DNA of 64,000 nucleotides from Sulfitobacter aestuariivivens (lineage in GTDB: Bacteria; Pseudomonadota; Alphaproteobacteria; Rhodobacterales; Rhodobacteraceae): assembly GCF_014763045.1 (NCBI RefSeq), contig NZ_JACTAG010000001.1:1-64000 (forward strand), given 5' to 3'. The position numbers and the translations under genes were made by a program. The notes under the pieces were generated by a model, which saw only the letters and a program-made list of their open reading frames with translations, had not been told where the DNA came from and searched no databases. How positions within the stretch are numbered: position 1 is the first letter of the stretch; each line of letters starts with the position of its first letter. This document shows, one piece after another, positions 1-64,000 of the stretch.

Positions 1-56
1 TATTCCCGCAGCAACATCGCCTGATATCGATCCACACCCTCGATAAACTGCCCCAT
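1..56 (-). mobile_element. IS1182-like transposase, N-terminal fragment (cut by window edge)
   Basis: Reading leftward from an ATG at 54-56 gives MGQFIEGVDRYQAMLLRE before the window ends. The start 'MG(Q/R)FIEG.DR.Q..L.PE' is the usual N-terminus of IS1182-family transposases (established family knowledge). Only 18 residues are visible, so neither catalytic residues nor intactness can be judged. The element sits head-to-head with ihfB, where many related bacteria have rpsA, so it may have inserted or brought a rearrangement here (inference). Confidence 0.6.
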
Positions 57-534
57 GGAACGCCTCCGCAGCGAATCCAGAAATCATACCATCTCTATGG
101 CAACAACGGCAGTTTCCACACAGACTCTCCGCATAGCTGACCTACGGCCAATATGTGCGGCGGTGGTTGCAAGAGGACTGCTTTGCCAAGCTGGGACGAC
201 CTAGCCGAAACCTCGGATTGAACCAACCACACGGAATCAAGGGCGGAGCCCGCCTTGCAGCGCCAGACCAAGGTCTGACGCGGCATAGTTACGGGAGAGC
301 GCTGTCGCAAACAGCTCGCAGTTCGCACTCTCTCGGGTCCGGACGGACCTTGCCGGGGTCCGATGCCAGCCCGCAGTAATGTGGTGAACGGGTTCACGAA
401 TCGGTGTTCTGACTACCGGTATGAAATCAAGGCGGATAGCCTGAAGGCTGGGGCTTTCGCCGTGATCCCGGAAAAAACCCGCCAATACAGGGTGTTCTGA
501 GCGCAAAAAGGGTGAGGATTGCACGCTGCATACC
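57..534. other. Gene-free stretch between transposase and ihfB promoter
   Basis: No reading frame here has convincing protein character; all are short and overlap one another. The left part (to roughly 130) probably contains the right end and inverted repeat of the insertion sequence, but no repeat partner is visible inside the window. I see no tRNA, terminator or conserved small gene. Confidence 0.4.
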
Positions 535-563
535 TTCACGGTTGCGTGCTTTGGCCCTATAGT
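535..563 (+). promoter_or_regulatory. Candidate sigma-70 promoter of ihfB
   Basis: TTCACG (535-540) and TATAGT (558-563) are separated by 17 bp. The -10 box matches consensus at five of six positions. Transcription would begin near 570, giving a leader of about 40 nt before the ihfB start at 611. Found by eye; no transcript evidence. Confidence 0.45.
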
Positions 564-610
564 CGGGTGCAGACCTTTGCAAATAGACACATCTCGGGGG
601 GGATATCGCG

Positions 611-895
611 ATGATCCGATCGGAACTGATCCAGAAGATTGCGGACGACAATCCACATTTGTATCAACGGGATGTAGAGCGGATCGTGAATACCATCTTT
701 GACGAGATTACGGGCGCGATGGCCAAAGGGGACCGGGTGGAGCTGCGCGGATTTGGCGCATTTTCTGTCAAGAAGCGTGATGCGAGGGTTGGACGGAACC
801 CACGGACGGGTGAAACCGTTCATGTAGAAGAGAAGCATGTCCCTTTCTTCAAGACCGGCAAGCTGCTCAGGGATCGTCTGAACGGGAAAGCCTGA
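611..895 (+). CDS. ihfB: Integration host factor subunit beta
   Basis: A 94-residue DNA-bending protein of the HU/IHF family, the beta half of the IHF heterodimer. It shapes the nucleoid and assists transcription, replication and recombination. The sequence is full length, with the N-terminal helices ([19 protein letters not shown]) and the beta-arm motif GRNPRTGE that contacts the minor groove. '[23 protein letters not shown]' is the classic family core. The stop codon directly abuts the ATG of the next gene, so ihfB, the LapA-domain gene and trpF probably share a transcript. Related bacteria usually have rpsA just upstream; here it is replaced by an insertion-sequence fragment. Confidence 0.95.
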
Positions 896-1246
896 ATGCG
901 CTACATTCGCTATATCTGCATTGCCATTTTTGCCTTGGCGCTGATTTCGGTCGCGCTGGCCAATCGCGATATGGTCGAGCTTGAGGTTCTGCCTCAGGAA
1001 GTGGCCGGTTGGTTTGCAGTGACACCTTCTGTTCAGCTTCCTTTGTTTCTGGTGATTTTGGGCAGCATTGTTGCCGGCCTGTTGGTCGGGTTCGTCTGGG
1101 AATGGATCCGGGAGCACGGCGAGAGGGCCGAAAAGGCGCGTCTTGCGCGGGAGACCCGACGGCTTGAGCGTGAAGTGGCGCGGCTGAAGGGCGAAAAGCA
1201 CAAAGGCAAGGATGAGGTGCTGGCGCTTTTGGACGAGGCCAGCTAA
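896..1246 (+). CDS. LapA-domain (DUF1049) inner-membrane protein
   Basis: A 116-residue small membrane protein. It has two hydrophobic segments (about residues 3-21 and 47-68) and then a charged Arg/Glu-rich cytoplasmic tail (residues 72-116) likely to form a coiled coil. This two-segment plus coiled-coil plan is that of the LapA (lipopolysaccharide assembly protein A, PF06305) family; in E. coli LapA works with LapB to control LpxC turnover. No LapB-like partner lies next to it, so a role in LPS control is inference. The ATG follows the ihfB stop with no gap, which implies translational coupling. Confidence 0.8.
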
Positions 1247-1256
1247 GTCCTGGGCC

Positions 1257-1901
1257 ATGTCGGGTATAAATATCAAGATTTGCGGATTGAAGGACGCGGC
1301 TGCCTGCAAGGCGGCGGCAGATGCAGGCGCGCGATATCTCGGGTTCAATTTCTTTCCAAAATCCCCACGGTATGTGAGCCCCACGCAGGCTGCCGCGCTG
1401 GCCGTAGACGTGCCCATCGGCGTGTGCAAGGTCGGGCTTGTGGTCGATATGGAAGATGATGTGCTGGAGGCCCTGCTGAACGAGGTCCCGTTGGACATGA
1501 TCCAGCTTCACGGCCACGAAAGCCCTGAAAGGGTTCTGGAGGTGAAAGCCCGCTTTGGCCTGCCAGTGATGAAGGCGGTTGGCGTGCGGGATGCAGATGA
1601 CCTGCCGTCCCTCGAGGCCTACGCGCGTGTTGCTGATCAGATCCTCGTTGACGCCAAGCCCCCCCGTGGTGCGGTATTGCCTGGTGGTAATGGTTTGCCC
1701 TTTGACTGGCGACTGATCGCAGGCCGACGCTGGGATGTGCCCTGGATGCTGGCCGGTGGTCTGACACCCGACAACGTCGGTCAGGCGATTGCCATGACCG
1801 GCGCGCGTCAGGTGGATTTGTCCTCTGGTGTTGAAACGTCTCCGGGGGTTAAGGATGCCGCATTGATGTCGGCGTTTTGTCAGGCCGTGCTGTCGGAGTG
1901 A
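1257..1901 (+). CDS. trpF: Phosphoribosylanthranilate isomerase
   Basis: A 214-residue TIM barrel catalysing the third step of tryptophan synthesis, an Amadori rearrangement of PRA to CdRP. The N-terminal motif INIKICGLK carries the catalytic Cys. [17 protein letters not shown], the 'IQLHGHE' segment and the C-terminal '[10 protein letters not shown]' phosphate-binding loop are all present. I start at the ATG at 1257, ten bases after the upstream stop and directly before [10 protein letters not shown]; the longer frame from 1212 only overlaps the previous gene. trpB, often the next gene in relatives, is absent: a three-hairpin repeat and a convergent operon follow. Confidence 0.93.
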
Positions 1902-1928
1902 GCGGGCAAGCCCGCGCGCTATTTTATT

Positions 1929-1992
1929 GAATTTTCTCCGACAATTCGGTTGCGAGACGCTGTCTCGCGCTCTGGGAATGTTTTGGCCAGAG
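1929..1992. repeat. Three-hairpin dispersed repeat, copy 1
   Basis: Three inverted repeats lie in a row: 1929-1947 (8-bp arms, one mismatch), GCGAGACGCTGTCTCGC at 1952-1968 (perfect 7-bp arms), and CTCTGG/CCAGAG at 1970-1992. The same layout recurs at 33145-33209. In the first hairpin the arms differ between copies but still pair. It lies between convergent trpF and the phosphohexomutase gene, so it could also act as a two-way terminator. Confidence 0.75.
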
Positions 1993-1997
1993 AAAGG

Positions 1998-3482
1998 TCA
2001 GATGGTCTGGTCGTAGTCGCCGATGCCCGGTTCCGAGCGGATGATCGCATCCAGATCTTTGAAGATGGCGCGCATTTCAATCTCTGAATGGGGGCTTTCA
2101 CAGACCACCACCAGATTGGGCGTATTGGAAGAGGCGCGCACCAGACCCCAAGCACCATTTTCCAGAATAACGCGCGCGCCGTTGACAGTGATGATGTCGG
2201 TCACGGCCCGCCCTGCGAGGCTGCGGGTGGATTTCAGCTTGGCCACGATGCGCGAGAGGATGTCATATTTTTCGGTGTCGTCGGCGTAGGGAGACATGGT
2301 GGGAGTGGCCCAGGTCTGGGGCAAGGCACGGCGCAGGTCGGACATGGATCTGCCCGGATTGCGGTCCATCAGCTTGCAGATTTCCGCCGCCACACGCAGC
2401 CCGCAATCGTAGCCGCGCCCGATAGGGTGGGCGAAAAAGTAATGGCCTGATTTTTCGAACCCGGCCAGCGCGCCAAGTTCCTTGACGCGGCGCTTCATGT
2501 GGCTGTGGCCAGTTTTCCAGTAGTCGGCCTTGATGCCGTGCCTTTGCAGTTCCGGGTCGGATGCGAACAGGCCGGTGGATTTGACATCCGCGACGAAGGT
2601 GGCGCCGGGATGTTGCTTGGCCAGATCGCGGGCCAGGATGACGCCGACCTTGTCGGCAAAAATCTCGTGGCCCTCATCGTCCACCACACCGCAGCGATCG
2701 CCATCACCGTCAAAGCCAAGGGCGAGGTCCGCGCCCGAGGCGACCACTGCCGCCGACATGTCGTGCAGCATTTCCATGGCTTCGGGGTTTGGGTTGTAGT
2801 GCGGGAAGGTGTAATCCAGCGTTGTGTGGCTCTCGACGACGTCGGCGCCGAGGCGTTCAAACAATCGCGGTGCGAAATGCGAGGCTGTGCCATTGCCTGT
2901 GGCGCAAACGACCTTGAGGGGACGGGTCATCGTAAAGTCACCCACAAGGTCATCCAGATAGGCGTCGACCACGTTGTCGACAAACGTATATGCGCCGCCG
3001 GGTTGGGGTTTAAATGCACCGTTCAGCACGATATCGCGCAGCTCTGCCATCTCCTCCGGTCCATGGGTCAGGGGACGCTCAAACCCCATCTTCACACCGG
3101 TCCACCCGTTTGGATTATGGCTGGCGGTGACCATGGCGACTGCTGGCGCATCAAGGTGAAACTGCGAGAAATAGGCCATTGGGCTGAGCGCGGGGCCGAT
3201 GTCTTTGACGTGAATGCCAGCTTGCATCAGACCCAGCATCAGGGCGTTTTTGATCGATAGCGAATAGTCGCGGTAATCGTTGCCGACGGCGATCTCGGGC
3301 CTGATCCCGCGTTGCTGCATTTGCGTGCCAAGGCCCAGTCCCAGGGCCGTCATGCCGGGCAGGTTAATGCCCTCGGGATATTGCCAGCGCGCGTCATATT
3401 CGCGGAATCCGGTCGGGGCGATCATCGGATCGCGCAGGAAACCCCATGTGTTTGGCGTGACTGTGGTGTTCGCTTTTTTCAT
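1998..3482 (-). CDS. Phosphomannomutase/phosphoglucomutase (AlgC/ManB family)
   Basis: A 494-residue alpha-D-phosphohexomutase that interconverts hexose 6-phosphate and 1-phosphate for nucleotide-sugar synthesis. The catalytic phosphoserine loop TASHNP is at about residues 119-124 (Ser121). The metal loop DGDGDRCG is near 260, and a sugar-contact segment FEKSGHYFF replaces the usual GE(M/Y)SGH. A C-terminal phosphate-binding domain follows. It starts 3 nt after the kdsA stop, as the last gene of the leftward kpsT-kpsE-kdsA operon, which points to supply of sugar for capsule or LPS. Substrate preference (mannose or glucose) cannot be decided from sequence. Confidence 0.88.
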   Translation of the reverse strand: MKKANTTVTPNTWGFLRDPMIAPTGFREYDARWQYPEGINLPGMTALGLGLGTQMQQRGIRPEIAVGNDYRDYSLSIKNALMLGLMQAGIHVKDIGPALSPMAYFSQFHLDAPAVAMVTASHNPNGWTGVKMGFERPLTHGPEEMAELRDIVLNGAFKPQPGGAYTFVDNVVDAYLDDLVGDFTMTRPLKVVCATGNGTASHFAPRLFERLGADVVESHTTLDYTFPHYNPNPEAMEMLHDMSAAVVASGADLALGFDGDGDRCGVVDDEGHEIFADKVGVILARDLAKQHPGATFVADVKSTGLFASDPELQRHGIKADYWKTGHSHMKRRVKELGALAGFEKSGHYFFAHPIGRGYDCGLRVAAEICKLMDRNPGRSMSDLRRALPQTWATPTMSPYADDTEKYDILSRIVAKLKSTRSLAGRAVTDIITVNGARVILENGAWGLVRASSNTPNLVVVCESPHSEIEMRAIFKDLDAIIRSEPGIGDYDQTI

Positions 3483-3485
3483 CTA

Positions 3486-4319
3486 TCAGAAGGTCAGCGG
3501 ATGCTCTTTGGCAAGCGCGTCGAATTTCATCAAGGTGCTGACCAATGCGGGCATGTCGCTGAGGTAGATCATATTAGGGCCATCGCTTGGCGCGGTGTCG
3601 GGATCCTCATGTGTTTCCATGAAGACGGCGGCCACACCGATGGCAACAGCCGCACGCGCCAGCACGGGGGCGAATTCGCGCTGCCCGCCAGACGAGGTGC
3701 CTTTGCCGCCGGGTGAGGCGACAGCATGGGTGGCATCCATCACCACAGGGTATCCCGTTTGCGCCATCTGCGGCAGGCCGCGCATGTCCGCGACCAACGC
3801 ATTGTATCCAAAGGAGGTCCCGCGTTCCGTCAGCAGGATCTTTTCGTTGCCGGTTGATTTGATTTTGTCGACGATATTGCCCATTTCCCACGGGGCAAGC
3901 CATTGACCCTTTTTGACGTTCACCGCTTTGCCGGTCTTGCCCGCGGCCAGTAGCATGTCGGTCTGACGACAGAGAAAAGCAGGGATCTGCAGGATGTCGA
4001 CGACATCACCTGCAAGACCGCATTGTTCTTCGGTATGCACGTCTGTGAGAACGGGCACATCGTTTGCTTGTGCCACAGAGGCCAGCACCCTGAGGCCTTC
4101 GTCAATGCCAAGACCGCGCTTGCCGTGCAGCGATGTGCGGTTGGCCTTGTCGTAACTGGCCTTGAACACGTACTGCGCGCCTGCGGCTGCACAGGCTTCT
4201 TTCATTGTGCCTGCGATCATCTGCGCGTGGTCTTCGCTTTCCAATTGACAGGGGCCAGCGATCACGGTCAGGGGGCGATCATTGCCGATCAGGAGGCGCC
4301 CGACGGGGACTTGTGTCAT
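3486..4319 (-). CDS. kdsA: 3-deoxy-D-manno-octulosonate 8-phosphate synthase
   Basis: A 277-residue TIM-barrel synthase that condenses phosphoenolpyruvate with arabinose 5-phosphate to give Kdo-8-phosphate, the precursor of Kdo in LPS and in group 2-type capsules. IAGPCQLESED near the N-terminus carries Cys24. Metal-dependent KdsA enzymes have Cys at this place, whereas the metal-independent E. coli type has Asn, so this is predicted to be metal-dependent. KASYDKANRTS, 'LTDVHT', 'QIPAFLCRQTD' and 'DATHAV' are the usual substrate loops. Its ATG overlaps the kpsE stop by 4 nt (ATGA), showing tight coupling to the export genes. Confidence 0.95.
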   Translation of the reverse strand: MTQVPVGRLLIGNDRPLTVIAGPCQLESEDHAQMIAGTMKEACAAAGAQYVFKASYDKANRTSLHGKRGLGIDEGLRVLASVAQANDVPVLTDVHTEEQCGLAGDVVDILQIPAFLCRQTDMLLAAGKTGKAVNVKKGQWLAPWEMGNIVDKIKSTGNEKILLTERGTSFGYNALVADMRGLPQMAQTGYPVVMDATHAVASPGGKGTSSGGQREFAPVLARAAVAIGVAAVFMETHEDPDTAPSDGPNMIYLSDMPALVSTLMKFDALAKEHPLTF

Positions 4320-5959
4320 GAGGTTACCTGCTCTCTGAGAATGGATGCGGTCAGGGACAGCATCAGGTAGATACCGGCAAAGATCAGGAAGGCAAGGATC
4401 GTGTTTTCAAACTTACGCGGATAGGTGGGTTCTTCCGGGGCGACAGGCTCGACCGCGACGGTGAGATAGCGGACCTGCCTGTTGGCCTCGGTCCTGGCCT
4501 GATCCATGGCTGTTTGTGCAGACTGCAACACCATATCGGCAGCTGCGAGGTCGGCCTGGGCCAACTGCAGTTCTACCGCGCGTTGGGCCAGAGAATCCTC
4601 GCCCTGTGTCGCGGAATTCAGGCGCTCATTCAATTTCGTCAGCTGTTCCTCCAGCCGCCGCACGTCCCCTTGAGCGCCGTCCACCTTGGCACGGTTAGGG
4701 CGGGTGTTGTCGAGAAGGGCGGCAAGGGCCAGCTGCTTGTCGATCAGCAAACTCTCATAGGTGGTAATCTGGGTGCGGATCGCGGCGATTTCGGCCTGAG
4801 GATCGACGCCGTTTTTGACCTGAAGCTGGATCAACTGTTCTTGTACATCGCGGCGCTTTTGCTGCGCCTCTTCAAAAGCAATGCCTGCGTCGCGCATGCT
4901 GTCCGCGCGCTTTTGTTTGGACAGGTCGTTCACACGTTCTTCAGCATAATCGATCAGGCTTTGAGAGAACGCGGAGGAGACCTGCGGATCAGCTGCAACA
5001 ACTTCCATCCGGATGACGCCTTCGGTCGGATCAAAGCCGATTTTCACGTTCTTTTTATAGATCTTGTAAGCTTCTTCGTTAGTTGGGTCGGCTTCAAGCC
5101 GCTGAACGGGATCGATACTGGGGTCGGAAAAATGCTGTTTGAATCCCGCATCCCGATCCAGACGCTGCATGGCATCCTTGGACTGCAGAAAAGCCTGCGT
5201 CGCAATGCTGTCTTGGCTGGTTGCAAACTGGGTCGGCAGCAGGCCGCCCAGCGGGCTTGTTCCCCCGCCACCCTCGCTTTGGATGATCAGGAACTGGCTG
5301 GTGGTTGCGTACATCGGGGTGGCGATCTTGTAGAAATAATATCCCGCCGCAAAGGTCGGCAGGAACACGAAGAATGCCAGTCGAACCATCAAGAGGCCCA
5401 TCTTGCGGCGACGGCGGCGCGAGATGTCGCGTTGGATATCGCCAATTTCGCGATGGCGCCGCTCTGCGGGGCTCAGCTCAGTTGAGGGAAGGTTGGCACC
5501 GCCCGCAGGCAGGGTCTGGGGAAGTTGTACGCGGCCCTTCTGGTGACCTTGTGGTTGGGTTTCCGCAACATCCTTTCCGGCGTCGTCACTTTTTTGAGGG
5601 ACCACCAGTTCCAGCATGTTGGAGCGTTGGAAAGGATCAATGCCTTTCGCGCGGAGCAGGCGAACCGCATCAAAGTCTGATGTGGGGGCCATGCCGTATT
5701 TCTGGGCGACCCGCCGGGCCATGCGCAACTGGCGGCCTGTCAGCCCTTCGCGGCGGATGGCGTCGATGTCGAGCTCTCCACCCACCTGCTTTGGCGAAGA
5801 CACCTCGCCTGCGCGGGCCTTGGGGGTGTCCTGCGCGGTTGGCACGGGGCGCGGGCCCTCGGCCGCGTCAGCGACTGGCCGTGCCGGGTTCGCGGGCGCA
5901 GCGGTTGACGGTGCGCTCCGTTTGATCCGGAATTTTCTAGCCTTGGGTTTCGTAGTCAT
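4316..5959 (-). CDS. kpsE: Capsule polysaccharide export inner-membrane protein KpsE-like (PCP family)
   Basis: A 547-residue polysaccharide co-polymerase type protein of ABC-dependent capsule export. Residues 1-185 are a Pro/Ala-rich and then basic cytoplasmic region. A membrane segment lies at about 188-209 (LLMVRLAFFVFLPTFAAGYY) and a second close to the C-terminus (about 518-540). A large periplasmic region rich in Gln/Arg/Glu, probably coiled coil, lies between them. KpsE proteins link the ABC transporter to the outer-membrane channel. The start at 5959 (MTTKPKARKF) overlaps the kpsT end by 23 nt; the longer upstream frame is only kpsT read in another frame. The cytoplasmic extension is longer than in E. 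coli KpsE. Confidence 0.85.
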   Translation of the reverse strand: MTTKPKARKFRIKRSAPSTAAPANPARPVADAAEGPRPVPTAQDTPKARAGEVSSPKQVGGELDIDAIRREGLTGRQLRMARRVAQKYGMAPTSDFDAVRLLRAKGIDPFQRSNMLELVVPQKSDDAGKDVAETQPQGHQKGRVQLPQTLPAGGANLPSTELSPAERRHREIGDIQRDISRRRRRKMGLLMVRLAFFVFLPTFAAGYYFYKIATPMYATTSQFLIIQSEGGGGTSPLGGLLPTQFATSQDSIATQAFLQSKDAMQRLDRDAGFKQHFSDPSIDPVQRLEADPTNEEAYKIYKKNVKIGFDPTEGVIRMEVVAADPQVSSAFSQSLIDYAEERVNDLSKQKRADSMRDAGIAFEEAQQKRRDVQEQLIQLQVKNGVDPQAEIAAIRTQITTYESLLIDKQLALAALLDNTRPNRAKVDGAQGDVRRLEEQLTKLNERLNSATQGEDSLAQRAVELQLAQADLAAADMVLQSAQTAMDQARTEANRQVRYLTVAVEPVAPEEPTYPRKFENTILAFLIFAGIYLMLSLTASILREQVTS

Positions 5960-6596
5960 AAAGCTGTTTTGCCTCTTCCAAGGTGTCAAACATGTACAGT
6001 TGTCCGCCCAGAAGGACAGCAGCGGAACGTGCGAATTTTTCAAGTGTCTCGGCCTGGTGCGAGACGATGATGATGGTGGTGGTGCGCAAACGCTCTCGCA
6101 GGATCTCGCCTGCCTTGCGGTTGAATTCCACATCTGTGGTCGCTGGCATGCCCTCGTCGATGAGGTACATATCAAAATCAAGCGCCAGCATCAGCGCAAA
6201 GGAAAAGCGTGAGCGCATACCGGCTGAGTAGGTGCCCAGCGGTTGATCGAAGTATTCGCCAAGATTGCATAACCAGCGGCAGAAACTTTCCACATAGTCA
6301 GGGTCCAGCCCATAAAGCCGCGCGATATAGCGGGCATTTTCCATGGCCGAAACCTTGGAAACGACACCGCCCATGAAACCCAGTGGAAATGATATATTGC
6401 AGCCGCGCCTGATTTCACCCTCATCAGGTTTTTCGAGGCCGGCCATCATGTTGATCAGCGTGGTTTTGCCCGTGCCGTTGGGGGCGAGAATGCCCAGAGA
6501 ATTACCCAACTCCACACTGAAAGAGACCCGATCAAGGATGACCTTGTGTTGGGATCCCGTCCAGAAGGACTTGGATACATTCTCGAATTCCAGCAT
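5937..6596 (-). CDS. kpsT: Capsule polysaccharide export ATP-binding protein KpsT-like
   Basis: A 219-residue ATPase subunit of a capsular polysaccharide ABC exporter. The Walker A sequence is NGTGKTT (about residues 40-46), the signature is YSAGMRSR, the Walker B is MYLIDEG and the switch is VSHQ. The length and the short nucleotide-binding domain without extension match the KpsT/BexA/CtrD subfamily. The membrane permease KpsM that normally pairs with KpsT is not adjacent: the region upstream is a terminator and an unrelated permease gene. kpsT is the first gene of the leftward operon kpsT-kpsE-kdsA-phosphohexomutase. Confidence 0.9.
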   Translation of the reverse strand: MLEFENVSKSFWTGSQHKVILDRVSFSVELGNSLGILAPNGTGKTTLINMMAGLEKPDEGEIRRGCNISFPLGFMGGVVSKVSAMENARYIARLYGLDPDYVESFCRWLCNLGEYFDQPLGTYSAGMRSRFSFALMLALDFDMYLIDEGMPATTDVEFNRKAGEILRERLRTTTIIIVSHQAETLEKFARSAAVLLGGQLYMFDTLEEAKQLYDYETQG

Positions 6597-6685
6597 CGCC
6601 TGCTCCGGTCTTTGCTGTCGGGTCTTGTTTGCCTGTCCTCTTTTAGCAGAGGTTTCTTAAGGGTCTATGCGCCGATCTTGGCTAC

Positions 6686-6715
6686 ATTATGTCTTAAATT
6701 GCCCAATAAGTACAA
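6686..6715 (-). promoter_or_regulatory. Candidate promoter for kpsT operon
   Basis: On the minus strand TTGTAC (6710-6715) and CATAAT (6686-6691) are 18 bp apart in an AT-rich patch. The -35 box is a weak match and the -10 box a good one. This gives a leader of about 80 nt ahead of kpsT. Found by eye only. Confidence 0.3.
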
Positions 6716-6764
6716 TGTCCATTGGGCGGAGAGCCGGGTCGCGTGATGTATGTTGCGACAAAAG

Positions 6765-6792
6765 CAAAAGGTGCGGCATGCCGCACCTTTTG
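6765..6792 (-). terminator. Perfect 28-bp palindromic terminator
   Basis: The 28 bases form a perfect palindrome centred on GGCATGCC, with arms ending in CTTTTG, so each strand has a GC stem followed by a T tract. It begins 22 nt beyond the ArsP-like permease stop and should end that leftward transcript. It would equally stop rightward transcription. Confidence 0.8.
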
Positions 6793-6813
6793 AAGTTTTG
6801 ATCTGGGGGGAAT

Positions 6814-7839
6814 TCAGACTATCGCTTGCCACAGACCACCTGCGATGACCGCACCGGTGATTGCAAAACCAAGGTAGGCCATGAAAACGCGGGGCTTGAC
6901 CAGCGCCCAGACCGCGATTGCTGCTGGAATGCAGCTGACGCCGCCGGCAATCACAAAGGACATGGCAGCCCCCTGCGTCATGCCCTGCGCAAGCAGCGCG
7001 TCGACCAGAGGCACCGCCGCATAGCCGTTCAGATAGGCCGGCGCCCCCACCAGTGCGCCCAGCAGGATAGGCATTGCACCATCTCCGCCAAGAATGCCCG
7101 CAATCAGATCGGCCGGGACATAATGCAGCATCAGCGCTTCGATCACATAGGCCAGTGTGAGCCATTTCAGTAGGAAAAGTGCGTTTTCCATTCCGGTATC
7201 CCGGAAGGTTTCTCGGCGTGCCGGTTCTTTCCAGAAGGCCCAGACGGGTGCCCCCGAAAATGGCTTTTGAACGCCGCAACAGCCACCAATGGCTGGACGT
7301 TCACGCAAGGGGTCAACGAAGACTGGTGTCCGCGCCGCCAACATCACGCCAAAGCCTCCGAAAAGCCCAAGGCCGACCGCGGCCACGGTCTTGGCCACCG
7401 CAAATTCCCACCCCAACGTGCCCGAAGTGATCGCGAACATGGCCGGATCCATAAGGGGTGATGCAAGCCAGAAAGCCATGACCGCGCCCAGGGGTGCCCC
7501 AACCGCCAGCAGCGCCGCGATAAAGGGGATCACTTCGCACGAACAAAATGGGGATAGCCCGCCTAAAAGGGCCGCCATCACGATCATCCTCGCCGGGTTT
7601 CCCTCAAAGGCGCGCGCAAGGAGCGTTTCAGCCCCGCTTGCCTTGAGATAGGCCACTGCCAAGACCGCGAAGGCAATGAACGGCGCAGTATGTAGAATTG
7701 CGTTGACCGAAAAGGACAGGGTCGGCCAGAACTGAGGCCCGTCCAGGAGGGCAACGAGCGCAAGAAGCGCTATCGTGGCGTGCCAGGCATTTGGTCTGAA
7801 AGACCTTGAGCGCACGTCGGTTTGCGTTGCATCAGCCAT
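6814..7839 (-). CDS. ArsP/YraQ-type permease (DUF318)
   Basis: A 341-residue permease with eight or more hydrophobic segments in two halves, each with the LSPFCSCEVIPF-like or VSCIPAAIAV signature of the PF03773 family. Cys99 and Cys101 lie in the CSCE motif, and a vicinal GGCCGVQ pair lies in the middle cytoplasmic loop. ArsP members export trivalent methylarsenicals; others in the family have unknown substrates. I start at MADATQTD (7839), which overlaps the end of the ArsR-type gene by 8 nt; earlier codons lie inside that gene. Co-transcription with the vicinal-Cys regulator supports a thiophilic metalloid substrate (inference). Confidence 0.8.
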   Translation of the reverse strand: MADATQTDVRSRSFRPNAWHATIALLALVALLDGPQFWPTLSFSVNAILHTAPFIAFAVLAVAYLKASGAETLLARAFEGNPARMIVMAALLGGLSPFCSCEVIPFIAALLAVGAPLGAVMAFWLASPLMDPAMFAITSGTLGWEFAVAKTVAAVGLGLFGGFGVMLAARTPVFVDPLRERPAIGGCCGVQKPFSGAPVWAFWKEPARRETFRDTGMENALFLLKWLTLAYVIEALMLHYVPADLIAGILGGDGAMPILLGALVGAPAYLNGYAAVPLVDALLAQGMTQGAAMSFVIAGGVSCIPAAIAVWALVKPRVFMAYLGFAITGAVIAGGLWQAIV

Positions 7840-8176
7840 GGTCGTGATCCTTGTCAGGGTGTTCTGCATCCGCACAGCATTCGGTCAGCAGGAAATGCGC
7901 GAGCGCCTCTACCTCTTGATACGCGACGGCTGCGCATATGATGCTGCGGCCCTGACGTTCCTGTTTGACCAGACCGGCAGCGGCCAGAAGTTTCAAGTGA
8001 TGGGTGAGGGTAGAGCCTGTGACGCCCGTGCGGTCGCCCAGCGCACCGATGCTCAACCCGTCAGGGCCGGCACGGACCAACGCGCGCAGAACTGACAAAC
8101 GTTGCTCCGAACCAAGCGCAGCAAAGCTGGTAGCGGCAAGGGTCAGCTCAGGTGTAAGGGATGTTTCTTGTTTCAT
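7832..8176 (-). CDS. ArsR/SmtB-family repressor with C-terminal vicinal cysteines
   Basis: A 114-residue winged-helix repressor. The recognition region GVTGSTLTHHLKLLAAAGLV lies at about residues 51-70, and the N-terminal segment is SFAALGSEQRLSVLRALVRAG. The C-terminus carries Cys100-Cys101 and a His/Asp tail (HPDKDHDHG). C-terminal vicinal cysteines are how the Acidithiobacillus-type ArsR senses As(III), so a metalloid or soft-metal inducer is likely. I use the ATG at 8176; an in-frame TTG at 8212 would add 12 residues. The first gene of a two-gene leftward unit with the permease. Confidence 0.85.
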   Translation of the reverse strand: MKQETSLTPELTLAATSFAALGSEQRLSVLRALVRAGPDGLSIGALGDRTGVTGSTLTHHLKLLAAAGLVKQERQGRSIICAAVAYQEVEALAHFLLTECCADAEHPDKDHDHG

Positions 8177-8190
8177 ATTTCTAGAAATAT
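8175..8190. promoter_or_regulatory. Palindromic operator candidate over the arsR start
   Basis: ATATTTCTAGAAATAT is a perfect 16-bp palindrome covering the ATG of the ArsR-type gene. A looser inverted pair, ATCGAAAT/ATTTCGAT, extends into the gap toward 8227. ArsR-family repressors bind such AT-rich dyads near their own promoter, so autoregulation is likely (inference). Confidence 0.5.
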
Positions 8191-8284
8191 CGAAATGAAT
8201 CCTCGCGCGCAACCTTTATTTCGATGATTCACGAAATGAGTGCACGGTGTTGGCAATTCCGCGTCGCGACGTATCTTGCCAAGG

Positions 8285-8872
8285 ATGACCGACATACGAG
8301 ACGACTTGCGCGCCTGCACCTTATGTACAGAGCGGTTTGCAGCCACGGCCACGCGCCATAGGCCGAACCCGATCGTGTGGTTTGCGCCGGGTGCGAAACT
8401 GCTGATCGCCAGCCAGGCACCAGGGCTTCGCGTCCACGAGGCTGGCACACCCTTCTGGGACCAGTCGGGCAAACGCCTGCGCGACTGGCTGGGGTTGGAT
8501 GAACCCACGTTCTATGACCGTTCCAAGGTAGCGATCGTGCCCATGGGCTTTTGCTTCCCGGGCTATGACGCAAAGGGCAGTGACCTGCCGCCGCCCCGTG
8601 TCTGTGCACGGACCTGGCGGGAGGACGCCCTTGCCATGCTTCCAGATGTCCGTCTGACGGTGCTGATCGGCGGGTATGCGATGCGCTGGCATTTGCCGGA
8701 ATTCCGCACGGTTACGTCTGCGGTGGCAGATTGGCGTGATCACCCCGATGGCGTCTTTGCCTTGCCACATCCGTCGTGGCGCAATACCGGATGGCTGAGG
8801 AAGAACCCGTGGTTCGAGGCGCAGGTGCTACCGCGCCTGCGAGCCGCCGTGTCGGAGGTGTTGGATGACTGA
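8285..8872 (+). CDS. Uracil-DNA glycosylase family protein, Fe-S type
   Basis: A 195-residue protein of the family 4/5-like uracil-DNA glycosylases that remove damaged bases. Seen: ACTLCTERF near the N-terminus (CxxC), LIASQAPGLRVHEAGTPFWD (active-site loop 1), a second Cys pair in GFCFPGY...RVCARTW with 16 residues between, and a C-terminal LPHPSWRN motif. The four cysteines fit a [4Fe-4S] cluster as in family 4 enzymes. The start at 8285 (MTDIRDDLRAC) fits the family; the earlier GTG frame adds an unrelated tail. It overlaps sseB by 8 nt. Base specificity is not decided. Confidence 0.82.
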   Translation: MTDIRDDLRACTLCTERFAATATRHRPNPIVWFAPGAKLLIASQAPGLRVHEAGTPFWDQSGKRLRDWLGLDEPTFYDRSKVAIVPMGFCFPGYDAKGSDLPPPRVCARTWREDALAMLPDVRLTVLIGGYAMRWHLPEFRTVTSAVADWRDHPDGVFALPHPSWRNTGWLRKNPWFEAQVLPRLRAAVSEVLDD

Positions 8873-9647
8873 AACGACCCCGCTGGATGAAGCCCACGCC
8901 GCGATGATGGCGGATGAGGCTGATGATGCTGCGCGTTTGCGGTTTTACGAACGGATCGCGGACGCGGAACTGTACATGCTGCTTGAGGCCGAGCCCGACG
9001 CAGACCAGGTAACACCGGTCCTCTATGAGGACAGCTATGTCATGGTGTTTGACCGTGCATCCCGTCTGGCAGCGCACGTGGGCGACAATGCACCTTTTGT
9101 GGCCTTGTCGGGCCGTGCAGTTGCCGGGATGCTGCAAGACCAGCCGCTAGGCATGGCGATAAATATCGGGGTAGCACCCTCGGAGATCCTTCTGCCGGCG
9201 GGGGCTGTGGCGTGGTTGCGCGATACGCTCGCGCATGCGCCGGGTGAGGTAGAAGCGGACATCGACACGCTGTTGCCCCCAAAAGGGTTGCCCGAGGCGC
9301 TGATCACTGCCATCGACGCCAAGTTGGCGACGGCGACCGGCATGGCGGCTGGGGCCTACTTGGTCGGTGTGCAGTACAAGGGCGGCGGCACGGGGCATCT
9401 TCTGGCATTTGTCGGGGCCATTGCGCGCGCGCAGGATGCGCTGGTGCGCGCGGCCTCCGAGGCGCTGACGTTTTCAGGAATAGAAGCCGGTGCAATGGAC
9501 GTGGGATTTTTTGCGCCGAACGACCCCATTGTCGAAAAACTGGCAAAGGTCGGCCTGCGCTTCGATCTACCACAAGGCGAGGGGCTGCAACACACCCCGC
9601 GCATGCCGCCCGGCACTGATCCGGCCAAGCCGCCGATCCTGAAATGA
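8865..9647 (+). CDS. SseB-family protein
   Basis: A 260-residue protein whose N-terminal part (about residues 10-130) matches the SseB N-terminal domain: 'ELYMLLEAEP', 'YVMVFDRASRLAAHV' and 'GRAVAGMLQDQPLGMAINIG'. The second half (GAYLVGVQYKGGGTGHLLAFVG) matches the SseB C-terminal domain. E. coli SseB has been linked to serine-sensitivity and sulfurtransferase-related functions, but the biochemical role is unknown. It has no signal peptide or membrane segment. The start overlaps the glycosylase stop (ATGACTGA), so the two are probably co-translated. Confidence 0.8.
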   Translation: MTETTPLDEAHAAMMADEADDAARLRFYERIADAELYMLLEAEPDADQVTPVLYEDSYVMVFDRASRLAAHVGDNAPFVALSGRAVAGMLQDQPLGMAINIGVAPSEILLPAGAVAWLRDTLAHAPGEVEADIDTLLPPKGLPEALITAIDAKLATATGMAAGAYLVGVQYKGGGTGHLLAFVGAIARAQDALVRAASEALTFSGIEAGAMDVGFFAPNDPIVEKLAKVGLRFDLPQGEGLQHTPRMPPGTDPAKPPILK

Positions 9648-9771
9648 CCATTGCCGGAACTGACGCCCTTTCACGCAGCCGTCACATCCTTGCGAGGAAC
9701 GGTTGGGCAGGGATGCATTGCCGCTTGCGTCGCCCTAGATTGCGGTCACGCATCATCAAAGGAATATCCGT

Positions 9772-10296
9772 ATGAACCGCTTTGCCCTGACAATCGCCGC
9801 CGCAGCCACCGCCATCAGCTTTGCCGGAGCCGCCTTTGCGGGGGAACAATATGTCGACGATACCGGCTATGCCGCCTCAGGTTACGATGTTGTTGCCTAT
9901 TTTGACTTGCCGCAAAGCCCCGTCGGTTCGGCGCAGCCTGCGGCCGTACCCGGCAATGCGGACTACGTCGCTGAATACAATGGCGCGACCTTCGCCTTCT
10001 CAAGTGCCGACAACAAGGCAAGGTTCGAGGCCAATCCCGCGCAGTACGCCCCTCAGTACGACGGACATTGTGCATACGGAGTGTCAAAAGGGGGTAAGGT
10101 GCCCGGCAACCCGACCCTTTGGCGCGTGGTTGACAACAAGCTTTATCTCAACATCACCAAGAACGTCGTTGGCTTTTGGGAAGAGGATATTCCCGGCAAC
10201 ATTACCTTGGCTGAAAACAATTGGGTCAATATTGAACCGACAGAGGCGTCAGACCGTGCGATCCCCAAATTCAGCAGCACCGCGCCGGTAAAATGA
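9772..10296 (+). CDS. Secreted YHS-domain protein
   Basis: A 174-residue protein with a Sec signal peptide (hydrophobic 3-22, AFAGEQ cleavage). A YHS-like domain follows: SGYDVVAYFD near residue 37, then 'EYNGATFAFSSADNKARFEANPAQYAPQYDGHCAYGVSKG'. YHS domains are small and metal-associated, found in heavy-metal transporters and in periplasmic proteins of unknown role. The AAAGGA ribosome-binding site before 9772 supports the start. The stop overlaps the next ATG by 4 nt (ATGA), coupling it to a Tat-exported rhodanese, which suggests joint work in the periplasm on sulfur or metal chemistry (inference). Confidence 0.82.
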   Translation: MNRFALTIAAAATAISFAGAAFAGEQYVDDTGYAASGYDVVAYFDLPQSPVGSAQPAAVPGNADYVAEYNGATFAFSSADNKARFEANPAQYAPQYDGHCAYGVSKGGKVPGNPTLWRVVDNKLYLNITKNVVGFWEEDIPGNITLAENNWVNIEPTEASDRAIPKFSSTAPVK

Positions 10297-10793
10297 CACA
10301 GCCTTCGCGCTCTCCCTTTCAACAAGGGCAAAAAGCCCCGTCGCGCCTGTCGCGGCGGGGTTTCGTCCTGGGTGGTGTTCTTATTGCTGGCGGGGGCGTC
10401 CTCGCCGCGCGCTGGTTCAATGTCGCAGCCAGTACGGGAGATGCGGCGCTTACCGCGCCCCAAGCTCATGCTGCAGCACTCTCCGGAGAGATCACGTTGA
10501 TCGATATCCGCAGGCCGGACGAATGGGCCAGCACTGGCGTGCCCGAGGGCGGTGTGGCGCTTGATATGCGGCGCAAGGATTTTGTAGAGGCGCTGGCGGC
10601 GGAGGTTGCGGGGCGGCTGGATGCTCCCATTGCTCTGATTTGTGCACGCGGAGTGCGGTCCAATCGGCTGGCCACGCGGATGACACAGGCCGGGTTTACT
10701 CGGATATTAGATGTTCCAGAGGGGATGCTGGGATCTGGCGCGGGGCCCGGATGGGTCAAACGCGGGCTGCCCGTAGTGACAATTGATACATAG
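10293..10793 (+). CDS. Tat-exported rhodanese-like sulfurtransferase
   Basis: A 166-residue protein beginning with a twin-arginine signal (SRRGFVLGGVLIAGGG, Arg21-Arg22), then a single rhodanese domain. Conserved parts are ITLIDIRRPDEW, GVPEGGVALDM and the active-site loop ICARGVRSNR with Cys117. The loop CARGVRS is one of the single-domain variants, so sulfur transfer is possible but the donor is unknown. Export in folded form by Tat fits a periplasmic role. Coupled to the YHS gene by a 4-nt overlap; ends 40 nt before the convergent opgH. Confidence 0.85.
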   Translation: MTQPSRSPFQQGQKAPSRLSRRGFVLGGVLIAGGGVLAARWFNVAASTGDAALTAPQAHAAALSGEITLIDIRRPDEWASTGVPEGGVALDMRRKDFVEALAAEVAGRLDAPIALICARGVRSNRLATRMTQAGFTRILDVPEGMLGSGAGPGWVKRGLPVVTIDT

Positions 10794-10833
10794 GCTCAAG
10801 CCCAGCGCATCGCGCGTGTTTAGTCAGGCGCGA

Positions 10834-12723
10834 TTACTCTGCGGGAACGTCCCGCGACCCTGCCAACGCCCCTTTGATCAAGGCGCGCTCTGCCTTGGCG
10901 CGTGTCACGATCCCCGGCTCCCGCAAGGTATGCGGGCTGTCCATCCGCAGGCCTTCCGGCGCGCGCTGGGCAAGGTTCAGTGACGAGCACGCCGACAAGG
11001 GCACAGCCAACACCAGACTGAACACAATCGGCACCAGCCAGAGCGAAATAAGTCCGGCCGCCAACCCTGATAGCAGCAAAAGCCCCAGCAGGGTTTCGAC
11101 CCAATGAAACTTGACCAGCGTGGTCCAGGGATAGGACCGTACGCCGCGGGTTTGGGGCGCCCATGGCTCGGACCGGGTAAAGATTGCCCGCAGCACGGCC
11201 TTGGTTTGCTGGATCATCAGAATGGGCGCATAGGCCACCGACAGCAGCACTTCGACCGCGAAGGCCGACAGGAACGACAGATGGCCGCCGTAGACACGCG
11301 TGGCCTTTGGTGTGGCGGCGATGATGGCGGCACCCGCGATCTTGGGGGTTAGCAGCATCGCGTACATGATGATCAGAAAAACCGCGCTATCGATATGGCT
11401 CATGGCAGGGGGCCAGTCGGGGAAAAGCGGATTTGCTTCGTTGAAATAGCGGATCACATTCGTTTCGGAATCCTTGCCCAGCAGTGACCAGAATATCAGC
11501 AGCAAGAACCACGCCGGCGACAACAAATACGCCACCGCGCCATGAAAAAGATGGAAACGACTGACCGGGTGCAGCCCTGCGGTGCGCAGCAGGCGCAAGT
11601 GCTGCAAGTTGCCCCGACACCAGCGACGGTCACGCAGGACATAGTCGACCAGCGTGCCGGGCGTCTCTTCATAGCTGCCCGAGACGCGCGGCAGGAACCG
11701 CACGCCCCACCCTGCGCGGCGCAGCAGACCGGCTTCGACAAAGTCGTGGCTCAGGATCAGGTCCTCGCGCCCTTTGCGGCTTGGCAGCGCGGGCAGGCCT
11801 GCGTTCTGCGCAAAAGCGCGGGTACGGATGATGGCGTTATGCCCCCAATAATTGCCCTCGCGCCGAGCCCAAAGCGCAAGACCCTCAGCCAGCAACCAGC
11901 CGTAAGCGATGTTGGAAAACTGTTGCAGGCGGGCAAAGAGCGTGTCCGCCCCAATCAGCATGGGAAAGGTCTGGATAAGACCCGCATCGGGATCACCTGA
12001 CAGTTCCGATGCCAGCCGTTCGATCGCGCGGCCTGTCATCAGGCTGTCGGCATCCAGCACCACCATGCCTTCATAATCCGCACCCCAGCCACTAATCCAG
12101 TCCACTAGGTTGCCGACCTTCTTTCCCGTGTTGGCAGTTCGGCGGCGATAAAAGACCCGCATGCCATCCGGGGCGGTCGCCTGCAGGGTCTGGAAGGCCT
12201 GCCATTCCTGTGCGGCGATCTCTGGGTCGTGCGTGTCTGAAAGGATGAAAAGCGTGTATCTGTGCGGCCCTTTCCGGCGTGTGAGGTCCTGCAACATGGC
12301 GGTTGCATTGCCGAAAACGTCCCACGGAACCTCATTATAGATGGGCACCAGGAGGGCCACATCGATCGGGTTCACCTCTGACGGGCTGCGTGTCACCGCA
12401 TTTTCCCGCGCCAGAAGGCCCGTCACGGCAACGCCGACGGTGCTGACTGACAGGGTCACCCAAACGAACGTCGCGCCAATCATGCTCAGCAGTACCCATT
12501 CAAGGCCGGTCATTCCGCTGCCCGCCAGCCAGCCGTAAATGCCGTAAAGCAGAAGGGAAGTGCCGATCAGGGCCGGGCCAAAAACAGCCAGCCGCCAGCC
12601 CAGTGACTTGCGCGGGTGTTGGCGGTTTGCGCGTCGGGCAGGGGCGGCAGCCAAGTCCTGCGCCTGCATCGACAGCGGAGCGCGGGGCGGCATGGCCTGG
12701 AGGGTGGGGCGGTGATCACTCAT
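10834..12723 (-). CDS. opgH: Glucan biosynthesis glucosyltransferase H
   Basis: A 629-residue inner-membrane GT2 glycosyltransferase that polymerises UDP-glucose into the beta-1,2-linked backbone of osmoregulated periplasmic glucans. There are two N-terminal membrane segments (about 45-95), the catalytic core with VVLDADSLM (the D-x-D site), SHDFVEAGLL and the product-binding DRRWCRGN, then several C-terminal membrane segments. It is shorter than E. coli OpgH (about 850 residues), mainly at the N-terminus. The ATG at 12723 (MSDHRPTLQA) overlaps the opgG stop by 4 nt and is preferred to one four codons upstream. Last gene of opgC-opgG-opgH. Confidence 0.92.
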   Translation of the reverse strand: MSDHRPTLQAMPPRAPLSMQAQDLAAAPARRANRQHPRKSLGWRLAVFGPALIGTSLLLYGIYGWLAGSGMTGLEWVLLSMIGATFVWVTLSVSTVGVAVTGLLARENAVTRSPSEVNPIDVALLVPIYNEVPWDVFGNATAMLQDLTRRKGPHRYTLFILSDTHDPEIAAQEWQAFQTLQATAPDGMRVFYRRRTANTGKKVGNLVDWISGWGADYEGMVVLDADSLMTGRAIERLASELSGDPDAGLIQTFPMLIGADTLFARLQQFSNIAYGWLLAEGLALWARREGNYWGHNAIIRTRAFAQNAGLPALPSRKGREDLILSHDFVEAGLLRRAGWGVRFLPRVSGSYEETPGTLVDYVLRDRRWCRGNLQHLRLLRTAGLHPVSRFHLFHGAVAYLLSPAWFLLLIFWSLLGKDSETNVIRYFNEANPLFPDWPPAMSHIDSAVFLIIMYAMLLTPKIAGAAIIAATPKATRVYGGHLSFLSAFAVEVLLSVAYAPILMIQQTKAVLRAIFTRSEPWAPQTRGVRSYPWTTLVKFHWVETLLGLLLLSGLAAGLISLWLVPIVFSLVLAVPLSACSSLNLAQRAPEGLRMDSPHTLREPGIVTRAKAERALIKGALAGSRDVPAE

Positions 12724-14249
12724 GGCTTGGTCCACCGATAAAGCCAGACCTCGCTCAAAGGTTCCCCACCAAGGCGCAGTTGAGCGCGAAATTCGGCCAA
12801 TGTCGCGTCGCCGGGGGTGAATGTAAACGCAAGGCGCGGACCACCTGTTTCAGGATTGCGTTGCAGGATGCCCGGCGTGACGTTTCCGGCGTTGCTGCGG
12901 ACCAGCAATTCAACGTCGCCGAGGTCAGCGGGCACATTCGGGCCATCCGCAAAGTCGATGACGATGATATCCCCACCTTCGGGGCGTCCACCCTTGGCCG
13001 TATTCAGCACCTTGACCGGCACATCCGCCGTTGCCGCCACCGGATCCGCGCCCCAGTGCAGCGTGTAGGTCATCTTGTGGGCGTCGCCGGGGGCCATCCG
13101 TGCGGACGGGCGCCAATAGGCGACGATGTTGTCGTAAATCTCAAGGTCTGCGGGGATTTCGACCAGGGTGACAGACCCGCGCCCCCAGCCTTCCCCGGGG
13201 GTGATCCAGACAGAGGGACGGTTGTGATACAGCGATTCCAGATCTGTGAAATCAGAGTATTCGCGCTTGCGCTGCAACAGGCCAAAGCCGCGCGGATTAT
13301 TGTCGCTGAAGGCGCTGATCTGCAGGCGCGTTGGGTTGTGCAGGGGCCGCCAGATGATCTCGCCCGCGCCATTGTGAATGAGCAGACCGTCACTGTCGTG
13401 CACCGCGGGACGGAAATCAGAAAAACGCTGCCGCATGGTATCGTCGAAAAGGAACATGGAAGTCAGGGGCGCAACACCCATATGGGTCACATCTTCGCGG
13501 GCGAAGAGCTGGGCGCTGACCTTCATTTCCAGCACCGGGCCATGTGTGATCTCAAAGGTGTAAGCACCGGTGATCGAAGGACTGTCGAGCAGGGCGTGAA
13601 GCACTTGCGTGGCACTTTCCGGGTTGGGCGCTTCTAGCCAGAAGGCGGTGAAATCCGGGAATTCTTCGCCCATCGGATCGCCGGTTTTCAGTGCCAGCCC
13701 GCGGGCCGAGATGCCGTACGTCTCGCCGGTACCAATGCCCCGGAAATAGCTGGCGCCCTGAAAGACAGCGTATTCCTGAAAGATGCCCTTCTTTTCAAGC
13801 TCCGCCCGCAGGCGAAGGCCCGAGTAGCCCAGTGTATCGTCGATCTCGACATCGGGAAATTTGTCCGTGGTGTCAAAGACATCCATATCAAACCCAACGG
13901 CGCGGGCCTGACCGTTTTCGACCACGTTCAGGGCCACGGCCTGCGGGAAATAGAGACCTGGGGGAAAGACGTCGACGCGTTGGGGACGGTCGGTATCTTC
14001 CCACAATGCATTGCGCGCGTCGAACCAGATTTTGCGATACTGGTCATAGGTCAGATCACGCCAGCTGGCCGGAATCTGGGGCCGGGGTACATAGGACTGG
14101 GTGGCCATGATGCGCGCACGCTCGACAAGAATGCCGGCGCTGAAGGGGGTCACCTCATCACCTAGGCTCAGGCCGGGTTCTTGGGCGTAGCTGGCGGTGG
14201 GCACGACGGCCAGCGCCATGAGGGATTTGAGGACATCGCGGCGCAGCAT
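12720..14249 (-). CDS. opgG: Periplasmic glucan biosynthesis protein G
   Basis: A 509-residue periplasmic protein of the OpgG/MdoG family, needed for glucan backbone release and branching. It has a short signal sequence (MLRRDVLKSLMALAVVPTASYA) with an RRDVLK stretch resembling a Tat signal. The family core includes 'SYVPRPQIPASWRDLTYDQYRKIWF', 'FFPQ'-like 'GLYFPQAVALNVVENG', 'YRGIGTGETYGISARGLALKTG' and 'LLQRKREYSDFTDLESLYHNRPSVWITP'. I start at 14249, where the ATG shares one base with the opgC stop (TAATG). It lies between opgC and opgH, in line with concerted glucan synthesis. Confidence 0.93.
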   Translation of the reverse strand: MLRRDVLKSLMALAVVPTASYAQEPGLSLGDEVTPFSAGILVERARIMATQSYVPRPQIPASWRDLTYDQYRKIWFDARNALWEDTDRPQRVDVFPPGLYFPQAVALNVVENGQARAVGFDMDVFDTTDKFPDVEIDDTLGYSGLRLRAELEKKGIFQEYAVFQGASYFRGIGTGETYGISARGLALKTGDPMGEEFPDFTAFWLEAPNPESATQVLHALLDSPSITGAYTFEITHGPVLEMKVSAQLFAREDVTHMGVAPLTSMFLFDDTMRQRFSDFRPAVHDSDGLLIHNGAGEIIWRPLHNPTRLQISAFSDNNPRGFGLLQRKREYSDFTDLESLYHNRPSVWITPGEGWGRGSVTLVEIPADLEIYDNIVAYWRPSARMAPGDAHKMTYTLHWGADPVAATADVPVKVLNTAKGGRPEGGDIIVIDFADGPNVPADLGDVELLVRSNAGNVTPGILQRNPETGGPRLAFTFTPGDATLAEFRAQLRLGGEPLSEVWLYRWTKP

Positions 14250-15505
14250 TACGAGGCCCCCTTCCTGGCGCGCCAAGGCTGGGACTTGAACCAGCCCGCG
14301 ACATAGGCCGTCGCCACCAGCACGCAGGCGCCTGCGAGGTTGACCATCAGCGATGTCACTGTGTCACGGCCGAGCACGTCCATGGCAAATCCCATAATGC
14401 GGGCGGTGAACATCGATACGACAAAGACAGCCAGCGATTGCTGACCAACCTTGAGGATGATGGCGAGGATCTGGTCCCAAATTCGGGACAAAACACCTGT
14501 GCCCTGTGCCAGCAGCCGCGCGCCCTTGTCGCCTGCGGCGACCCAGGCAAGGTAGGCGAGGCTGAGGAAATGCACATACCGCAGGATGCCGAAATCAGAT
14601 TTGCTGATCAGTGCCTTGTAGTCGCTGCGCCACTCGCGGGCCCAGTCAAATCCGAACTCTCGGATTCCGATGTTGCTGAGCGGGATGTTGGCAATCACGA
14701 TCACGGTCGCCAGCACGATCAGCCATGTGGTCACGGGCGGTTTGGGCAACCAGCCGCGCATGAAGGCAAAGCCGGTGAAAAAGATCAATTGCCAGCCAAA
14801 GGGATTGAAGAACCACTGGCGGTCTGTCCAGGGTTCTGCTGGAAATTCAAGATGATAGGCCCCCAGACCGAGCGCGATCATCAGCGCGTTCTGGGCCATC
14901 AGCCAGACAATCCCGACAAAAGCGGCCACGAACCAAAGGCTGTACCGGCTGAGCCACATGATTACCGGCATGCCGATCAGCACGACCATATACATCGGCA
15001 GGATGTCGAAGTAATTGGGCACATAGCGCAGGGTCATGAAGCTGAGCAGGATATCTGGATTGTCCCATTTGTCACTTTCGACAAACATCATCCAAAGGTT
15101 CAGCTGGCCCCAGTAATTGCGGCCCGTGATGTCCAGATCGGTCAGGAAGACCGTGAGTGCGAGGGTGGCAAAGAACAGACCCACGTGGGCCCAGTAAACC
15201 TGCCAGACGCGGAAAGCCACGCGTGCCGAGCCCAGCACCCAACCCATGCGGTCAAACGCCCCGCCAAAAGCGATGGCACTGGCCATGCCCGAGCAGAAAA
15301 CAAAGATTTCGGTCGCGTCCGAAAAGCCCCAGCGGGCGGGGATCCAGGAGGTCAGGAAATTGCCCGGTGTATGGGCAATCAGGATGATGAACATCGCGAT
15401 GCCGCGAAAGAAATCCAGCCGCAGATCGCGCACGCGCGCACCTGACGACGCGCCAAGGGCGGTCACCGGACGGGACGGGATGGCGTGGGTGTCGGCAGCG
15501 GTCAT
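14249..15505 (-). CDS. opgC: OpgC-type glucan succinyl/acyl transferase
   Basis: A 418-residue integral membrane protein with about ten hydrophobic segments. It opens with LRLDFFRGIAMFIILIAHTPGN, the OpgC-family acyltransferase signature carrying the conserved His. OpgC adds succinyl or other acyl groups to periplasmic glucans, making them anionic. Other family marks are 'GFSDATEIFVFCSGMASAIAFG', 'LRYVPNYFDILPMYMVVL' and 'QSLAVFVVSM'. First gene of the operon with opgG and opgH. A five-unit GTCGGT-type array lies 18 nt upstream of its ATG and fills the gap to the next gene, making it a likely control region. Confidence 0.9.
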   Translation of the reverse strand: MTAADTHAIPSRPVTALGASSGARVRDLRLDFFRGIAMFIILIAHTPGNFLTSWIPARWGFSDATEIFVFCSGMASAIAFGGAFDRMGWVLGSARVAFRVWQVYWAHVGLFFATLALTVFLTDLDITGRNYWGQLNLWMMFVESDKWDNPDILLSFMTLRYVPNYFDILPMYMVVLIGMPVIMWLSRYSLWFVAAFVGIVWLMAQNALMIALGLGAYHLEFPAEPWTDRQWFFNPFGWQLIFFTGFAFMRGWLPKPPVTTWLIVLATVIVIANIPLSNIGIREFGFDWAREWRSDYKALISKSDFGILRYVHFLSLAYLAWVAAGDKGARLLAQGTGVLSRIWDQILAIILKVGQQSLAVFVVSMFTARIMGFAMDVLGRDTVTSLMVNLAGACVLVATAYVAGWFKSQPWRARKGAS

Positions 15506-15514
15506 AGAGGGCCT

Positions 15515-15574
15515 GGAATCGGGGTCGGTGTCACGTCGGTATTACGTCGGTATTGCGTCGGTGGCAAAGTCGGT
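15515..15574. repeat. Five-unit GTCGGT array, 11-bp period (copy 1, upstream of opgC)
   Basis: GTCGGT occurs at 15524, 15535, 15546, 15557 and 15569: four steps of 11, 11, 11 and 12 bp. Including the flank GGAATCGGGG the block is about 60 bp and is clearly homologous to 39461-39521. An 11-bp period places each unit on one DNA face, as in the direct-repeat sites of OmpR/PhoB-family regulators. Bound factor unknown. Confidence 0.85.
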
Positions 15575-15579
15575 GTGCC

Positions 15580-16929
15580 TTACTGTGCGGGGATGCGGCG
15601 CACTTCGGCAAGACGGGCAAAGCGGCTGGCGGCAAATTGGTCCTCGTGACCGCCGCGCAGGGCAAGGCGTTCTAGCAGAATTGTTTCGGTTTCATCGAAG
15701 TGGCCCGCCCGCAGGCCCGCGTCTATGGTAATCCGTTCGAAAACGTCGCGCTGGGCGTGGCTGCCGCCGATGCACTGCATGCGGGGTCGGGCGGCGGCAA
15801 GTTTCAGGAAGGCATCGCGATATCTGCCTTCGGCAAAGGCGTTCAGACCGGCGAGCGCCGTTACACCGGGGTTGATCACACGTTCGGCCATGTCACCGGT
15901 TTGCCGGGCGTCACGGGCAAAGCGAGCTGTCATGGCGGAGAGAGCGGCGCGGTTTTCGGCCCCTGCGAGCGCCAGTTGGTAATGCAGGTCGGCAAAGACG
16001 ACGCAGCCATCGTCGATGCGGTTCGCGGCCAGCGCGCCAAGCTCCGCCCAGCGGGAACCCACATCCCAGCCGTCAAGTTCAAGTCGCATCAGCAGAGAGG
16101 TAGCATTGGCGATGTCGCGGTAGTCATCCGTCTTATCGGCGCGGATCTGGCTGTCATAGAGGGCCAGCGCGGTCTCGTGCTCGCCCCGGTCGAGATGCAA
16201 CAGGGCCTTGTGCCACCACACGTGGTAGCGGAAGTTGTTTGATCCGTCCCATGCGCTTTTGTGTTCTTCGATCAGCCTGATCCCTGCGTCGGGTTCGGCG
16301 CGCATGTCATGGACATGTGCCACGGCATGCAGGCCCCAGGCATCGTCGGGCGCGTGGATCAATCCGGTGCGGCCCGTTCTTTCGGCGGCGGCATAGTCGC
16401 CGGTTTCCTCAAGGGTGAACGCGTGGCAACCCATCATGTAGCCACGCAGGGGATGGTCAGGCCCATGAGCAGGCAGAATGCGTTCGATCGACTGGCGCAT
16501 GCCTACCCCATCGCCAAGAATGAAGCGGATGGCGTGGCTGACTTTGGCTGAGAGCGAATCCTGTGGATGCTCTGCCAGAACAGTTTCCATGGCGGCAACA
16601 GCCCCTGTGGGGCTATCGGCAAGCCAGCGATCGAGGGCTGTGATCCAAAGTTCTTCGCGCGGTGTGATCGGACCGGCCTCGCGTGCCTTGTGGGCGGCGG
16701 TGCGTGCTGCTTCGGCGACGTCCCAAAGCTCTGCCCGGCCCATCATCAAAGAGAACAGACCGCGTGCCGCGTGGCCCATGGCGAACTCAGGCTCTGCCTC
16801 AAGCACGGCACCCAGGTGTGTCGGGGTCGCGGGCGTGTGTGCCAGAAAGGCACGCACCATGTCATTCCATTGTGACAGGGCCGCCGCCGATTTCAGGCTT
16901 AGCGGTGCGTTGCAGATATCACTCTTCAT
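15580..16929 (-). CDS. Tetratricopeptide-repeat protein (StaR/TTC38-like)
   Basis: A soluble protein of 449 residues, mostly helical, built of degenerate TPR-like units: 'MGHAARGLFSLMMGRAELWDVAEAARTA', 'YMMGCHAFTLEETGDYAAAERTGRTGL', 'DDAWGLHAVAHVHDMRAEPDAGIRLIEE' and 'LLHLDRGEHETALALYD'. The pattern HAVAHVHDMRG near the middle is typical of the StaR-like/TTC38 group, whose function is unknown. No signal peptide or membrane segment. I start at 16929 (MKSDICNAPL), which has AAAGGG upstream; an in-frame ATG at 16965 adds 12 residues without a visible ribosome-binding site. It is transcribed toward the opg operon, separated by the GTCGGT array. Confidence 0.75.
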   Translation of the reverse strand: MKSDICNAPLSLKSAAALSQWNDMVRAFLAHTPATPTHLGAVLEAEPEFAMGHAARGLFSLMMGRAELWDVAEAARTAAHKAREAGPITPREELWITALDRWLADSPTGAVAAMETVLAEHPQDSLSAKVSHAIRFILGDGVGMRQSIERILPAHGPDHPLRGYMMGCHAFTLEETGDYAAAERTGRTGLIHAPDDAWGLHAVAHVHDMRAEPDAGIRLIEEHKSAWDGSNNFRYHVWWHKALLHLDRGEHETALALYDSQIRADKTDDYRDIANATSLLMRLELDGWDVGSRWAELGALAANRIDDGCVVFADLHYQLALAGAENRAALSAMTARFARDARQTGDMAERVINPGVTALAGLNAFAEGRYRDAFLKLAAARPRMQCIGGSHAQRDVFERITIDAGLRAGHFDETETILLERLALRGGHEDQFAASRFARLAEVRRIPAQ

Positions 16930-17147
16930 TAGGTTGGCCCTTTGCGGTCTCGTCGGTTCAGACATCAGTAACTGCTAAATGGGCACCGATGAACGCTACA
17001 TGGGCGTGTCACACGTCAACGTGAAGGGCTGCGCTGCTTTCGTGAGCATTTATGTCAGTTCCCGCGCAAATTGAGCCCGGATTGCGCGAAAATCCGCGTA
17101 GATTCGGGGGTTTGACTGACGAAACAGGGTCTCGCGCTGTTGTACGG

Positions 17148-18038
17148 TCAGCTTTGATCAAACGTGGCGGCGTATCGCGGCGCGAAGAATTTGACGAAGG
17201 TTTTGACCTCGGGTCGGCGATACGCGTCGGGAGAGATCAGCAGCATGTGCGATCGCGACAGGGCATCGATGGGGCCAAAACAGGCCATGAGCGCGGCATC
17301 AAACTGGGCTTGTCGGATATTGACCAGGCCCAGCCCCTGTCCTGACCGGATGGCCGCCTGCATCAGGTCAACGTCCCTGAAGGATTGGACGATCTGATCG
17401 GCGGTAACACGGTCTGTGAGCCAGCGGTGCAGGTAATCGGGGACGTCGGCGTGTTCAAAGGTCACAAAGCGGTGGCCGCGGAAATCATCCTCGGACTTTG
17501 GGAAGCCGCGTTCGTCTGCATAGCGCTGACTGCCAAAAAGTGCCCATTTTGCGGTGCGGATCTTGCGGCAGATCAGGCTGCCGTCCGAAACATCCGCGGT
17601 CACGCGGACGGCGATGTCTGCCTCGCCTTTAGACAGGTCCAGCACCCGGATGCTGGGGACGAAGTCGAATGCGATGTTGGGGTTAGCGGCGGAAAAGTCA
17701 CTGAATAGGTCCAGCACGCAGTCTGCGAAAGTGCCCGGCGCGGTGATGCGGATCGTTCGGGGTTCAGTCAGGGCCTGTGCGCTTTTGGCAAAGGCCGCTG
17801 TTGCCGCTTCGATCTCTTGGGCCAGCGGAAAAAGATCGCGGGCGGCGTGTGTGGGTTTGAAGCCGCGCGTGTCGCGCTCAAAGAGGGTCAGGTTTGTGGC
17901 GGCCTCAAGCGCGTCGATGCGGCGGGCGACGGTGGGCTGAGCAATGCCCAAAATGCGAGAGGCAGCAAGGGTGGAGCCCTGCCGAAAGACCGCAAGGAAG
18001 ATGCGGACGTCTGACCAATTGGAGAAATCGCTCTTCAT
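17148..18038 (-). CDS. LysR-family transcriptional regulator
   Basis: A 296-residue LysR-type regulator. The N-terminal winged helix-turn-helix (WSDVRIFLAVFRQGSTLAASRILGIAQPTVARRIDALEA) covers residues 7-46, followed by a substrate-binding domain (RTIRITAPGTFADCVLDLF onward) with periplasmic-binding-protein fold. The ATG at 18038 is used; a TTG six codons upstream is possible. It is divergent from a small conserved-looking gene at 18132 and lies next to the TPP enzyme and CoA-transferase genes; either could be its target, but no clear T-N11-A box was identified. Effector unknown. Confidence 0.88.
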   Translation of the reverse strand: MKSDFSNWSDVRIFLAVFRQGSTLAASRILGIAQPTVARRIDALEAATNLTLFERDTRGFKPTHAARDLFPLAQEIEAATAAFAKSAQALTEPRTIRITAPGTFADCVLDLFSDFSAANPNIAFDFVPSIRVLDLSKGEADIAVRVTADVSDGSLICRKIRTAKWALFGSQRYADERGFPKSEDDFRGHRFVTFEHADVPDYLHRWLTDRVTADQIVQSFRDVDLMQAAIRSGQGLGLVNIRQAQFDAALMACFGPIDALSRSHMLLISPDAYRRPEVKTFVKFFAPRYAATFDQS

Positions 18039-18131
18039 TTTTGTAGAACAACACAAAATCTTGAGCGATACCAGCGTGCCGCTTCAGGGCGTAGTTTTGA
18101 GAGGTCAAAACCTATGGCGGAGGGCCTTGAG

Positions 18132-18344
18132 ATGCTTTTGGAAACACTTCGGCTGCGGCCATTCTGGCGTCTCTTCCGGGCCTTTGGTGGTCTTGGTCAT
18201 TCGGGGGCAAAGCCCGCGTGTTCAGATCAGCAAGACCGCGCGCGGCGCGCCTTTGTGCTGGAAATGATGGAGGCACATCCGGAGGCTTTTCAGCACGAAC
18301 AGGACGTTCAATGCATGATGCACTACTATCCGTCGCGGTTCTGA
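18132..18344 (+). CDS. Small conserved-looking protein, unknown function
   Basis: A 70-residue protein, MLLETLRLRPFWRLFRAFGG to MMHYYPSRF. The ATG at 18132 is preceded by GGAGGG with about seven bases of spacing, a strong ribosome-binding site that argues this is real. The ending 'AF..E.DVQ.MM..YP.RF' is a pattern I associate with small Rhodobacterales proteins of unknown function, from memory. No signal peptide; an amphipathic, basic N-terminal helix. It is divergent from the LysR gene, and its 3' end overlaps the convergent CoA-transferase gene by 19 nt. Confidence 0.6.
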   Translation: MLLETLRLRPFWRLFRAFGGLGHSGAKPACSDQQDRARRAFVLEMMEAHPEAFQHEQDVQCMMHYYPSRF

Positions 18345-19528
18345 TCTTTGGGAATGGCCCATTCCCTTAGCACGTCGTCGGTATCCTGCCCGATGTGGGG
18401 GGGCGGGCGGTCATAGCGCACCGGTGTGGCAGAGAGCTTGAGAGGGTTGGCCAGCAGGCGCAGGTCATCGCCGTCGGCGCGGGGCATGTCGACCACGGCG
18501 CCGCGCGCGCGCGCCTGATCCGAGGTCAGCGCTTCGCCAATCGTGTGGATCGGGCCGCAGGGCACCTTAACCCCGCGCAGCCGGGTCATCACGTCGTCCC
18601 GTGTCAGCCGTTTCATCGCGGGTCGGATCAGCGGCATCAGGGCTTCGCGGTTTTCGATGCGGCTTTGGTTGGTGGTGAAACGCGGATCTGCGGCGACATC
18701 CGCGATCTCCAGCACATCGCAAAAGCGGGCGAATTGCGCGTCATTGCCGACGGCCAGCAGAAAGTGGCCGTCACTGCATTCAAAGGTGTCGTAGGGCACG
18801 ATGTTGGGGTGGGCGTTGCCGCGCCGCTCAGGTTCTTGACCCGAGACGAGGTAGTTGCAGCCTTCGTTAATCAACCATGCCATTTGTGCGTCGACAAGGG
18901 CCAGATCGATATGTTGCCCTTCGCCCGTCGCATCACGGTGGCGCAGGGCGGCGAGAATGCCGATGGTGGCGTACATCCCGCACATCACGTCTGCGATGCC
19001 CACGCCAACCTTGGTCGGCACCCCCTTAGGGTCGCCGGTGATTGCCATGATGCCGCCAAAGCCTTGCGCCATCAGGTCATACCCCGGCTGGCTGCGGTTC
19101 GGTCCGGTTTGTCCGTACCCGGAGATGGAGCAGTAGACGAGCGCGGGATGTTTGCTGAGAAGGCTCTCGTGATCCAGCCCATATTTCTTGAGCCCGTCGG
19201 GTTTGAAGTTTTCGATGACCACATCGGCTCGGGCGGCGAGCTGATGGATGATTTGCTGGCCGTCTTCTGTGGCGATATCGACCGCGATCGAGCGCTTGTT
19301 GCGATTGGCGGCCATGAAATAGGCGGAAAGGTCAGTGCGCTTGCCCTCAGCGTCCAGGGCATAGTTCGGTCCCCAACCGCGCGTGTCATCGCCCCCGGTT
19401 TTGGGGTTTTCGACCTTGATGACGGTCGCACCGAGATCGCCCAGCAATTGAGTGCAGGTCGGACCTGCCAGAATGCGGGAGAGGTCGAGGATAAACAGGC
19501 CCTCAAGCGCGCCTTTAGATGCGGCCAT
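18326..19528 (-). CDS. CoA-transferase family III (CaiB/BaiF)
   Basis: A 400-residue class III CoA-transferase. Conserved parts: LEGLFILDLSRILAGPTCTQLLGDLGATVIKVENP, FMAANRNKRSIAVDI and SGYGQTGPNRSQPGYDLMAQGFGG, where Asp151 is the expected catalytic nucleophile that forms a CoA-thioester intermediate. Family members move CoA between carboxylic acids such as formate/oxalate, carnitine or mesaconate; the substrate cannot be read from sequence. It lies directly downstream of a TPP enzyme and overlaps its stop by 14 nt. That pairing recalls formyl-CoA transferase with oxalyl-CoA decarboxylase, but the TPP partner is not a canonical Oxc. Confidence 0.88.
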   Translation of the reverse strand: MAASKGALEGLFILDLSRILAGPTCTQLLGDLGATVIKVENPKTGGDDTRGWGPNYALDAEGKRTDLSAYFMAANRNKRSIAVDIATEDGQQIIHQLAARADVVIENFKPDGLKKYGLDHESLLSKHPALVYCSISGYGQTGPNRSQPGYDLMAQGFGGIMAITGDPKGVPTKVGVGIADVMCGMYATIGILAALRHRDATGEGQHIDLALVDAQMAWLINEGCNYLVSGQEPERRGNAHPNIVPYDTFECSDGHFLLAVGNDAQFARFCDVLEIADVAADPRFTTNQSRIENREALMPLIRPAMKRLTRDDVMTRLRGVKVPCGPIHTIGEALTSDQARARGAVVDMPRADGDDLRLLANPLKLSATPVRYDRPPPHIGQDTDDVLREWAIPKDQNRDG

Positions 19529-21131
19529 CATAGGCCCCCCGATCAATCATGGCGGCGATCACGGTGAACGTTTCTGCCTGCCGTGCGGCTTGAAGGGCTG
19601 CGGTCAGTTCCGCGCGGGTCCGTACCGTGGAACCCGCGCCCCCGAATGCGCGGCCCATGGCGGCGAAATCATGTTCAGCAAAGTCCACGCCGTGATTGGT
19701 CAACTGTCGCTCGCGCTGCTTCTTCTCGATCAGTGCAAGGGAGGCATCGACAAAGACCACGAAGATGGGTGCGACCTTGAGTTCGGCTGCAGTGGCAAGC
19801 TCGCCCGCGACCATCAGAAAACCGGCATCGCCCGTGAAACAGACCACATCGCGGTCGGGGGCGGCCATCTTGGCCCCGATGGCCAGCGGTAGGGCGCAGC
19901 CCATGGTGCAAAGCGCCGAAGATTGCATCATGCCGCGCGGCTCATAGCATTCCCACATCTGGCTCAGCAGGATGCGATGTGCGCCACTGTCCGCACTGGC
20001 AAGCGCGTCGCGCGGCAGCACCGTGCGGCAGGTACCGATGATGGCGGCGGGACCCCAGTCTTCGTCTTTGGGGAACGCCTTGAGCAGGTCGGCCCGGGCC
20101 TGCGCGATCTCATTGCCCTGCCATGTTTCGACAGGTTGAATTCCGTCGCTGAGGGCAGCGAGCGTCGCGGCGCTATCGGTCACAAAGTTGAGCGTCGCCT
20201 GATGCATGTAGTGGTGGTTAGGTACGGGCTGGATGTCGATCACTTTGTGGGTGTCGGGCTGCCAGATGTCGCGCCAGCCGGGGCGCATTTCCACCGGGTC
20301 GTACCCCACGCACAGGATCAGATCCGCCGATTGCACGAAAGGGACCAGCGTCTGGTCAGCCAGCGGGGACAGCCCCGCGCCGCCCAGTGCCAGCGCGTGA
20401 TCTTCCGGGATGATGCCTTTGGCTTTGTACGAGGTGATGACCGGTACGCCATGTTTTTCGGCAAAGTGCAGGACCGCGTGATCCGCATGCTGATTAAGTG
20501 CGCCGACGCCTGCGATGATCACGGGGCGCCGGGCGGCGGCAAGCCATCCGCGCGCCGTTTCCAGATCAGCGCCATGCGGGGCAGAGGGCGACCCCGGTGC
20601 GCGGGCAGGGGGCGCTGTGGCGGAGACCTGCGTGTTTGCCACGCTGATGGGCACGTCGATATGAACCGGTCCGTGGGCCCCTTCCGTCGCAATGGTGACG
20701 GCCTTGTCTGCGATCACATGCGCGGCATCCGCGGTCAGCGAAAAGCTGGCCTTGGTGAGCGGGCGAAAGACCGCCTGCTGGTCGACCACCTGGTGGGTAT
20801 ATGTCTGCGCCTCTGCCGCATCCACGCAGCCCGACAGCACGATCAGAGGCACCTGATCCTGCAACGCGTTGGCGACGGTGTTCACACCGTTCAGGGTGCC
20901 CGGACCGATGGTCCCGACCAGTATTGCGGGGGCGTGATCGCGGTGATGCACGCCCTCGGCCAGAAAGCCGGCAGCGTTTTCGTGTTTGGCCAGAATGAAC
21001 CGGATACCAGCCTGTTCCAGCGCGTCGAGTAGCGTCAGCACTTCGCCGCCGGGCATGCCAAAAGCGGTGCGGCATCCCGCAGCATAAAGGCGGCGGGCAA
21101 GGGCGTCGGCGGCGCGGATGGTGTCGGGCAT
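19515..21131 (-). CDS. ThDP-dependent acetolactate-synthase-like enzyme
   Basis: A 538-residue ThDP enzyme with the three-domain layout of acetolactate synthase. Glu51 (AKHENAAGFLAEG) activates the cofactor, and the binding motif near 430 is GDAGFLMVAGELATAAELK...VDASLAL. The metal ligand after GDx is Asp where most members have Asn, an unusual but conservative change. Catalytic-subunit features are complete, but there is no small regulatory subunit nearby. Possible activities include 2-oxoacid decarboxylase, acyl-CoA lyase or transferase; sequence alone does not decide. It is co-transcribed with the downstream class III CoA-transferase, implying a CoA-thioester or matching acid as substrate. 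Confidence 0.8.
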   Translation of the reverse strand: MPDTIRAADALARRLYAAGCRTAFGMPGGEVLTLLDALEQAGIRFILAKHENAAGFLAEGVHHRDHAPAILVGTIGPGTLNGVNTVANALQDQVPLIVLSGCVDAAEAQTYTHQVVDQQAVFRPLTKASFSLTADAAHVIADKAVTIATEGAHGPVHIDVPISVANTQVSATAPPARAPGSPSAPHGADLETARGWLAAARRPVIIAGVGALNQHADHAVLHFAEKHGVPVITSYKAKGIIPEDHALALGGAGLSPLADQTLVPFVQSADLILCVGYDPVEMRPGWRDIWQPDTHKVIDIQPVPNHHYMHQATLNFVTDSAATLAALSDGIQPVETWQGNEIAQARADLLKAFPKDEDWGPAAIIGTCRTVLPRDALASADSGAHRILLSQMWECYEPRGMMQSSALCTMGCALPLAIGAKMAAPDRDVVCFTGDAGFLMVAGELATAAELKVAPIFVVFVDASLALIEKKQRERQLTNHGVDFAEHDFAAMGRAFGGAGSTVRTRAELTAALQAARQAETFTVIAAMIDRGAYDGRI

Positions 21132-21384
21132 GTGTCAGGCCTTTGCTGGTACGATATCACGGTATCAACCATGCAGGCCTGTAATTGGCAACTCACTGCT
21201 GTGTGGGGTTTGTTGCAGGCGCGCCTGACACGTTTCGGAAAAAGGGGCTTGAACGGCACCCGGACCCAGCACATTATTTGCCGATTGAGTTAATGCATTG
21301 ATGTTCAAGGCCCTTGTCGGTGTATGGAGGCGCGACGCGGGCCGCATTACTGAGTGGTAGATTTGATCGCAGGAGACCCAGGAC

Positions 21385-21957
21385 ATGAATTATCTCGGCC
21401 TTAGCCGTCATCATGATTATCGCAACAAGGTGCCGGTCTATTATGAGATGCCCAAGCTCATGCTGGCGATGGTTGTCATATCGCTTGTCGCGATGACGCT
21501 AATCGGTCTGTTCCTGTGCTTTATCGGTCTTTTTCTGGAAGGGCGCTTTGGTCTTGACGTGCTTCTCGGGCTTGGTCTGATCGGAGTATCCTATCTGACG
21601 GCGCGCGCGGTGCTGCTGCAGCCATTGCGGCTTTATCCGGATCATCTTGTGGTTCGAAAGTTCTCGACGCGCGATCTCAAGATCCGGTTCGATGAGCTCA
21701 GCCGGTTTGACCTTCGCCTTAGGCGTGTCACGCACCGGGATGCCGACGGCATGCGGATGGGCCCCGATACAATCGCCGAGATCCTTGTGCCAATCTACAA
21801 AGAGGGCGGCGAAAGACGTTTCCACAAAGTCAAGCTGCCGCAAAGCCAGGGGGGCAACACAGCCTTTCTGACGGCATTGAGGCAAGAGAGCGACGTTGAA
21901 ATCAGGCGCATCCCGGGTGTGCCGGAGCGCACGTGGTGGCAGCGACTGCTCAGGTAA
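21385..21957 (+). CDS. Two-segment membrane protein, unknown function
   Basis: A 190-residue protein with two adjacent hydrophobic segments (about 25-50 and 57-75), then a hydrophilic beta-rich C-terminal part starting LRLYPDHLVVRKFSTRDLKIRFDELSRFDLRL. Two membrane spans followed by such a segment resemble bacterial PH-like membrane proteins, but I do not recognise a specific family. It is alone, divergent from the TPP-enzyme gene (253-nt gap) and convergent with gcrA. Confidence 0.65.
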   Translation: MNYLGLSRHHDYRNKVPVYYEMPKLMLAMVVISLVAMTLIGLFLCFIGLFLEGRFGLDVLLGLGLIGVSYLTARAVLLQPLRLYPDHLVVRKFSTRDLKIRFDELSRFDLRLRRVTHRDADGMRMGPDTIAEILVPIYKEGGERRFHKVKLPQSQGGNTAFLTALRQESDVEIRRIPGVPERTWWQRLLR

Positions 21958-21978
21958 CGCGCCTGCGCCGTCGGACTT

Positions 21979-22548
21979 TTACCGCCGACGGTCCCGGCGC
22001 GCAGACATTGGCTGGAACGCCACGCCCACATGCGCCTCGCAATAGGGCTTGCCCTGTTGCACAGGCAGTCCGCAGAACCAGAATTTTTCAGTCGCGGGAT
22101 CACCGACAGGCCACTTGCAGGTCCGTTCGGTCAGTTCCATCAGGCTGATCTTCTTGGCCTTTTTCTCAACTTCATTGACCTTGGCCAATGCCTCCGGACT
22201 GATCTCGTTGGCGGATGGCTGCGGGGGCAGCGGTTGCCCGGCGGGAATGATCTGCTTGCGCGCGGGCAGCGTCGATCTGGGCGGTGCTGCCGCTTCGGTC
22301 TTGGGCTCGGCACTTTCGGTCTTGGGCTCTGCCTTGGCCTTGGGCGCCGCTTTGGCCGCAGCCTTTGGCTTGGCTTCGGCCTTGGCGCTGCCACCGGACG
22401 TGGCGCGGTTCGACAGGCCCAGACGGTGCACCTTGCCGATCACGGCATTGCGGGTCACGCCGCCAAGTTCCTTGGCGATCTGGCTGGCGGATTGGCCTTC
22501 GCCCCACATCTTTTTCAGCGTCTCAACGCGGTCGTCAGTCCAGGACAT
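21979..22548 (-). CDS. gcrA: GcrA-family cell cycle regulator
   Basis: A 189-residue alphaproteobacterial regulator. In Caulobacter, GcrA joins sigma-70 RNA polymerase and reads CcrM adenine methylation to drive S-phase genes. The N-terminus SWTDDRVETLKKMWGEGQSASQIAKELGGVTRNAVIGKVHRLGL (residues 2-45) is the hallmark DNA-binding region. The linker is long and Ala/Lys/Pro-rich (about 50-125). The C-terminal domain RTCKWPVGDPATEKFWFCGLPVQQGKPYCEAHVGVAF binds sigma factor. A terminator-like hairpin stands just ahead of the ribosome-binding site, so expression might be controlled in the leader. Confidence 0.95.
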   Translation of the reverse strand: MSWTDDRVETLKKMWGEGQSASQIAKELGGVTRNAVIGKVHRLGLSNRATSGGSAKAEAKPKAAAKAAPKAKAEPKTESAEPKTEAAAPPRSTLPARKQIIPAGQPLPPQPSANEISPEALAKVNEVEKKAKKISLMELTERTCKWPVGDPATEKFWFCGLPVQQGKPYCEAHVGVAFQPMSARRDRRR

Positions 22549-22565
22549 GCAGGTTCCCTACTCAA

Positions 22566-22597
22566 AAAGCGGCCCTGAGGATGCGCAAGGCCGCTTT
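22566..22597 (-). terminator. Terminator-like hairpin in front of gcrA
   Basis: AAAGCGGCC and GGCCGCTTT form perfect 9-bp arms around a 14-nt loop. On the minus strand the second arm runs into TTTTTG, the form of an intrinsic terminator. It ends about 15 nt before the gcrA ATG, just before its ribosome-binding site. It either ends a leftward transcript from 22600-22990 or acts as an attenuator in the gcrA leader. Confidence 0.6.
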
Positions 22598-22999
22598 GTC
22601 AAAAATCATCTCTCATTCTAGCCCGTCCACGTCTGGGCGCAAGCACGGGGTCGGCAGATTGGCTAAATGGACGTTTCGATGTGCTTTTGCAACCTTGCCA
22701 TGGCTATCGCAAGCAAATTGGCATCGCGACTGGGGTGTCTGGCTGCACATCTGGCATCGGAGCGGCACTTTACCCCTTTACGACGCGGGCTTTGTGCGCC
22801 TATGAATTGCCTATGATCACGAACGCCACATACGCTGTCCGACGACGCCGTCGCTAAAGCCCTGTCGCGGCCTGACCCTTCTGTCAGGTTGATCATCGTG
22901 CCACGGTTGCTGGCACATCTCTTCAAACCCCATTGACGTAAATCGCCGCTTCGTGCCCCATGGGCGCTCTGTCGCGGCCTCTCATTCAGGATGATACGC
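22598..22999. other. Gene-free region between gcrA and argD, possible small RNA locus
   Basis: About 400 nt without a credible protein frame. It contains short hairpins, such as CCTGAC/GTCAGG near 22871-22889 and GTGCCA/TGGCAC near 22899-22916. The strong terminator-like hairpin at 22566-22597 would fit the end of a leftward small RNA from this stretch. No promoter or known RNA family was recognised. Confidence 0.3.
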
Positions 23000-24172
23000 A
23001 TGATCCCCACCGTTCTGCCGACCTATGCGCGTGCTCCCCTCAGCTTTGTCAAAGGCGAAGGCGCCTGGCTGATCGAGGCAGATGGCCGACGTTTTCTGGA
23101 TCTTGGGGCCGGGATCGCCGTGAATGCGCTGGGTCATGCAAACCCTGCCCTTGTGGCAGCACTCACCGAACAGGCGGGCGCGTTGTGGCATACCTCCAAC
23201 CTCTACGAGATCCCGCAGCAAAAGCGGCTGGCGGATTTACTGGTGGAACACACCTTTGCTGATACGGTCTTTTTCACCAATTCCGGCACGGAGGCCTGCG
23301 AGCTGGCCGTCAAGATGGCCCGCAAGCATTTCTACGACAAGGGACAGCCTGACCGGGTCGAGATCATCACCTTTGACGGCTCGTTTCACGGCCGCTCTGC
23401 CGCGGGCATCGCCGCGGCAGGGTCCGAGAAAATGACAAAGGGTTTCGGCCCGCTGTTGCCGGGTTTCGTGCATTTGCCGTTTGGAGATCACGACGCGCTT
23501 GGTGCCGCGATCACGGACAGGACCTGCGCGGTGATGGTCGAACCGGTGCAGGGTGAAGGCGGCATCCGCCCGCTGCCTGATGCCTGCCTCAAAGGGCTGC
23601 GGGACCTTTGCGACGAAAAAGGTATCCTGATGATCCTTGACGAAGTGCAATGTGGCGTGGGCCGCACAGGCAAGCTCTTTGCCCATGAATGGGCCGGAAT
23701 CGCCCCCGATATCATGATGGTAGCCAAAGGCATCGGTGGCGGATTTCCCCTCGGTGCGGTGCTGGCAAGTGAAGACGCGGCTTCGGGCATGACTGCCGGG
23801 ACGCATGGATCCACCTATGGTGGCAACCCGCTGGGCTGTGCGGTGGGCTGCGCAGTGATGGAAACCGTCGCAGACCCGGAATTCCTTGCCGAGGTGAACC
23901 GCAAAGCAGGCCTGTTGCGCCAGAAACTGGAAGGGCTGATGGCCGCTCACGCGGATGTCTTTGACAGCGTGCGCGGCGCGGGGCTGATGCTTGGTCTAAA
24001 ATGCAAGGCAACCAACATGGACGTGGTCAATGCCGGGTATGACAATCAGGTCATTACGGTGCCTGCCGCCAATAACGTGATCCGCCTGCTGCCGCCCCTC
24101 AACATCACCGACGACGAAATTACTGAGGCCGTCCGACGTCTGGATGCCGCCGCCGCATCACTCGCCACCTAG
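23000..24172 (+). CDS. argD: Acetylornithine aminotransferase
   Basis: A 390-residue class III PLP aminotransferase converting N-acetylglutamate semialdehyde to N-acetylornithine; some also serve in lysine synthesis. Conserved parts: WLIEADGRRFLDLGAGIAVNALGH, 'FFTNSGTEACELAVKMARKH', 'TFDGSFHGRSAAGIAAAG', 'ILDEVQCGVGRTGKLFAHE' and 'MMVAKGIGGGFPLGAVLAS', where the PLP lysine is in AKGIGGG. The start at 23000 (MIPTVLPTYARAPL) has AGGA eight bases upstream and is preferred over an ATG nine bases earlier. Followed by argF after a GC-rich palindrome. Confidence 0.94.
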   Translation: MIPTVLPTYARAPLSFVKGEGAWLIEADGRRFLDLGAGIAVNALGHANPALVAALTEQAGALWHTSNLYEIPQQKRLADLLVEHTFADTVFFTNSGTEACELAVKMARKHFYDKGQPDRVEIITFDGSFHGRSAAGIAAAGSEKMTKGFGPLLPGFVHLPFGDHDALGAAITDRTCAVMVEPVQGEGGIRPLPDACLKGLRDLCDEKGILMILDEVQCGVGRTGKLFAHEWAGIAPDIMMVAKGIGGGFPLGAVLASEDAASGMTAGTHGSTYGGNPLGCAVGCAVMETVADPEFLAEVNRKAGLLRQKLEGLMAAHADVFDSVRGAGLMLGLKCKATNMDVVNAGYDNQVITVPAANNVIRLLPPLNITDDEITEAVRRLDAAAASLAT

Positions 24173-24198
24173 GTCTTTTTCTGGCTAAAACATTCCTC

Positions 24199-24233
24199 GG
24201 GGGTCCGGGGGCAGACAGCCCCCGGGTCTCCCC
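24199..24233. repeat. GC-rich palindrome between argD and argF
   Basis: CCGGGGGC and GCCCCCGG arms (24205-24212 and 24218-24225) flank AGACA. Outer GGGG/CCCC tracts extend the stem. The core GGGGGCAGACAGCCCCC resembles the arms of the palindrome inside nrdJ (45700-45756), suggesting a family of GC-rich REP-like elements. No T tract follows, so read-through into argF is likely. Confidence 0.6.
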
Positions 24234-24248
24234 AAATCAGAGCATCAC

Positions 24249-25154
24249 ATGACCCATTTTCTCGACATTGACCAAACACCGCAAGCCGATCTGCGGCACA
24301 TCATCGACGACGCGCTGACAATGAAAAAAGCCCGCGCTGGCCGCCCGAAGGGGGCGCCGGATGATATCCAGCCTCTCAAGGACCATATGGTCGCGCTGAT
24401 CTTTGAAAAACCCTCCACCCGGACCCGCGTCAGTTTCGACGTGGGCGTGCGCCAGATGGGCGGACAGACCATGGTGCTGTCGGGCGCCGATATGCAGCTG
24501 GGCCACGGTGAAACCATTGCAGATACCGCCCGTGTACTCAGCCGCTACGTGGATCTGATCATGATCCGCACATTTGAGGAACAGACGCTGCTGGATATGG
24601 CGGAATACGCGACCGTTCCGGTGATCAACGGGCTTACCAACCGCACTCATCCCTGCCAGATCATGGCGGACGTCATGACGTTCGAAGAAGTCAGCGGCCC
24701 CATCAAAGGCCGCAAGGTGGTCTGGTCCGGAGATGGCAACAACGTCTTTGCCAGCTTTGCGCATGCGGCCAAACAGTTCGACTTTGATCTCACCTTCACC
24801 GGCCCGCCGCCGCTTGATCCCGAGCCCGCGCTTGATGGTCTTTACGCAATCGAACGCGACCCGCATAAGGCGGTGGAAGGTGCGGATCTGGTGGTCACCG
24901 ATACCTGGGTCAGCATGCATGATCCGCAATCGGCCCGTGAACGGCGCCATAACCAGCTGCGCGGCTATCAGGTCAATGACGCGTTGATGGCGCAGGCCAA
25001 GAAAGAGGCGCTCTTTATGCATTGCCTGCCCGCACATCGCGATGACGAGGCGACAAGTGCTGTGATGGACGGCCCCCGTTCAGTGATCTTTGACGAGGCC
25101 GAAAACCGACTGCACGCGCAAAAGGCCATCATGCGGTACTGCCTTGGCGCCTGA
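24249..25154 (+). CDS. argF: Ornithine carbamoyltransferase
   Basis: A 301-residue carbamoyltransferase making citrulline from ornithine and carbamoyl phosphate. The carbamoyl-phosphate site STRTR is in [21 protein letters not shown] (about residues 55-59), with HPCQ at [12 protein letters not shown], and the ornithine/active-site Cys in [10 protein letters not shown] near the C-terminus. Length is typical of the family. Placed 76 nt after argD, so the two arginine genes probably form an operon. The next gene starts inside the argF 3' end. Confidence 0.96.
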
Positions 25155-26151
25155 GCCCCATATCGTTGTCGCCGGCGCGGGGGCCATAGGATGCTTTGTG
25201 GGCGGCCTGCTTGCCGCGGGCGGGCATCGGGTCACCCTTCTGGTGCGCCCGCGCGTACGGGCCGAGATCCGCGCGCATGGGCTAACCCTGACCGACTTTT
25301 CCGGGTTGGACCGCAAGATGGATGCGGATGCTTTTGACCTGCGTGACGATCCTGGGTGCATGGGCACCGCAGACATTGTGCTGGTCACTGTCAAATCAGG
25401 TGCCACGGCGGAAATGGGGCGCTTGATTGCCGCCCATACGGATGCGCAAACCCGGGTCATCAGTCTGCAAAACGGCACGGAGAATGCGCAGACCCTGACA
25501 CGCATTTTGCCAGATCATGATGTGCGCGCCGGGATGGTGCCTTTCAATGTGGTCCCCTTGGGGCAGGGGTGTTTTCACCGCGCGACAAGCGGCGATATCG
25601 TGATTGGGGCAGGGCCCGGCGATCTGGCGAAGTTGCTTAGCGTGCCGCATCTGGCGCTGGCCCAAAGTGATGACATCATCGCCCTGCAATGGGGCAAGTT
25701 TCTGATCAACCTCAACAACGCTGTAAATGCGCTTAGCGGTCTGACACTGCGCGAACAGTTGCAGGATCGCCGGTGGCGGCGGCTGATGGCCGATCAGATG
25801 CAAGAGGCACTCGGCATTTTGCGTGCAAGCGGGATCAGTCCTGCGTCGACCACGCCGGTGCCGGTCGGGCTGGTGCCGTGGGTTTTACGCCTGCCAACAC
25901 CGCTTTTCACGCGGGTGGCCGCCCAGATGCTGACAATCGACGCGCAGGCACGCACGTCGATGGCCCATGATCTGATGGCCGGGCGCAAGACTGAGATCGA
26001 CGTGTTGCAGGGGCAGGTGGTTGCGATGGGCAAGGCGGCAGGCAAACCGACCCCAATCAACGCGCGGGTGCATGAATTGGTGAAACGCGCGGAAACGGCC
26101 GCAGAAGGTGTACCGCATCTGCCCGTAGAGGTGATCCGCAAGGCGGACTGA
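25144..26151 (+). CDS. Ketopantoate reductase family protein (PanE/ApbA)
   Basis: A protein of about 335 residues of the 2-dehydropantoate 2-reductase family, NADPH-dependent, which in pantothenate synthesis reduces ketopantoate. The Rossmann motif [23 protein letters not shown] is at the N-terminus, 'LVTVKSGAT' follows, and the C-terminal helical domain has [18 protein letters not shown] with the catalytic Lys, then [11 protein letters not shown]. There is no ATG before the Rossmann motif; the best start is TTG at 25144, overlapping argF by 11 nt. Several paralogues of this family exist in many genomes, so true PanE activity is not certain. Confidence 0.8.
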
Positions 26152-26260
26152 CAGGCCGGCCCTCGGCGTTCATGATTTGCGACGTCAATCCGTGTCACGC
26201 GGGCTTGCGCTGACATGCGGGGCAGACCAAGCTGCCCAGAATCGTGACATCGGAGGGCAC

Positions 26261-27688
26261 ATGAACACATCCAGTACCGGGGCCGACATCGGCGTCTATG
26301 GGTTGGGCACGATGGGCTCTGCCCTGGCGCTCAATTTCGCGGACAAGGGCTTTGACGTGGCCGTATCAAACCGCGAACCGGAGTGGATCAAGGCATTCCT
26401 CACGGAGGCCGGACCGCTGTCCGAGCGATTGACCGCAGAGGCGGAGCTTGCGGATTTTGTGGCCGCCATCGCGCGTCCGCGCAGCATACTTTTCATGATC
26501 CCCTCGGGCGCGCCGATGGATGCCATGATCAAGGCGATCCGCCCGCACTTGGATGAGGGTGATACCATCATTGATGGCGGTAATGCCGATTTCAACGCGA
26601 CGCGCCGCCGTTCGGCTGATTTCGAGGGCACGGGGCTGCATTACGTCGGCATGGGCGTGTCCGGCGGCGAAGAGGGCGCACGTCACGGGCCGTCAATGAT
26701 GGTGGGCGGGACAGACCATTCCTGGACCCAGCTGCGCCCCATGGTCGAGGCAATTGCGGCCAAATTCGAAGGCGACGCCTGTGTGGCCCACCTGGGCCCG
26801 GATGGGGCAGGGCATTTCGTCAAGACTGTGCACAACGGCATCGAATACGCAGATATGCAAATGATTGCAGAAGTTTACGGAATGCTGCGTGACGGAGGCG
26901 GGCAGGACGCCGGGCAGATCGGCGCCTTGTTCGAGCGCTGGCAGGACGGCCCGCTGAGCTCTTATCTGATCGAAGTGTCGGCCGCTGCGCTGCAATCGAC
27001 GGACAGCAAGACCGGCAAGCCGATGGTGGATGTGATCCTGGATCAGGCCGGTCAGAAAGGCACCGGGCGCTGGACAGTGATTGAGGCGCTAAAGATGGGG
27101 CAATCGGCAAATACGATCGAGGCAGCGGTGGGCGCACGCGGCTGGTCTGCTGAAAAGGATGCCCGCGAATGCGCCGCACCATTGCTCGAGGCGCAGGCGC
27201 TGGACGCGAGCCTGCCTGCGGAAGATGACCTCGAAATGGCCCTGTTGGCGGGGCGGATTCTGGCCCATGCGCAAGGGTTCCGGATACTGGCGTCCGCATC
27301 TGAGGAATTCGACTGGTCGCTGGACTATGCCCGGATTTCAGAGATCTGGCGGGCGGGCTGTATCATTAGATCGGCCCTGCTGGATGATCTTTCGGATGCC
27401 TTTCGCAAGGAATTGCCCGCAGATCATCTGATCCTTGCACCGGCCATGCGAGCACGGTTGCGTGAGAGCATTCCGGCGCTGCGCCGGGTGGTGTCCGCAG
27501 GGGTGTCTATGGGGGTGGCCATGCCCGCGCTTTCAGGTGCATTGGCGTGGTACGACAGCATGCGCCGCGCGCGCGGGACGGCAAATCTGATCCAGGCGCA
27601 GCGCGATTTCTTTGGCAACCACGGGTTCGCGCGGGTCGATGATGCGGTGGGCACGGATCATCATGGGGACTGGAAGCCGCCAGCTTGA
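26261..27688 (+). CDS. gnd: 6-phosphogluconate dehydrogenase (decarboxylating)
   Basis: A 475-residue enzyme of the oxidative pentose phosphate pathway, giving ribulose 5-phosphate, CO2 and NADPH. The dinucleotide-binding motif IGVYGLGTMGSALALNFADKG is at residues 9-29. Substrate loop MGVSGGEEGARHGPSMMVGG is near 127, catalytic Lys in GAGHFVKTVHNGIEYADMQ near 185, and C-terminal 'YFG/DFFGNHGFARVD' plus tail. The start at 26261 follows GGAGGG; the longer frame upstream is not supported. It ends before a three-palindrome element and convergent truA. Confidence 0.94.
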   Translation: MNTSSTGADIGVYGLGTMGSALALNFADKGFDVAVSNREPEWIKAFLTEAGPLSERLTAEAELADFVAAIARPRSILFMIPSGAPMDAMIKAIRPHLDEGDTIIDGGNADFNATRRRSADFEGTGLHYVGMGVSGGEEGARHGPSMMVGGTDHSWTQLRPMVEAIAAKFEGDACVAHLGPDGAGHFVKTVHNGIEYADMQMIAEVYGMLRDGGGQDAGQIGALFERWQDGPLSSYLIEVSAAALQSTDSKTGKPMVDVILDQAGQKGTGRWTVIEALKMGQSANTIEAAVGARGWSAEKDARECAAPLLEAQALDASLPAEDDLEMALLAGRILAHAQGFRILASASEEFDWSLDYARISEIWRAGCIIRSALLDDLSDAFRKELPADHLILAPAMRARLRESIPALRRVVSAGVSMGVAMPALSGALAWYDSMRRARGTANLIQAQRDFFGNHGFARVDDAVGTDHHGDWKPPA

Positions 27689-27693
27689 GAGTG

Positions 27694-27761
27694 CGTTTTC
27701 TTTGAAAGAAAACGGGCGAAAACTTTGAAAGTTTTCGAACCGCGATTTTCGTAAAATCGCG
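27694..27761. repeat. Three tandem 21-nt palindromes between gnd and truA
   Basis: Perfect inverted repeats of 21 nt each begin at 27694, 27717 and 27741. The arms are CGTTTTCTTT/AAAGAAAACG, CGAAAACTTT/AAAGTTTTCG (each with a 1-nt centre) and CGCGATTTT/AAAATCGCG (3-nt centre). The three arms differ but sizes match and spacing is 23-24 nt. It can act as a two-way terminator for the convergent genes and looks like a REP-type element. Confidence 0.85.
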
Positions 27762-27766
27762 CCCGG

Positions 27767-28534
27767 TCAGGCGAAAGGGTCTATTGGATAGCAGACCTGC
27801 GCCAGATAGAGACCCTGTGGCGGGCAGACCGGGCCGCAGGCCGCGCGGTCGCGGGCATCCAGCGCTGTTTTCATGTCTTCGGGTGCCCATGAACCGGTGC
27901 CGACGCGTTCAAGAGACCCGACAAAGCTACGCACCTGATTGTGCAGAAAGCTGCGCGCCCGCACGTCGAAATGATACTCTGGTCCGCCGGGTGTTTCGAC
28001 ACGTGAAATGCTCAGGTGGTCCAGCGTTTTGACCGGGCTGTCGGCCTGACAAATGGTCGAGCGGAAGGTTGTAAAATCGTGCTTTCCGATGAGGTGACCC
28101 GCCGCCTTTTGCATCGCGTCCAGATCGAGCGCATGTTTGATCTGCCAGACAAGTCCGGCCTGATGTGTGGCAGGCGCGCGCCGGGACAGGATGCGAAAAA
28201 GATAGCGCCGCTCCAGCGCGGAAAATCGTGCGTGAAAGTCCTCTGGGACCGCCCTGCAGGCGGTGATCGCGACGGGCTGGGGTTTGAGGTGGTAATTCAG
28301 CGCCTCTGACAGCCGGAACGGATCCCAGTCGCTGGCCATGTTGCAATGGGCCACCTGGCCGTAGGCGTGCACGCCGGTGTCCGTTCGGCCGGCCGCGGCG
28401 ATGGTATGGGCACGCGGCTCAATCTTGGCCAGTGCGGCCTCAACCGCACCCTGAACAGAAGGCAGATCGGTCTGGCGTTGCCAGCCGACGAAAGGCGCGC
28501 CGTGGTATTCGATTTTCAGGGCATAGCGGGGCAT
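27767..28534 (-). CDS. truA: tRNA pseudouridine synthase A
   Basis: A 255-residue pseudouridine synthase modifying uridines 38-40 of the tRNA anticodon arm. The catalytic motif [18 protein letters not shown] has Asp52. '[38 protein letters not shown]', 'HDFTTFRS' and the C-terminal '[17 protein letters not shown]' are family features. The start at 28534 ([12 protein letters not shown]) fits; the frame extends nine codons further upstream without support. Divergent from the ycjX-type gene. Confidence 0.94.
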
Positions 28535-28625
28535 GGGGGCGCTGTAACGCGGTGGTGGCATTCTGGCAATCCCCGAGGGGCGGCCCTATGTTGCGAGGTG
28601 AATGTGAACACGGGAGCCGCGTGCT

Positions 28626-30041
28626 TTGGTCATCTCAAGAATTGCCGACGGCATCTGGCGTCAGGTCGAAAATGTCGGCGATACGGTGTCGGAGACGTTT
28701 TTCGAACCGGTGATCCGGCTGGGCGTGACCGGGCTTGCGCGGTCGGGCAAGACGGTTTTCATCACGTCGCTGGTGGCCAACATGCTCGATCGCGGGCGGA
28801 TGCCTGGCTTGCTTGCGGCATCCGAGGGGCGGATCGAGGCGGCGTTTTTGCAGCCACAGCCCGACGATACGGTGCCACGGTTCGAGTACGAGGCGCATTT
28901 GGCGGCGATGACGGGCAAGGACCCTCATTGGCCAGAGAGCACGCGCACGATTTCAGAGCTGCGTCTGTCGCTCAAAGTGCGGCCAAACGGGATGCTGGCC
29001 GGGTTGCAGGGGCCGCGCACGATCCACCTGGATATTGTCGATTACCCCGGTGAATGGCTGCTTGATCTTGGGTTGATGGAGCAAAGTTTCGAAGACTGGT
29101 CAGCCGCCACCCTTGCGCGGATCGGTGAGCGGTCTTCGGCACGGGATTTTATGGATCTCGCACGCGAGACCGATCCTGCGCAGGAGCACGACGAGGTAAA
29201 GGCGCAGACGCTTGCCAGCCAATTTGCAAGCTATCTCAAGGCCGCGCGGGCCGCTGGGTATTCTGATTGTACACCGGGGCGCTTTCTGTTGCCCGGCGAT
29301 CTGGCGGGTAGCCCGGTGCTGACCTTTGCGCCGATCCCGACAGACGGGCCGTCGCAACGCAAGTCGCTGCACCGCGAGATGGCGCGGCGTTATGAGGCCT
29401 ACAAGCGGCAGGTGGTACAGCCGTTTTTCCGCGACCACTTTGCCCGTATCGACCGGCAGATCGTCCTGGTGGATGCGTTGGGCGCGATCAATGCGGGCCC
29501 GCGCGCGGTGGAGGACCTGCGCGGTGCGATGGGCGATATCCTGAGCGCATTCCGCCCGGGCAAGAACGGGTTTCTGACCAATTTGCTCAGCGGCAAGCGG
29601 GTTGAGAAAATCCTTTTTGCCGCGACCAAGGCCGATCACTTGCACCACGCCCAACACCCGCGTCTGACCGCGATCATGGAGGCGCTCACGCGGGACGCAC
29701 GGGATCGGGCGCAATATGCAGGCGCGGGCACGGCAGCGATGGCGATTGCGTCGCTCAGGGCCACGACCGAGGCAACGATGGCCCATGAAGGGGCCCAGCT
29801 TGAGGTTGTGCGCGGCACATTGCTGGAGAGTGGCAAGGAGGCGGCGTTTTATCCCGGTGATCTGCCGCAGGACCCGGCGCATCTGCTGAATCCCGCGCGG
29901 CAAGGGGCAAAGAAATGGCTGGATCAGGATTATCAGGTGATGCGGTTTGCACCCGCCCCCCTGAACCTGCGCCCCGGGGACGGCCCGCCCCACATTCGGC
30001 TGGACCGGGCGGCTGAGTTTCTGATCGGGGACCGGTTGTGA
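28626..30041 (+). CDS. ycjX: YcjX-family P-loop protein (DUF463)
   Basis: A 471-residue putative nucleotide-binding protein of the YcjX family. The P-loop GLARSGKTVFITSLVANML is at about residues 36-54. 'RTISELRLSLKV...', 'IDLVDYPGEWLLDL'-like DIVDYPGEWLLDLGLM, and 'ATKADHLHH' match the G-protein-like motifs. In E. coli the ycjX-ycjF pair is stress-induced (phage-shock neighbourhood); its biochemical role is not settled. The start is a TTG at 28626 with GGGAG nine bases upstream; no ATG is available. The stop shares one base with the next ATG (TGATG). Its usual partner (DUF697) follows two genes on. Confidence 0.85.
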   Translation: MVISRIADGIWRQVENVGDTVSETFFEPVIRLGVTGLARSGKTVFITSLVANMLDRGRMPGLLAASEGRIEAAFLQPQPDDTVPRFEYEAHLAAMTGKDPHWPESTRTISELRLSLKVRPNGMLAGLQGPRTIHLDIVDYPGEWLLDLGLMEQSFEDWSAATLARIGERSSARDFMDLARETDPAQEHDEVKAQTLASQFASYLKAARAAGYSDCTPGRFLLPGDLAGSPVLTFAPIPTDGPSQRKSLHREMARRYEAYKRQVVQPFFRDHFARIDRQIVLVDALGAINAGPRAVEDLRGAMGDILSAFRPGKNGFLTNLLSGKRVEKILFAATKADHLHHAQHPRLTAIMEALTRDARDRAQYAGAGTAAMAIASLRATTEATMAHEGAQLEVVRGTLLESGKEAAFYPGDLPQDPAHLLNPARQGAKKWLDQDYQVMRFAPAPLNLRPGDGPPHIRLDRAAEFLIGDRL

Positions 30042-30481
30042 TGGACTTGCGTACAGCACGATCGACCGACGCAGGCGCCGTAGGCGCAATCTTGTCGGAA
30101 TTCATTGATACGACTGACTGGATGCCTCGCGTGCACTCCCGCGCCGAAGACCTTGCCCATGCAGGTACCATGATTGAACGCGGCTGGGTGACGGTTGCCG
30201 AGACCGCCTCGGGCGTGGTGGGCTTTGCCGCCTGCAATGGCGAGGACTTGAACGCGCTTTATGTGCAGCGGGCGGCGCGCGATCAGGGCGTGGGCTCTGC
30301 GCTGGTTAGGCATTTGCAATCATGCGAGCCCTTTCTGCAGCTGTGGACGTTTGTGGCCAATGAGGGGGCGCACCGGTTTTACGCGCGGCACGGATTTGCC
30401 GAGGTGACCCGTACCGATGGGGCAGGAAACGATGAGAAGCTGCCAGATATCCGGTTTGAATGGCGAAAGGGGGCCGTGTAA
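30041..30481 (+). CDS. GNAT-family N-acetyltransferase
   Basis: A 146-residue GNAT acetyltransferase. The acetyl-CoA-binding stretch is LNALYVQRAARDQGVGSALVRHLQ (motif Q/RxxGxG/A as RDQGVG), followed by FLQLWTFVANEGAHRFYARHGFAEVTRT, the standard motif B. Substrate unknown. It shares one base with the ycjX stop and one with the next start (TAATG), so the order ycjX-GNAT-DUF697 is tightly coupled; the insertion of a GNAT between the ycjX/ycjF pair is worth noting. Confidence 0.85.
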   Translation: MDLRTARSTDAGAVGAILSEFIDTTDWMPRVHSRAEDLAHAGTMIERGWVTVAETASGVVGFAACNGEDLNALYVQRAARDQGVGSALVRHLQSCEPFLQLWTFVANEGAHRFYARHGFAEVTRTDGAGNDEKLPDIRFEWRKGAV

Positions 30482-31488
30482 TGGCCAAAGGTCCGGTTCT
30501 GTTCGAAATCGAGGACGACGCCCCCGGGCAGATCGATGTGTCTCAGGCGCCGCCGGTGCCCGATCTGGTGGATCCTGCGCCCAGAGGGCAGGCGATGCAG
30601 GTCGCGGCGCGTCTGGCGGCGCATAAGCCGTCGATACTGGTTCGGGCCTTTTGGTGGTTGTCGGCGGCATTGGTCGGGGCCGTCATTTCCATAGCGGCCT
30701 GGACCTTTGTGACGGACTTGATGGCCCGCTATCCGCTGGTGGGCCTGGGGATGACCGTGCTGATGGCGGCCTTCCTGCTGGTGCTGGCCCTTTTGTCGCT
30801 GCGCGAGATGGCAGCCTTCGGGCGGCTGGCACGGCTTGATGGGTTGCGTCATGACGCGGGCGAGGCGCTGGCGCAGGGCGATCTGAAGGCCGCGCGGGCG
30901 GTCACCGACCGGCTTGTGGGCCTTTACAAGGGGCGCGAGGATACCCGGTGGGGGCGGGACCGTCTGGCTGATCTGCGCCGCGACCAGCTGGATGCGGTTG
31001 GATTGCTGGGGCTGGCGGAGACGGAACTGCTGGGCCCGCTTGATGTCGCGGCCAGCCGCGAGGTCGAGGCCGCAGCCCGTCAGGTGGCTGCGGTGACGGC
31101 GCTGGTGCCACTGGCCCTTGCCGATGTCGCGGCGGCCCTTACCTCGAACCTGAGGATGATCCGGCGGGTGGCTGAAGTTTACGGTGGGCGCTCTGGTTTT
31201 TTCGGGTCCTGGCGGCTGACGCGGGCGGTGCTGTCGCATCTGGTGGCGACGGGGGCTGTCGCGGTCGGAGATGATATGCTGGAGCCTGTGCTGGGCGGAT
31301 CTCTGCTGGGCAAGCTGAGCCGCCGCTTTGGCGAAGGCATGGTGAATGGCGCCCTGACCGCACGCGTGGGTGTCGCGGCCATGGAAGTGTGTCGCCCGTT
31401 GCCGTTCTCTGATGGCAAGCGGCCGTCGGTTCGTGGCATTGTCGGGCGCAGCCTGACCGGGCTCTTTGGTCAGGAAAAGGAAAGCTGA
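30481..31488 (+). CDS. YcjF-like DUF697 membrane protein (TIGR01620/UPF0283)
   Basis: A 335-residue inner-membrane protein of the TIGR01620 family (E. coli YcjF). Two membrane segments lie at about 58-82 and 87-110 (LVRAFWWLSAALVGAVISIAAWTF, then LVGLGMTVLMAAFLLVLALL). A C-terminal DUF697 part (TALVPLALADVAAALTSNLRMIRRVAEVYGGRSGFFGSW) is typical. The partner of YcjX in the same operon. Start at 30481 overlaps the GNAT stop by one base; a longer frame from 30460 is not needed. Confidence 0.85.
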   Translation: MAKGPVLFEIEDDAPGQIDVSQAPPVPDLVDPAPRGQAMQVAARLAAHKPSILVRAFWWLSAALVGAVISIAAWTFVTDLMARYPLVGLGMTVLMAAFLLVLALLSLREMAAFGRLARLDGLRHDAGEALAQGDLKAARAVTDRLVGLYKGREDTRWGRDRLADLRRDQLDAVGLLGLAETELLGPLDVAASREVEAAARQVAAVTALVPLALADVAAALTSNLRMIRRVAEVYGGRSGFFGSWRLTRAVLSHLVATGAVAVGDDMLEPVLGGSLLGKLSRRFGEGMVNGALTARVGVAAMEVCRPLPFSDGKRPSVRGIVGRSLTGLFGQEKES

Positions 31489-33105
31489 ATGGAAAATTTT
31501 GCCGCTGATCTGGCCACGATGGTGCGCACACCGCTGGAGGACCGGCATGTGGAGGCGCTGAAAGCGCGCGGTCATATCGATACGTTTGCACCCGGAGACG
31601 TGGTGCAGGAACCCGGCCAGCGGATGGAAGCGTTTCATTACGTGCTGGAAGGCGAAATCGAGGCAGTCGATCCGCGCACCGGTGCGCGCATGGGCAATGC
31701 CACGTTAGGGCCGGGCCAGTTCTTTGGGGATTTGCAGTTTCTGTCCGGCGGCGTTTCGCTCTCAGGGGCGCGCGCCGTGGCCGAAAGCCGCGTGCTGTGT
31801 ACGCCGCGCGATGATGTCCTGCGGCTGATGAGCGAGATGCCGGAAATGTCGGATATCATCGTCACCGTCTTTGCGGCCCGCAGGCGGCGGGCATTGGAGG
31901 CGCGTGACAGTGCGCTGACCTTGCTGGGTGGCGAGGAAAGTGCCGATATCCGCCGTGTGGCCAGCTTTGCAGCGCGAAATCGAATCCCCTTCCGCGAGGT
32001 TGAGATTACGTCCGCGGAGGGGCAGGATCTGGCAGACCGGTGCAATGTGTCGCGCGCCGCGCCCGCCGTGATCTTCGGGCAGGACATGAAGGTTGAGCCG
32101 CCCACCCCCGAAAGGGTGGCCGAGGTAATCGGGCTTGATATGGCCGTGGCCTCGGACGATTTGTTTGATCTGCTTGTGGTGGGCGGCGGCCCGGCAGGCG
32201 TTGCGGCGGCGGTCTACGCCGGGGCCGAGGGGCTGAAGGCGCTTGTGGTCGAAGATCTGGCCATTGGCGGGCAGGCGGGCACCTCAAGCCGGATTGAGAA
32301 CTACATGGGGTTCCCGACGGGCATTTCAGGCGGCGATCTCGTCGGACGCGGCGAAGTACAGGCGATGAAATTCGGTACGCGCTTTGCGGTGCCGCGCCGG
32401 GCGGCAGGGCTGACCCAGTGTGAAAAGAAGCGGTTTCACGTGGCGCTTGAAAATGGTCAGTCGGTGAGCGCGCGCAGTCTGGTGATTGCAACCGGCGTAC
32501 AATATCGCAGGCTGCCCATTGACAGGCTGGAGGACTTTGAAGGGTCCGGGATCTACTATGCCGCCACGGAGGTGGAGGCGCGCTGGTGCCGCGATGCGCA
32601 AGTCGCGATTATTGGCGGAGGCAATTCGGCGGGTCAGGCGGCGATGTATCTGGCGCGCGAGGCGACCTGCGTACATCTGCTGGTGCGCGGAGACAGTCTG
32701 GCGGCCTCGATGTCTGATTATCTGCTGGGCAGGCTGGAAGCGCATCCGGCGATCGAGATACATTATTGTTCGGAAGTGGACGCCCTGCACGGCGACGACA
32801 CTCTGGAAGAAATCACGATCCGCAACAACGAAGATGGCAGCACGCGCCGGATGACCTGTCCGGCGGTGTTTGTGATGGTGGGTGCAGCACCCAACACCGC
32901 GTGGTTGTCGGGATTGATCGATCTCAACGACAGAGGCTTTGTGCCGACCGGCCCTGCCTGTGGCGGACGCACGCAATACGAGACATCCTGTCCAGGGGTC
33001 TTTGCCGTCGGGGATGTGCGGGCGGGATCGGTCAAGCGGGTGGCATCGGCAGTGGGCGAAGGATCAGTGGTCATGTCTGCTGTATGGGATCACGTGAACG
33101 GCTGA
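31489..33105 (+). CDS. Cyclic-nucleotide-domain fused FAD/NAD(P) oxidoreductase (TrxB-like, no CxxC)
   Basis: A 538-residue fusion. Residues 1-125 form a cNMP-binding/Crp-like domain (GDVVQEPGQRMEAFHYVLEGEIEAV). Residues 135-215 resemble a thioredoxin-like insert (RRVASFAARNRIPFREVEI). From about 222 a thioredoxin-reductase-like fold follows, with FAD motif DLLVVGGGPAGVAAAVYAGAEGL, the NAD(P) motif VAIIGGGNSAGQAAMYLA and the C-terminal GVFAVGDVRAGSVKRVASAVGEG. The CxxC redox pair of true thioredoxin reductases is absent at the expected place (EARWCRDAQVAIIGG). So it probably reduces something other than thioredoxin, gated by a nucleotide. It follows the ycjF-like gene directly. Confidence 0.88.
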   Translation: MENFAADLATMVRTPLEDRHVEALKARGHIDTFAPGDVVQEPGQRMEAFHYVLEGEIEAVDPRTGARMGNATLGPGQFFGDLQFLSGGVSLSGARAVAESRVLCTPRDDVLRLMSEMPEMSDIIVTVFAARRRRALEARDSALTLLGGEESADIRRVASFAARNRIPFREVEITSAEGQDLADRCNVSRAAPAVIFGQDMKVEPPTPERVAEVIGLDMAVASDDLFDLLVVGGGPAGVAAAVYAGAEGLKALVVEDLAIGGQAGTSSRIENYMGFPTGISGGDLVGRGEVQAMKFGTRFAVPRRAAGLTQCEKKRFHVALENGQSVSARSLVIATGVQYRRLPIDRLEDFEGSGIYYAATEVEARWCRDAQVAIIGGGNSAGQAAMYLAREATCVHLLVRGDSLAASMSDYLLGRLEAHPAIEIHYCSEVDALHGDDTLEEITIRNNEDGSTRRMTCPAVFVMVGAAPNTAWLSGLIDLNDRGFVPTGPACGGRTQYETSCPGVFAVGDVRAGSVKRVASAVGEGSVVMSAVWDHVNG

Positions 33106-33144
33106 TCTGAACGGAGCGGGGCAGGCCCCGCAATTGATTTTATG

Positions 33145-33209
33145 GATTTGTCTGCGACAAATCGTTTTGCGAGACGCTGTCTCGCGCTCTGGGAATATTC
33201 GGGCCAGAG
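33145..33209. repeat. Three-hairpin dispersed repeat, copy 2
   Basis: Hairpins: GATTTGTC/GACAAATC (33145-33163, perfect 8-bp arms), GCGAGACGCTGTCTCGC (33169-33185), and CTCTGG/CCAGAG (33187-33209). The latter two are shared in sequence with 1952-1992; the first differs in sequence yet keeps its 19-nt size and pairing. It lies between the flavoprotein gene and the ileS promoter. Confidence 0.75.
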
Positions 33210-33220
33210 AAAGAGGGGCC

Positions 33221-33249
33221 TTGTTCGCCTTTGTCGGGGTTACTATAAG
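33221..33249 (+). promoter_or_regulatory. Candidate sigma-70 promoter of ileS
   Basis: TTGTTC (33221-33226) and TATAAG (33244-33249) are 17 bp apart; the -10 box matches at five of six positions. Transcription from near 33257 gives a leader of about 140 nt. No T-box was recognised in the leader. Confidence 0.5.
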
Positions 33250-33396
33250 CGCCGCATGACCCGCCCCTTCGCGATCATCATTCGAATTATATCCCCGGCG
33301 CTCTGAGCTTTCCCAGACGCCGGGCCTGAAGGTGTTTGAGACCCCTCGCACCGCACTTTCCGCCATTCCCAGATGTTTGTTCAAAGGACGCCACCC

Positions 33397-36315
33397 ATGT
33401 GCGCCGAGACCACCCCGAGACCTGACTACAAATCCACCCTGAACCTGCCCAAGACGGAGTTTCCCATGCGCGCGGGTCTGCCCCGGCGCGAGCCTGAGTG
33501 GCTGGCGCGCTGGGCACAGATCGGCGTTTATGACCGGCTGCGTCAGAAAAAGGGGCGGGAGCCCTTCACGCTGCATGACGGGCCGCCCTATGCCAACGGG
33601 CATCTGCACATCGGGCATGCGTTGAACAAGACCATCAAGGACATGATTGTGCGCAGCCATCAGATGATGGGGTTTGACGCGCGTTACATCCCGGGCTGGG
33701 ATTGTCATGGCCTGCCCATCGAGTGGAAGATCGAAGAACAGTACCGCAAGAAGGGGCGCGACAAGGATCAGGTGCCGATCAATGAGTTTCGCGGCGAGTG
33801 CAGGGCGTTCGCGGCGGAGTGGGTTGACGTTCAGCGCGAGGAATTCAAGCGACTGGGGATCACGGGCAACTGGGACGACCCTTATCTGACGATGGATTTC
33901 CACGCCGAGCGGGTGATTGCCGAGGAATTCATGAAGTTCCTGATGAATGGCACGCTTTATCAGGGCAGCAAGCCTGTGATGTGGTCTCCGGTTGAGCAGA
34001 CGGCGCTGGCCGAGGCGGAAGTGGAGTACCACGACAAGGAGAGCTTTACCGTCTGGGTGAAATTTCGCGTTGTGACGCCGGGCGATCTGGAGGGCGCGCA
34101 GGTGGTGATCTGGACCACGACGCCGTGGACGATGCCCTCGAACAAGGCGGTGGTTTATGGGGACGATATTTCCTACGGGCTTTATGAGGTGACGGCGACG
34201 CCCGAGGAATGCTGGGCGTCTGTCGGGGACCGCTATCTGCTGGCGGACAACCTGGCGGCGGATGTGCTGGGCCGTGCGCGACTGGAAGACGGCATGTGGA
34301 CGCGCGTGCGCGATGTTCCCGCGTCCGAGTTGGCAGGCCTTGAGCTGGCGCATCCGTTGAAGGGGGCTGATGGATCTGACGGGGAGTGGGATGATAACCG
34401 TGATTTCCGCGCCGCTGATTTTGTCAATGATGACGAGGGCACGGGGTTTGTGCATTGCGCCCCCAGCCACGGGATGGAGGAATTCGAGCTTTACCGGGAT
34501 CTGGGCATGCTGGAGCAGGTGATCACCTATAATGTGAACCCTGACGGGCGATTCCGCGATGATCTGCCGTTCTTTGGGGGTACTGCGATCCTCAAGCCGA
34601 ACGGCAAGGAAGGCAATGCCAACAAAGTCATTATCGACAAGCTGGCCGAGGTCGGCGGGCTGCTGGCGCGCGGCAAGATCAAGCACAGCTATCCGCATTC
34701 GTGGCGTTCCAAAGCGCCGGTGATCTATCGCAACACGCCGCAGTGGTTTGCGGCGATCGACAAGCCTGTGGGTGACGGGCAGGACCAGCACGGAAAGACG
34801 ATCCGTGAGCGCGCGCTGACGGAGATCGACAATGTGAACTGGGTGCCCAAATCAGGGCGCAACAGGCTGCATTCGATGATGGAAGTGCGGCCCGATTGGG
34901 TGTTGTCGCGCCAGCGGGCATGGGGGGTGCCGCTCACGTGCTTTACCAAAAAGGGCGCGTTGCCGACGGATGAGGATTTCCTGTTGCGCAACCCCCAGGT
35001 CAATCGGCGGATCACTTCTGCCTTTGAGGGAGAAGGGGCGGATGCCTGGTACGAGGACGGCGCCAAGAAGCGGTTCCTTGAGGGGATCGTGAATCCGGAA
35101 GACTACGATCAGGTGACCGATATTCTGGATGTCTGGTTCGATTCCGGATCGACCCACGCCTTTACCCTGCGTGACCGGCCCGACGGGACCGAAGACGGCA
35201 TTGCGGACGTATACATGGAAGGCACCGATCAGCACCGCGGGTGGTTCCATTCGTCACTGCTGCAATCGGTCGGCACCACGGGCCGTGCGCCCTACCGAAA
35301 TGTGGTGACCCACGGCATGACGCTTGATGAGAAGGGTTTCAAGCAATCTAAATCGCTTGGCAACATCACGCCGCCCAAGGACGTGATCAACCAATATGGC
35401 GCCGATATCCTGCGTCTTTGGGTGGCCCAGACCGATTACACTGCCGATCAGCGGATCGGGCCGGAAATCCTGAAAGGTGTGGCCGACAGCTATCGCCGGC
35501 TGCGCAATACCATGCGATATATGCTGGGCGCGTTGAATGATTTCAGCGAGAGCGACCGGGTCGAGCCGGCTGATATGCCGGAGCTGGAGCGTTGGGTGCT
35601 GCACCGGTTGACCGAGCTTGATGATGTTGTGCGCGATGGCTATGCGAAGTTCGACTTTCAAGGCGTTTTTCAGGCGGTCTTTACCTTTGCGACGCTGGAT
35701 CTTTCTGCGTTCTATTTCGACATCCGCAAGGATGCGCTTTATTGCGATGGGGATACGCTGCGCCGTCGGTCCGCGCGGACGGTGCTGGATATCTTGTTCC
35801 ACCGGCTGACGACCTGGCTTGCGCCCGTGCTGGTCTTCACCATGGAAGAGGTTTGGCTGGAGCGGTTTCCGGGCGAAGACAGCTCAGTACATCTGGTGGA
35901 CATCCCTCAGACGCCCGACGCATGGCGCGATCCTGATTTGGCTGCCAAATGGGCCAAGGTGCGGGCCGCCCGGCGGGTGGTGACGGCGGCGCTTGAGGTG
36001 CAGCGGGTCGAGAAGGTGATTGGTGCCTCGCTTGAGGCGGCACCGATTGTGTATGTTGAGGACGCGGATCAGCGCGCGGCGCTTGAGAGTGTGTCGTTTG
36101 AGGATGTAAGCATCACCTCCGACATCACGGTCACTGGTGATCCTGCGCCCGACGACGCGTTTCGCATGGCTGAGACGCCGGGCGTTGCGGTCGTGTTTGC
36201 CAAGGCGGCGGGTGCGAAATGTGAACGTTGCTGGAAAGTGTTGCCGGATGTGGGGACACATGCGCATCCCGGCATCTGCAAACGCTGTGATGAGGCGGTC
36301 GGCGACGCGGCATGA
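33397..36315 (+). CDS. ileS: Isoleucyl-tRNA synthetase
   Basis: A 972-residue class I aminoacyl-tRNA synthetase charging tRNA-Ile. HIGH-type motif GPPYANGHLHIGHALNK, KMSKS-type motif KGFKQSKSLGN, CP1 editing domain in between with TTTPWTMPSNKA, and a C-terminal zinc finger CERCWKVLPDVGTHAHPGICKRCDEAV. All are present, so it is full length and of the bacterial IleS1 type. The start at 33397 has AAAGGA nine bases upstream; the frame opens eight codons earlier but is not preferred. It stands alone, preceded by its own promoter and a dispersed repeat. Confidence 0.97.
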   Translation: MCAETTPRPDYKSTLNLPKTEFPMRAGLPRREPEWLARWAQIGVYDRLRQKKGREPFTLHDGPPYANGHLHIGHALNKTIKDMIVRSHQMMGFDARYIPGWDCHGLPIEWKIEEQYRKKGRDKDQVPINEFRGECRAFAAEWVDVQREEFKRLGITGNWDDPYLTMDFHAERVIAEEFMKFLMNGTLYQGSKPVMWSPVEQTALAEAEVEYHDKESFTVWVKFRVVTPGDLEGAQVVIWTTTPWTMPSNKAVVYGDDISYGLYEVTATPEECWASVGDRYLLADNLAADVLGRARLEDGMWTRVRDVPASELAGLELAHPLKGADGSDGEWDDNRDFRAADFVNDDEGTGFVHCAPSHGMEEFELYRDLGMLEQVITYNVNPDGRFRDDLPFFGGTAILKPNGKEGNANKVIIDKLAEVGGLLARGKIKHSYPHSWRSKAPVIYRNTPQWFAAIDKPVGDGQDQHGKTIRERALTEIDNVNWVPKSGRNRLHSMMEVRPDWVLSRQRAWGVPLTCFTKKGALPTDEDFLLRNPQVNRRITSAFEGEGADAWYEDGAKKRFLEGIVNPEDYDQVTDILDVWFDSGSTHAFTLRDRPDGTEDGIADVYMEGTDQHRGWFHSSLLQSVGTTGRAPYRNVVTHGMTLDEKGFKQSKSLGNITPPKDVINQYGADILRLWVAQTDYTADQRIGPEILKGVADSYRRLRNTMRYMLGALNDFSESDRVEPADMPELERWVLHRLTELDDVVRDGYAKFDFQGVFQAVFTFATLDLSAFYFDIRKDALYCDGDTLRRRSARTVLDILFHRLTTWLAPVLVFTMEEVWLERFPGEDSSVHLVDIPQTPDAWRDPDLAAKWAKVRAARRVVTAALEVQRVEKVIGASLEAAPIVYVEDADQRAALESVSFEDVSITSDITVTGDPAPDDAFRMAETPGVAVVFAKAAGAKCERCWKVLPDVGTHAHPGICKRCDEAVGDAA

Positions 36316-36389
36316 CCTCTGCTCAAGGTCTGTGACAGGCCTGTGTGATGTTCGGCATCTCTTGAGGTGGGCGTCTGCCGACCTGTCGG

Positions 36390-36451
36390 ATTGAGTTTAT
36401 TGGAAAGATGAAGCGACGACGTCCATGCTTCATCTTTCCGAAAAACTCAAT
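36390..36451. repeat. 62-nt imperfect foldback after ileS
   Basis: Arms of about 25 nt pair with only two mismatches around a 12-nt loop. The inner 13 bp (GGAAAGATGAAGC/GCTTCATCTTTCC at 36402-36414 and 36427-36439) are perfect; TTGAGTTT/AAACTCAA closes the outside. It lies 75 nt after the ileS stop and could terminate transcription, although no long T run follows. Confidence 0.8.
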
Positions 36452-36571
36452 TGCGACCGGTGAAGGAATGCGGAACGCTGTTGGGGCGCGCCTTCGGTAA
36501 TGCCACATGTTGTCAGCACTTAGTGCAGGAATCGGATTGAGCGGTACGGGTTGTCGCGCCATGATGCCCTC

Positions 36572-37027
36572 ATGAAACGCCGCAGTGTCGAGACTCAGTT
36601 TGGTCAATTGACCCTCACCGAAGAGGCGGGGGCAATTGTGGCTGTGGATTGGACGCGGGCGGAGCATTTGGATGCCTCTGAACTGCTGGACGAGGCTGCG
36701 CGGCAATTGGTGGCATACGACGCCGGGACATTGGAAGCTTTTGACTTACCGCTCAGCGTCAGGGGCAGCGCGTTTCAGCGCGATGTCTGTGCTGCCATGT
36801 CCGCGATCCGGTTCGGCTACACACGCACATACGGTGAGATTGCCAGTGAACTGGGCGTCCCGGCGCAAGCGGTGGGTCAGGCCTGCGGGGGTAACCCTAT
36901 TCCGGTGATCATTCCCTGTCACCGGGTGATGGGGGCGAAGGGGCTTACGGGGTTTTCAGGGCGTGGCGGCGTTGAGACGAAGGTGGCGCTGCTCAGGCAT
37001 GAAAGGGCGGCGGGGCTGTTGATCTGA
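36572..37027 (+). CDS. ogt: Methylated-DNA-protein-cysteine methyltransferase
   Basis: A 151-residue suicide DNA-repair protein that removes O6-alkyl groups from guanine. The active site is NPIPVIIPCHRVMGA with the acceptor Cys116. The helix-turn-helix that flips the base is AMSAIRFGYTRTYGEIASELGVPAQAVGQACGGNP, and the C-terminal 'LTGFSGRGGVETKVALLRHE' is typical. There is no Ada-type regulatory domain. Start at 36572 (MKRRSVETQ). The MFS gene is convergent, only 3 nt away. Confidence 0.93.
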   Translation: MKRRSVETQFGQLTLTEEAGAIVAVDWTRAEHLDASELLDEAARQLVAYDAGTLEAFDLPLSVRGSAFQRDVCAAMSAIRFGYTRTYGEIASELGVPAQAVGQACGGNPIPVIIPCHRVMGAKGLTGFSGRGGVETKVALLRHERAAGLLI

Positions 37028-37030
37028 GGA

Positions 37031-38461
37031 TCATAGCGTGGCGTCGTAGGGGTGTTTGCGCACAAGTCCGACCATCGCGCCAAGGGCCAGCAAGGCCAGA
37101 GGCAGACAGCTTAGAAACAGCAGTTGCGCCACACGGGCCGCATCCTGTGCGGTGTCCATTTCAAGAAACCCTGTGGCATTGGCGATGATCCCGACAAAGG
37201 CAGCGCCCAAGGCATAGCCGATCCGTTGGACCGTGGGCATCGCGCCTGAGACGCGCTGCACTTCGTGCGCTGGAACAAGGGCTGTTACACGACGCAGGAT
37301 GAAGGTCCAGGCCATGCCGAACCCGGCGCCTTCGACAAACGAGGCCACCGCGATCAGCCCGACCGGACCCGCGGGGACCGCATATGTGAAGCCGGCGATG
37401 CTGAGCGTTGTCAGGCTCATGCCCGCAATGATCCAATATCTGTCTTCGCGTTCTGGCCTGCCACTGATTGCGACGGCGGCAACGGTCCATCCGACGGATG
37501 AGGCGGCTACGATGTAACCGGCTGTCAAGGCTGACATATCGTGAACCACGGTCATCAGCAGAGGGCCGTAGGCCAACAGCGCGATGGTGGCCATCGAGAT
37601 GAAGAACAACATCGACAAGGTGCCGCCGGTCGGGGTGGTCAGGTTCCAGGGTGCTGCGGGCAACATGCGGGTGGGCCCCGCGCGTCCGTCGCGCCACACG
37701 AACCAGATCAGGCAGGCCAGTCCGGCAAGGATCAGCACGGTTGTCCGTGCAAGTTCGACCCGCGCACCTCCAGCCGAAATCAGCACCACGGCGAGGCAGA
37801 GGACCAGCAGCCTGGCAAGCGGAAATCGGTTGGGTGTTTCTGCGTTTTGCGGTGCGACGGCCTCGGGACAGGACAGGATCCAGAGCGCCAGCAAACCGGC
37901 CTGCACCGTGAAAAACCAGAACCCGATGCGCCAGGTGGCGAACTCCACGAAAAGCCCGCCCAGCAGGGGGCCCAGGAACGCGGACATGCCCCAAAAGGCC
38001 GAAACCACCGCCATGACCCGCGCCCGGTAGCGGCGGTCAAAAAGCACACCTGCGGCCACGAAACCCAGCGCGACAAGACCACCACCCCCCAAACCCTGCA
38101 GGGCGCGGCCCAGCAAAACACCCTCCATCACCGGGCTGAGGGCACTGGTGGCGCAGCCCAGAGCAAAGAATGCGGCAGCCCCGGCCATCGGGCGGCGCAG
38201 GCCATAGCGCATCGATAAAAGCGCACTGGCAGCACCGGCCACGACCGATCCGATCTCGTATATGGAGACCGTCCAGCTGACCAGTGCCGCACCGCCAATG
38301 TCAGCCACCATGGCGGGCAGCATCGTGGCCACCACGAGGCTGTCGGCGGCATGCAGCCAGACCGCAAGGCACACCAGGAGAAGGGCGGCAGTGTTGCCGC
38401 TGCGCAGAAATTCCCGCCAGGAGACATGTTCGGGAAGGGGAGAAGGGACAGTGTTTTCCAT
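37031..38461 (-). CDS. MFS transporter, DHA2-like drug exporter
   Basis: A 476-residue major facilitator with about 14 hydrophobic segments. LVVATMLPAMVADIGGAALVSWTVSIYEIGSVVAGAASALLSMRYGLRR is the typical first half, with the antiporter motif C-like GRALQGLGGGGLVALGF near segment 4-5. Fourteen segments and these motifs fit the DHA2 (QacA/EmrB) group of exporters; substrate unknown. The start at 38461 (MENTVPSP) is preferred over one 13 codons earlier. Last gene in a leftward pair with pcs 66 nt upstream. Confidence 0.85.
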   Translation of the reverse strand: MENTVPSPLPEHVSWREFLRSGNTAALLLVCLAVWLHAADSLVVATMLPAMVADIGGAALVSWTVSIYEIGSVVAGAASALLSMRYGLRRPMAGAAAFFALGCATSALSPVMEGVLLGRALQGLGGGGLVALGFVAAGVLFDRRYRARVMAVVSAFWGMSAFLGPLLGGLFVEFATWRIGFWFFTVQAGLLALWILSCPEAVAPQNAETPNRFPLARLLVLCLAVVLISAGGARVELARTTVLILAGLACLIWFVWRDGRAGPTRMLPAAPWNLTTPTGGTLSMLFFISMATIALLAYGPLLMTVVHDMSALTAGYIVAASSVGWTVAAVAISGRPEREDRYWIIAGMSLTTLSIAGFTYAVPAGPVGLIAVASFVEGAGFGMAWTFILRRVTALVPAHEVQRVSGAMPTVQRIGYALGAAFVGIIANATGFLEMDTAQDAARVAQLLFLSCLPLALLALGAMVGLVRKHPYDATL

Positions 38462-38527
38462 CGGGCCATCGCGTTGTTTTGACCCTTGATGCAGGCTCAA
38501 CCCCGGTTGAGGTCAAGCGCAATTTTC

Positions 38528-39223
38528 TCAGCCATCCGGACCGTAGAGCAATTGCTGAATTCCGCCGGCCAACACCAGATAGACGCTGGTGATCATCAGG
38601 CCCCAGTGCGCCCAGCTTTGGGGATGGAAATCGACCCAGGCCGCCCAGCCCGCAAAGGCCGTCCAGGCCAATGCTGCGGGCAATGTCACACTGCGCCAGC
38701 GTTCGGTACGGACCGGATGCACGAATTTGATCGGCACGAACATGGCGGCGGACAACACCATCACCACCAGCAGGCAGACCCACCAAGCGGGCGACAAGGC
38801 AAAGAGCACCAGCACCAGCATATTAAAGCAGCCCGGGAACCCGGAGAAGGAATTATCCTGTGTTTTCATGCGCGTATCCGCGAAATAGAGCGCGGAGGCG
38901 AAGGTCACGATGATGATCATGAGCCACCCGCTCCACCCGTCCATCAGACCTGACGTGAAGAGCGCGAAGGCGGGTATGAAGACATAGGTGAGGTAGTCGA
39001 TGATAAGATCAAGCAGCACACCGTCGAATTCAGGCGCGTTCGTCTTGACGTCGTATTTGCGCGCCAGCGGTCCGTCGATGCCATCGACAAAGAAGGCCAC
39101 GACCAGCCACAGAAACATCAGATCGTATTCGCCATCGACCGCAGCGAGCATTGCCAGCATGGCGAAAACGGCGCCTGTGGCAGTGAAGAGATGGACGAGC
39201 AAGGCTTTGAGACGAATAGACAT
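38528..39223 (-). CDS. pcs: Phosphatidylcholine synthase
   Basis: A 231-residue membrane enzyme that joins CDP-diacylglycerol and choline to make phosphatidylcholine, a pathway found in alphaproteobacteria and other host- or eukaryote-associated bacteria. The CDP-alcohol phosphotransferase motif is visible as DGIDGPLARKYDVKTNAPEFDGVLLDLIIDY (about residues 47-77), with all Asp residues for metal binding. About seven or eight hydrophobic segments. Length matches Sinorhizobium-type Pcs. A homologous copy of the five-unit GTCGGT array lies about 250 nt upstream. Confidence 0.93.
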   Translation of the reverse strand: MSIRLKALLVHLFTATGAVFAMLAMLAAVDGEYDLMFLWLVVAFFVDGIDGPLARKYDVKTNAPEFDGVLLDLIIDYLTYVFIPAFALFTSGLMDGWSGWLMIIIVTFASALYFADTRMKTQDNSFSGFPGCFNMLVLVLFALSPAWWVCLLVVMVLSAAMFVPIKFVHPVRTERWRSVTLPAALAWTAFAGWAAWVDFHPQSWAHWGLMITSVYLVLAGGIQQLLYGPDG

Positions 39224-39646
39224 GACCGCCTGTTTCGCAAATTGGCGAAAGGGAGGAAAGGGAAAAGTCGGGGAGTGTATGGCGAATGAGACGGAGGTTC
39301 AGCGCGGTGTTCGTGTTGCCGGGGCGAAAGACGCGGGTGGAGAGTTCAATGGGATCCGGTCTGTCGAAATCAGCGCCGTTGCGTGCCGGGGCGATGCAAC
39401 GCGCGGTGGGGGCGTTCCGGGAAATTGTCTAGAATCACTTTGTTAAACCTTATTTATATGGAAATCGGGGCATCGGTTTCACGTCGGTATAAGGTCGGCA
39501 TTGCGTCGGTGCCAGGTCGGTAAAGTGGGGTGATTTACGGACCGGGCGGTGCGTTGAGGTTTATTGGAGGTCCGGTTTGAGGCCATACGTACCATATCTT
39601 GACTCAGCCCTAAACCTCCGGTCATTTTCTGCAGAGGGGTGGTAGG
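39224..39646. other. Gene-free divergent region with repeat array
   Basis: 423 nt between pcs and a GNAT gene. It contains the second GTCGGT array (39461-39521), an AT-rich patch just before it (39430-39465) likely to hold promoter elements, and a GAGGTTTA/TAAACCTC inverted pair (about 39556-39618). No convincing reading frame. Confidence 0.5.
39461..39521. repeat. Five-unit GTCGGT array, 11-bp period (copy 2, upstream of pcs)
   Basis: ATCGGT at 39472, GTCGGT at 39483, GTCGGC at 39494, GTCGGT at 39505 and 39516: all steps are exactly 11 bp. The flank GAAATCGGGG matches the left flank of the array upstream of opgC, so the whole block of about 60 bp is a dispersed element. Mismatches to copy 1 fall mostly between units. 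Confidence 0.85.
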
Positions 39647-40237
39647 ATGCAGTTGGAATTCGAAAGTGAAAGGCTTTGTTTTCGCCCGCTTAGAGCAGAT
39701 GACATTGATTTGGAAATTGCACTTTGGACGGACTTCGAAGTTGCCAGGTACATCACTGGCAAGGTTTCCACGGTTGAGGAAGTCAGAGGGTTAATGCCCC
39801 TCGTGACACAAAGGGCTGGCAGGGGCTGCATCGGCATTTGGTGTCTCACTGACAAATCAACGCAGGAGAAGATTGGGCACGCTTCGCTCCTCCCCATGCC
39901 AGTCGAAGCGGAAGACACCGAATTCGAACTCCTTGACAGCGAAGACTGGCCTGATCGGAACATAGAGATTGGATTTGTGCTCAGGCCGGTTTTCTGGGGG
40001 GTAGGGTATGCCACAGAAGCGTGTACTCGGTTGCTTGAGTTCGCATTTAGCGAGACCATGCTGAACGCCGTATTTGCAACAACGGATGATGAAAACCACG
40101 CGTCTCAAAACGTTCTCACGAAATCTGGTATGCGTGCAGTCGGACCAGTTCGCGCTTTTGCCGGTGAGTATCCTGGCTATAAGGTAATGCGAGAAGACTG
40201 GGTATCTGAAAAAGGCCTAAACAGCCCCAAAGTATGA
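39647..40237 (+). CDS. GNAT-family N-acetyltransferase (RimJ/RimL-like)
   Basis: A 196-residue GNAT protein of the RimJ/RimL type. It starts LEFESERLCFRPLRADDIDLEIALWTDFEVARYITG, the usual N-terminus. The acetyl-CoA site is in IEIGFVLRPVFWGVGYATEACTRLLEFAF, followed by ATTDDENHASQNVLTKSGM. Substrate unknown. The ATG at 39647 follows GAGGGGTGGTAGG. Base composition is clearly lower in G+C than the neighbours, as is that of the next gene, hinting at recent acquisition. Confidence 0.82.
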   Translation: MQLEFESERLCFRPLRADDIDLEIALWTDFEVARYITGKVSTVEEVRGLMPLVTQRAGRGCIGIWCLTDKSTQEKIGHASLLPMPVEAEDTEFELLDSEDWPDRNIEIGFVLRPVFWGVGYATEACTRLLEFAFSETMLNAVFATTDDENHASQNVLTKSGMRAVGPVRAFAGEYPGYKVMREDWVSEKGLNSPKV

Positions 40238-40442
40238 CGGCCAAGAAGTTTGCTGGTTCCACCTGGCTGACCTTGAACTGAACATGCAGAACGGTCGTTT
40301 CGTCCGCCAAGCCGCCTTTTAGGGCATCTTAGTTGCCTGCAAACCTGATCGAAAGCGTCGGATGGCCGCAATGGGCCCGAGGCTGACACCCTTACATGCT
40401 CTTGTTCGAAACAGCTTCCCGTGCCCCATTTGACTGTGCCAA
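40238..40442. other. Gap with no recognisable feature
   Basis: 205 nt between the convergent GNAT and acyltransferase genes. No reading frame or obvious terminator hairpin. Confidence 0.4.
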
Positions 40443-41501
40443 CTACGTTGTTCGCTTGTAGTGCTTGCGATAACGCAAGGGTGGAAGTTCAATCAAACGG
40501 AAACTGATAAAGGCGAATGGCACAAAGCACAGGAAGCATATGAGGGATGCAGCAAAAACCATAGGAAATGAAGAGAGCGCAATAACATCCGAGTTGATTT
40601 GGTTCGCAAACCGAAAGACTACGAAAAAGTGTAAAAGGTAGATTGAGTATGAACAGGCCCCGATCTTTGCGATGACTCCCGACAATCCCTTATCTTTCAT
40701 TTTAAACGAGGTATCGTACCACGCGATAAGAGCGGCGAAAGTGAGACCAATGATCGACGGATGAATAATCCATATAGGGTTTTCCGAGGGGTACACACCC
40801 ATTCGATAAAACCCTCCTAGACTATCGAAACCCCACATATAGACCAGTAAGCCAATCCCGATGAGAGCGGCATTTAAGTGGCGCCCTGCCATCCATTCCC
40901 GCGTCTTGAACGCGAAAATACCAAGAACGAACTGATCAATTCCTCCAACGATGGTCCAGTAGGCAAAAGACTGAACAGTTCCCGCTTCCCACCACCAGAG
41001 TATGCGAAATCCCATCGAAACAACCAAAACGAGCAAGATGTTCGCTGGTCGTTTGGAAGAGATTGCGAGCAACAAAGGTAGGATTAGATAGAAATGAAGC
41101 TCAACCGCGATTGACCATCCTCCATTTGGCCAACTCGGAAGCACAAAACCTCTGGCCAACTGAATCAGGTAGCCGCCAGCAGAGTTCGCGTCGTGTTTCA
41201 TCAATCCGACGACAGCAAAAGCGACGATAAGAAGAGGGAAAAGTCTGAGAACCCTGTTCCATAGGAATGGGATGTATCTAATTTGCTGACCGTCGAGCAG
41301 CTTGGCAAATAGGTACCCACTCAAAGTCATAAACATCGCGACGCCCACGTGCCCTTCGGCGAGGATCGAAAACGGAAAAGCTTCCGGTCCATTCAGATGA
41401 CCGTCGTTCACATGGTTGAAGTGCCATGTAAAAACGACAAAAGCCGCTAACGCTCGAACGTGATCCAATCCGACGAAATACTCTCCTTGAGTTGCTTTCA
41501 C
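40443..41501 (-). CDS. Membrane-bound acyltransferase 3 (OafA/YrhL family)
   Basis: A 352-residue integral membrane acyltransferase with about ten hydrophobic segments. FVGLDHVRALAAFVVFTWHFNHVN near residue 10-33 carries the conserved Arg and His of the acyltransferase 3 family. 'HVGVAMFMTLSGYLFAKLL' and 'WSIAVELHFYLILPLLL' follow. Such enzymes O-acetylate or otherwise acylate surface polysaccharides. There is no SGNH extension. Codons are AT-rich compared with flanking core genes, suggesting horizontal gain along with the adjacent GNAT gene (inference). Confidence 0.85.
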   Translation of the reverse strand: MKATQGEYFVGLDHVRALAAFVVFTWHFNHVNDGHLNGPEAFPFSILAEGHVGVAMFMTLSGYLFAKLLDGQQIRYIPFLWNRVLRLFPLLIVAFAVVGLMKHDANSAGGYLIQLARGFVLPSWPNGGWSIAVELHFYLILPLLLAISSKRPANILLVLVVSMGFRILWWWEAGTVQSFAYWTIVGGIDQFVLGIFAFKTREWMAGRHLNAALIGIGLLVYMWGFDSLGGFYRMGVYPSENPIWIIHPSIIGLTFAALIAWYDTSFKMKDKGLSGVIAKIGACSYSIYLLHFFVVFRFANQINSDVIALSSFPMVFAASLICFLCFVPFAFISFRLIELPPLRYRKHYKRTT

Positions 41502-41927
41502 TGCGAGTGCTCTTGCAATTGGTGCTACTCGTGGTTTTTCTCTGATGTACGGACGTAATGCTTAGAAATCCTGAGATTCCCGAAAGTAAGGTTGGGATTG
41601 TTGCAAAAATGTACCCGACAGATATGACCTGCGGGTCTGCGACCGAAAATGCCGAGCGAAGGCTTCGTCCGCAAAATAGCCCTTCCCACCATCCCGTGTC
41701 GGGATGGGCCAAGGTGGGGGCACCGTTGAATGGCGGCTGGATCGCGTGGTACGGTGCTGGATGCCCGGGGGATCGCCTGGAAAACGCCCGGGCAGGGTGG
41801 CAAACCGCGCTTGACGGCTTTGGCGATTCCCCTTAAAGCCACCAGACAAGTTTCCGGGCAGCCCAGCGCTGCCCCTTTTACGTGGTGCGCCGCCCCGGGC
41901 TGGCCCCAGAACCAAGAGGATGAACCG
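41502..41927. other. Gene-free region upstream of rpmB
   Basis: 426 nt. A CATCCCG/CGGGATG hairpin (41690-41706, 3-nt loop) sits in its middle. A promoter candidate for rpmB lies at 41811-41839. Several GGGC/GCCC inverted pairs follow, possibly in the rpmB leader. No credible protein frame. Confidence 0.4.
41811..41839 (+). promoter_or_regulatory. Candidate promoter of rpmB
   Basis: TTGACG (41811-41816, five of six matches) with 17 bp spacing to TAAAGC (weak -10). It gives a leader of about 80 nt before the rpmB ATG at 41928, which could hold a regulatory fold since many r-protein genes are controlled that way. By eye only. Confidence 0.35.
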
Positions 41928-42227
41928 ATGAGCCGCGTTTGCGAATTGACCGGAAAAGGCCCGATGTCGGGCAACAACGTGAGCCACGCCAACAACAAGA
42001 CCAAGCGTCGCTTTTTGCCCAACCTAAACGACACCACGCTGCAATCCGAAGCATTGGGCCGGTCGTTCAAGCTGCGTATCTCTGCGGCGGCCCTGCGGTC
42101 GGTTGACCACCGTGGTGGGCTGGACAAGTTCCTGGCCAAAGCGAAGGACAGCGAACTGAGCGCCAATGCGCAGAAGATCAAGAAGGCGATCAAGAAATCC
42201 GGCATGGAAGCTGACGCGCTGACATAA
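41928..42227 (+). CDS. rpmB: 50S ribosomal protein L28
   Basis: A 99-residue ribosomal protein. [33 protein letters not shown] is the diagnostic N-terminus (no paired-Cys zinc form), and '[27 protein letters not shown]' is the alphaproteobacterial C-terminal half. The start at 41928 follows AAGAGGA. The gene stands alone and is followed by a divergently composed copper-chaperone pair. Confidence 0.97.
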
Positions 42228-42333
42228 AGCCGTCCTTATTGGCCGAAAGATATGCGACCCCGGTGCAGAGATGCGTCGGGGTCGCGTCGTTTTGTCCCTC
42301 GCAGCCCGGCGCGAAGAGGCATAAACAGACCGC

Positions 42334-42675
42334 ATGATGCGTCACCTCACCACCCTGCTGCTGGCCCTAATGCTGGCGATTACCAGCCAGTCGATGGCAG
42401 TGGCGCGCGGTGCGTCTGCGGCGTCGGGGCAGATGGTTATCTGCACGGGCACCGGACCCGTGGCGGTTTTTGTCGATGCGCAAGGGCAGCCGACACAGGC
42501 ACCGCATCTGTGCCCCGATGCGACGCTGCAGGTGCTGACGGATCTGGACATGTCCGGGCCGCACTGGATCGGCGTTGATCTGGGGGCTGATCTGTCTGGG
42601 GTTCATCCCGAGCGACTTTACCTGTCTCAGGGGTGGCGTGGCCCACCCAGCCGGGGGCCGCCTTTGGACGTCTGA
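42334..42675 (+). CDS. Small secreted Cys-containing protein (DUF2946-like)
   Basis: A 113-residue protein with an N-terminal Sec signal (hydrophobic residues 7-22, cleavage near AVARGAS). After it come QMVICTGTGPVAVFVDAQGQPTQAPHLCPDATLQ with two cysteines about 24 residues apart, and a Pro/Gly-rich tail. The layout resembles DUF2946-type small proteins often found beside copper-handling genes; the specific family call is tentative. It is 35 nt upstream of a PCu(A)C copper chaperone gene, supporting a periplasmic copper role (inference). Confidence 0.6.
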   Translation: MMRHLTTLLLALMLAITSQSMAVARGASAASGQMVICTGTGPVAVFVDAQGQPTQAPHLCPDATLQVLTDLDMSGPHWIGVDLGADLSGVHPERLYLSQGWRGPPSRGPPLDV

Positions 42676-42710
42676 CCATTGCTCTCAGACGAAACCAAAG
42701 GATCAAACAC

Positions 42711-43190
42711 ATGCTATTGAAACGACCTTTCGCTGCGGCTGCCGTCGCACTTTTGTCCCTGTCCGCGCCTTTGCTGGCTGACGGGATCATGATCAAGGAC
42801 GCCTATGTGCGGTCCTCGACACCGTCATCGCCCACGGGCGCGGCATTTATGGTGCTGATGAACAATGGGGATGTGGCGGATCGCCTGATCAGCGCCACTT
42901 CGGATGTGGCAAAACGGGTGGAGCTGCATACCCACATGTCAGACGACAATGGCGTGATGACAATGATGGAGATCGAAGACGGAATTCTGCTGGAAGCCGG
43001 TGGCACGCACACGCTCAGGCGCGGTGGCGATCATGTGATGTTCATGGGGCTTGCCGCGCCCTTGGTGCAGGGTGAGGAAATCACGGTGACACTGACGTTC
43101 GAGACTGCGGGCGAGATTGAAGTCACGATCCCGGTTGACCACGCACGCAAGCCCGATCACGGCGCGATGAACCACGGGGATGACAGCTAA
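42711..43190 (+). CDS. Periplasmic copper chaperone PCu(A)C
   Basis: A 159-residue secreted copper chaperone that delivers Cu(I) toward the CuA site of cytochrome c oxidase. A signal peptide (MLLKRPFAAAAVALLSLSAPLLA) precedes the PCu(A)C fold. The copper ligand pattern H-M-x-M-type is visible in VELHTHMSDDNGVMTMME and GGDHVMFMGL. The His/Met tail (HARKPDHGAMNHGDDS) may also bind metal. The start at 42711 has AAAGGA upstream. Probably co-transcribed with the small secreted protein before it. Confidence 0.88.
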   Translation: MLLKRPFAAAAVALLSLSAPLLADGIMIKDAYVRSSTPSSPTGAAFMVLMNNGDVADRLISATSDVAKRVELHTHMSDDNGVMTMMEIEDGILLEAGGTHTLRRGGDHVMFMGLAAPLVQGEEITVTLTFETAGEIEVTIPVDHARKPDHGAMNHGDDS

Positions 43191-43202
43191 ACGGGCAAGG
43201 CC

Positions 43203-43658
43203 CTATAGAACGCCGATTTCGGCAAGCGCCCTGTTCAGTTCTGTGGGCAGGGCGGTTTCGCCCGTCCGGTCGGCGCGCAGATCGGGTGGGGCGTCGGTCG
43301 CTTCAAGATAGCGCCAGCCCTGAAAGGGGCGGCGCAGGGCCGGGGAGACGCGGATGATGTCGGGGGCCAGCACGATGGCGCAGCGGCGGATGCCATCCGC
43401 GCCGATGACCTCGTCCAGGCGCAGGACATTCTGGCGGCACAGGACCTCGCCCTTGATGACCCAATAGATGGACCCGCCGTTGAGGATTTCCGCCGCGCGT
43501 TTCGGCCACATGCGGGTGACATGACGGGGCAGGCCGTCTTTGGTTTGGGCGCGTTTGTTGGCGTGCCAGGCTTGCAGGCCTTCGACGCTTTCGGTGCCGA
43601 CGCTCAGCTTGATCAGGTTGACGGCTTTGCCCACAGGCTTACCCACTTTCTTGTCCAC
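43203..43658 (-). CDS. DUF1489 family protein
   Basis: A protein of about 151 residues, soluble, conserved in alphaproteobacteria and of unknown function. VNLIKLSVGTESVEGLQAWHANKRAQ near the N-terminus, 'HVTRMWPKRAAEILNGGSIYWVIKGEVLCRQNVLRLDEV' in the middle and 'PFQGWRYLEATDAPPDL' at the end are the DUF1489 core. No ATG stands in front of the conserved part. The best start is a GTG at 43658 with AGGGG seven bases upstream; two further in-frame GTGs follow. Divergent from nrdJ with a 100-nt gap. Confidence 0.82.
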   Translation of the reverse strand: MDKKVGKPVGKAVNLIKLSVGTESVEGLQAWHANKRAQTKDGLPRHVTRMWPKRAAEILNGGSIYWVIKGEVLCRQNVLRLDEVIGADGIRRCAIVLAPDIIRVSPALRRPFQGWRYLEATDAPPDLRADRTGETALPTELNRALAEIGVL

Positions 43659-43758
43659 AGACTCACCCCTGAGCCACGATATAGGGTAGTGGATTGCCGC
43701 GATAATGCAAACTGTGGTAGGTTGTCGCTTCCCCCGTTGCAAACCGAAAGAATCGATC

Positions 43759-46326
43759 ATGTCTGCCTTTGCTGCCCCCATTGCCGAACAGATCTGGGAC
43801 ATGAAGTATCGGTTCAAAGATGCGGGTGGCACCCCAAAGGATGCCACAGTCGAAGACACTTGGCGGCGCATTGCGCGGGATCTGGCACAGGTGGAGCAGG
43901 ATCCGAAAGCTTGGGAAGAGCAGTTTTATGAGGCGCTGGAGGGGTTCAAGTATCTGCCAGCAGGCCGCATCACGGCCGGGGCAGGCACAGCGCGGCGGGT
44001 GACGTTGTTCAACTGTTTTGTCATGGGCACGATCCCCGACGACATGGGCGGCATTTTCGACATGCTGAAAGAGGCAGCACTCACCATGCAGCAGGGCGGT
44101 GGCATCGGGTATGATTTCTCGACCATCCGGCCCAAGGGCGCGGATGTGAAGGGCGTGAGTGCGGATGCCTCTGGCCCGCTGTCGTTCATGGACGTCTGGG
44201 ATGCGATGTGCCGCACGATCATGTCGGCGGGGTCGCGCCGGGGTGCGATGATGGCGACGATGCGGTGCGATCATCCGGACATCGAGGATTTCATCGGTGC
44301 AAAGTCAGACCCCGCGCGTCTGCGGATGTTCAACATGTCCGTATTGGTCTCGGATGCGTTCATGGAGGCGGTCAAGGCCGATGCGGCCTGGGAGCTGATT
44401 TTTGACGACAAGGTCTACCGCACGGTTCAGGCACGCGATCTGTGGAACCGGATCATGCAGGCGACCTTCGATTTTGCTGAACCGGGGGTGATCTTTATCG
44501 ACCGGATCAATCAGGCGAATAATCTGAATTATTGCGAGACGATTTCGGCGACGAACCCGTGCGGCGAACAGCCGCTGCCGCCCTATGGGGCCTGTTTGCT
44601 GGGGTCGGTCAATCTGGCCCGGTTGGTGTCCGAACCCTTCAGTGACGCGGCCGGGTTGGATGAAGACGCGCTGGTCCGGCTGGTCACGACCGCGGTGCGG
44701 ATGATGGACAATGTGGTGGATGTGTCGAAGTTCCCGCTGGAGGCGCAGGCGCAGGAGGCGCAGGCCAAGCGGCGGATCGGGCTGGGAGTGACCGGGTTGG
44801 CGGATGCGCTGCTGATGACCGGTCTGCGTTATGGCAGCGACGCGGCCGCCGCACAGACCGAAGCTTGGATGAAGAAGATCGCCCGTGCGGCCTATCTGGC
44901 GAGTGTTGATTTGGCGAAGGAGAAGGGGGCGTTCCCCCTGTTCGATGCCGAAAAGTTTCTGGCTTCGGGCACCATGCAGCAGATGGATGAGGATGTGCGC
45001 GACGCGATCGCGGCGCACGGTATTCGCAATGCCTTGCTGACCTCCATCGCGCCCACCGGGACGATCAGCCTTTATGCTGGCAATGTCTCAAGCGGGATCG
45101 AGCCGGTCTTTGCCTATGCCTATACCCGCAAGGTGCTGCAAAAGGATGGATCCCGCACCGAAGAAGAAGTTGTGGATTACGCCGTGCAGATGTGGCGCGA
45201 TCTGAAGGGGGATGCCGCACTGCCGGATTACTTCGTCAACGCCCAGACGCTGGCCCCGCTGGATCACGTCAAGATGCAGGCCGCAGCGCAAAAGTGGATC
45301 GACAGCTCTATCTCCAAGACGATCAATTGCCCTGAAGATATCTCTTTCGAGGATTTCAAGGACGTCTACATGGCGGCATGGGATCAGGGGTGCAAGGGCT
45401 GCACGACGTATCGGCCCAATGATGTGACGGGGTCGGTTTTGAGTGTGGCGGAGGACAAACCGGTGCTGGCAAGCAGTGCTGAGCGATTGCAGAGCGCGTT
45501 CGGGCAGTCTGGGTTCGGCAGTCAAAAGGAGCTTGCCGACGCAAGTGGTGTCGATCCCACTTCACTTGGGAAGTACCTCAAGGGGGGAGAGCCTTCCAAA
45601 GAGAACGCAAAGAAATTGGCCAAAACCCTGGGGGTGAGTGCTGGATGGTTGCTTTTTGGTGATACATCCGAAACCGTCTCGCCCGGCCCAGAGGCCGGGC
45701 AGCCCCCGACCGCCCCCATGGGCGGGGGCTTTGCCCCCACCCGCGGTCGGGGGCTGCCCTCGGAGCAGGAGGTGGTGGAAGATGCGAACGCGGGCGACGT
45801 CATCTACATGTCCGAACCTTTGGATCGTCCCAACGAGCTGGAAGGCAATACCTACAAGGTCAAGTGGCCGGACAGCGAGCACGCGCTTTATATCACCATC
45901 AATGACATTGTGCTGAACGGGCATCGTCGGCCCTTCGAGGTGTTCATCAATTCAAAGAACATGGAGCATTTCGCCTGGACCGTCGCGTTGACCCGGATGA
46001 TTTCTGCGGTGTTCCGGCGTGGCGGGGATGTGTCGTTTGTGGTCGAGGAACTGAAGGCCGTGTTCGATCCGCGTGGTGGCGCGTGGATGAAGGGCAAATA
46101 CATTCCGTCGATCCTTGCGGCGATCGGCGGGGTGATCGAACAGCACATGATCGTTACCGGTTTCATCGCCGGCGAGGGGCTGGGTCTGAAAACCGATCCG
46201 CAGGCGCAGGTGGTTGGCCTTGAGGCGCCGCGCGGCAAGGCCTGTCCGTCATGTGGTCAGTATGATTTGCGCATGGTCGAGGGCTGCATGACCTGCGGAG
46301 CCTGCGGCCATTCCAAGTGCGGATGA
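43759..46326 (+). CDS. nrdJ: Adenosylcobalamin-dependent ribonucleotide reductase with inserted HTH domain
   Basis: An 855-residue class II ribonucleotide reductase that makes deoxyribonucleotides with vitamin B12 and no need for oxygen. Active-site parts: LFNCFVMG (first redox Cys), NPCGEQPLPPYGACLLGSVNL with Cys268 and Glu270, 'GVTGLADALLMTG', 'TGTISLYAGNVSSGIEPVF', and a C-terminal Cys-rich tail (CPSCGQYDLRMVEGCMTCGACGHSKCG) for re-reduction. Unusually, residues 575-634 form an XRE-type helix-turn-helix (SQKELADASGVDPTSLGKYLKGG...ENAKKLAKTLGVSAGWLLFG). A Pro/Gly stretch encoded by a nested palindrome follows (635-674). Both sit between the reductase core and the tail domain. Confidence 0.93.
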   Translation: MSAFAAPIAEQIWDMKYRFKDAGGTPKDATVEDTWRRIARDLAQVEQDPKAWEEQFYEALEGFKYLPAGRITAGAGTARRVTLFNCFVMGTIPDDMGGIFDMLKEAALTMQQGGGIGYDFSTIRPKGADVKGVSADASGPLSFMDVWDAMCRTIMSAGSRRGAMMATMRCDHPDIEDFIGAKSDPARLRMFNMSVLVSDAFMEAVKADAAWELIFDDKVYRTVQARDLWNRIMQATFDFAEPGVIFIDRINQANNLNYCETISATNPCGEQPLPPYGACLLGSVNLARLVSEPFSDAAGLDEDALVRLVTTAVRMMDNVVDVSKFPLEAQAQEAQAKRRIGLGVTGLADALLMTGLRYGSDAAAAQTEAWMKKIARAAYLASVDLAKEKGAFPLFDAEKFLASGTMQQMDEDVRDAIAAHGIRNALLTSIAPTGTISLYAGNVSSGIEPVFAYAYTRKVLQKDGSRTEEEVVDYAVQMWRDLKGDAALPDYFVNAQTLAPLDHVKMQAAAQKWIDSSISKTINCPEDISFEDFKDVYMAAWDQGCKGCTTYRPNDVTGSVLSVAEDKPVLASSAERLQSAFGQSGFGSQKELADASGVDPTSLGKYLKGGEPSKENAKKLAKTLGVSAGWLLFGDTSETVSPGPEAGQPPTAPMGGGFAPTRGRGLPSEQEVVEDANAGDVIYMSEPLDRPNELEGNTYKVKWPDSEHALYITINDIVLNGHRRPFEVFINSKNMEHFAWTVALTRMISAVFRRGGDVSFVVEELKAVFDPRGGAWMKGKYIPSILAAIGGVIEQHMIVTGFIAGEGLGLKTDPQAQVVGLEAPRGKACPSCGQYDLRMVEGCMTCGACGHSKCG
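45681..45756. repeat. Nested GC palindrome inside nrdJ
   Basis: GCCCGGCC/GGCCGGGC (45681-45688, 45693-45700) is followed by a longer pair CAGCCCCCGACCG/CGGTCGGGGGCTG (45700-45712, 45744-45756) that encloses GGGGGC/GCCCCC. It stays in frame and encodes a Pro/Gly/Arg linker. It resembles the GC palindrome at 24199-24233. Confidence 0.85.
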
Positions 46327-46349
46327 TCTGACGCGCAGCGCAGGGGCGG

Positions 46350-47138
46350 CTAGAGATCCTTGTGTATCTCGGGAACAAAGGTCTGATCTGCCATTGGCGG
46401 ACGGACATAGCCGCGTTGTGCGGGCCTTTCTTCCAGCACCACAGGCTCGTGCTGAACTTCTTCGTAGGGGATCAGGGACAGCAGGTGGCTGATGCAGTTG
46501 AGGCGCGCGTGTTTCTTGATGTCGGATTCCACCACGTACCACGGGGCCTGCTTGATATCCGTGTGCGCGAACATGTCGTCCTTGGCCTTGGAATAATCGA
46601 CCCAGCGCTTGCGGCTTTCCAGATCCATTGGGCTGAGCTTCCACTGTTTTGTGGGATCGGTCAGGCGCTTTTGAAAGCGGCGTTCCTGTTCTTCGTCACT
46701 GACGGAGAACCAGTATTTGATCAGCTGAATGCCGGATCTGACCAGCATGCGCTCGAATTCGGGACAGCTGCGCATGAATTCCTTGTATTCTTCGTCGGTG
46801 CAGAAGCCCATGACGCGTTCAACGCCGGCCCGGTTGTACCATGAGCGGTCGAAGATGATGATCTCTCCGGCTGCGGGAAGGTGGGCGACATAGCGTTGGA
46901 AGTACCACTGGGTTTTCTCGCGCTCTGTCGGGGCGGGCAGGGCCACGACCTGGCAAATCCGCGGGTTCATCGCCTCAGTGATGCGCTTGATCGTGCCACC
47001 CTTACCTGCGGCATCTCTGCCCTCAAAGATGATGGCGACCTTGTGGCCGGACACCTTGACCCACTCTTGCAGTTTCACAAGTTCGATCTGCATCTGCGCG
47101 AGTTCCGCCTCATAGGCGGCGTTTGAGATTTTGGACAT
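46350..47138 (-). CDS. ppk2: Polyphosphate kinase 2
   Basis: A 262-residue class I PPK2 that moves phosphate between polyphosphate and nucleoside diphosphates. Walker A is FEGRDAAGKGGTIKRITEAMNPR (about residues 38-60), Walker B is IIIFDRSWYNRAGVERVMGF, and the lid 'WKLSPMDLESRKRWVDYSKAKDDMF' follows. The single-domain length fits class I or III enzymes. Alone, convergent with nrdJ. It may help balance nucleotide pools in a marine oligotroph (inference). Confidence 0.92.
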   Translation of the reverse strand: MSKISNAAYEAELAQMQIELVKLQEWVKVSGHKVAIIFEGRDAAGKGGTIKRITEAMNPRICQVVALPAPTEREKTQWYFQRYVAHLPAAGEIIIFDRSWYNRAGVERVMGFCTDEEYKEFMRSCPEFERMLVRSGIQLIKYWFSVSDEEQERRFQKRLTDPTKQWKLSPMDLESRKRWVDYSKAKDDMFAHTDIKQAPWYVVESDIKKHARLNCISHLLSLIPYEEVQHEPVVLEERPAQRGYVRPPMADQTFVPEIHKDL

Positions 47139-47432
47139 GGTCGTTCCCTATCGTCTGGCCCCGGTGTTGAAACCGGATGATGCACTATTGCGGCGTTAAA
47201 CGCGAATTTTCTGCTGTGCGGCTGGAATTTGCGGTGGCGTGCGCAGAGCCGGGATCGGGCTAGCGCAGTGCTTTTCAGGGGCCCGCAGTCAGCCCCACCC
47301 AACAGAGCGCCGTAATTCGGCGAACCAATTAACACATTCTTGACAAGATACGCGCACATTTGAGGCAAATATTCAGATTACTTCACGTCGACGCCACACT
47401 TCGAATCTGCTGCACAAGGACGTCCCGCGACA
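47139..47432. other. Gap between ppk2 and serralysin gene
   Basis: 294 nt separating divergent genes. A perfect TTGACA occurs at 47340-47345 and an AT-rich run AAATATT begins about 20 bp later, so a promoter for the serralysin gene may lie here, but the spacing is longer than usual. No other feature seen. Confidence 0.35.
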
Positions 47433-50400
47433 ATGCGCAAGTTATTCCCCTCGCCCGCCAACAGAAATCCCTTTGCCTTTCCCGAAAACCTTCCCGCTGC
47501 CTCTGACGAGGCCCTCCCGGACATCGTGGCAGAGGCGATGCCGGTGGTTGAAAGCATGGACATTGGGAGCTTGGCGAAGGAAGGCGAAGCGCCCGATGAG
47601 GCGCCTGCGCCTGTCGACATGGCGGCAACGGTTCTTGACGACCCCGATCACGGGCATGAACACGACCATGAGCATGAACATGAAGAAGAGGATCATGCAC
47701 ATGTCTCCGGCCCGGGATCAGACAAGGCAGCGCACCGGGCGGCTGATTTCCATACCGCGGCTGAGGCGATCGAGGCGCATATGCCCGACCACGCGGCAGG
47801 TGCGGCGCACGGGCATGGCGTGACGGCCCTTTCGCATCACGAAGATGATTTGCATCCCGGACACATCCACGTGCGGGACGAGGGCAACGAAGGGTATGTA
47901 CCTGGGGCTGATCCTGCGACCGAAGATGGCGGCGGGACGACAAGTGACGGATCCGCGGCCATTCTGGGCGATATGGCGGATTATCTGTCCAGTGGGTACT
48001 GGACGCGCAACGGCAGCACGATTGAAACGCGCTTTCACAACGTCGGCACCACGGGCAATGACCCCAATGATGGGGTGCTCTATTTCAACGTGTCAGGCTA
48101 TGTGGATGATCTGGACGGGCTGACCTCAGCACGCGCCTTCCTTGTCCGGGAGGCTTTCAATCTCTTTGGGGCGACCCTTGGCATTGAGTTTCGCGAGACC
48201 ACGTCGACGGACACAAGCGTCGTAGATTTCTTTTTCTCCGATGACGAAAGCGGGGCCTATGCCGGGTCAAGCTATTGGAGCAACGGGGAGATCAACTATT
48301 CCTATCTGAACATCGCGGCGGGATGGTCAGGTGGCACGTCGACCTATGACGACTATACGTTCCAGACGATCCTGCACGAGATCGGGCATGCGCTGGGCCT
48401 GGGCCATCAGGGCCCCTACAACGGGTCGGCGTCTTACGGGACAGACAACACGTTTGAGAACGACAGCTGGCAGGCGTCGATGATGTCCTATTTCAGCCAG
48501 ACCGAGAACACGTCGATCAACGCATCCTATGAATTCCTTCAGACGCCCATGGCGGTGGACTGGATGGCGCTGAACGATCTTTATGGCTCACAGGGGTACG
48601 GCACCTTCAACGCGTTTACCGAGAACACGGTCTGGGGGTTCAACACGACGATCACCTCTGAAGTGTCGGATGTCTGGGCGAACTTTGCCAGTTTCGGCAA
48701 CCGGACCGCGTCGACCATCGTGGATGGCGGTGGGATCGATACGCTTGATCTGTCGGGCTATGCCAACAACACACTGATCAATCTGGCCCCGACGGACCGT
48801 GCTGATACGACACCGTCGCTGTCCAACATCGGCGGACGCATCGGCAACCTTGCCATGGCCGAGGGAACGATCATTGAAAACGCTATTGGCGGTGCGGGGA
48901 ACGAGACGTTCATCGGCAATGCGGCGGACAACACGATGACCGGGAACGGCGGCAATGATACATTCGAGGACAGTGCCGGTGCGGATACCTATCTGGGGGG
49001 CGCGGGCGTTGATACGGTGTCATTCGGCCAGGCATTCGGGACCTATACGTTCAACGTTTCCGGGGTGTTCCTGCAGGTCATCAACGTCGTTATGGATATC
49101 GTTGAGAACACGGTCGAATGGCTGACATTCACCGATGCAACCTATTCCTGGGCAGAGATTGCCGGTGGGGTTTCACCCAACACCGCGCCCGTCGCAACGG
49201 CCGATGGTGCCAATGTTGACGAAGACGGCACCGTATCCGGCAATGTGTTGTCGAATGACAGCGATGCGGACGGTGGTGTGCTGAGCGTTGTTGCCGTGAA
49301 CGGGCAGGCGGGCAACGTAGGTCAGCAAATCACGCTGGCATCCGGGGCGCTTGTGACGCTGAATGCGAACGGCACGTACAGCTATGTTACGAATGGCGCG
49401 TTTGATGCGCTGAACGACGGTGAGACGGCGCAGGACAGCTTTACCTATCAGATCAGCGATGGGCAGGGCGGGAGCGATCAGGCGACCGTGACCATTACCG
49501 TTGACGGGGCCACGGGCAATGTCGCCCCGGTGGCGGTGAACGACACCGCCGGTGTGGCCGAAGACGCGACGGTCTCTGGCAATGTGCTGAGCAATGACAG
49601 CGATGCAGACGGTGGTGTGCTGAGCGTTGTTGCCGTGAACGGGCAAGCGGGCAACGTTGGTCAGCAGATCACGCTGGCATCCGGGGCGCTGGTGACGCTG
49701 AATGCGAACGGCACGTACAGCTATGATACGAACGGCGCGTTTGATGCGCTGAACGACGGCGAGACGGCGCAGGACAGCTTTACCTATCAGATCAGCGACG
49801 GGCAGGGCGGGAGCGATCAGGCCACCGTGACCATCACCGTTGACGGCGCCACAGGCAATGTCGCACCGGTGGCGGTCAATGACACCGCGACCGTGGCCGA
49901 AGACGGCACGATTGCCGGGAATGTCCTGTCGAATGATACTGACGGCAATGGCGATGGGTTGAGTGTTGTGTCCGTGAACGGTCAGGCAGCATTTGTGGGT
50001 CAGCAGATCACGTTGGCATCCGGGGCGCTTGTGACGCTGAACGCGGACGGCAGCTATGACTATGACCCCAACGGCGCGTTCGAGACGCTTAACACTGGCG
50101 AGACCGCGTTGGACGGCTTTACCTATGGCGTTTCAGACGGAAATGGCGGGACAGATACTGCCAGTGTTGCCATCACTGTCGAGGGGGTCTCTCCGCCTAT
50201 GGTTGCGACACCTGTTCTGGTCGATTTCGAAACCGCACCGCTGGGCGATTTCGCCGGGTTGGACGGCGTCGATGCGACGGGCCTTGTGGTCGCCGCTGGT
50301 ACGGCCATAACCGGTGCACGATATGCCCAATCGGACGGGTTCACTCTGGTTGCCACCGATGAAGACTTTGATCTGAACAGCCTCACGCTGCAGTCAATCG

Positions 50401-51350
50401 ATGGTCGGGTGCGGATCAGTATCGAGGCCTGGGATGATGGCATCCTTGTGGCCACTCAGAACGTGAATGTGAGGCCGGGACGGACTGTCGAAGTGTCCTT
50501 TGGCCCCAGCTTTGACAGCATTGACGAAGTGCGGGTGTCTGCCAACGGGACGTTCAATATCGATGATATTGGTTTGACAATTCTGTCACCGGTCGGACCA
50601 GGTGATGTCGTGAATCCGATCGCGGTCAACGACAGTTTTGAGACCAGCGAAGCGGACGTCGTCAGTGGCAATGTTCTGGCAAATGATGACGATCCCGACG
50701 GCGGCACGCTGTCTCTGGTTTCGGTTGAAGGGGATGATTCCGGCACGGTTACGTTGGTTTCGGGCGCGCAGGTCAGCTTTGCCAGCGATGGCACCATAAG
50801 CTATGACCCCAACGGCGCGTTTGACGCACTTTACGATGGCCAGACCGCGCAGGACAGCTTTTCCTATGCGATATCGGACGGACAGGGGGGCACCGCACAG
50901 GCCATTGCTACGATCAATATCGCAGGCGCCGGCGATCCGCCGGTTCCGCCCACAGCGATCAGCCTTGGGTTTGAGGGAACGGTGATTGGCGGGATGATTG
51001 AGGAAGACGGATTCATCTTCAACGACGTCACGACGAGCACAGCCAGTCCCGGCGTGGCCTCAGGTGCGCAGGCCGTGCAGAGCATCGGCAACAGCATCAC
51101 GTTTGCGCAGGCCGATGGCGAAAATTTCGATCTGGAACAAGCGGTTCTGACGGCTGTTTCGGGGCGCAACATCCGTGTTCAGGTCGAGGCTTATGATGAC
51201 GGCATCCTTGTCGCGATGGACAGTATCCGTATTCGTGACAACCGTGACACGACGATCAATTTCAACGATGCCGAGTTTGGTAACGTCGATCAGATCGTTT
51301 TCACGGCGGAGGGGGGGCTGATCCTGGATGATGTGCTGGTCTTTGCCTGA
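47433..51350 (+). CDS. Secreted serralysin-type metalloprotease with cadherin-like repeats and His-rich N-terminus
   Basis: A 1305-residue protein. Residues 73-90 are a run of His/Glu/Asp. The M10 protease domain (about 165-400) has the zinc motif HEIGHALGLGH (His315, Glu316, His319, His325) and a Met-turn SMMSYFSQ. A few RTX nonapeptides follow (GGAGNETFIGNAADN, GGAGVDT; about 485-530). Then come three VCBS/cadherin-like repeats of 113 residues and a diverged fourth, alternating with two similar beta-sandwich modules (LDFET...VDDI-type) near 925-1045 and 1170-1305. No Sec signal; secretion by a type I system is expected, but no such genes are in the window. Confidence 0.88.
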   Translation: MRKLFPSPANRNPFAFPENLPAASDEALPDIVAEAMPVVESMDIGSLAKEGEAPDEAPAPVDMAATVLDDPDHGHEHDHEHEHEEEDHAHVSGPGSDKAAHRAADFHTAAEAIEAHMPDHAAGAAHGHGVTALSHHEDDLHPGHIHVRDEGNEGYVPGADPATEDGGGTTSDGSAAILGDMADYLSSGYWTRNGSTIETRFHNVGTTGNDPNDGVLYFNVSGYVDDLDGLTSARAFLVREAFNLFGATLGIEFRETTSTDTSVVDFFFSDDESGAYAGSSYWSNGEINYSYLNIAAGWSGGTSTYDDYTFQTILHEIGHALGLGHQGPYNGSASYGTDNTFENDSWQASMMSYFSQTENTSINASYEFLQTPMAVDWMALNDLYGSQGYGTFNAFTENTVWGFNTTITSEVSDVWANFASFGNRTASTIVDGGGIDTLDLSGYANNTLINLAPTDRADTTPSLSNIGGRIGNLAMAEGTIIENAIGGAGNETFIGNAADNTMTGNGGNDTFEDSAGADTYLGGAGVDTVSFGQAFGTYTFNVSGVFLQVINVVMDIVENTVEWLTFTDATYSWAEIAGGVSPNTAPVATADGANVDEDGTVSGNVLSNDSDADGGVLSVVAVNGQAGNVGQQITLASGALVTLNANGTYSYVTNGAFDALNDGETAQDSFTYQISDGQGGSDQATVTITVDGATGNVAPVAVNDTAGVAEDATVSGNVLSNDSDADGGVLSVVAVNGQAGNVGQQITLASGALVTLNANGTYSYDTNGAFDALNDGETAQDSFTYQISDGQGGSDQATVTITVDGATGNVAPVAVNDTATVAEDGTIAGNVLSNDTDGNGDGLSVVSVNGQAAFVGQQITLASGALVTLNADGSYDYDPNGAFETLNTGETALDGFTYGVSDGNGGTDTASVAITVEGVSPPMVATPVLVDFETAPLGDFAGLDGVDATGLVVAAGTAITGARYAQSDGFTLVATDEDFDLNSLTLQSIDGRVRISIEAWDDGILVATQNVNVRPGRTVEVSFGPSFDSIDEVRVSANGTFNIDDIGLTILSPVGPGDVVNPIAVNDSFETSEADVVSGNVLANDDDPDGGTLSLVSVEGDDSGTVTLVSGAQVSFASDGTISYDPNGAFDALYDGQTAQDSFSYAISDGQGGTAQAIATINIAGAGDPPVPPTAISLGFEGTVIGGMIEEDGFIFNDVTTSTASPGVASGAQAVQSIGNSITFAQADGENFDLEQAVLTAVSGRNIRVQVEAYDDGILVAMDSIRIRDNRDTTINFNDAEFGNVDQIVFTAEGGLILDDVLVFA
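49179..50195 (+). repeat. Three direct repeats of 339 bp in the serralysin gene
   Basis: Units begin at 49179, 49518 and 49857, each exactly 339 bp (113 codons). Units 1 and 2 are nearly identical at the DNA level, for example GTGCTGAGCGTTGTTGCCGT in both; unit 3 is more diverged. Such identity suggests recent duplication and a place where copy number can change. Confidence 0.9.
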
Positions 51351-51379
51351 TTGCCACCGCGGATGCGCCGGTCGCGCGG

Positions 51380-52474
51380 TCAGGTCAGGCCCGTGCGCCC
51401 GGTTTGTGCCATGGCGGAAGAGAGTTCATCGCTGAAGACATCCCAAAGCTGGTTCAGACCGGCTTCACCTCCGGCGGCCATCGCAAATTGCAGCGCGCGC
51501 CCGAAGAAGGTGAAATCTGCCCCTGCATTCAAGGCTTTGAGCACGTCTTCGCCGGATCGCAGACCGCTGTCATAAAACAGGGGAAAGTCAGCGCCGACCG
51601 CTTTGCGGATCTGCGCCAGTGCGGTAATGGGGGCCGGTGCGCTTTCCAGTTGGCGTGACCCGTGGCTGGAGACCTGAATGGCATCCACAGCGGCGTTCTT
51701 TAGCGACAGGGCATCGTCAGCATTGAGCACGCCCTTGACCACCAGCTGGCCGGGCCACATATCCCGAAGCTTTGCCAGGGTGTCCCAGTCAGCCCGCGCA
51801 CGGCTTTCCGTGCGGTCAAACGAATAGCCGCTCATCTGGAAATTCGCCATCTGCGGTTTGCCAGCGGCCAGTTGGGTCAATGACCACTGCGGGTGCAGGG
51901 CAAAGTCGACAAATTGGCGGGGGCCGATGGAAAAGGGCATCTTGAAGCCATGGCGCAACTCGCGCGGGCGGCGGCCGACCTCTGGCACGTCCACGGTCAG
52001 GACCAGGGTTTCATAGCCCGCTGCTTTGGCCCGGTCGACCAGTTTGAACGTGCCTTCGCCGTCGCCTGAAAAATAGAGCTGGAACCAGGCATGACCCTGC
52101 GCCACCTCAATGATCTTTTCGAGGGGTGTCGACGCCACGGTGCTGACGCCGTGGGGCACCTGATACTTTGCGGCAAGCCGCGCCAGCATCAGGTCGGCCC
52201 CGGGCCATGACAGGTTGCACATGCCCATGGGCGCGATGCCGAAGGGCCGCTGGGCCGCCGCTCCGAAGATGTTGGTGGCAAGGCTGCGATCCGAGACATT
52301 GCGCAAAATGCGCGGCTCCAGCGTCAGGGCGTCAAGGGCCGCACGGTTACGCGCGGCCCCGGTTTCGTTTCCCGCCGCCCCGTCGATGTAATCAAACACC
52401 ATCCAGGGCAAGCGCCGTTTTGCCAGCCGCCGCGCATCCTGTGCGGAATGGATATGCGCGGCGTTTGATATCAT
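51380..52474 (-). CDS. FMN-dependent alpha-hydroxy-acid dehydrogenase, candidate sulfolactate dehydrogenase
   Basis: A 364-residue FMN enzyme of the lactate dehydrogenase/glycolate oxidase family. Features: RRLPWMVFDYIDGAAGNETGAARNRAALDALTL at the N-terminus, 'FGIAPMGMCNLSWPGADLMLARLA', 'LTVDVPEVGRRPRELRHGF', and the catalytic His in SSHGSRQLESAPAPI. It oxidises L-2-hydroxyacids to 2-oxoacids. Start at 52474, one base after the comE stop; a longer frame overlaps comE. Being the last gene of the sulfonate operon, just after comDE, it could make sulfopyruvate from sulfolactate, like the SlcD role in Roseovarius. That is inference from position. Confidence 0.85.
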   Translation of the reverse strand: MISNAAHIHSAQDARRLAKRRLPWMVFDYIDGAAGNETGAARNRAALDALTLEPRILRNVSDRSLATNIFGAAAQRPFGIAPMGMCNLSWPGADLMLARLAAKYQVPHGVSTVASTPLEKIIEVAQGHAWFQLYFSGDGEGTFKLVDRAKAAGYETLVLTVDVPEVGRRPRELRHGFKMPFSIGPRQFVDFALHPQWSLTQLAAGKPQMANFQMSGYSFDRTESRARADWDTLAKLRDMWPGQLVVKGVLNADDALSLKNAAVDAIQVSSHGSRQLESAPAPITALAQIRKAVGADFPLFYDSGLRSGEDVLKALNAGADFTFFGRALQFAMAAGGEAGLNQLWDVFSDELSSAMAQTGRTGLT

Positions 52475-52475
52475 G

Positions 52476-53030
52476 TCAGGAAGCGACCGCTTCCATGAAG
52501 CGATGGCGGATGACAACCGGATCGAGCGTGATCACCGGCAGCTTGATGTTGCCGCTGTCGCATTTGCAGACGATGATGGTCATCTCATCGCTGTCGATGG
52601 CGTCCTGCAAAACGGGACCAAGATCCTTGTCCTGCACTTCGATCACATTGTCACACCCGCACGCCTTTGCAACCGCCGTCAGCGAGGTCTTTTTGCCCGC
52701 GTAGGTCGGCTGATCGCCGGTGGAGCCGTAAGAGCCGTTGTCGATGATCAACAGCGTGTAGTTGCCCGTCGCGTTGTTGGCGATTGTTGGCAGGGTGCCG
52801 AGGTTGGTCAGCACAGAGCCGTCGCCGTCGATCGAGATCACCGGCTTGTCCTGCGCCAGCGCCAGACCAAAGCCGATGGAAGACGACAGGCCCATCGTGC
52901 CGAGCATGTAGAAGTTGCGTTCGTTGTCGTCGATCATGTGCAATTCCTGGCTTGGCAAGCCGATGTTGCAGACAACAAGGTGCGGGTTCAGGATGGGTGC
53001 GATTTCTTTGAGAATTTCAGAACGGATCAT
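52476..53030 (-). CDS. comE: Sulfopyruvate decarboxylase, beta subunit
   Basis: A 184-residue ThDP-binding subunit. It has the ThDP motif IDGDGSVLTNLGTLPTIANNATGNYTLLIIDNGSYGSTGDQ and opens MIRSEILKEIAPILNPHLVVCNIGLPSQELHMI. Together with ComD it decarboxylates sulfopyruvate to sulfoacetaldehyde. In archaea this serves coenzyme M synthesis; in marine bacteria it serves sulfonate degradation. The start at 53030 overlaps the comD stop by 4 nt (ATGA). A longer frame exists upstream only because comD is read in another frame. Product would be passed to Xsc, not encoded here. Confidence 0.9.
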   Translation of the reverse strand: MIRSEILKEIAPILNPHLVVCNIGLPSQELHMIDDNERNFYMLGTMGLSSSIGFGLALAQDKPVISIDGDGSVLTNLGTLPTIANNATGNYTLLIIDNGSYGSTGDQPTYAGKKTSLTAVAKACGCDNVIEVQDKDLGPVLQDAIDSDEMTIIVCKCDSGNIKLPVITLDPVVIRHRFMEAVAS

Positions 53031-53533
53031 TGGTCGCCGTAGCCTCCCCAGAAGTTGGCATCGGTCAGGATGGCAACGGGTTTGTTGGACATGAAGGTGT
53101 ACTTTAGGATGTTGTCGAATTCCTCGACATCCTTTTGCCAGTGAAAGTGGTAGGTCGGGATGTTGAGCTGTGCCAGCAGCGCCTTGGTATGCACGGCCAT
53201 CTCGACCTGACAGGCGACAGGTTCGCGCAGTTCGCCGCGATACGAAATCAGCATCGGCAGGGGCATGCGGTAGAACTGGGTCAGCGTTGCCAGTGTGTTC
53301 AGCGTCACACCAAGTGCTGTGTTCTGCATGATGATCATCGGGCGTTTGCCACCCATGAAGGCGCCGGCGCACAGGCCCATACCTTCGTCTTCCTTGTTGG
53401 AGGGAATGTGGAAGATTTCATCGCGGTTTTCGACTTCGTCAATGACACCGGCCAGTTGCTTGCAGGGCACGGTGGTCACAAAGGAGACGTCGTTGGCGAC
53501 AAGATCGTCTACGATCTTCTTGTCGATGTTCAT
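53027..53533 (-). CDS. comD: Sulfopyruvate decarboxylase, alpha subunit
   Basis: A 168-residue subunit with the pyrimidine-binding half of a split ThDP decarboxylase. The catalytic Glu is in HIPSNKEDEGMGLCAGAFMGGKRPMIIMQNTALG. 'LTQFYRMPLPMLISYRGELREP' and 'LTDANFWGGYGDQ' match ComD. Start at 53533 (MNIDKKIVDD); the frame runs further upstream only over the uspA gene. Coupled to comE by a 4-nt overlap. The split subunits and position within a DHPS cluster support a role in sulfonate breakdown rather than coenzyme M synthesis. Confidence 0.9.
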   Translation of the reverse strand: MNIDKKIVDDLVANDVSFVTTVPCKQLAGVIDEVENRDEIFHIPSNKEDEGMGLCAGAFMGGKRPMIIMQNTALGVTLNTLATLTQFYRMPLPMLISYRGELREPVACQVEMAVHTKALLAQLNIPTYHFHWQKDVEEFDNILKYTFMSNKPVAILTDANFWGGYGDQ

Positions 53534-53579
53534 GTCTGTGATTGCCTTTCGAGGGAGCGCGGGTGCGCGTTGGTGAGAC

Positions 53580-53990
53580 TTAGGAGCTTCGGTAAACGTG
53601 GACGGCGCAGGGCGCATGGCGCACCACACGCGCCGCGGTGGAGCCCAGCAGGTAATCGCTGAAACCCGGTTTGTGCGAACCCATCACGATACAGTCCACC
53701 TGATGGTCGGCAGCATAATCGATGATCGAGCGATAGGTGTGGCCCACAACCATTTCGGCAGTGACACCATCAAGATGTTCGGTTTTTGAGGCCAGATCGG
53801 CCCGCGCCCGGGCCATGGCTTCCTTTTTGACCTCTTCATCCACATAGGCCTGAACGGAGCCCTGCGGTGCCTCATAGACATGCAGCGCAATGATCTGGCC
53901 AGTACCGCCTGTCAGGGCTTTCGCGACCTCAAGCGTGTTCGGGGACACGCCGTGATCAAGCGCCATGGGAACGAGTATCTTCTTATACAT
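53580..53990 (-). CDS. Universal stress protein, UspA family
   Basis: A 136-residue single-domain universal stress protein. It starts MYKKILVPMALDHGVSPNTLEVA and ends with the ATP-binding motif VMGSHKPGFSDYLLGSTAARVVRHAPCAVHVYR (G-2x-G-9x-G(S/T) type). AAGGAG before 53990 is a strong ribosome-binding site. It lies inside the sulfonate operon between a dehydrogenase gene and comD; its role there is unknown. Confidence 0.9.
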   Translation of the reverse strand: MYKKILVPMALDHGVSPNTLEVAKALTGGTGQIIALHVYEAPQGSVQAYVDEEVKKEAMARARADLASKTEHLDGVTAEMVVGHTYRSIIDYAADHQVDCIVMGSHKPGFSDYLLGSTAARVVRHAPCAVHVYRSS

Positions 53991-54020
53991 GATCTATCTC
54001 CTTAATATGCGCGTCTGATA

Positions 54021-55001
54021 TCAGGCCCAGGGGTCCAAGATGATTTTCGGTGCGGCAACCGCTCCGGCCCGCAGCTGCTTGAACGCTTCAGCGCCGTCGG
54101 CGAGGGAACGGTGATCGGTCCAGTCAAGCGGGCCCAGCCGTCCATCAAAGATTGCGGCGGCGGTGTCGCGAAAGTCTTGGGCGGTATAGGTGTAGGTGCC
54201 GATGAAGGTCACTTCCTGAAGGGTATAGCGGCGCACGTCCACCCCGCCGTCGTCCTGTCCCAGACCGACATGGGCGATCACACCGCCGGGCTGCACATTC
54301 TTTGACGCCGTCGCGCGGGTTGCGGCATATCCGACAGCGTCGATGATCATCGGGTAGGTGTCTGTCACGGATGCCACGGCGCTTTGCCCGCATGTCTCAA
54401 TGAGCAGGGCGCGACGGGCCTCGTTTGGCTCGGCGATGGTGACGTCGTCCAACCCCATGGCCCGAAGAGCCAGCGCCGCGGCAAGGCCGATGGCACCGCC
54501 GCCCAGAACCAGAGCCCGGCGGTCCATTGACGGATGCAGGGCCTCAAGGGCAAGGCGTACCGTGTGCCAACTGACAGCGAGCGGTTCGGCAAGCGACGCC
54601 TTGGTCAGCGGCACGTCCTGCGGCACCTCGACCAAATTGCGGTCGGGCATGGCGATGTATTGTGCAAAAGCGCCCTCGCGCGGCTGCATTGAGATGATCT
54701 GGCGGTCGGGGCACAGGTTTTCGCGCCCGCCCAGACAGGCAGGGCAGGCCATGCAGGTCACCAGCGGGTTCACGGTGACGCGGGCACCGTCGCGGGGGCC
54801 GCCCTGAATGACGCCCGCTGCTTCGTGCCCAAGGATCAGCGGGGCCGGGCGGCGCGCGTCATGGCCCAGATAGGCATGCATGTCGGAGCCGCAGATGCCC
54901 ACGGCGGCGACCTTGATCAGATGCTCGCCCGGCAGGGGCACCGCATCAGGCACGTCCCGGTATCCAAGCGTTTCCACACCGTCATACACCAAAGCCTTCA
55001 T
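54021..55001 (-). CDS. hpsP: Zinc-type alcohol dehydrogenase (MDR), candidate DHPS 2-dehydrogenase
   Basis: A 326-residue medium-chain dehydrogenase. Catalytic-zinc ligands lie in VGICGSDMHAYLGHD and PLILGHEAAGVI. The structural-zinc cluster is CMACPACLGGRENLC. The NAD(P) motif is ALVLGGGAIGLAAALALRAMG. In DHPS degraders two dehydrogenases, HpsO and HpsP, interconvert DHPS enantiomers through a 2-oxo intermediate so that HpsN can act on the R form. I assign hpsP from gene order next to hpsN and the SDR gene; the individual O/P names could be swapped. It overlaps the SDR stop by 4 nt. Confidence 0.7.
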   Translation of the reverse strand: MKALVYDGVETLGYRDVPDAVPLPGEHLIKVAAVGICGSDMHAYLGHDARRPAPLILGHEAAGVIQGGPRDGARVTVNPLVTCMACPACLGGRENLCPDRQIISMQPREGAFAQYIAMPDRNLVEVPQDVPLTKASLAEPLAVSWHTVRLALEALHPSMDRRALVLGGGAIGLAAALALRAMGLDDVTIAEPNEARRALLIETCGQSAVASVTDTYPMIIDAVGYAATRATASKNVQPGGVIAHVGLGQDDGGVDVRRYTLQEVTFIGTYTYTAQDFRDTAAAIFDGRLGPLDWTDHRSLADGAEAFKQLRAGAVAAPKIILDPWA

Positions 55002-55759
55002 TTCGCGGTGAACCCCCCGTCAACCATCAGCACCTGCCCGGTGACATAGCTTGACGCCTCAGAGCATAAAAAGAGCACGGGGCCGTCGATGTCTTCAAGT
55101 CGTCCGTTGCGCCCCATACAGGTTTGCGCCGCATTGCGGCTGGCGCGGTCAGGATCATCAAAAACAGCTGCGGTCAGCTCTGTCGGGAAGAACCCCGGAC
55201 CGATGGCGTTTGCGGTAATGCCGAAGGGGGACCAGGCCTCTGCCATGGCGCGGGTCAGCTGGCCGATACCGGCCTTGGTCGCACCGTAAGCGATGCCGCC
55301 CGGAAAAGCCCGGGTGGTCTGCAGGGAGGCGAAGTTCACGATCCGGCCCCAGCCCTTTTCCTTCATGGCCGGGACAAGGGCCTGACTGAGAAAAAACGGC
55401 GCAGAGAGGTTGAGGGCCAGCGTCTGGTCCCAGCGCTCTGGTGTGACGTCATCGGCCGCTTGGCGCGTGTTGATGCCCGCCGCGTGGATGACAATGTCAG
55501 GTGCACCAAAAGGGGCCGCGATCCTGCGAGCGAGTTCCGGGATATTTGCCCTGTCTGCAACATCCGCCGCAAGACCGGCGGCACCCGGGCCGATCTCATC
55601 GCACAAGCTATCGAGGGCATCGGATCGCCGGGCAACGCCGACAACTTTTGCCCCGGCGCCCGCCAGTGCAATGGCCGCGCGGCGGCCAAGACCCGAGCTG
55701 GCGCCTGTGACACAGGCCACCTTGCCGCTCAGGTCAAAGAGGGTGCTTTGCTCAGCCAT
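54998..55759 (-). CDS. hpsO: Short-chain dehydrogenase/reductase, candidate DHPS 2-dehydrogenase
   Basis: A 253-residue SDR. Features: cofactor motif CVTGASSGLGRRAAIALAGAGAK, 'DIVIHAAGIN', and the catalytic set Ser (NFASLQTT), Tyr and Lys (YGATKAG). The C-terminus SSYVTGQVLMVDGGF is classical. As the gene next to hpsN it is the likely partner of the zinc dehydrogenase in epimerising DHPS (known scheme for HpsOP; specific assignment is inference). Overlaps hpsN by 8 nt and the next gene by 4 nt. Confidence 0.7.
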   Translation of the reverse strand: MAEQSTLFDLSGKVACVTGASSGLGRRAAIALAGAGAKVVGVARRSDALDSLCDEIGPGAAGLAADVADRANIPELARRIAAPFGAPDIVIHAAGINTRQAADDVTPERWDQTLALNLSAPFFLSQALVPAMKEKGWGRIVNFASLQTTRAFPGGIAYGATKAGIGQLTRAMAEAWSPFGITANAIGPGFFPTELTAAVFDDPDRASRNAAQTCMGRNGRLEDIDGPVLFLCSEASSYVTGQVLMVDGGFTAK

Positions 55760-57059
55760 CCGCCGTCAGATCAAAGGTTTCATCGGGGAAATACTTGGCC
55801 AGACGCACATCAGCGGCGCGGGCGTGGCCTTCCATCCCTTCAAGGCGTGAGATCCGCGCTGTCGCAATCGCGACGTTCTTGGAGGCTTCTTGCGTGGCAC
55901 GCTGCCATGTCACGATCTTCATGTACTTGTGCACGGACAGACCTCCCGTGTAGCCCGCGGCACCGGAGGTGGGCAGCACGTGGTTGGTGCCTGACGCCTT
56001 GTCACCGTATGACACGGTGGTTTCCTCGCCCAGAAACAGAGAGCCATAGCAGGTCAGGTTTTCCAGCCACCAGTCCAGATCGTCGGCCATCACCGTCAGG
56101 TGCTCTGGTGCGTATTCGTCGCTGCATTTCGCCATATCGACGCGGTCGGCACAGACGATAACTTCGGCATAGTCGCGCCATGCGGCAAACGCGTTGTCAC
56201 GGTTGAGTTCTGGCAGATCTTCGATCAACTCGGGCACGCGTTTCATCACGTCTTCGGCCAGCGCGCGGTCATCGGTTACAAGCCAGACGGGCGAGTTGTA
56301 TCCGTGTTCGGCCTGCGAGACGAGGTCGGTCGCCACGATGTGCGCATCAGCGGTTTTATCCGCAAGAATCAGGCTGTCGGTGGGTCCGGCGATCATGTCG
56401 ATCCCGACGCTGCCAAAGAGGATGCGCTTGGCTTCGGCGACGAATTGATTGCCGGGCCCGACGAGGATGTTGGCCTGGGGCAGATCAAAGAGGCCATAGG
56501 TCATGGCCGCGACACCCTGCACCCCGCCCATGGCAAGGATCTTGTCCGCGCCGCAGATGTGCGCGGCATAGACGATGGCCGGGGCCACGCCTGTCTCAGG
56601 ACGCGGCGGAGAGCAGGCGGTGATGTGCTTGCAGCCCGCGACCTTGGCGGTGGTGACGGTCATGATGGCGCTGGCGATGTGGCTGTAGCGCCCGCCGGGC
56701 ACATAACAGCCCGCCGCATCGACAGGAATTGCCTTTTGACCTGCGACATAGCCCGGCTGGATCTCCATCTCGACATCCGCGACGGTGCTTTTCTGCAGTT
56801 CGGCAAACCGCTTGACGTTGTCATGCGCAAACCGAATGTCGGCCTTGAGTTTTTCCGGTACCAACGCGCAGGCGGCGTCGATTTCGTCGGCCGTCAGCAG
56901 GACGTTGCCTTCGTATTTGTCGAACTTGGCGGCATACTCCCTGGCCTTTGCGTCGCCTCCGGCCTTGATATCGTCAAGGATCGAAACAACGGTTTCATGC
57001 ACATCCGACGCGCCGGAGGCGGACGTCAGCGTTGCTTTCTTGAGATAGTCGCGAGTCAT
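55752..57059 (-). CDS. hpsN: Sulfopropanediol 3-dehydrogenase (HisD-like)
   Basis: A 435-residue member of the histidinol dehydrogenase superfamily. HpsN oxidises R-DHPS in two NAD-linked steps to R-sulfolactate, in parallel to HisD chemistry. Seen: PVDAAGCYVPGGRYSHIASAIMTVTTAKVAGC, 'ANILVGPGNQFVAEAKRILFGSVGIDMIAGPTDSLILAD' and the SQAEHG motif, with EYAPEHL later. The hisD annotation is unlikely because no his genes are near, while LacI regulator, TRAP transporter and ComDE are. Length agrees with HpsN proteins. Downstream of the TRAP genes by 12 nt. Confidence 0.85.
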   Translation of the reverse strand: MTRDYLKKATLTSASGASDVHETVVSILDDIKAGGDAKAREYAAKFDKYEGNVLLTADEIDAACALVPEKLKADIRFAHDNVKRFAELQKSTVADVEMEIQPGYVAGQKAIPVDAAGCYVPGGRYSHIASAIMTVTTAKVAGCKHITACSPPRPETGVAPAIVYAAHICGADKILAMGGVQGVAAMTYGLFDLPQANILVGPGNQFVAEAKRILFGSVGIDMIAGPTDSLILADKTADAHIVATDLVSQAEHGYNSPVWLVTDDRALAEDVMKRVPELIEDLPELNRDNAFAAWRDYAEVIVCADRVDMAKCSDEYAPEHLTVMADDLDWWLENLTCYGSLFLGEETTVSYGDKASGTNHVLPTSGAAGYTGGLSVHKYMKIVTWQRATQEASKNVAIATARISRLEGMEGHARAADVRLAKYFPDETFDLTADG

Positions 57060-57071
57060 GTAGGGGGTGTC

Positions 57072-58400
57072 CTATTTATAGATATCTGGAAGAAGGGTTG
57101 TCGACACAGCCGGAACGTAAGCGATGAACAACACGATCACAAACATACACAGCACGAAGGGAACCGCGCGCACCGCAATTTTGAGGATCGATTCACCGGT
57201 GATGCCCGACACGACGAAGAGGTTGAGCCCAAGGGGCGGTGTAATGAAGCCCACGCCCAGGGCGGTGATCATCATGATGCAGAACTGGATCTCGTTCATC
57301 CCGATGTTTTCGGCCAGGGGCTGAAGGATCGGTGCAAGGATCACGATATTGGGCGTTGTTTCCATCACGCAGCCCGCTGCAACGAGGATCCCGATCATCA
57401 GGAGGATAAGGACCCAGGGTTCGTTCGTCAGGCCTGTGACAGAGGTCACGAAACCTTGCGGTACCCCCATGATCGCGAGTGCTTCGGCCAGGGGGGCCGA
57501 AAAGGCGATGATGGGGAGGATCACACCGTTGACCTTGGCCGAACTGACCAGCATCGCCGGGAAATCCGCCCACTTGAGCGTGCGCAGGATGAACCCCATG
57601 CCGATCGTGACGACAACGGCTGTCGCGCCGGCCTCTGTCGGGGTCAATCGGCCCGAGAAGATGCCGTAAAAGATGATGCCGGGCACGATAAAGGCATACC
57701 AACCGGATTTCAGAGAACGGCCCAGATTGCCCAACCACTCGCCCATGGTCAGATTGCCGCCGCCCTCATAGGCATAGATGCGGTTCACGACGAGGTTTGT
57801 GATCAGGATTGCAAAAAGAATGCACAGGCCCGGGATCAGCGCGGCCAGAAACAGTGTCGAGGCGGATATGCCCAGCACAAGGCCAATAATGATGTAGGCA
57901 ATGGACGGTGGGATCAGGATGCCGGTACAGGCACCAGCAGCCACAAGGGCGCAGGCGTAGGGCCGGGGGTAGCCCGCCTCTACCAGACGCGCGATGGTCA
58001 TGCGGCCCACGGCAGCAGCACCCGCCGCGTCCGATCCTGAAATGGCCGCGAACATGCCGCACACCAGTACGGTGGCAGAGCCAAAGCCGCCCTTGGTAAA
58101 GCAGGTTAGCGCCTCGGCCACGTCCAGAAACTTGCGACTGAGACCGGTTCGGACCAGCACGTCACCGGTGAGGATGAAGAGCGGGATCGCGGTCAGAGCG
58201 AAGGCGTCGATGCCGGTGAAGAGCCGTTCACCAACCAGCGACAGCGGCAGATCGCCCGACATGAGAAGCATCAGGATCGCGGAGGATCCGATGGCGGCCC
58301 AGACAGGAACGGCCAGGGCGATGAGGCCGATGAAGATGAGCACCGGCAGGTAGAAATCCCACCCAAGCTCAACCGTTTGCGCGACAGTATTCCAAAGCAT
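57072..58400 (-). CDS. hpsM: TRAP transporter large permease (DctM type)
   Basis: A 442-residue membrane protein with about 12 hydrophobic segments: the Na+-driven translocating subunit of a TRAP transporter. 'IDAFALTAIPLFILTGDVLVRTGLSRKFLDVAEAL', 'GMFAAISGSDAAGAAAVGRMTI', 'GILIPPSIAYIIIGLVLGIS' and 'FITPPLGLNLFVVSGITGESILKI' are DctM signatures. With the 170-residue small subunit and the binding protein it forms an importer, expected to carry DHPS given the neighbours. 12-nt gaps on both sides show it is in the operon. Confidence 0.88.
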   Translation of the reverse strand: MLWNTVAQTVELGWDFYLPVLIFIGLIALAVPVWAAIGSSAILMLLMSGDLPLSLVGERLFTGIDAFALTAIPLFILTGDVLVRTGLSRKFLDVAEALTCFTKGGFGSATVLVCGMFAAISGSDAAGAAAVGRMTIARLVEAGYPRPYACALVAAGACTGILIPPSIAYIIIGLVLGISASTLFLAALIPGLCILFAILITNLVVNRIYAYEGGGNLTMGEWLGNLGRSLKSGWYAFIVPGIIFYGIFSGRLTPTEAGATAVVVTIGMGFILRTLKWADFPAMLVSSAKVNGVILPIIAFSAPLAEALAIMGVPQGFVTSVTGLTNEPWVLILLMIGILVAAGCVMETTPNIVILAPILQPLAENIGMNEIQFCIMMITALGVGFITPPLGLNLFVVSGITGESILKIAVRAVPFVLCMFVIVLFIAYVPAVSTTLLPDIYK

Positions 58401-58412
58401 AACTCGCGCTCC

Positions 58413-58925
58413 CTAGTCGAACAGAGTGTCACCCTCGTAGACGGGCTTGCCCGTCCGGAGGGAAGTGAAATCACGGCGCATTGATTGCAGCAGGCGCCAT
58501 ATCATGAGACCGAACCCGGTTGGCACGGCCATCAGGAACCACACCTTGGAGATGCGCAGACCATCGGTGACAGAGCCGAACTTGGCCGAGACATGCACGG
58601 ATTCGTATGACCAATAGAGCGCGATCACAGCAACGAGCATCATCACGACGTCGCCGAAGATGTAGAGCAGCGCCTTGGGCCGTGGTGGCAGGTAATGCAT
58701 GATCACGTCGATGCGGATATGCGCGCGTTCCTTGACGGCGGCAGCAGCACCGATCCAGGCAAGGTAGATGAACGCATAGCGCACGATCTCTTCACCCCAG
58801 ATAGAGGAGTAGGCGAATATCTCGCGGCGCAGCACTTCGACGGCCATCGTGATGACCAGCATCACGTAAAAGGTCAAAAGCAGCCAGCGCTCGGCGTTTT
58901 GGTCAAGTTTGCGTAGCAATGTCAT
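58413..58925 (-). CDS. hpsL: TRAP transporter small permease (DctQ type)
   Basis: A 170-residue protein with four hydrophobic segments, the small membrane subunit of a TRAP transporter. 'WLLLTFYVMLVITMAVEVLRREIF', 'SSIWGEEIVRYAFIYLAWIGAAAAVKERAHIRIDVI' and 'SVTDGLRISKVWFLMAVPTGFGLM' are the DctQ pattern. I start at ATG 58925 (MTLLRKLDQ); the longer frame runs through the gap into the binding-protein gene and is not real. Confidence 0.85.
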   Translation of the reverse strand: MTLLRKLDQNAERWLLLTFYVMLVITMAVEVLRREIFAYSSIWGEEIVRYAFIYLAWIGAAAAVKERAHIRIDVIMHYLPPRPKALLYIFGDVVMMLVAVIALYWSYESVHVSAKFGSVTDGLRISKVWFLMAVPTGFGLMIWRLLQSMRRDFTSLRTGKPVYEGDTLFD

Positions 58926-59004
58926 GACGGGGCCCGTTTGGCTTGCACAACTAAAGAGGGCGCTTGCCGCGCGCGGTCCTTGGTCGTGTTCAAAAGAGAA
59001 TGTC

Positions 59005-59029
59005 GGGCGCCCCCGGAAAGGGAACGCCC
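59005..59029 (-). terminator. Intercistronic hairpin between binding-protein and membrane genes
   Basis: GGGCG (59005-59009) and CGCCC (59025-59029) with extra CC/GG pairs inside form a GC stem in the 116-nt gap. No T tract follows. Such hairpins often protect or truncate the upstream message, giving more binding protein than permease (inference). Confidence 0.4.
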
Positions 59030-59041
59030 CAAAAGTTATAT

Positions 59042-60193
59042 TTAGGCGTCGTGGACGTAGTACTTGCCCTGGGTGCCCGCGGCCTCTTCCATCTGGGCGA
59101 AGGCATCCATGGAGCCCGCAAGTTCGACCTTGAACTCGTCCCATTCGGAGCGCTGGAAGCCGCCTGCGTCTTTCCACTCTGCCAGCTGATCGTCGCTGAG
59201 GCTGTGGAATTCGACGCCTGCCTTGGTCAACTCTGCCATAGCGTAGGCACGTGCGGACGGTACTTTGGCCAGGTTCTGGTGCGCCGTCATTTCGGAGCCC
59301 CACATGATGCCTTCCTGAACGTCGGCGGGCATGGAGTTGAACCATTCGAGGTTGCACGAGTAGACTTGGCTGTCCGGGACGGCCTGCGTGAAGGTCACAT
59401 GGGACAGGATGTCCTTGAAACCGAACACATAAAGCGCGCCGACGGAGGGGTCGAGCGCATCGGCCACACCCTGCTGGATCGCCGAAGGTGTTTCACCCCA
59501 GGCGACCGGCGTCGGGTTGGCACCGACCAGGCGGTAGTATTGTTGCAGCATCGCCGAACCCGGCACGCGGAACTTGACTCCGCTCAGATCGCCGGGCGTG
59601 ATAACAGCACCTGCGCCGCCCTTGCGGACCGCGACAACGCGCGGGTCGATGTTGACGTAGAACAGAGGTTTGAAACCATTTTCCTCGATCTTGGGCGTCA
59701 CGTTGCTGTTCCAGAAGTCGGAATTCACAAGGTTGGTGAACCGCTGGTTTGAACCACACAGATACGGCATGTTGATCAGGTCAACGGTGGAGGCAAAGGG
59801 GGCGAAGTTGGACAGCGAATGCTGAGCCGCCTGAATTGTGCCGCCTTGTACAGCCTGCACCAGCGCGCCGCCGGCACCAAGCTGACCACCGGGGGCCAGT
59901 TTTACGTAGACTTTACCGTTGGTGGCGTTCTGGATGTTTTCCTTGAGGTCCAGCTGCATGATCGGATAGCTGCGCGATGCACCCAGCACATAAGCTGTGG
60001 CAAGCGTCATCGTGTGCTCTGCTGCTTTTTCGCGCTCGCGCTCTTCGTTTGCGGATTGAGCTGCGGCTTCCGTGGACCACAGCGTGCCAGCAGCACCGGC
60101 CACGACCGCGGCTGTAAAGCCAGCTGTCGATGCGATCTTCAGGAAATTCCGGCGTTCTGCCGACGCAATTTCATTGCGGTCTTTATTATCCAT
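59042..60193 (-). CDS. hpsK: TRAP transporter substrate-binding protein (DctP type), Tat-exported
   Basis: A 383-residue periplasmic solute-binding protein. Residues 1-50 hold a twin-arginine signal (AERRNFLKIASTAGFTAAVVAGAAG; Arg14-Arg15). The DctP fold follows: LKENIQNATNGKVYVKLAPGGQLGAGGALVQAVQGG and the carboxylate-binding Arg in GVKFRVPGSAMLQQYYRLVGANPTPVAW. Good ribosome-binding site GGGAGGA before 60193. Within a DHPS-type cluster it is the likely sulfonate-binding component. Confidence 0.88.
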   Translation of the reverse strand: MDNKDRNEIASAERRNFLKIASTAGFTAAVVAGAAGTLWSTEAAAQSANEEREREKAAEHTMTLATAYVLGASRSYPIMQLDLKENIQNATNGKVYVKLAPGGQLGAGGALVQAVQGGTIQAAQHSLSNFAPFASTVDLINMPYLCGSNQRFTNLVNSDFWNSNVTPKIEENGFKPLFYVNIDPRVVAVRKGGAGAVITPGDLSGVKFRVPGSAMLQQYYRLVGANPTPVAWGETPSAIQQGVADALDPSVGALYVFGFKDILSHVTFTQAVPDSQVYSCNLEWFNSMPADVQEGIMWGSEMTAHQNLAKVPSARAYAMAELTKAGVEFHSLSDDQLAEWKDAGGFQRSEWDEFKVELAGSMDAFAQMEEAAGTQGKYYVHDA

Positions 60194-60216
60194 GTGGTGT
60201 TCCTCCCGTTAGGACT

Positions 60217-60405
60217 TTAGTTGCTGTCGTCGTTTTTCGAGCGATCAGCTTCTTTCTTCAGAATGGCGACGACGAACAACACCGACGCTAAAAACAGAAC
60301 CAACATTTCTCCGACATCCCCAAGGAATGCGCTGTTTGCGAACGCCCCCAAAGCGACGTTGAGAAAGAAAACCGCAAAAACAATGAATGAGCTGATGAGG
60401 AACAT
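60217..60405 (-). CDS. Small two-segment membrane protein
   Basis: A 62-residue protein, MFLISSFIVFAVFFLNVALG then a second span EMLVLFLASVLFVVAILKK and a charged tail. GGAGG stands four bases before its ATG, and it is the first gene after the operator region, 23 nt before the TRAP binding-protein gene. It is therefore probably translated and part of the sulfonate operon. No family recognised; an accessory of the TRAP transporter is one possibility. Confidence 0.65.
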   Translation of the reverse strand: MFLISSFIVFAVFFLNVALGAFANSAFLGDVGEMLVLFLASVLFVVAILKKEADRSKNDDSN

Positions 60406-60437
60406 GGAGCCTCCACGGTGACTGGTTCACTTACCTG

Positions 60438-60474
60438 TGTAAGCGCTTACAGTTGATTCGTGCAAGCCCTTACA
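60438..60474. promoter_or_regulatory. Paired LacI-type operators
   Basis: TGTAAGCGCTTACA (60438-60451) is a perfect 14-bp dyad with the central CG typical of LacI-family sites. TGCAAGCCCTTACA (60461-60474) is a second copy with two mismatches, 23 bp further on. They lie between the divergent regulator and operon and fit control of both. Confidence 0.75.
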
Positions 60475-60546
60475 TTTTTTCAATGCGATTTTTTGAAATG
60501 GCCGTATGATGCAAGGCAACCAAACAAACACGGGTTTGCCACATTC

Positions 60547-61572
60547 ATGTCCGACACGACCCATATTCCAACGCTGGACGATGTTGCGCGCGTGGCAGGG
60601 GTGTCGACCGCAACGGTTTCACGGTGTCTGAACGAACAGCAAAAGGTCTCTGCCAAGACCCTTGAGCGGGTCATGAAGACCATCAACGATCTTGGATACA
60701 CGCCAAACTTCAACGCACGCGCTATGGCGGCCAAGCGGACGCATACGATCGGTGCGATCATTCCGACGATGGAAAACGCGATCTTTGCGCGGGGCCTGCA
60801 GGCGTTTCAGGAAACCCTTCATGCGTCGGGGTATAACCTGTTGGTCTCAAGCAGTGCATATCAACCCGACCTGGAGGCTGAACAGATCCGCGCGCTGGTT
60901 GCACGCGGCGCGGATGGGCTGCTGCTGATCGGGTACGAGCGCGGTCAGGACATCTATGATTACCTCCAGCGCCGTGGCGTTCCGACGGTGCTTGCATGGA
61001 CCTCTCATCCTGATGGGGGCCATGCGTCGGTGGGGTTCGATAACTGCGCAGCGATGCGCATGCTCGCGGACCGCGTGCTTGCGATGGGGCACAGAAGAAT
61101 TGCCGTCATTTCGGGGATCGTGGAGGGGAATGACCGTGCAGAGGGCCGTTTGCGGGGGATTAGGGAAAGCCTCGTGGCACACGGTCAGGATCCGGACGCG
61201 CTGCCTGTCATCCAAACGGCCTATGAGATTGAAAACGGGGCAGCCGCCTTTGAAACGCTGATGGCGCAGGACCCCAGACCGACGGTGGTGATGTGCGGCA
61301 ACGATGTTCTTGCGGCAGGCGCGATCAGTCGCGCGAAACACCTTGGTCTGGCTGTCCCTGAGGACGTGTCGATCACCGGTTTTGACGACATTGAATTGGC
61401 CAGCATCCTGCATCCCACCCTCACGACGGTGCATGTTCCGCATCGGGACATGGGCTGTATTGCTGCGCAAGAATTGATCGACATGGTCGAAAAGCGCAGC
61501 ATGGGGGCCACGCGCAAACTCGAAGTCTCGCTTGCGATGCGCGAGTCACTGAGGCCGGTCGTCGAGCCCTAG
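60547..61572 (+). CDS. hpsR: LacI-family regulator of sulfonate genes
   Basis: A 341-residue LacI-type repressor. The helix-turn-helix TLDDVARVAGVSTATVSRCLN is at residues 9-29, with the hinge helix NFNARAMAAKRTHTIG near 53-68, then a ribose-binding-protein-like effector domain ('GVDG'-like ARGADGLLLIG, 'VMCGNDVLAAGAISRA', 'VSITGFDDIELASILHPTLTTVHVP'). HpsR in Cupriavidus is a LacI-type regulator of DHPS genes, and this one is divergent from such an operon with fitting operators. Effector (DHPS or a product) is not known. Start at 60547 (MSDTTHIPTL). Confidence 0.75.
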   Translation: MSDTTHIPTLDDVARVAGVSTATVSRCLNEQQKVSAKTLERVMKTINDLGYTPNFNARAMAAKRTHTIGAIIPTMENAIFARGLQAFQETLHASGYNLLVSSSAYQPDLEAEQIRALVARGADGLLLIGYERGQDIYDYLQRRGVPTVLAWTSHPDGGHASVGFDNCAAMRMLADRVLAMGHRRIAVISGIVEGNDRAEGRLRGIRESLVAHGQDPDALPVIQTAYEIENGAAAFETLMAQDPRPTVVMCGNDVLAAGAISRAKHLGLAVPEDVSITGFDDIELASILHPTLTTVHVPHRDMGCIAAQELIDMVEKRSMGATRKLEVSLAMRESLRPVVEP

Positions 61573-61945
61573 GATCAGATCGCCAATGGGAGGGCAGGGG
61601 GAGTGAGCGCTGAGCGCGGTCTTGTCGCTCTGTATGGTTCACCCGCGCAAAAGTTGATCCCGTCTCGCGCAATGTTTGGTCCGGATTGTCGTGAATTGGC
61701 TTTCCCGGATGACTGTCGACAGACATGATGCGTGTTGATGCCAAATCGCCGCGGATGTCCGACCGGAATTCAAGCCGCGCCTGCGCCTCCCCCTTTGAAG
61801 TGGGCCGCCTACAATCTGCTTGGGATAGCGCGGGTAACACATGCTGTGTTGCCCGGGCGGTCCGCAGTGAGCGCTCAGTATCCAATTCTGCGACGAGTAC
61901 GAACGGCGGCTTTGCAACTCGATCCATCCCGGATAACTTAGGTAG
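61573..61945. other. Gene-free region
   Basis: 373 nt between hpsR and a GNAT gene. AGTGAGCGCT occurs at about 61602 and GTGAGCGCTC at about 61868, a short repeat. No protein frame, hairpin terminator or known RNA is recognised. It may be a decayed sequence. Confidence 0.35.
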
Positions 61946-62431
61946 ATGATTGAGTTTCGCAACGCTAAACCTCCCGACGCAACGCGCTGCTTTGAAATAG
62001 AGATTGATGCCTACCAAGGCGACGAGGCAGCAACGCTCGAAAAGATTTCCAAAAGGATTGAGGTCTATCCTGATGGCTTCCTAATTCTATTGATGGAAGG
62101 CGAGATAGTTGGCTTTATAAATTGCGGATGTGCTCATGAGGTCGAAATGTCTGACGAAGAGTTCAAAGAGCTCGTCGGCCATGACCCCGACGCCCCAAAT
62201 GTTGTAATACTGTCTGTTGTTGTCGATCCCGCGCATCAGGGCAAGGGCCTATCCCGGGCATTGATGACCGAGTTCGTGGGACGCATGAAAAGGTTGGGTA
62301 AATCCACAATCCATCTCATGTGCAAAGAGCATCACGTCCCACTCTACGAGAGATTTGGATACAGCTACTTACAGCCATCCGCTTCCAACCACGGTGGAAT
62401 GACTTGGCAGGAAATGTCCATGAAACTTTGA
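61946..62431 (+). CDS. GNAT-family acetyltransferase (AANAT-like)
   Basis: A 161-residue GNAT protein resembling the arylalkylamine N-acetyltransferase-like group. IEFRNAKPPDATRCFEIEIDAYQGDEAATLEKISKRIEVYPDGFLILLMEGEIVGFINCG leads to ILSVVVDPAHQGKGLSRALMTEFVGRMKRLG, the acetyl-CoA-binding motif. The tail HHVPLYERFGYSYLQPSASNHGGMTWQEM is typical. Lower G+C than neighbours. Followed directly by a MITE-like element, in a region with signs of gene gain. Confidence 0.82.
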   Translation: MIEFRNAKPPDATRCFEIEIDAYQGDEAATLEKISKRIEVYPDGFLILLMEGEIVGFINCGCAHEVEMSDEEFKELVGHDPDAPNVVILSVVVDPAHQGKGLSRALMTEFVGRMKRLGKSTIHLMCKEHHVPLYERFGYSYLQPSASNHGGMTWQEMSMKL

Positions 62432-62443
62432 ACTGCCCGATTA

Positions 62444-62707
62444 GGGTCAGGACCCATTAATCTTGCACCTCTGGTTTGACAGATTTTTCTCGTGACAAGA
62501 AGCATCTGCGCAGGAACTCTCGTTGAATTTCAAGCAGATACGCCGCAGCTCACGGGGAAAATCTGTCAAATCCGAAGGACGACAAAACCGCTTCATTTCA
62601 ACGGCTTGAGCCATTTGCAATTAACCCGTTAGTCGCTGCATGTCTCAAACCGCTGAACTTTCGCGGTTTTGTCGCCAGCGGCGCAAGATTAATGGGTCCT
62701 GACCCTA
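62444..62707. mobile_element. MITE-like element with 25-nt terminal inverted repeats
   Basis: Terminal arms at 62444-62468 and 62683-62707 are perfect inverted repeats of 25 nt (left end TAGGGTCAGGACCC, right end its complement). Both ends are TA, as for elements of the IS630 or IS427 type that duplicate a TA target. The interior has two further inverted pairs: 62477-62496 with 62551-62570 (imperfect), and CGACAAAACCGC/GCGGTTTTGTCG (62580-62591, 62663-62674). No transposase frame exists, so it would be mobilised in trans. Confidence 0.85.
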
Positions 62708-63120
62708 GCTTAGCCGTGCAGACAGCCACCCGGCAATTAGATAGCCGCAGGCGATGGCCCGGCGCAGGTCGGGATGGTTTGCACGGGCATCAGAACGTTG
62801 ATTTGTGCATCACGCGCTTGCCAGGGCGGAATTGCCTACGCAATTGTCACTGGGCGCAACGACAGTCGCTCCCCGACCGAGCGTGAAGTTCAGTCGATTG
62901 ACGTAAAAACTACACCAAGGGCGGCAAGTGGAAGTCCGCGGCGGAGTGGCAGTATACCCGTCCGCATCCCCATAGCTGACGCTCAGCCCCATCAACGTGT
63001 GCGTTACTTTCTGAGCTTTGGGGGCTGACCGCCCTCCGCCTTTTGGCACTAAACCGGCTTACTCCATTGGGGATACAAGCAGTTTATGCCTGTTTCCGCC
63101 CTGCCTTAGGCGGTCGGGCC
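62708..63120. other. Gene-free region between MITE and GntR gene
   Basis: 413 nt. Frames are short and have no protein features. A CCGCC/GGCGG hairpin near 63098-63116 may terminate the leftward GntR gene. No other structure recognised. Confidence 0.35.
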
Positions 63121-63936
63121 TTAAAGGCTGCGCAGGTGATCCGGTGCCTCGGATTCCCAGGTGCGGCCGGTCTCGGCGGTGACACGGCGCATGGTAATCT
63201 CGAACCGATAAAGTTCAGGTCGATATAGGACGCGGATCATTTCGACTGGGCGGTTGTCCGCGTCACGCACAAGCCTGTTCACCTCGATCAGGGGAGACCC
63301 CGCAGGGACAGTGAGCGCGTGGGCGACTTCGGCATCGGCGACTGTCGCACTGATTGTTTGCGTGGCAGATGCCACCTGAACGCCTGCTTCTTCAAGCAAC
63401 AGCAGGAGGGGCGTCCGCGACAGATCCTGTCCCTCAATTTGTGTGGCGATTTGTTTAGGTACAATGGTGACTAGGTATGACATCGGCGCATCGGCCAATG
63501 CCCGCACCCGCACCGCGCGTTGCACGACTGCGCCCTCTTCAAGCTCCAGCATTTCCGCAACCTCAGCCGTCGCAGGAATGTTGCGTGTCTCCAGGACCTT
63601 TACCGTCGTGACGCGCCCCATGTGTCCGACGTTCTCCAACAAACCGTCAAGCGACGCTTTCATCGCAGCAGGTGAGGCTTCGAACGGAAGCACGCGCGTG
63701 CCTTTGCCGCGCTCTCTGACAACACGACCCATCGCCGCCAATTCATTCAGCGCCCGCCGTGCCGTGATCCGAGAGACACCGAATTCAGCGCAGACGGCCG
63801 CCTCGCCGGGGACCACATCTCCGGGGCGCAGGGTGCCTGCGTTCAGTCGGTTGGTCAGGATGACAACGATCTGCCGGTAAAGCGGCATGCCGCTGGTGGT
63901 ATCAAGCGGCATCGGCGTGGTTTGGGGCATCGACAT
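63121..63936 (-). CDS. GntR-family regulator (HutC/UTRA type)
   Basis: A 271-residue regulator. The winged helix MPLYRQIVVILTNRLNAGTLRPGDVVPGEAAVCAEFGVSRITARRALNELAAMG (about residues 17-70) is the GntR DNA-binding domain. A UTRA effector domain follows (GHMGRVTTVKVLETRNIPATAEVAEMLELEEGAVVQRAVRVR ... LIEVNRLVRDADNRPVEMIRVLYRPELYRFEI). HutC-type members sense small acids, sugars or amines; the target genes lie outside the window. AT-rich dyads upstream at 63971-63998 suggest autoregulation. Confidence 0.9.
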   Translation of the reverse strand: MSMPQTTPMPLDTTSGMPLYRQIVVILTNRLNAGTLRPGDVVPGEAAVCAEFGVSRITARRALNELAAMGRVVRERGKGTRVLPFEASPAAMKASLDGLLENVGHMGRVTTVKVLETRNIPATAEVAEMLELEEGAVVQRAVRVRALADAPMSYLVTIVPKQIATQIEGQDLSRTPLLLLLEEAGVQVASATQTISATVADAEVAHALTVPAGSPLIEVNRLVRDADNRPVEMIRVLYRPELYRFEITMRRVTAETGRTWESEAPDHLRSL

Positions 63937-63970
63937 CGGTTACATCGCCAGCTTGGGACAAAGTCTATTG

Positions 63971-63998
63971 CTATAATGATATACTATAATAACATTAT
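63971..63998. promoter_or_regulatory. AT-rich GntR operator/promoter candidate
   Basis: CTATAAT repeats at 63971 and 63984 (13 bp apart), and ATAATG/CATTAT at 63973-63978 and 63993-63998 form an inverted pair. AT-rich dyads are typical of HutC-subfamily operators. The window ends here, so any -35 element for the leftward gene would lie outside. Confidence 0.4.
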
Positions 63999-64000
63999 GG

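Follow-up and report, generated by a model that had tools for sequence, protein, structure and literature searches.

An exchangeable XRE-type helix-turn-helix domain in the linker of short class II ribonucleotide reductases of Rhodobacteraceae

Why would a ribonucleotide reductase carry a DNA-binding fold in the middle of its polypeptide chain? This question is raised by the nrdJ gene of Sulfitobacter aestuariivivens, found at positions 43759..46326 on the + strand of the window, by which we mean the entire 64,000-nucleotide stretch of contig NZ_JACTAG010000001.1 analyzed here. A first-pass annotation, made from the letters of this stretch, had read a segment of the encoded protein as an XRE-type (Cro/CI-type) helix-turn-helix (HTH) domain inserted into the linker between the catalytic core and the C-terminal domain.

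The host protein itself is identified as a class II NrdJ by its family profile and its barrel domain. The 855-residue translation matches TIGR02504 (NrdJ_Z equivalog) with 591.9 bits against a cut-off of 399.95, and PF00317, PF02867 and PF12637 also score above their cut-offs, as expected for the short (TSCPD) form of an adenosylcobalamin-dependent ribonucleotide reductase. A Pfam scan along the chain finds an all-alpha domain, the barrel, HTH_3 and TSCPD, in this order. The catalytic barrel covers residues 85–551 (44011..45411, + strand; PF02867, 434.2 bits) and the TSCPD domain covers residues 699–797 (45853..46149, + strand; PF12637, 43.6 bits). The translation closes with a C-terminal cysteine-rich tail containing CxxC pairs (46243..46320, + strand). 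Its six cysteines, and many residues of the barrel, are invariant across 29 aligned NrdJ proteins. Pfam and TIGR02504 thus place the HTH where it had been reported: the protein is a class II reductase, and the domain lies in the linker that joins its catalytic barrel to TSCPD. In addition to short NrdJ, the same genome encodes a long-type class II reductase (1227 residues; PRK07562, 2208 bits), and a reductase match in an open frame of more than 1000 residues is listed in 60 of 61 family genomes (counted from the listing and not profiled for class). Short NrdJ is therefore not the sole reductase of these organisms.

The inserted domain is an XRE/HTH_3 fold, as judged by profile and by a predicted five-helix structure; its DNA binding is putative. 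HTH_3 (PF01381) matches residues 588–631 with an E value of 1.4e-11 (44.7 bits, cut-off 23). An NCBIfam model for the phage RstR repressor scores below its own cut-off (E 4.1e-7, 30.3 vs 80 bits), and sequence matches of the linker region in the PDB include the transcriptional regulator 4ich (E 0.0013) and the 434 repressor (E 0.04). AlphaFold predicts helices at residues 573–584, 589–596, 600–607, 614–624 and 628–633 with pLDDT values of ~88–93, and the stretches on either side are disordered (pLDDT <50). Outside the HTH the full-length model is of poor quality (mean pLDDT 57) and is no guide to how the HTH is positioned on the enzyme; predicted in isolation, the domain adopts a fold like that in the full-length model. 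In a Foldseek search of the PDB with the isolated domain, the top match is 3vk0 (E 0.003), and P22 c2 repressor–operator complexes and 434 Cro align with target TM scores of 0.85–0.88 and an rmsd of 1.2 Å. No match in this search reaches an E value of 0.001 or better, which is unsurprising for a domain this small. On the combined evidence of HTH_3, AlphaFold and Foldseek, the cassette spans residues 573–633 (45475..45657, + strand), in good agreement with the residues 575–634 (45481–45660) annotated at first. PADLOC models give no convincing match to the window NrdJ; capH (E 0.001) and RmrA (E 0.004) are both hit via the HTH.

On the N-side of the cassette lies a conserved flank (TGSVLSVAEDKP; 45427..45462, + strand) that contains TGSVL and is 76% identical in DNA, over 33 aligned bases, to that of Sulfitobacter sp. 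HI0040. A GC-rich spacer, translated in frame (45676..45770, + strand), follows the HTH and forms a palindromic repeat with 17-nt perfect arms at 45697–45713 and 45743–45759. It leads into a conserved C-side flank (EVVEDANAGDVIYMSEPLDRP; 45769..45834, + strand) that is shared with HI0040 across a swapped HTH and is similar in HTH-less relatives. The interval first assigned to the domain, 45481..45780, is thus right for its HTH part, but 45661–45780 is linker that includes the GC-rich palindromic repeat. The HTHs surveyed are bounded by a common pair of flanks, TGSVL.. and ..GDVIYMSEPLDRP, and the flank motifs of the cassette are TGSVLSV and DVIYMSEPLDRP.

Is the window protein a singular case? 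Short NrdJ was searched for in 198 genomes of Rhodobacteraceae, of which 176 gave a match. We read 149 nrdJ loci from 148 of these 176 genomes, choosing the better matches, so that the HTH rate is approximate. Linker lengths, taken as the distance between barrel end and TSCPD anchor, are bimodal: 119 of the 149 loci have a plain linker of 33–54 residues, 28 have 111–210 residues with an HTH, and two lack the anchor. One of these two (L007) encodes an HTH followed by a frameshift. The other (L126) stops in the linker ahead of a transposase gene and leaves a remnant without Pfam match, which by our reading may be a former HTH. The insertion is unusual, as had been noted, but this description is incomplete: with HTH-bearing linkers at 28 to 30 of 149 family loci, the window protein is not unique, but one case of a recurrent and hypervariable insertion. 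Among the matches listed, HTH-bearing NrdJ occurs in Sulfitobacter, Tateyamaria, Defluviimonas, Pelagimonas, Primorskyibacter, Aliishimia, Sedimentitalea, Puniceibacterium, Rhodosalinus, Mameliella, Antarcticimicrobium, Roseovarius and Rhodovulum. A class-wide search matched short NrdJ in 115 of 289 genomes, and no HTH was found in the 28 loci read from it, 26 of them from outside the family (of 111 other matching genomes). By our anchors the linkers read in other families measure 42–70 residues and hold no domain. Short NrdJ proteins without HTH, in the family and in other Alphaproteobacteria, have the same catalytic, TSCPD and cysteine-tail parts and the same flanks as those with HTH and differ in these shorter linkers.

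We scanned 43 long or HTH-bearing linkers with Pfam, 30 from the survey and 13 from the named scan and the genus searches. TGSVL is invariant across all 43 and also present in most short linkers. HTH_3 is detected at E <= 0.01 in 39 of them, in some under the curated cut-off. Two of the four linkers without HTH_3 are identified, namely L126, which has no match, and L169, which matches only HTH_31 (E 0.008). Non-HTH matches are few, weak and each limited to single members. An intein or homing element was also considered and discarded: Pfam reports no splicing or homing-nuclease domain in the window protein or among the families listed for the 43 linkers.

The main rival to a functional reading is that the linker merely accepts small compact domains, so that HTHs come and go as tolerated passengers or serve as folded spacers. 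XRE fragments are common, the linker is disordered in the AlphaFold model, HTH-less relatives are normal, some of the HTHs are acidic, and the nrdJ gene at L126 is interrupted at the linker by a transposase gene. A passenger site does not explain why HTH models dominate the 43 scanned linkers, or why 28 of the 30 survey loci in question have kept an open reading frame. It is also at odds with the substitution pattern. When the HTHs are sorted into types (our cluster labels, 12 to 25 groups depending on threshold), pN/pS within types is 0.31–0.42 at near-saturated pS values of 0.58–0.82, which indicates that purifying selection maintains the fold within each type. We therefore consider a mere passenger unlikely.

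For the enzyme, pN/pS is 0.18–0.26 and pS 0.43–0.55. At silent sites, same-type HTHs from different genera thus differ more than their host enzymes do. Between types, pN of the HTH reaches 0.59. Buried positions of the HTHs are conserved, and the presumed DNA-contact positions, which we take to correspond to those mapped from the 434 repressor, show no consistent excess of change.

Comparisons within genera provide the most direct view of how the cassette varies. Among 62 Sulfitobacter genomes, 60 have a match, of which 32 were read and the rest judged by match length. Two of the 32 genomes read contain an HTH, the window genome and Sulfitobacter sp. HI0040 (G220), and the two HTHs are of different types. 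Their DNA is 79% identical in the barrel, 76% in the N flank, 83% in spacer and C flank, and 82% at the C-terminus, but only 41% in the HTH, where a shuffled HTH gives 45%. In the genus that includes Sedimentitalea xiamensis (the G106 genus), four different HTHs are distributed over four of the five species, and the fifth lacks the domain; these HTHs are 13–31% identical, whereas the preceding 480 residues are 89–95% identical. The genus that includes Antarcticimicrobium sediminis (the G044 genus) repeats this pattern with three species, two different HTHs, one species without, and 94–96% identity outside the cassette. In the G031 genus, one of five species has an HTH, and all five were read. 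These alignments make it a well supported conclusion that close species have come to carry unrelated XRE HTHs by exchange, with homology retained in both flanks. The suggestion of a captured domain holds in this sense of repeated replacement across species.

Could a single ancestral HTH that evolved very fast and was lost many times produce the same picture without any swapping? Some observations point in this direction. The window HTH is closer to NrdJ HTHs of types A and D than to free regulators, and there is slight clustering of HTH presence and type on the enzyme tree. This FastTree tree comprises 187 enzymes with 40 HTH-bearing rows, the named HTH-positive loci having been added to the survey, and many of its branches are poorly supported; HTH presence changes on it at least 32 times. 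After removal of the genus-level extra rows, presence requires 31 changes compared to 35.5 when labels are shuffled, with 15 of 500 shuffles giving so low a count; type requires 25 compared to 27.9 (19 of 500). The signal on the enzyme tree appears weak but non-nil, and the within-genus cases weigh more. Across 779 pairs, HTH identity shows almost no correlation with enzyme identity (Spearman 0.08). Of the closest enzyme pairs, three at 91–93% identity carry HTHs that are 14–21% identical, and a fourth (90.4%) carries HTHs at 40%. For the two closest (92–93%) the HTHs share 21%, like unrelated XRE types, which is difficult to reconcile with divergence from one ancestor. The same is true for the window and HI0040, with HTH DNA no better than shuffled between adjoining DNA of 76–83% identity, and for locus L028, which carries two tandem HTHs that fall into different clusters. 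A single ancestor without swapping is therefore very improbable. HTH identity peaks at 80%, and in the pairs compared no HTH is clearly more alike than its enzyme, so that recent transfer between genera is unsupported.

If cassettes are exchanged, where do they come from? No close phage or plasmid relative emerged from tblastn searches of phages with five HTHs and of plasmids with one HTH, or from three IMG/VR scans; the relatives found are distant, at ~30–47% identity for phages and IMG/VR. The phage tblastn matches of the five HTHs (~32–43% identity) are for four types mostly annotated as repressors or XRE regulators. The window HTH matches the c repressor of Pseudomonas phage DMS3. The HI0040 HTH matches CI-like repressors of Paracoccus phage Pyei1 and Rhodobacter phage RcapNL, and also an annotated antirepressor of Streptococcus phages. 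Type B matches Sulfitobacter phage NYA-2014a, type A matches Rhizobium S24 repressors and phi80 cI, and type D gives weak and mixed matches. Since phage XRE proteins are mostly repressors, repressor names among these matches are weak evidence. Ranked by similarity to the window HTH, the matches in the 198 family genomes begin with nine other NrdJ HTHs, and free regulators follow; for the HI0040 HTH the order is NrdJ, NrdJ, free, NrdJ and free. This precedence of NrdJ HTHs suggests that many cassettes descend from an NrdJ-borne pool and not from fresh phage capture. From these rankings we infer a pool of cassettes that circulates among nrdJ genes and to some extent is traded with free regulators.

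Self-regulation was among the functions first proposed for the domain. The 170 bp upstream of nrdJ (43589..43758, + strand) were aligned with HTH-positive and HTH-negative relatives in four genus groups. In the G031 genus this region is nearly the same in one species with HTH and three without. In the G106 genus four of five species keep one upstream layout across three HTH types and none, and G260 diverges. The upstream regions in Sulfitobacter and in the G044 genus are too diverged for comparison. No HTH-type-specific operator was found in the 170 bp upstream of nrdJ in the G031 and G106 genera. Promoter self-regulation was set aside on the strength of these two genera, both other than Sulfitobacter, in which the promoters do not follow the HTH.

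A broader version of this idea is that NrdJ acts as a trigger enzyme that binds its own or a few chromosomal promoters by means of the HTH and so couples the state of the reductase to transcription. The intact XRE fold would permit this, and a precedent is provided by BzdR, which has a DNA-binding domain of the Cro/CI type. In the BzdR study (PMC3602430), the DNA-binding domain is reported to be N-terminal and joined to a metabolic-enzyme fold that lost its activity, and the fusion regulates transcription. Trigger enzymes of this kind resemble HTH-bearing NrdJ in that a DNA-binding domain is joined to a metabolic-enzyme fold. Compared to BzdR, the NrdJ HTH is internal, it is swapped between species, the enzyme is conserved, and a regulatory role is hypothetical. 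The upstream alignments in the G031 and G106 genera speak against such a role, a fixed regulon would be disrupted whenever species swap the HTH, and the genome of the window contains no close second copy of the HTH. We regard a trigger enzyme as improbable.

The HTH could instead serve as a general DNA tether that keeps NrdJ near the nucleoid or the replication fork, so that dNTPs are made at the site of use and sequence specificity is irrelevant. Such a role would account for the interchange of unrelated XRE domains on an untouched enzyme. The window HTH has a net charge of +2, and eight free XRE domains picked for comparison are all net positive. However, 11 of the 43 NrdJ HTHs, including five of the six of type D, are net negative, and some of these acidic types may not bind DNA. 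Moreover, non-specific binding gives no reason for frequent swapping or for absence of the domain in close relatives, which makes a tether distinctly improbable.

We tentatively favor, at somewhat less than even chances, the view that a second, accessory class II reductase carries the HTH as an exchangeable cassette for DNA recognition, with exchange probably driven by conflict with temperate phages. As supported by sequence, the linker site in the short class II reductase of Rhodobacteraceae holds either nothing or an XRE HTH of the phage-repressor type. Homologous recombination in the conserved flanks would swap cassettes between nrdJ alleles, which may draw on a large pool replenished by occasional fresh capture from repressor genes. 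Class II ribonucleotide reductases are known to form dimers, and short NrdJ is probably dimeric as well. An NrdJ dimer could display two CI-like HTHs side by side in the manner of a phage repressor, and the operators of temperate phages or of further mobile elements might be the sites that these paired HTHs bind. Cassette turnover would then follow from frequency-dependent selection on recognition specificity. That reductase dimers in fact display hypervariable, horizontally exchanged immunity-repressor HTHs against current phages and plasmids, perhaps with control of dNTP supply on invader DNA, is a more doubtful proposition, which we put forward only as a possibility.

This model invites comparison with phage CI/c2 and immunity repressors, which share with the NrdJ HTHs the fold (P22 c2, 434 Cro) and the sequence family. 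A WLLFG-like ending, as in NrdJ HTHs, is also found in some phage and free regulators. The diversity of the NrdJ HTHs likewise has a parallel among phage repressors, which are highly diverse among related phages; in one report, the putative regulators of two similar Sulfitobacter temperate phages are <30% identical (PMC7305329). Unlike phage repressors, the NrdJ HTH is part of a reductase gene, and its operators are putative. Pfam found no S24 or other phage oligomerization domain in the whole window NrdJ, where only reductase, HTH and TSCPD families score above their cut-offs. The mode of variation is reminiscent of type I restriction systems, in which HsdS proteins exchange target-recognition domains. 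In HsdS as in NrdJ, a specificity module is exchanged between conserved flanks. In contrast to HsdS systems, NrdJ is without methylase or nuclease, its HTH is one small XRE domain, and the exchange is deduced from comparison between species.

HEPD/MPnS oxygenases (6b9r, 6b9s), which appear among the PDB structure matches of the isolated HTH, provide a cautionary example. These metabolic enzymes also contain an XRE-like fold, which is not known to bind DNA and which warns that the fold need not do so in NrdJ. The XRE-like domain is a fixed part of the HEPD/MPnS family, in contrast to the hypervariable NrdJ HTH. In the open-licence literature we found no publication on an HTH in NrdJ or on a metabolic enzyme with a DNA-binding domain exchanged from species to species. 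Enzyme–HTH fusions and exchange of recognition domains are both known; hypervariability of such a domain in a metabolic enzyme appears to be new. Should the domains bind phage or plasmid operators, they would constitute host-encoded immunity of a new kind, built on nucleotide metabolism. Should they bind no DNA, the turnover of one fold in one linker would still be striking. The unrelated HTHs on one scaffold form a natural set for direct tests of operator recognition and co-evolution.

Finally, the GC-rich palindromic spacer is also found behind different HTHs in L153 and L007, and the fold and related copies of the spacer are seen in genome G518.

In both the window NrdJ and that of Sulfitobacter sp. 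HI0040 (L153), a GC-rich palindromic repeat is translated in frame downstream of the HTH. The window copy spans positions 45676–45770 and has perfect arms of 17 nt. In a further nrdJ locus of the family survey, L007 (genome G009), the repeat is likewise positioned behind the HTH. Related copies occupy other sites in genome G518 (L394 and L395). A DNA search of the window's own genome with the repeat returned only the window copy, together with its reverse self-match, and one partial match.

The NrdJ frame of L007 shifts past the HTH, within or close to a C run of a repeat of this kind; this shift is either a sequencing error or a real break. The NrdJ linker of L028 (genome G118) contains two HTHs in tandem, each from a different cluster. 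In L126 (genome G184), nrdJ ends inside the linker and is followed on the opposite strand by a transposase gene with DUF772 and DDE domains.

Besides this NrdJ, the window's own genome encodes a second, long-type class II reductase (G000:C1:1199047-1201188; PRK07562, 2208 bits). Open frames of similar size with a reductase match occur in 60 of the 61 Rhodobacteraceae genomes, as counted from a listing of frames over 1000 aa in which class was not profiled. Downstream of nrdJ, the window contains a polyphosphate kinase 2 gene on the minus strand (46350–47138; PF03976, 373.9 bits) and, on the plus strand (47433–51350), a gene for a 1305-residue protein with domain matches to M10-serralysin C-terminal, RTX and cadherin/Ig-like repeats.
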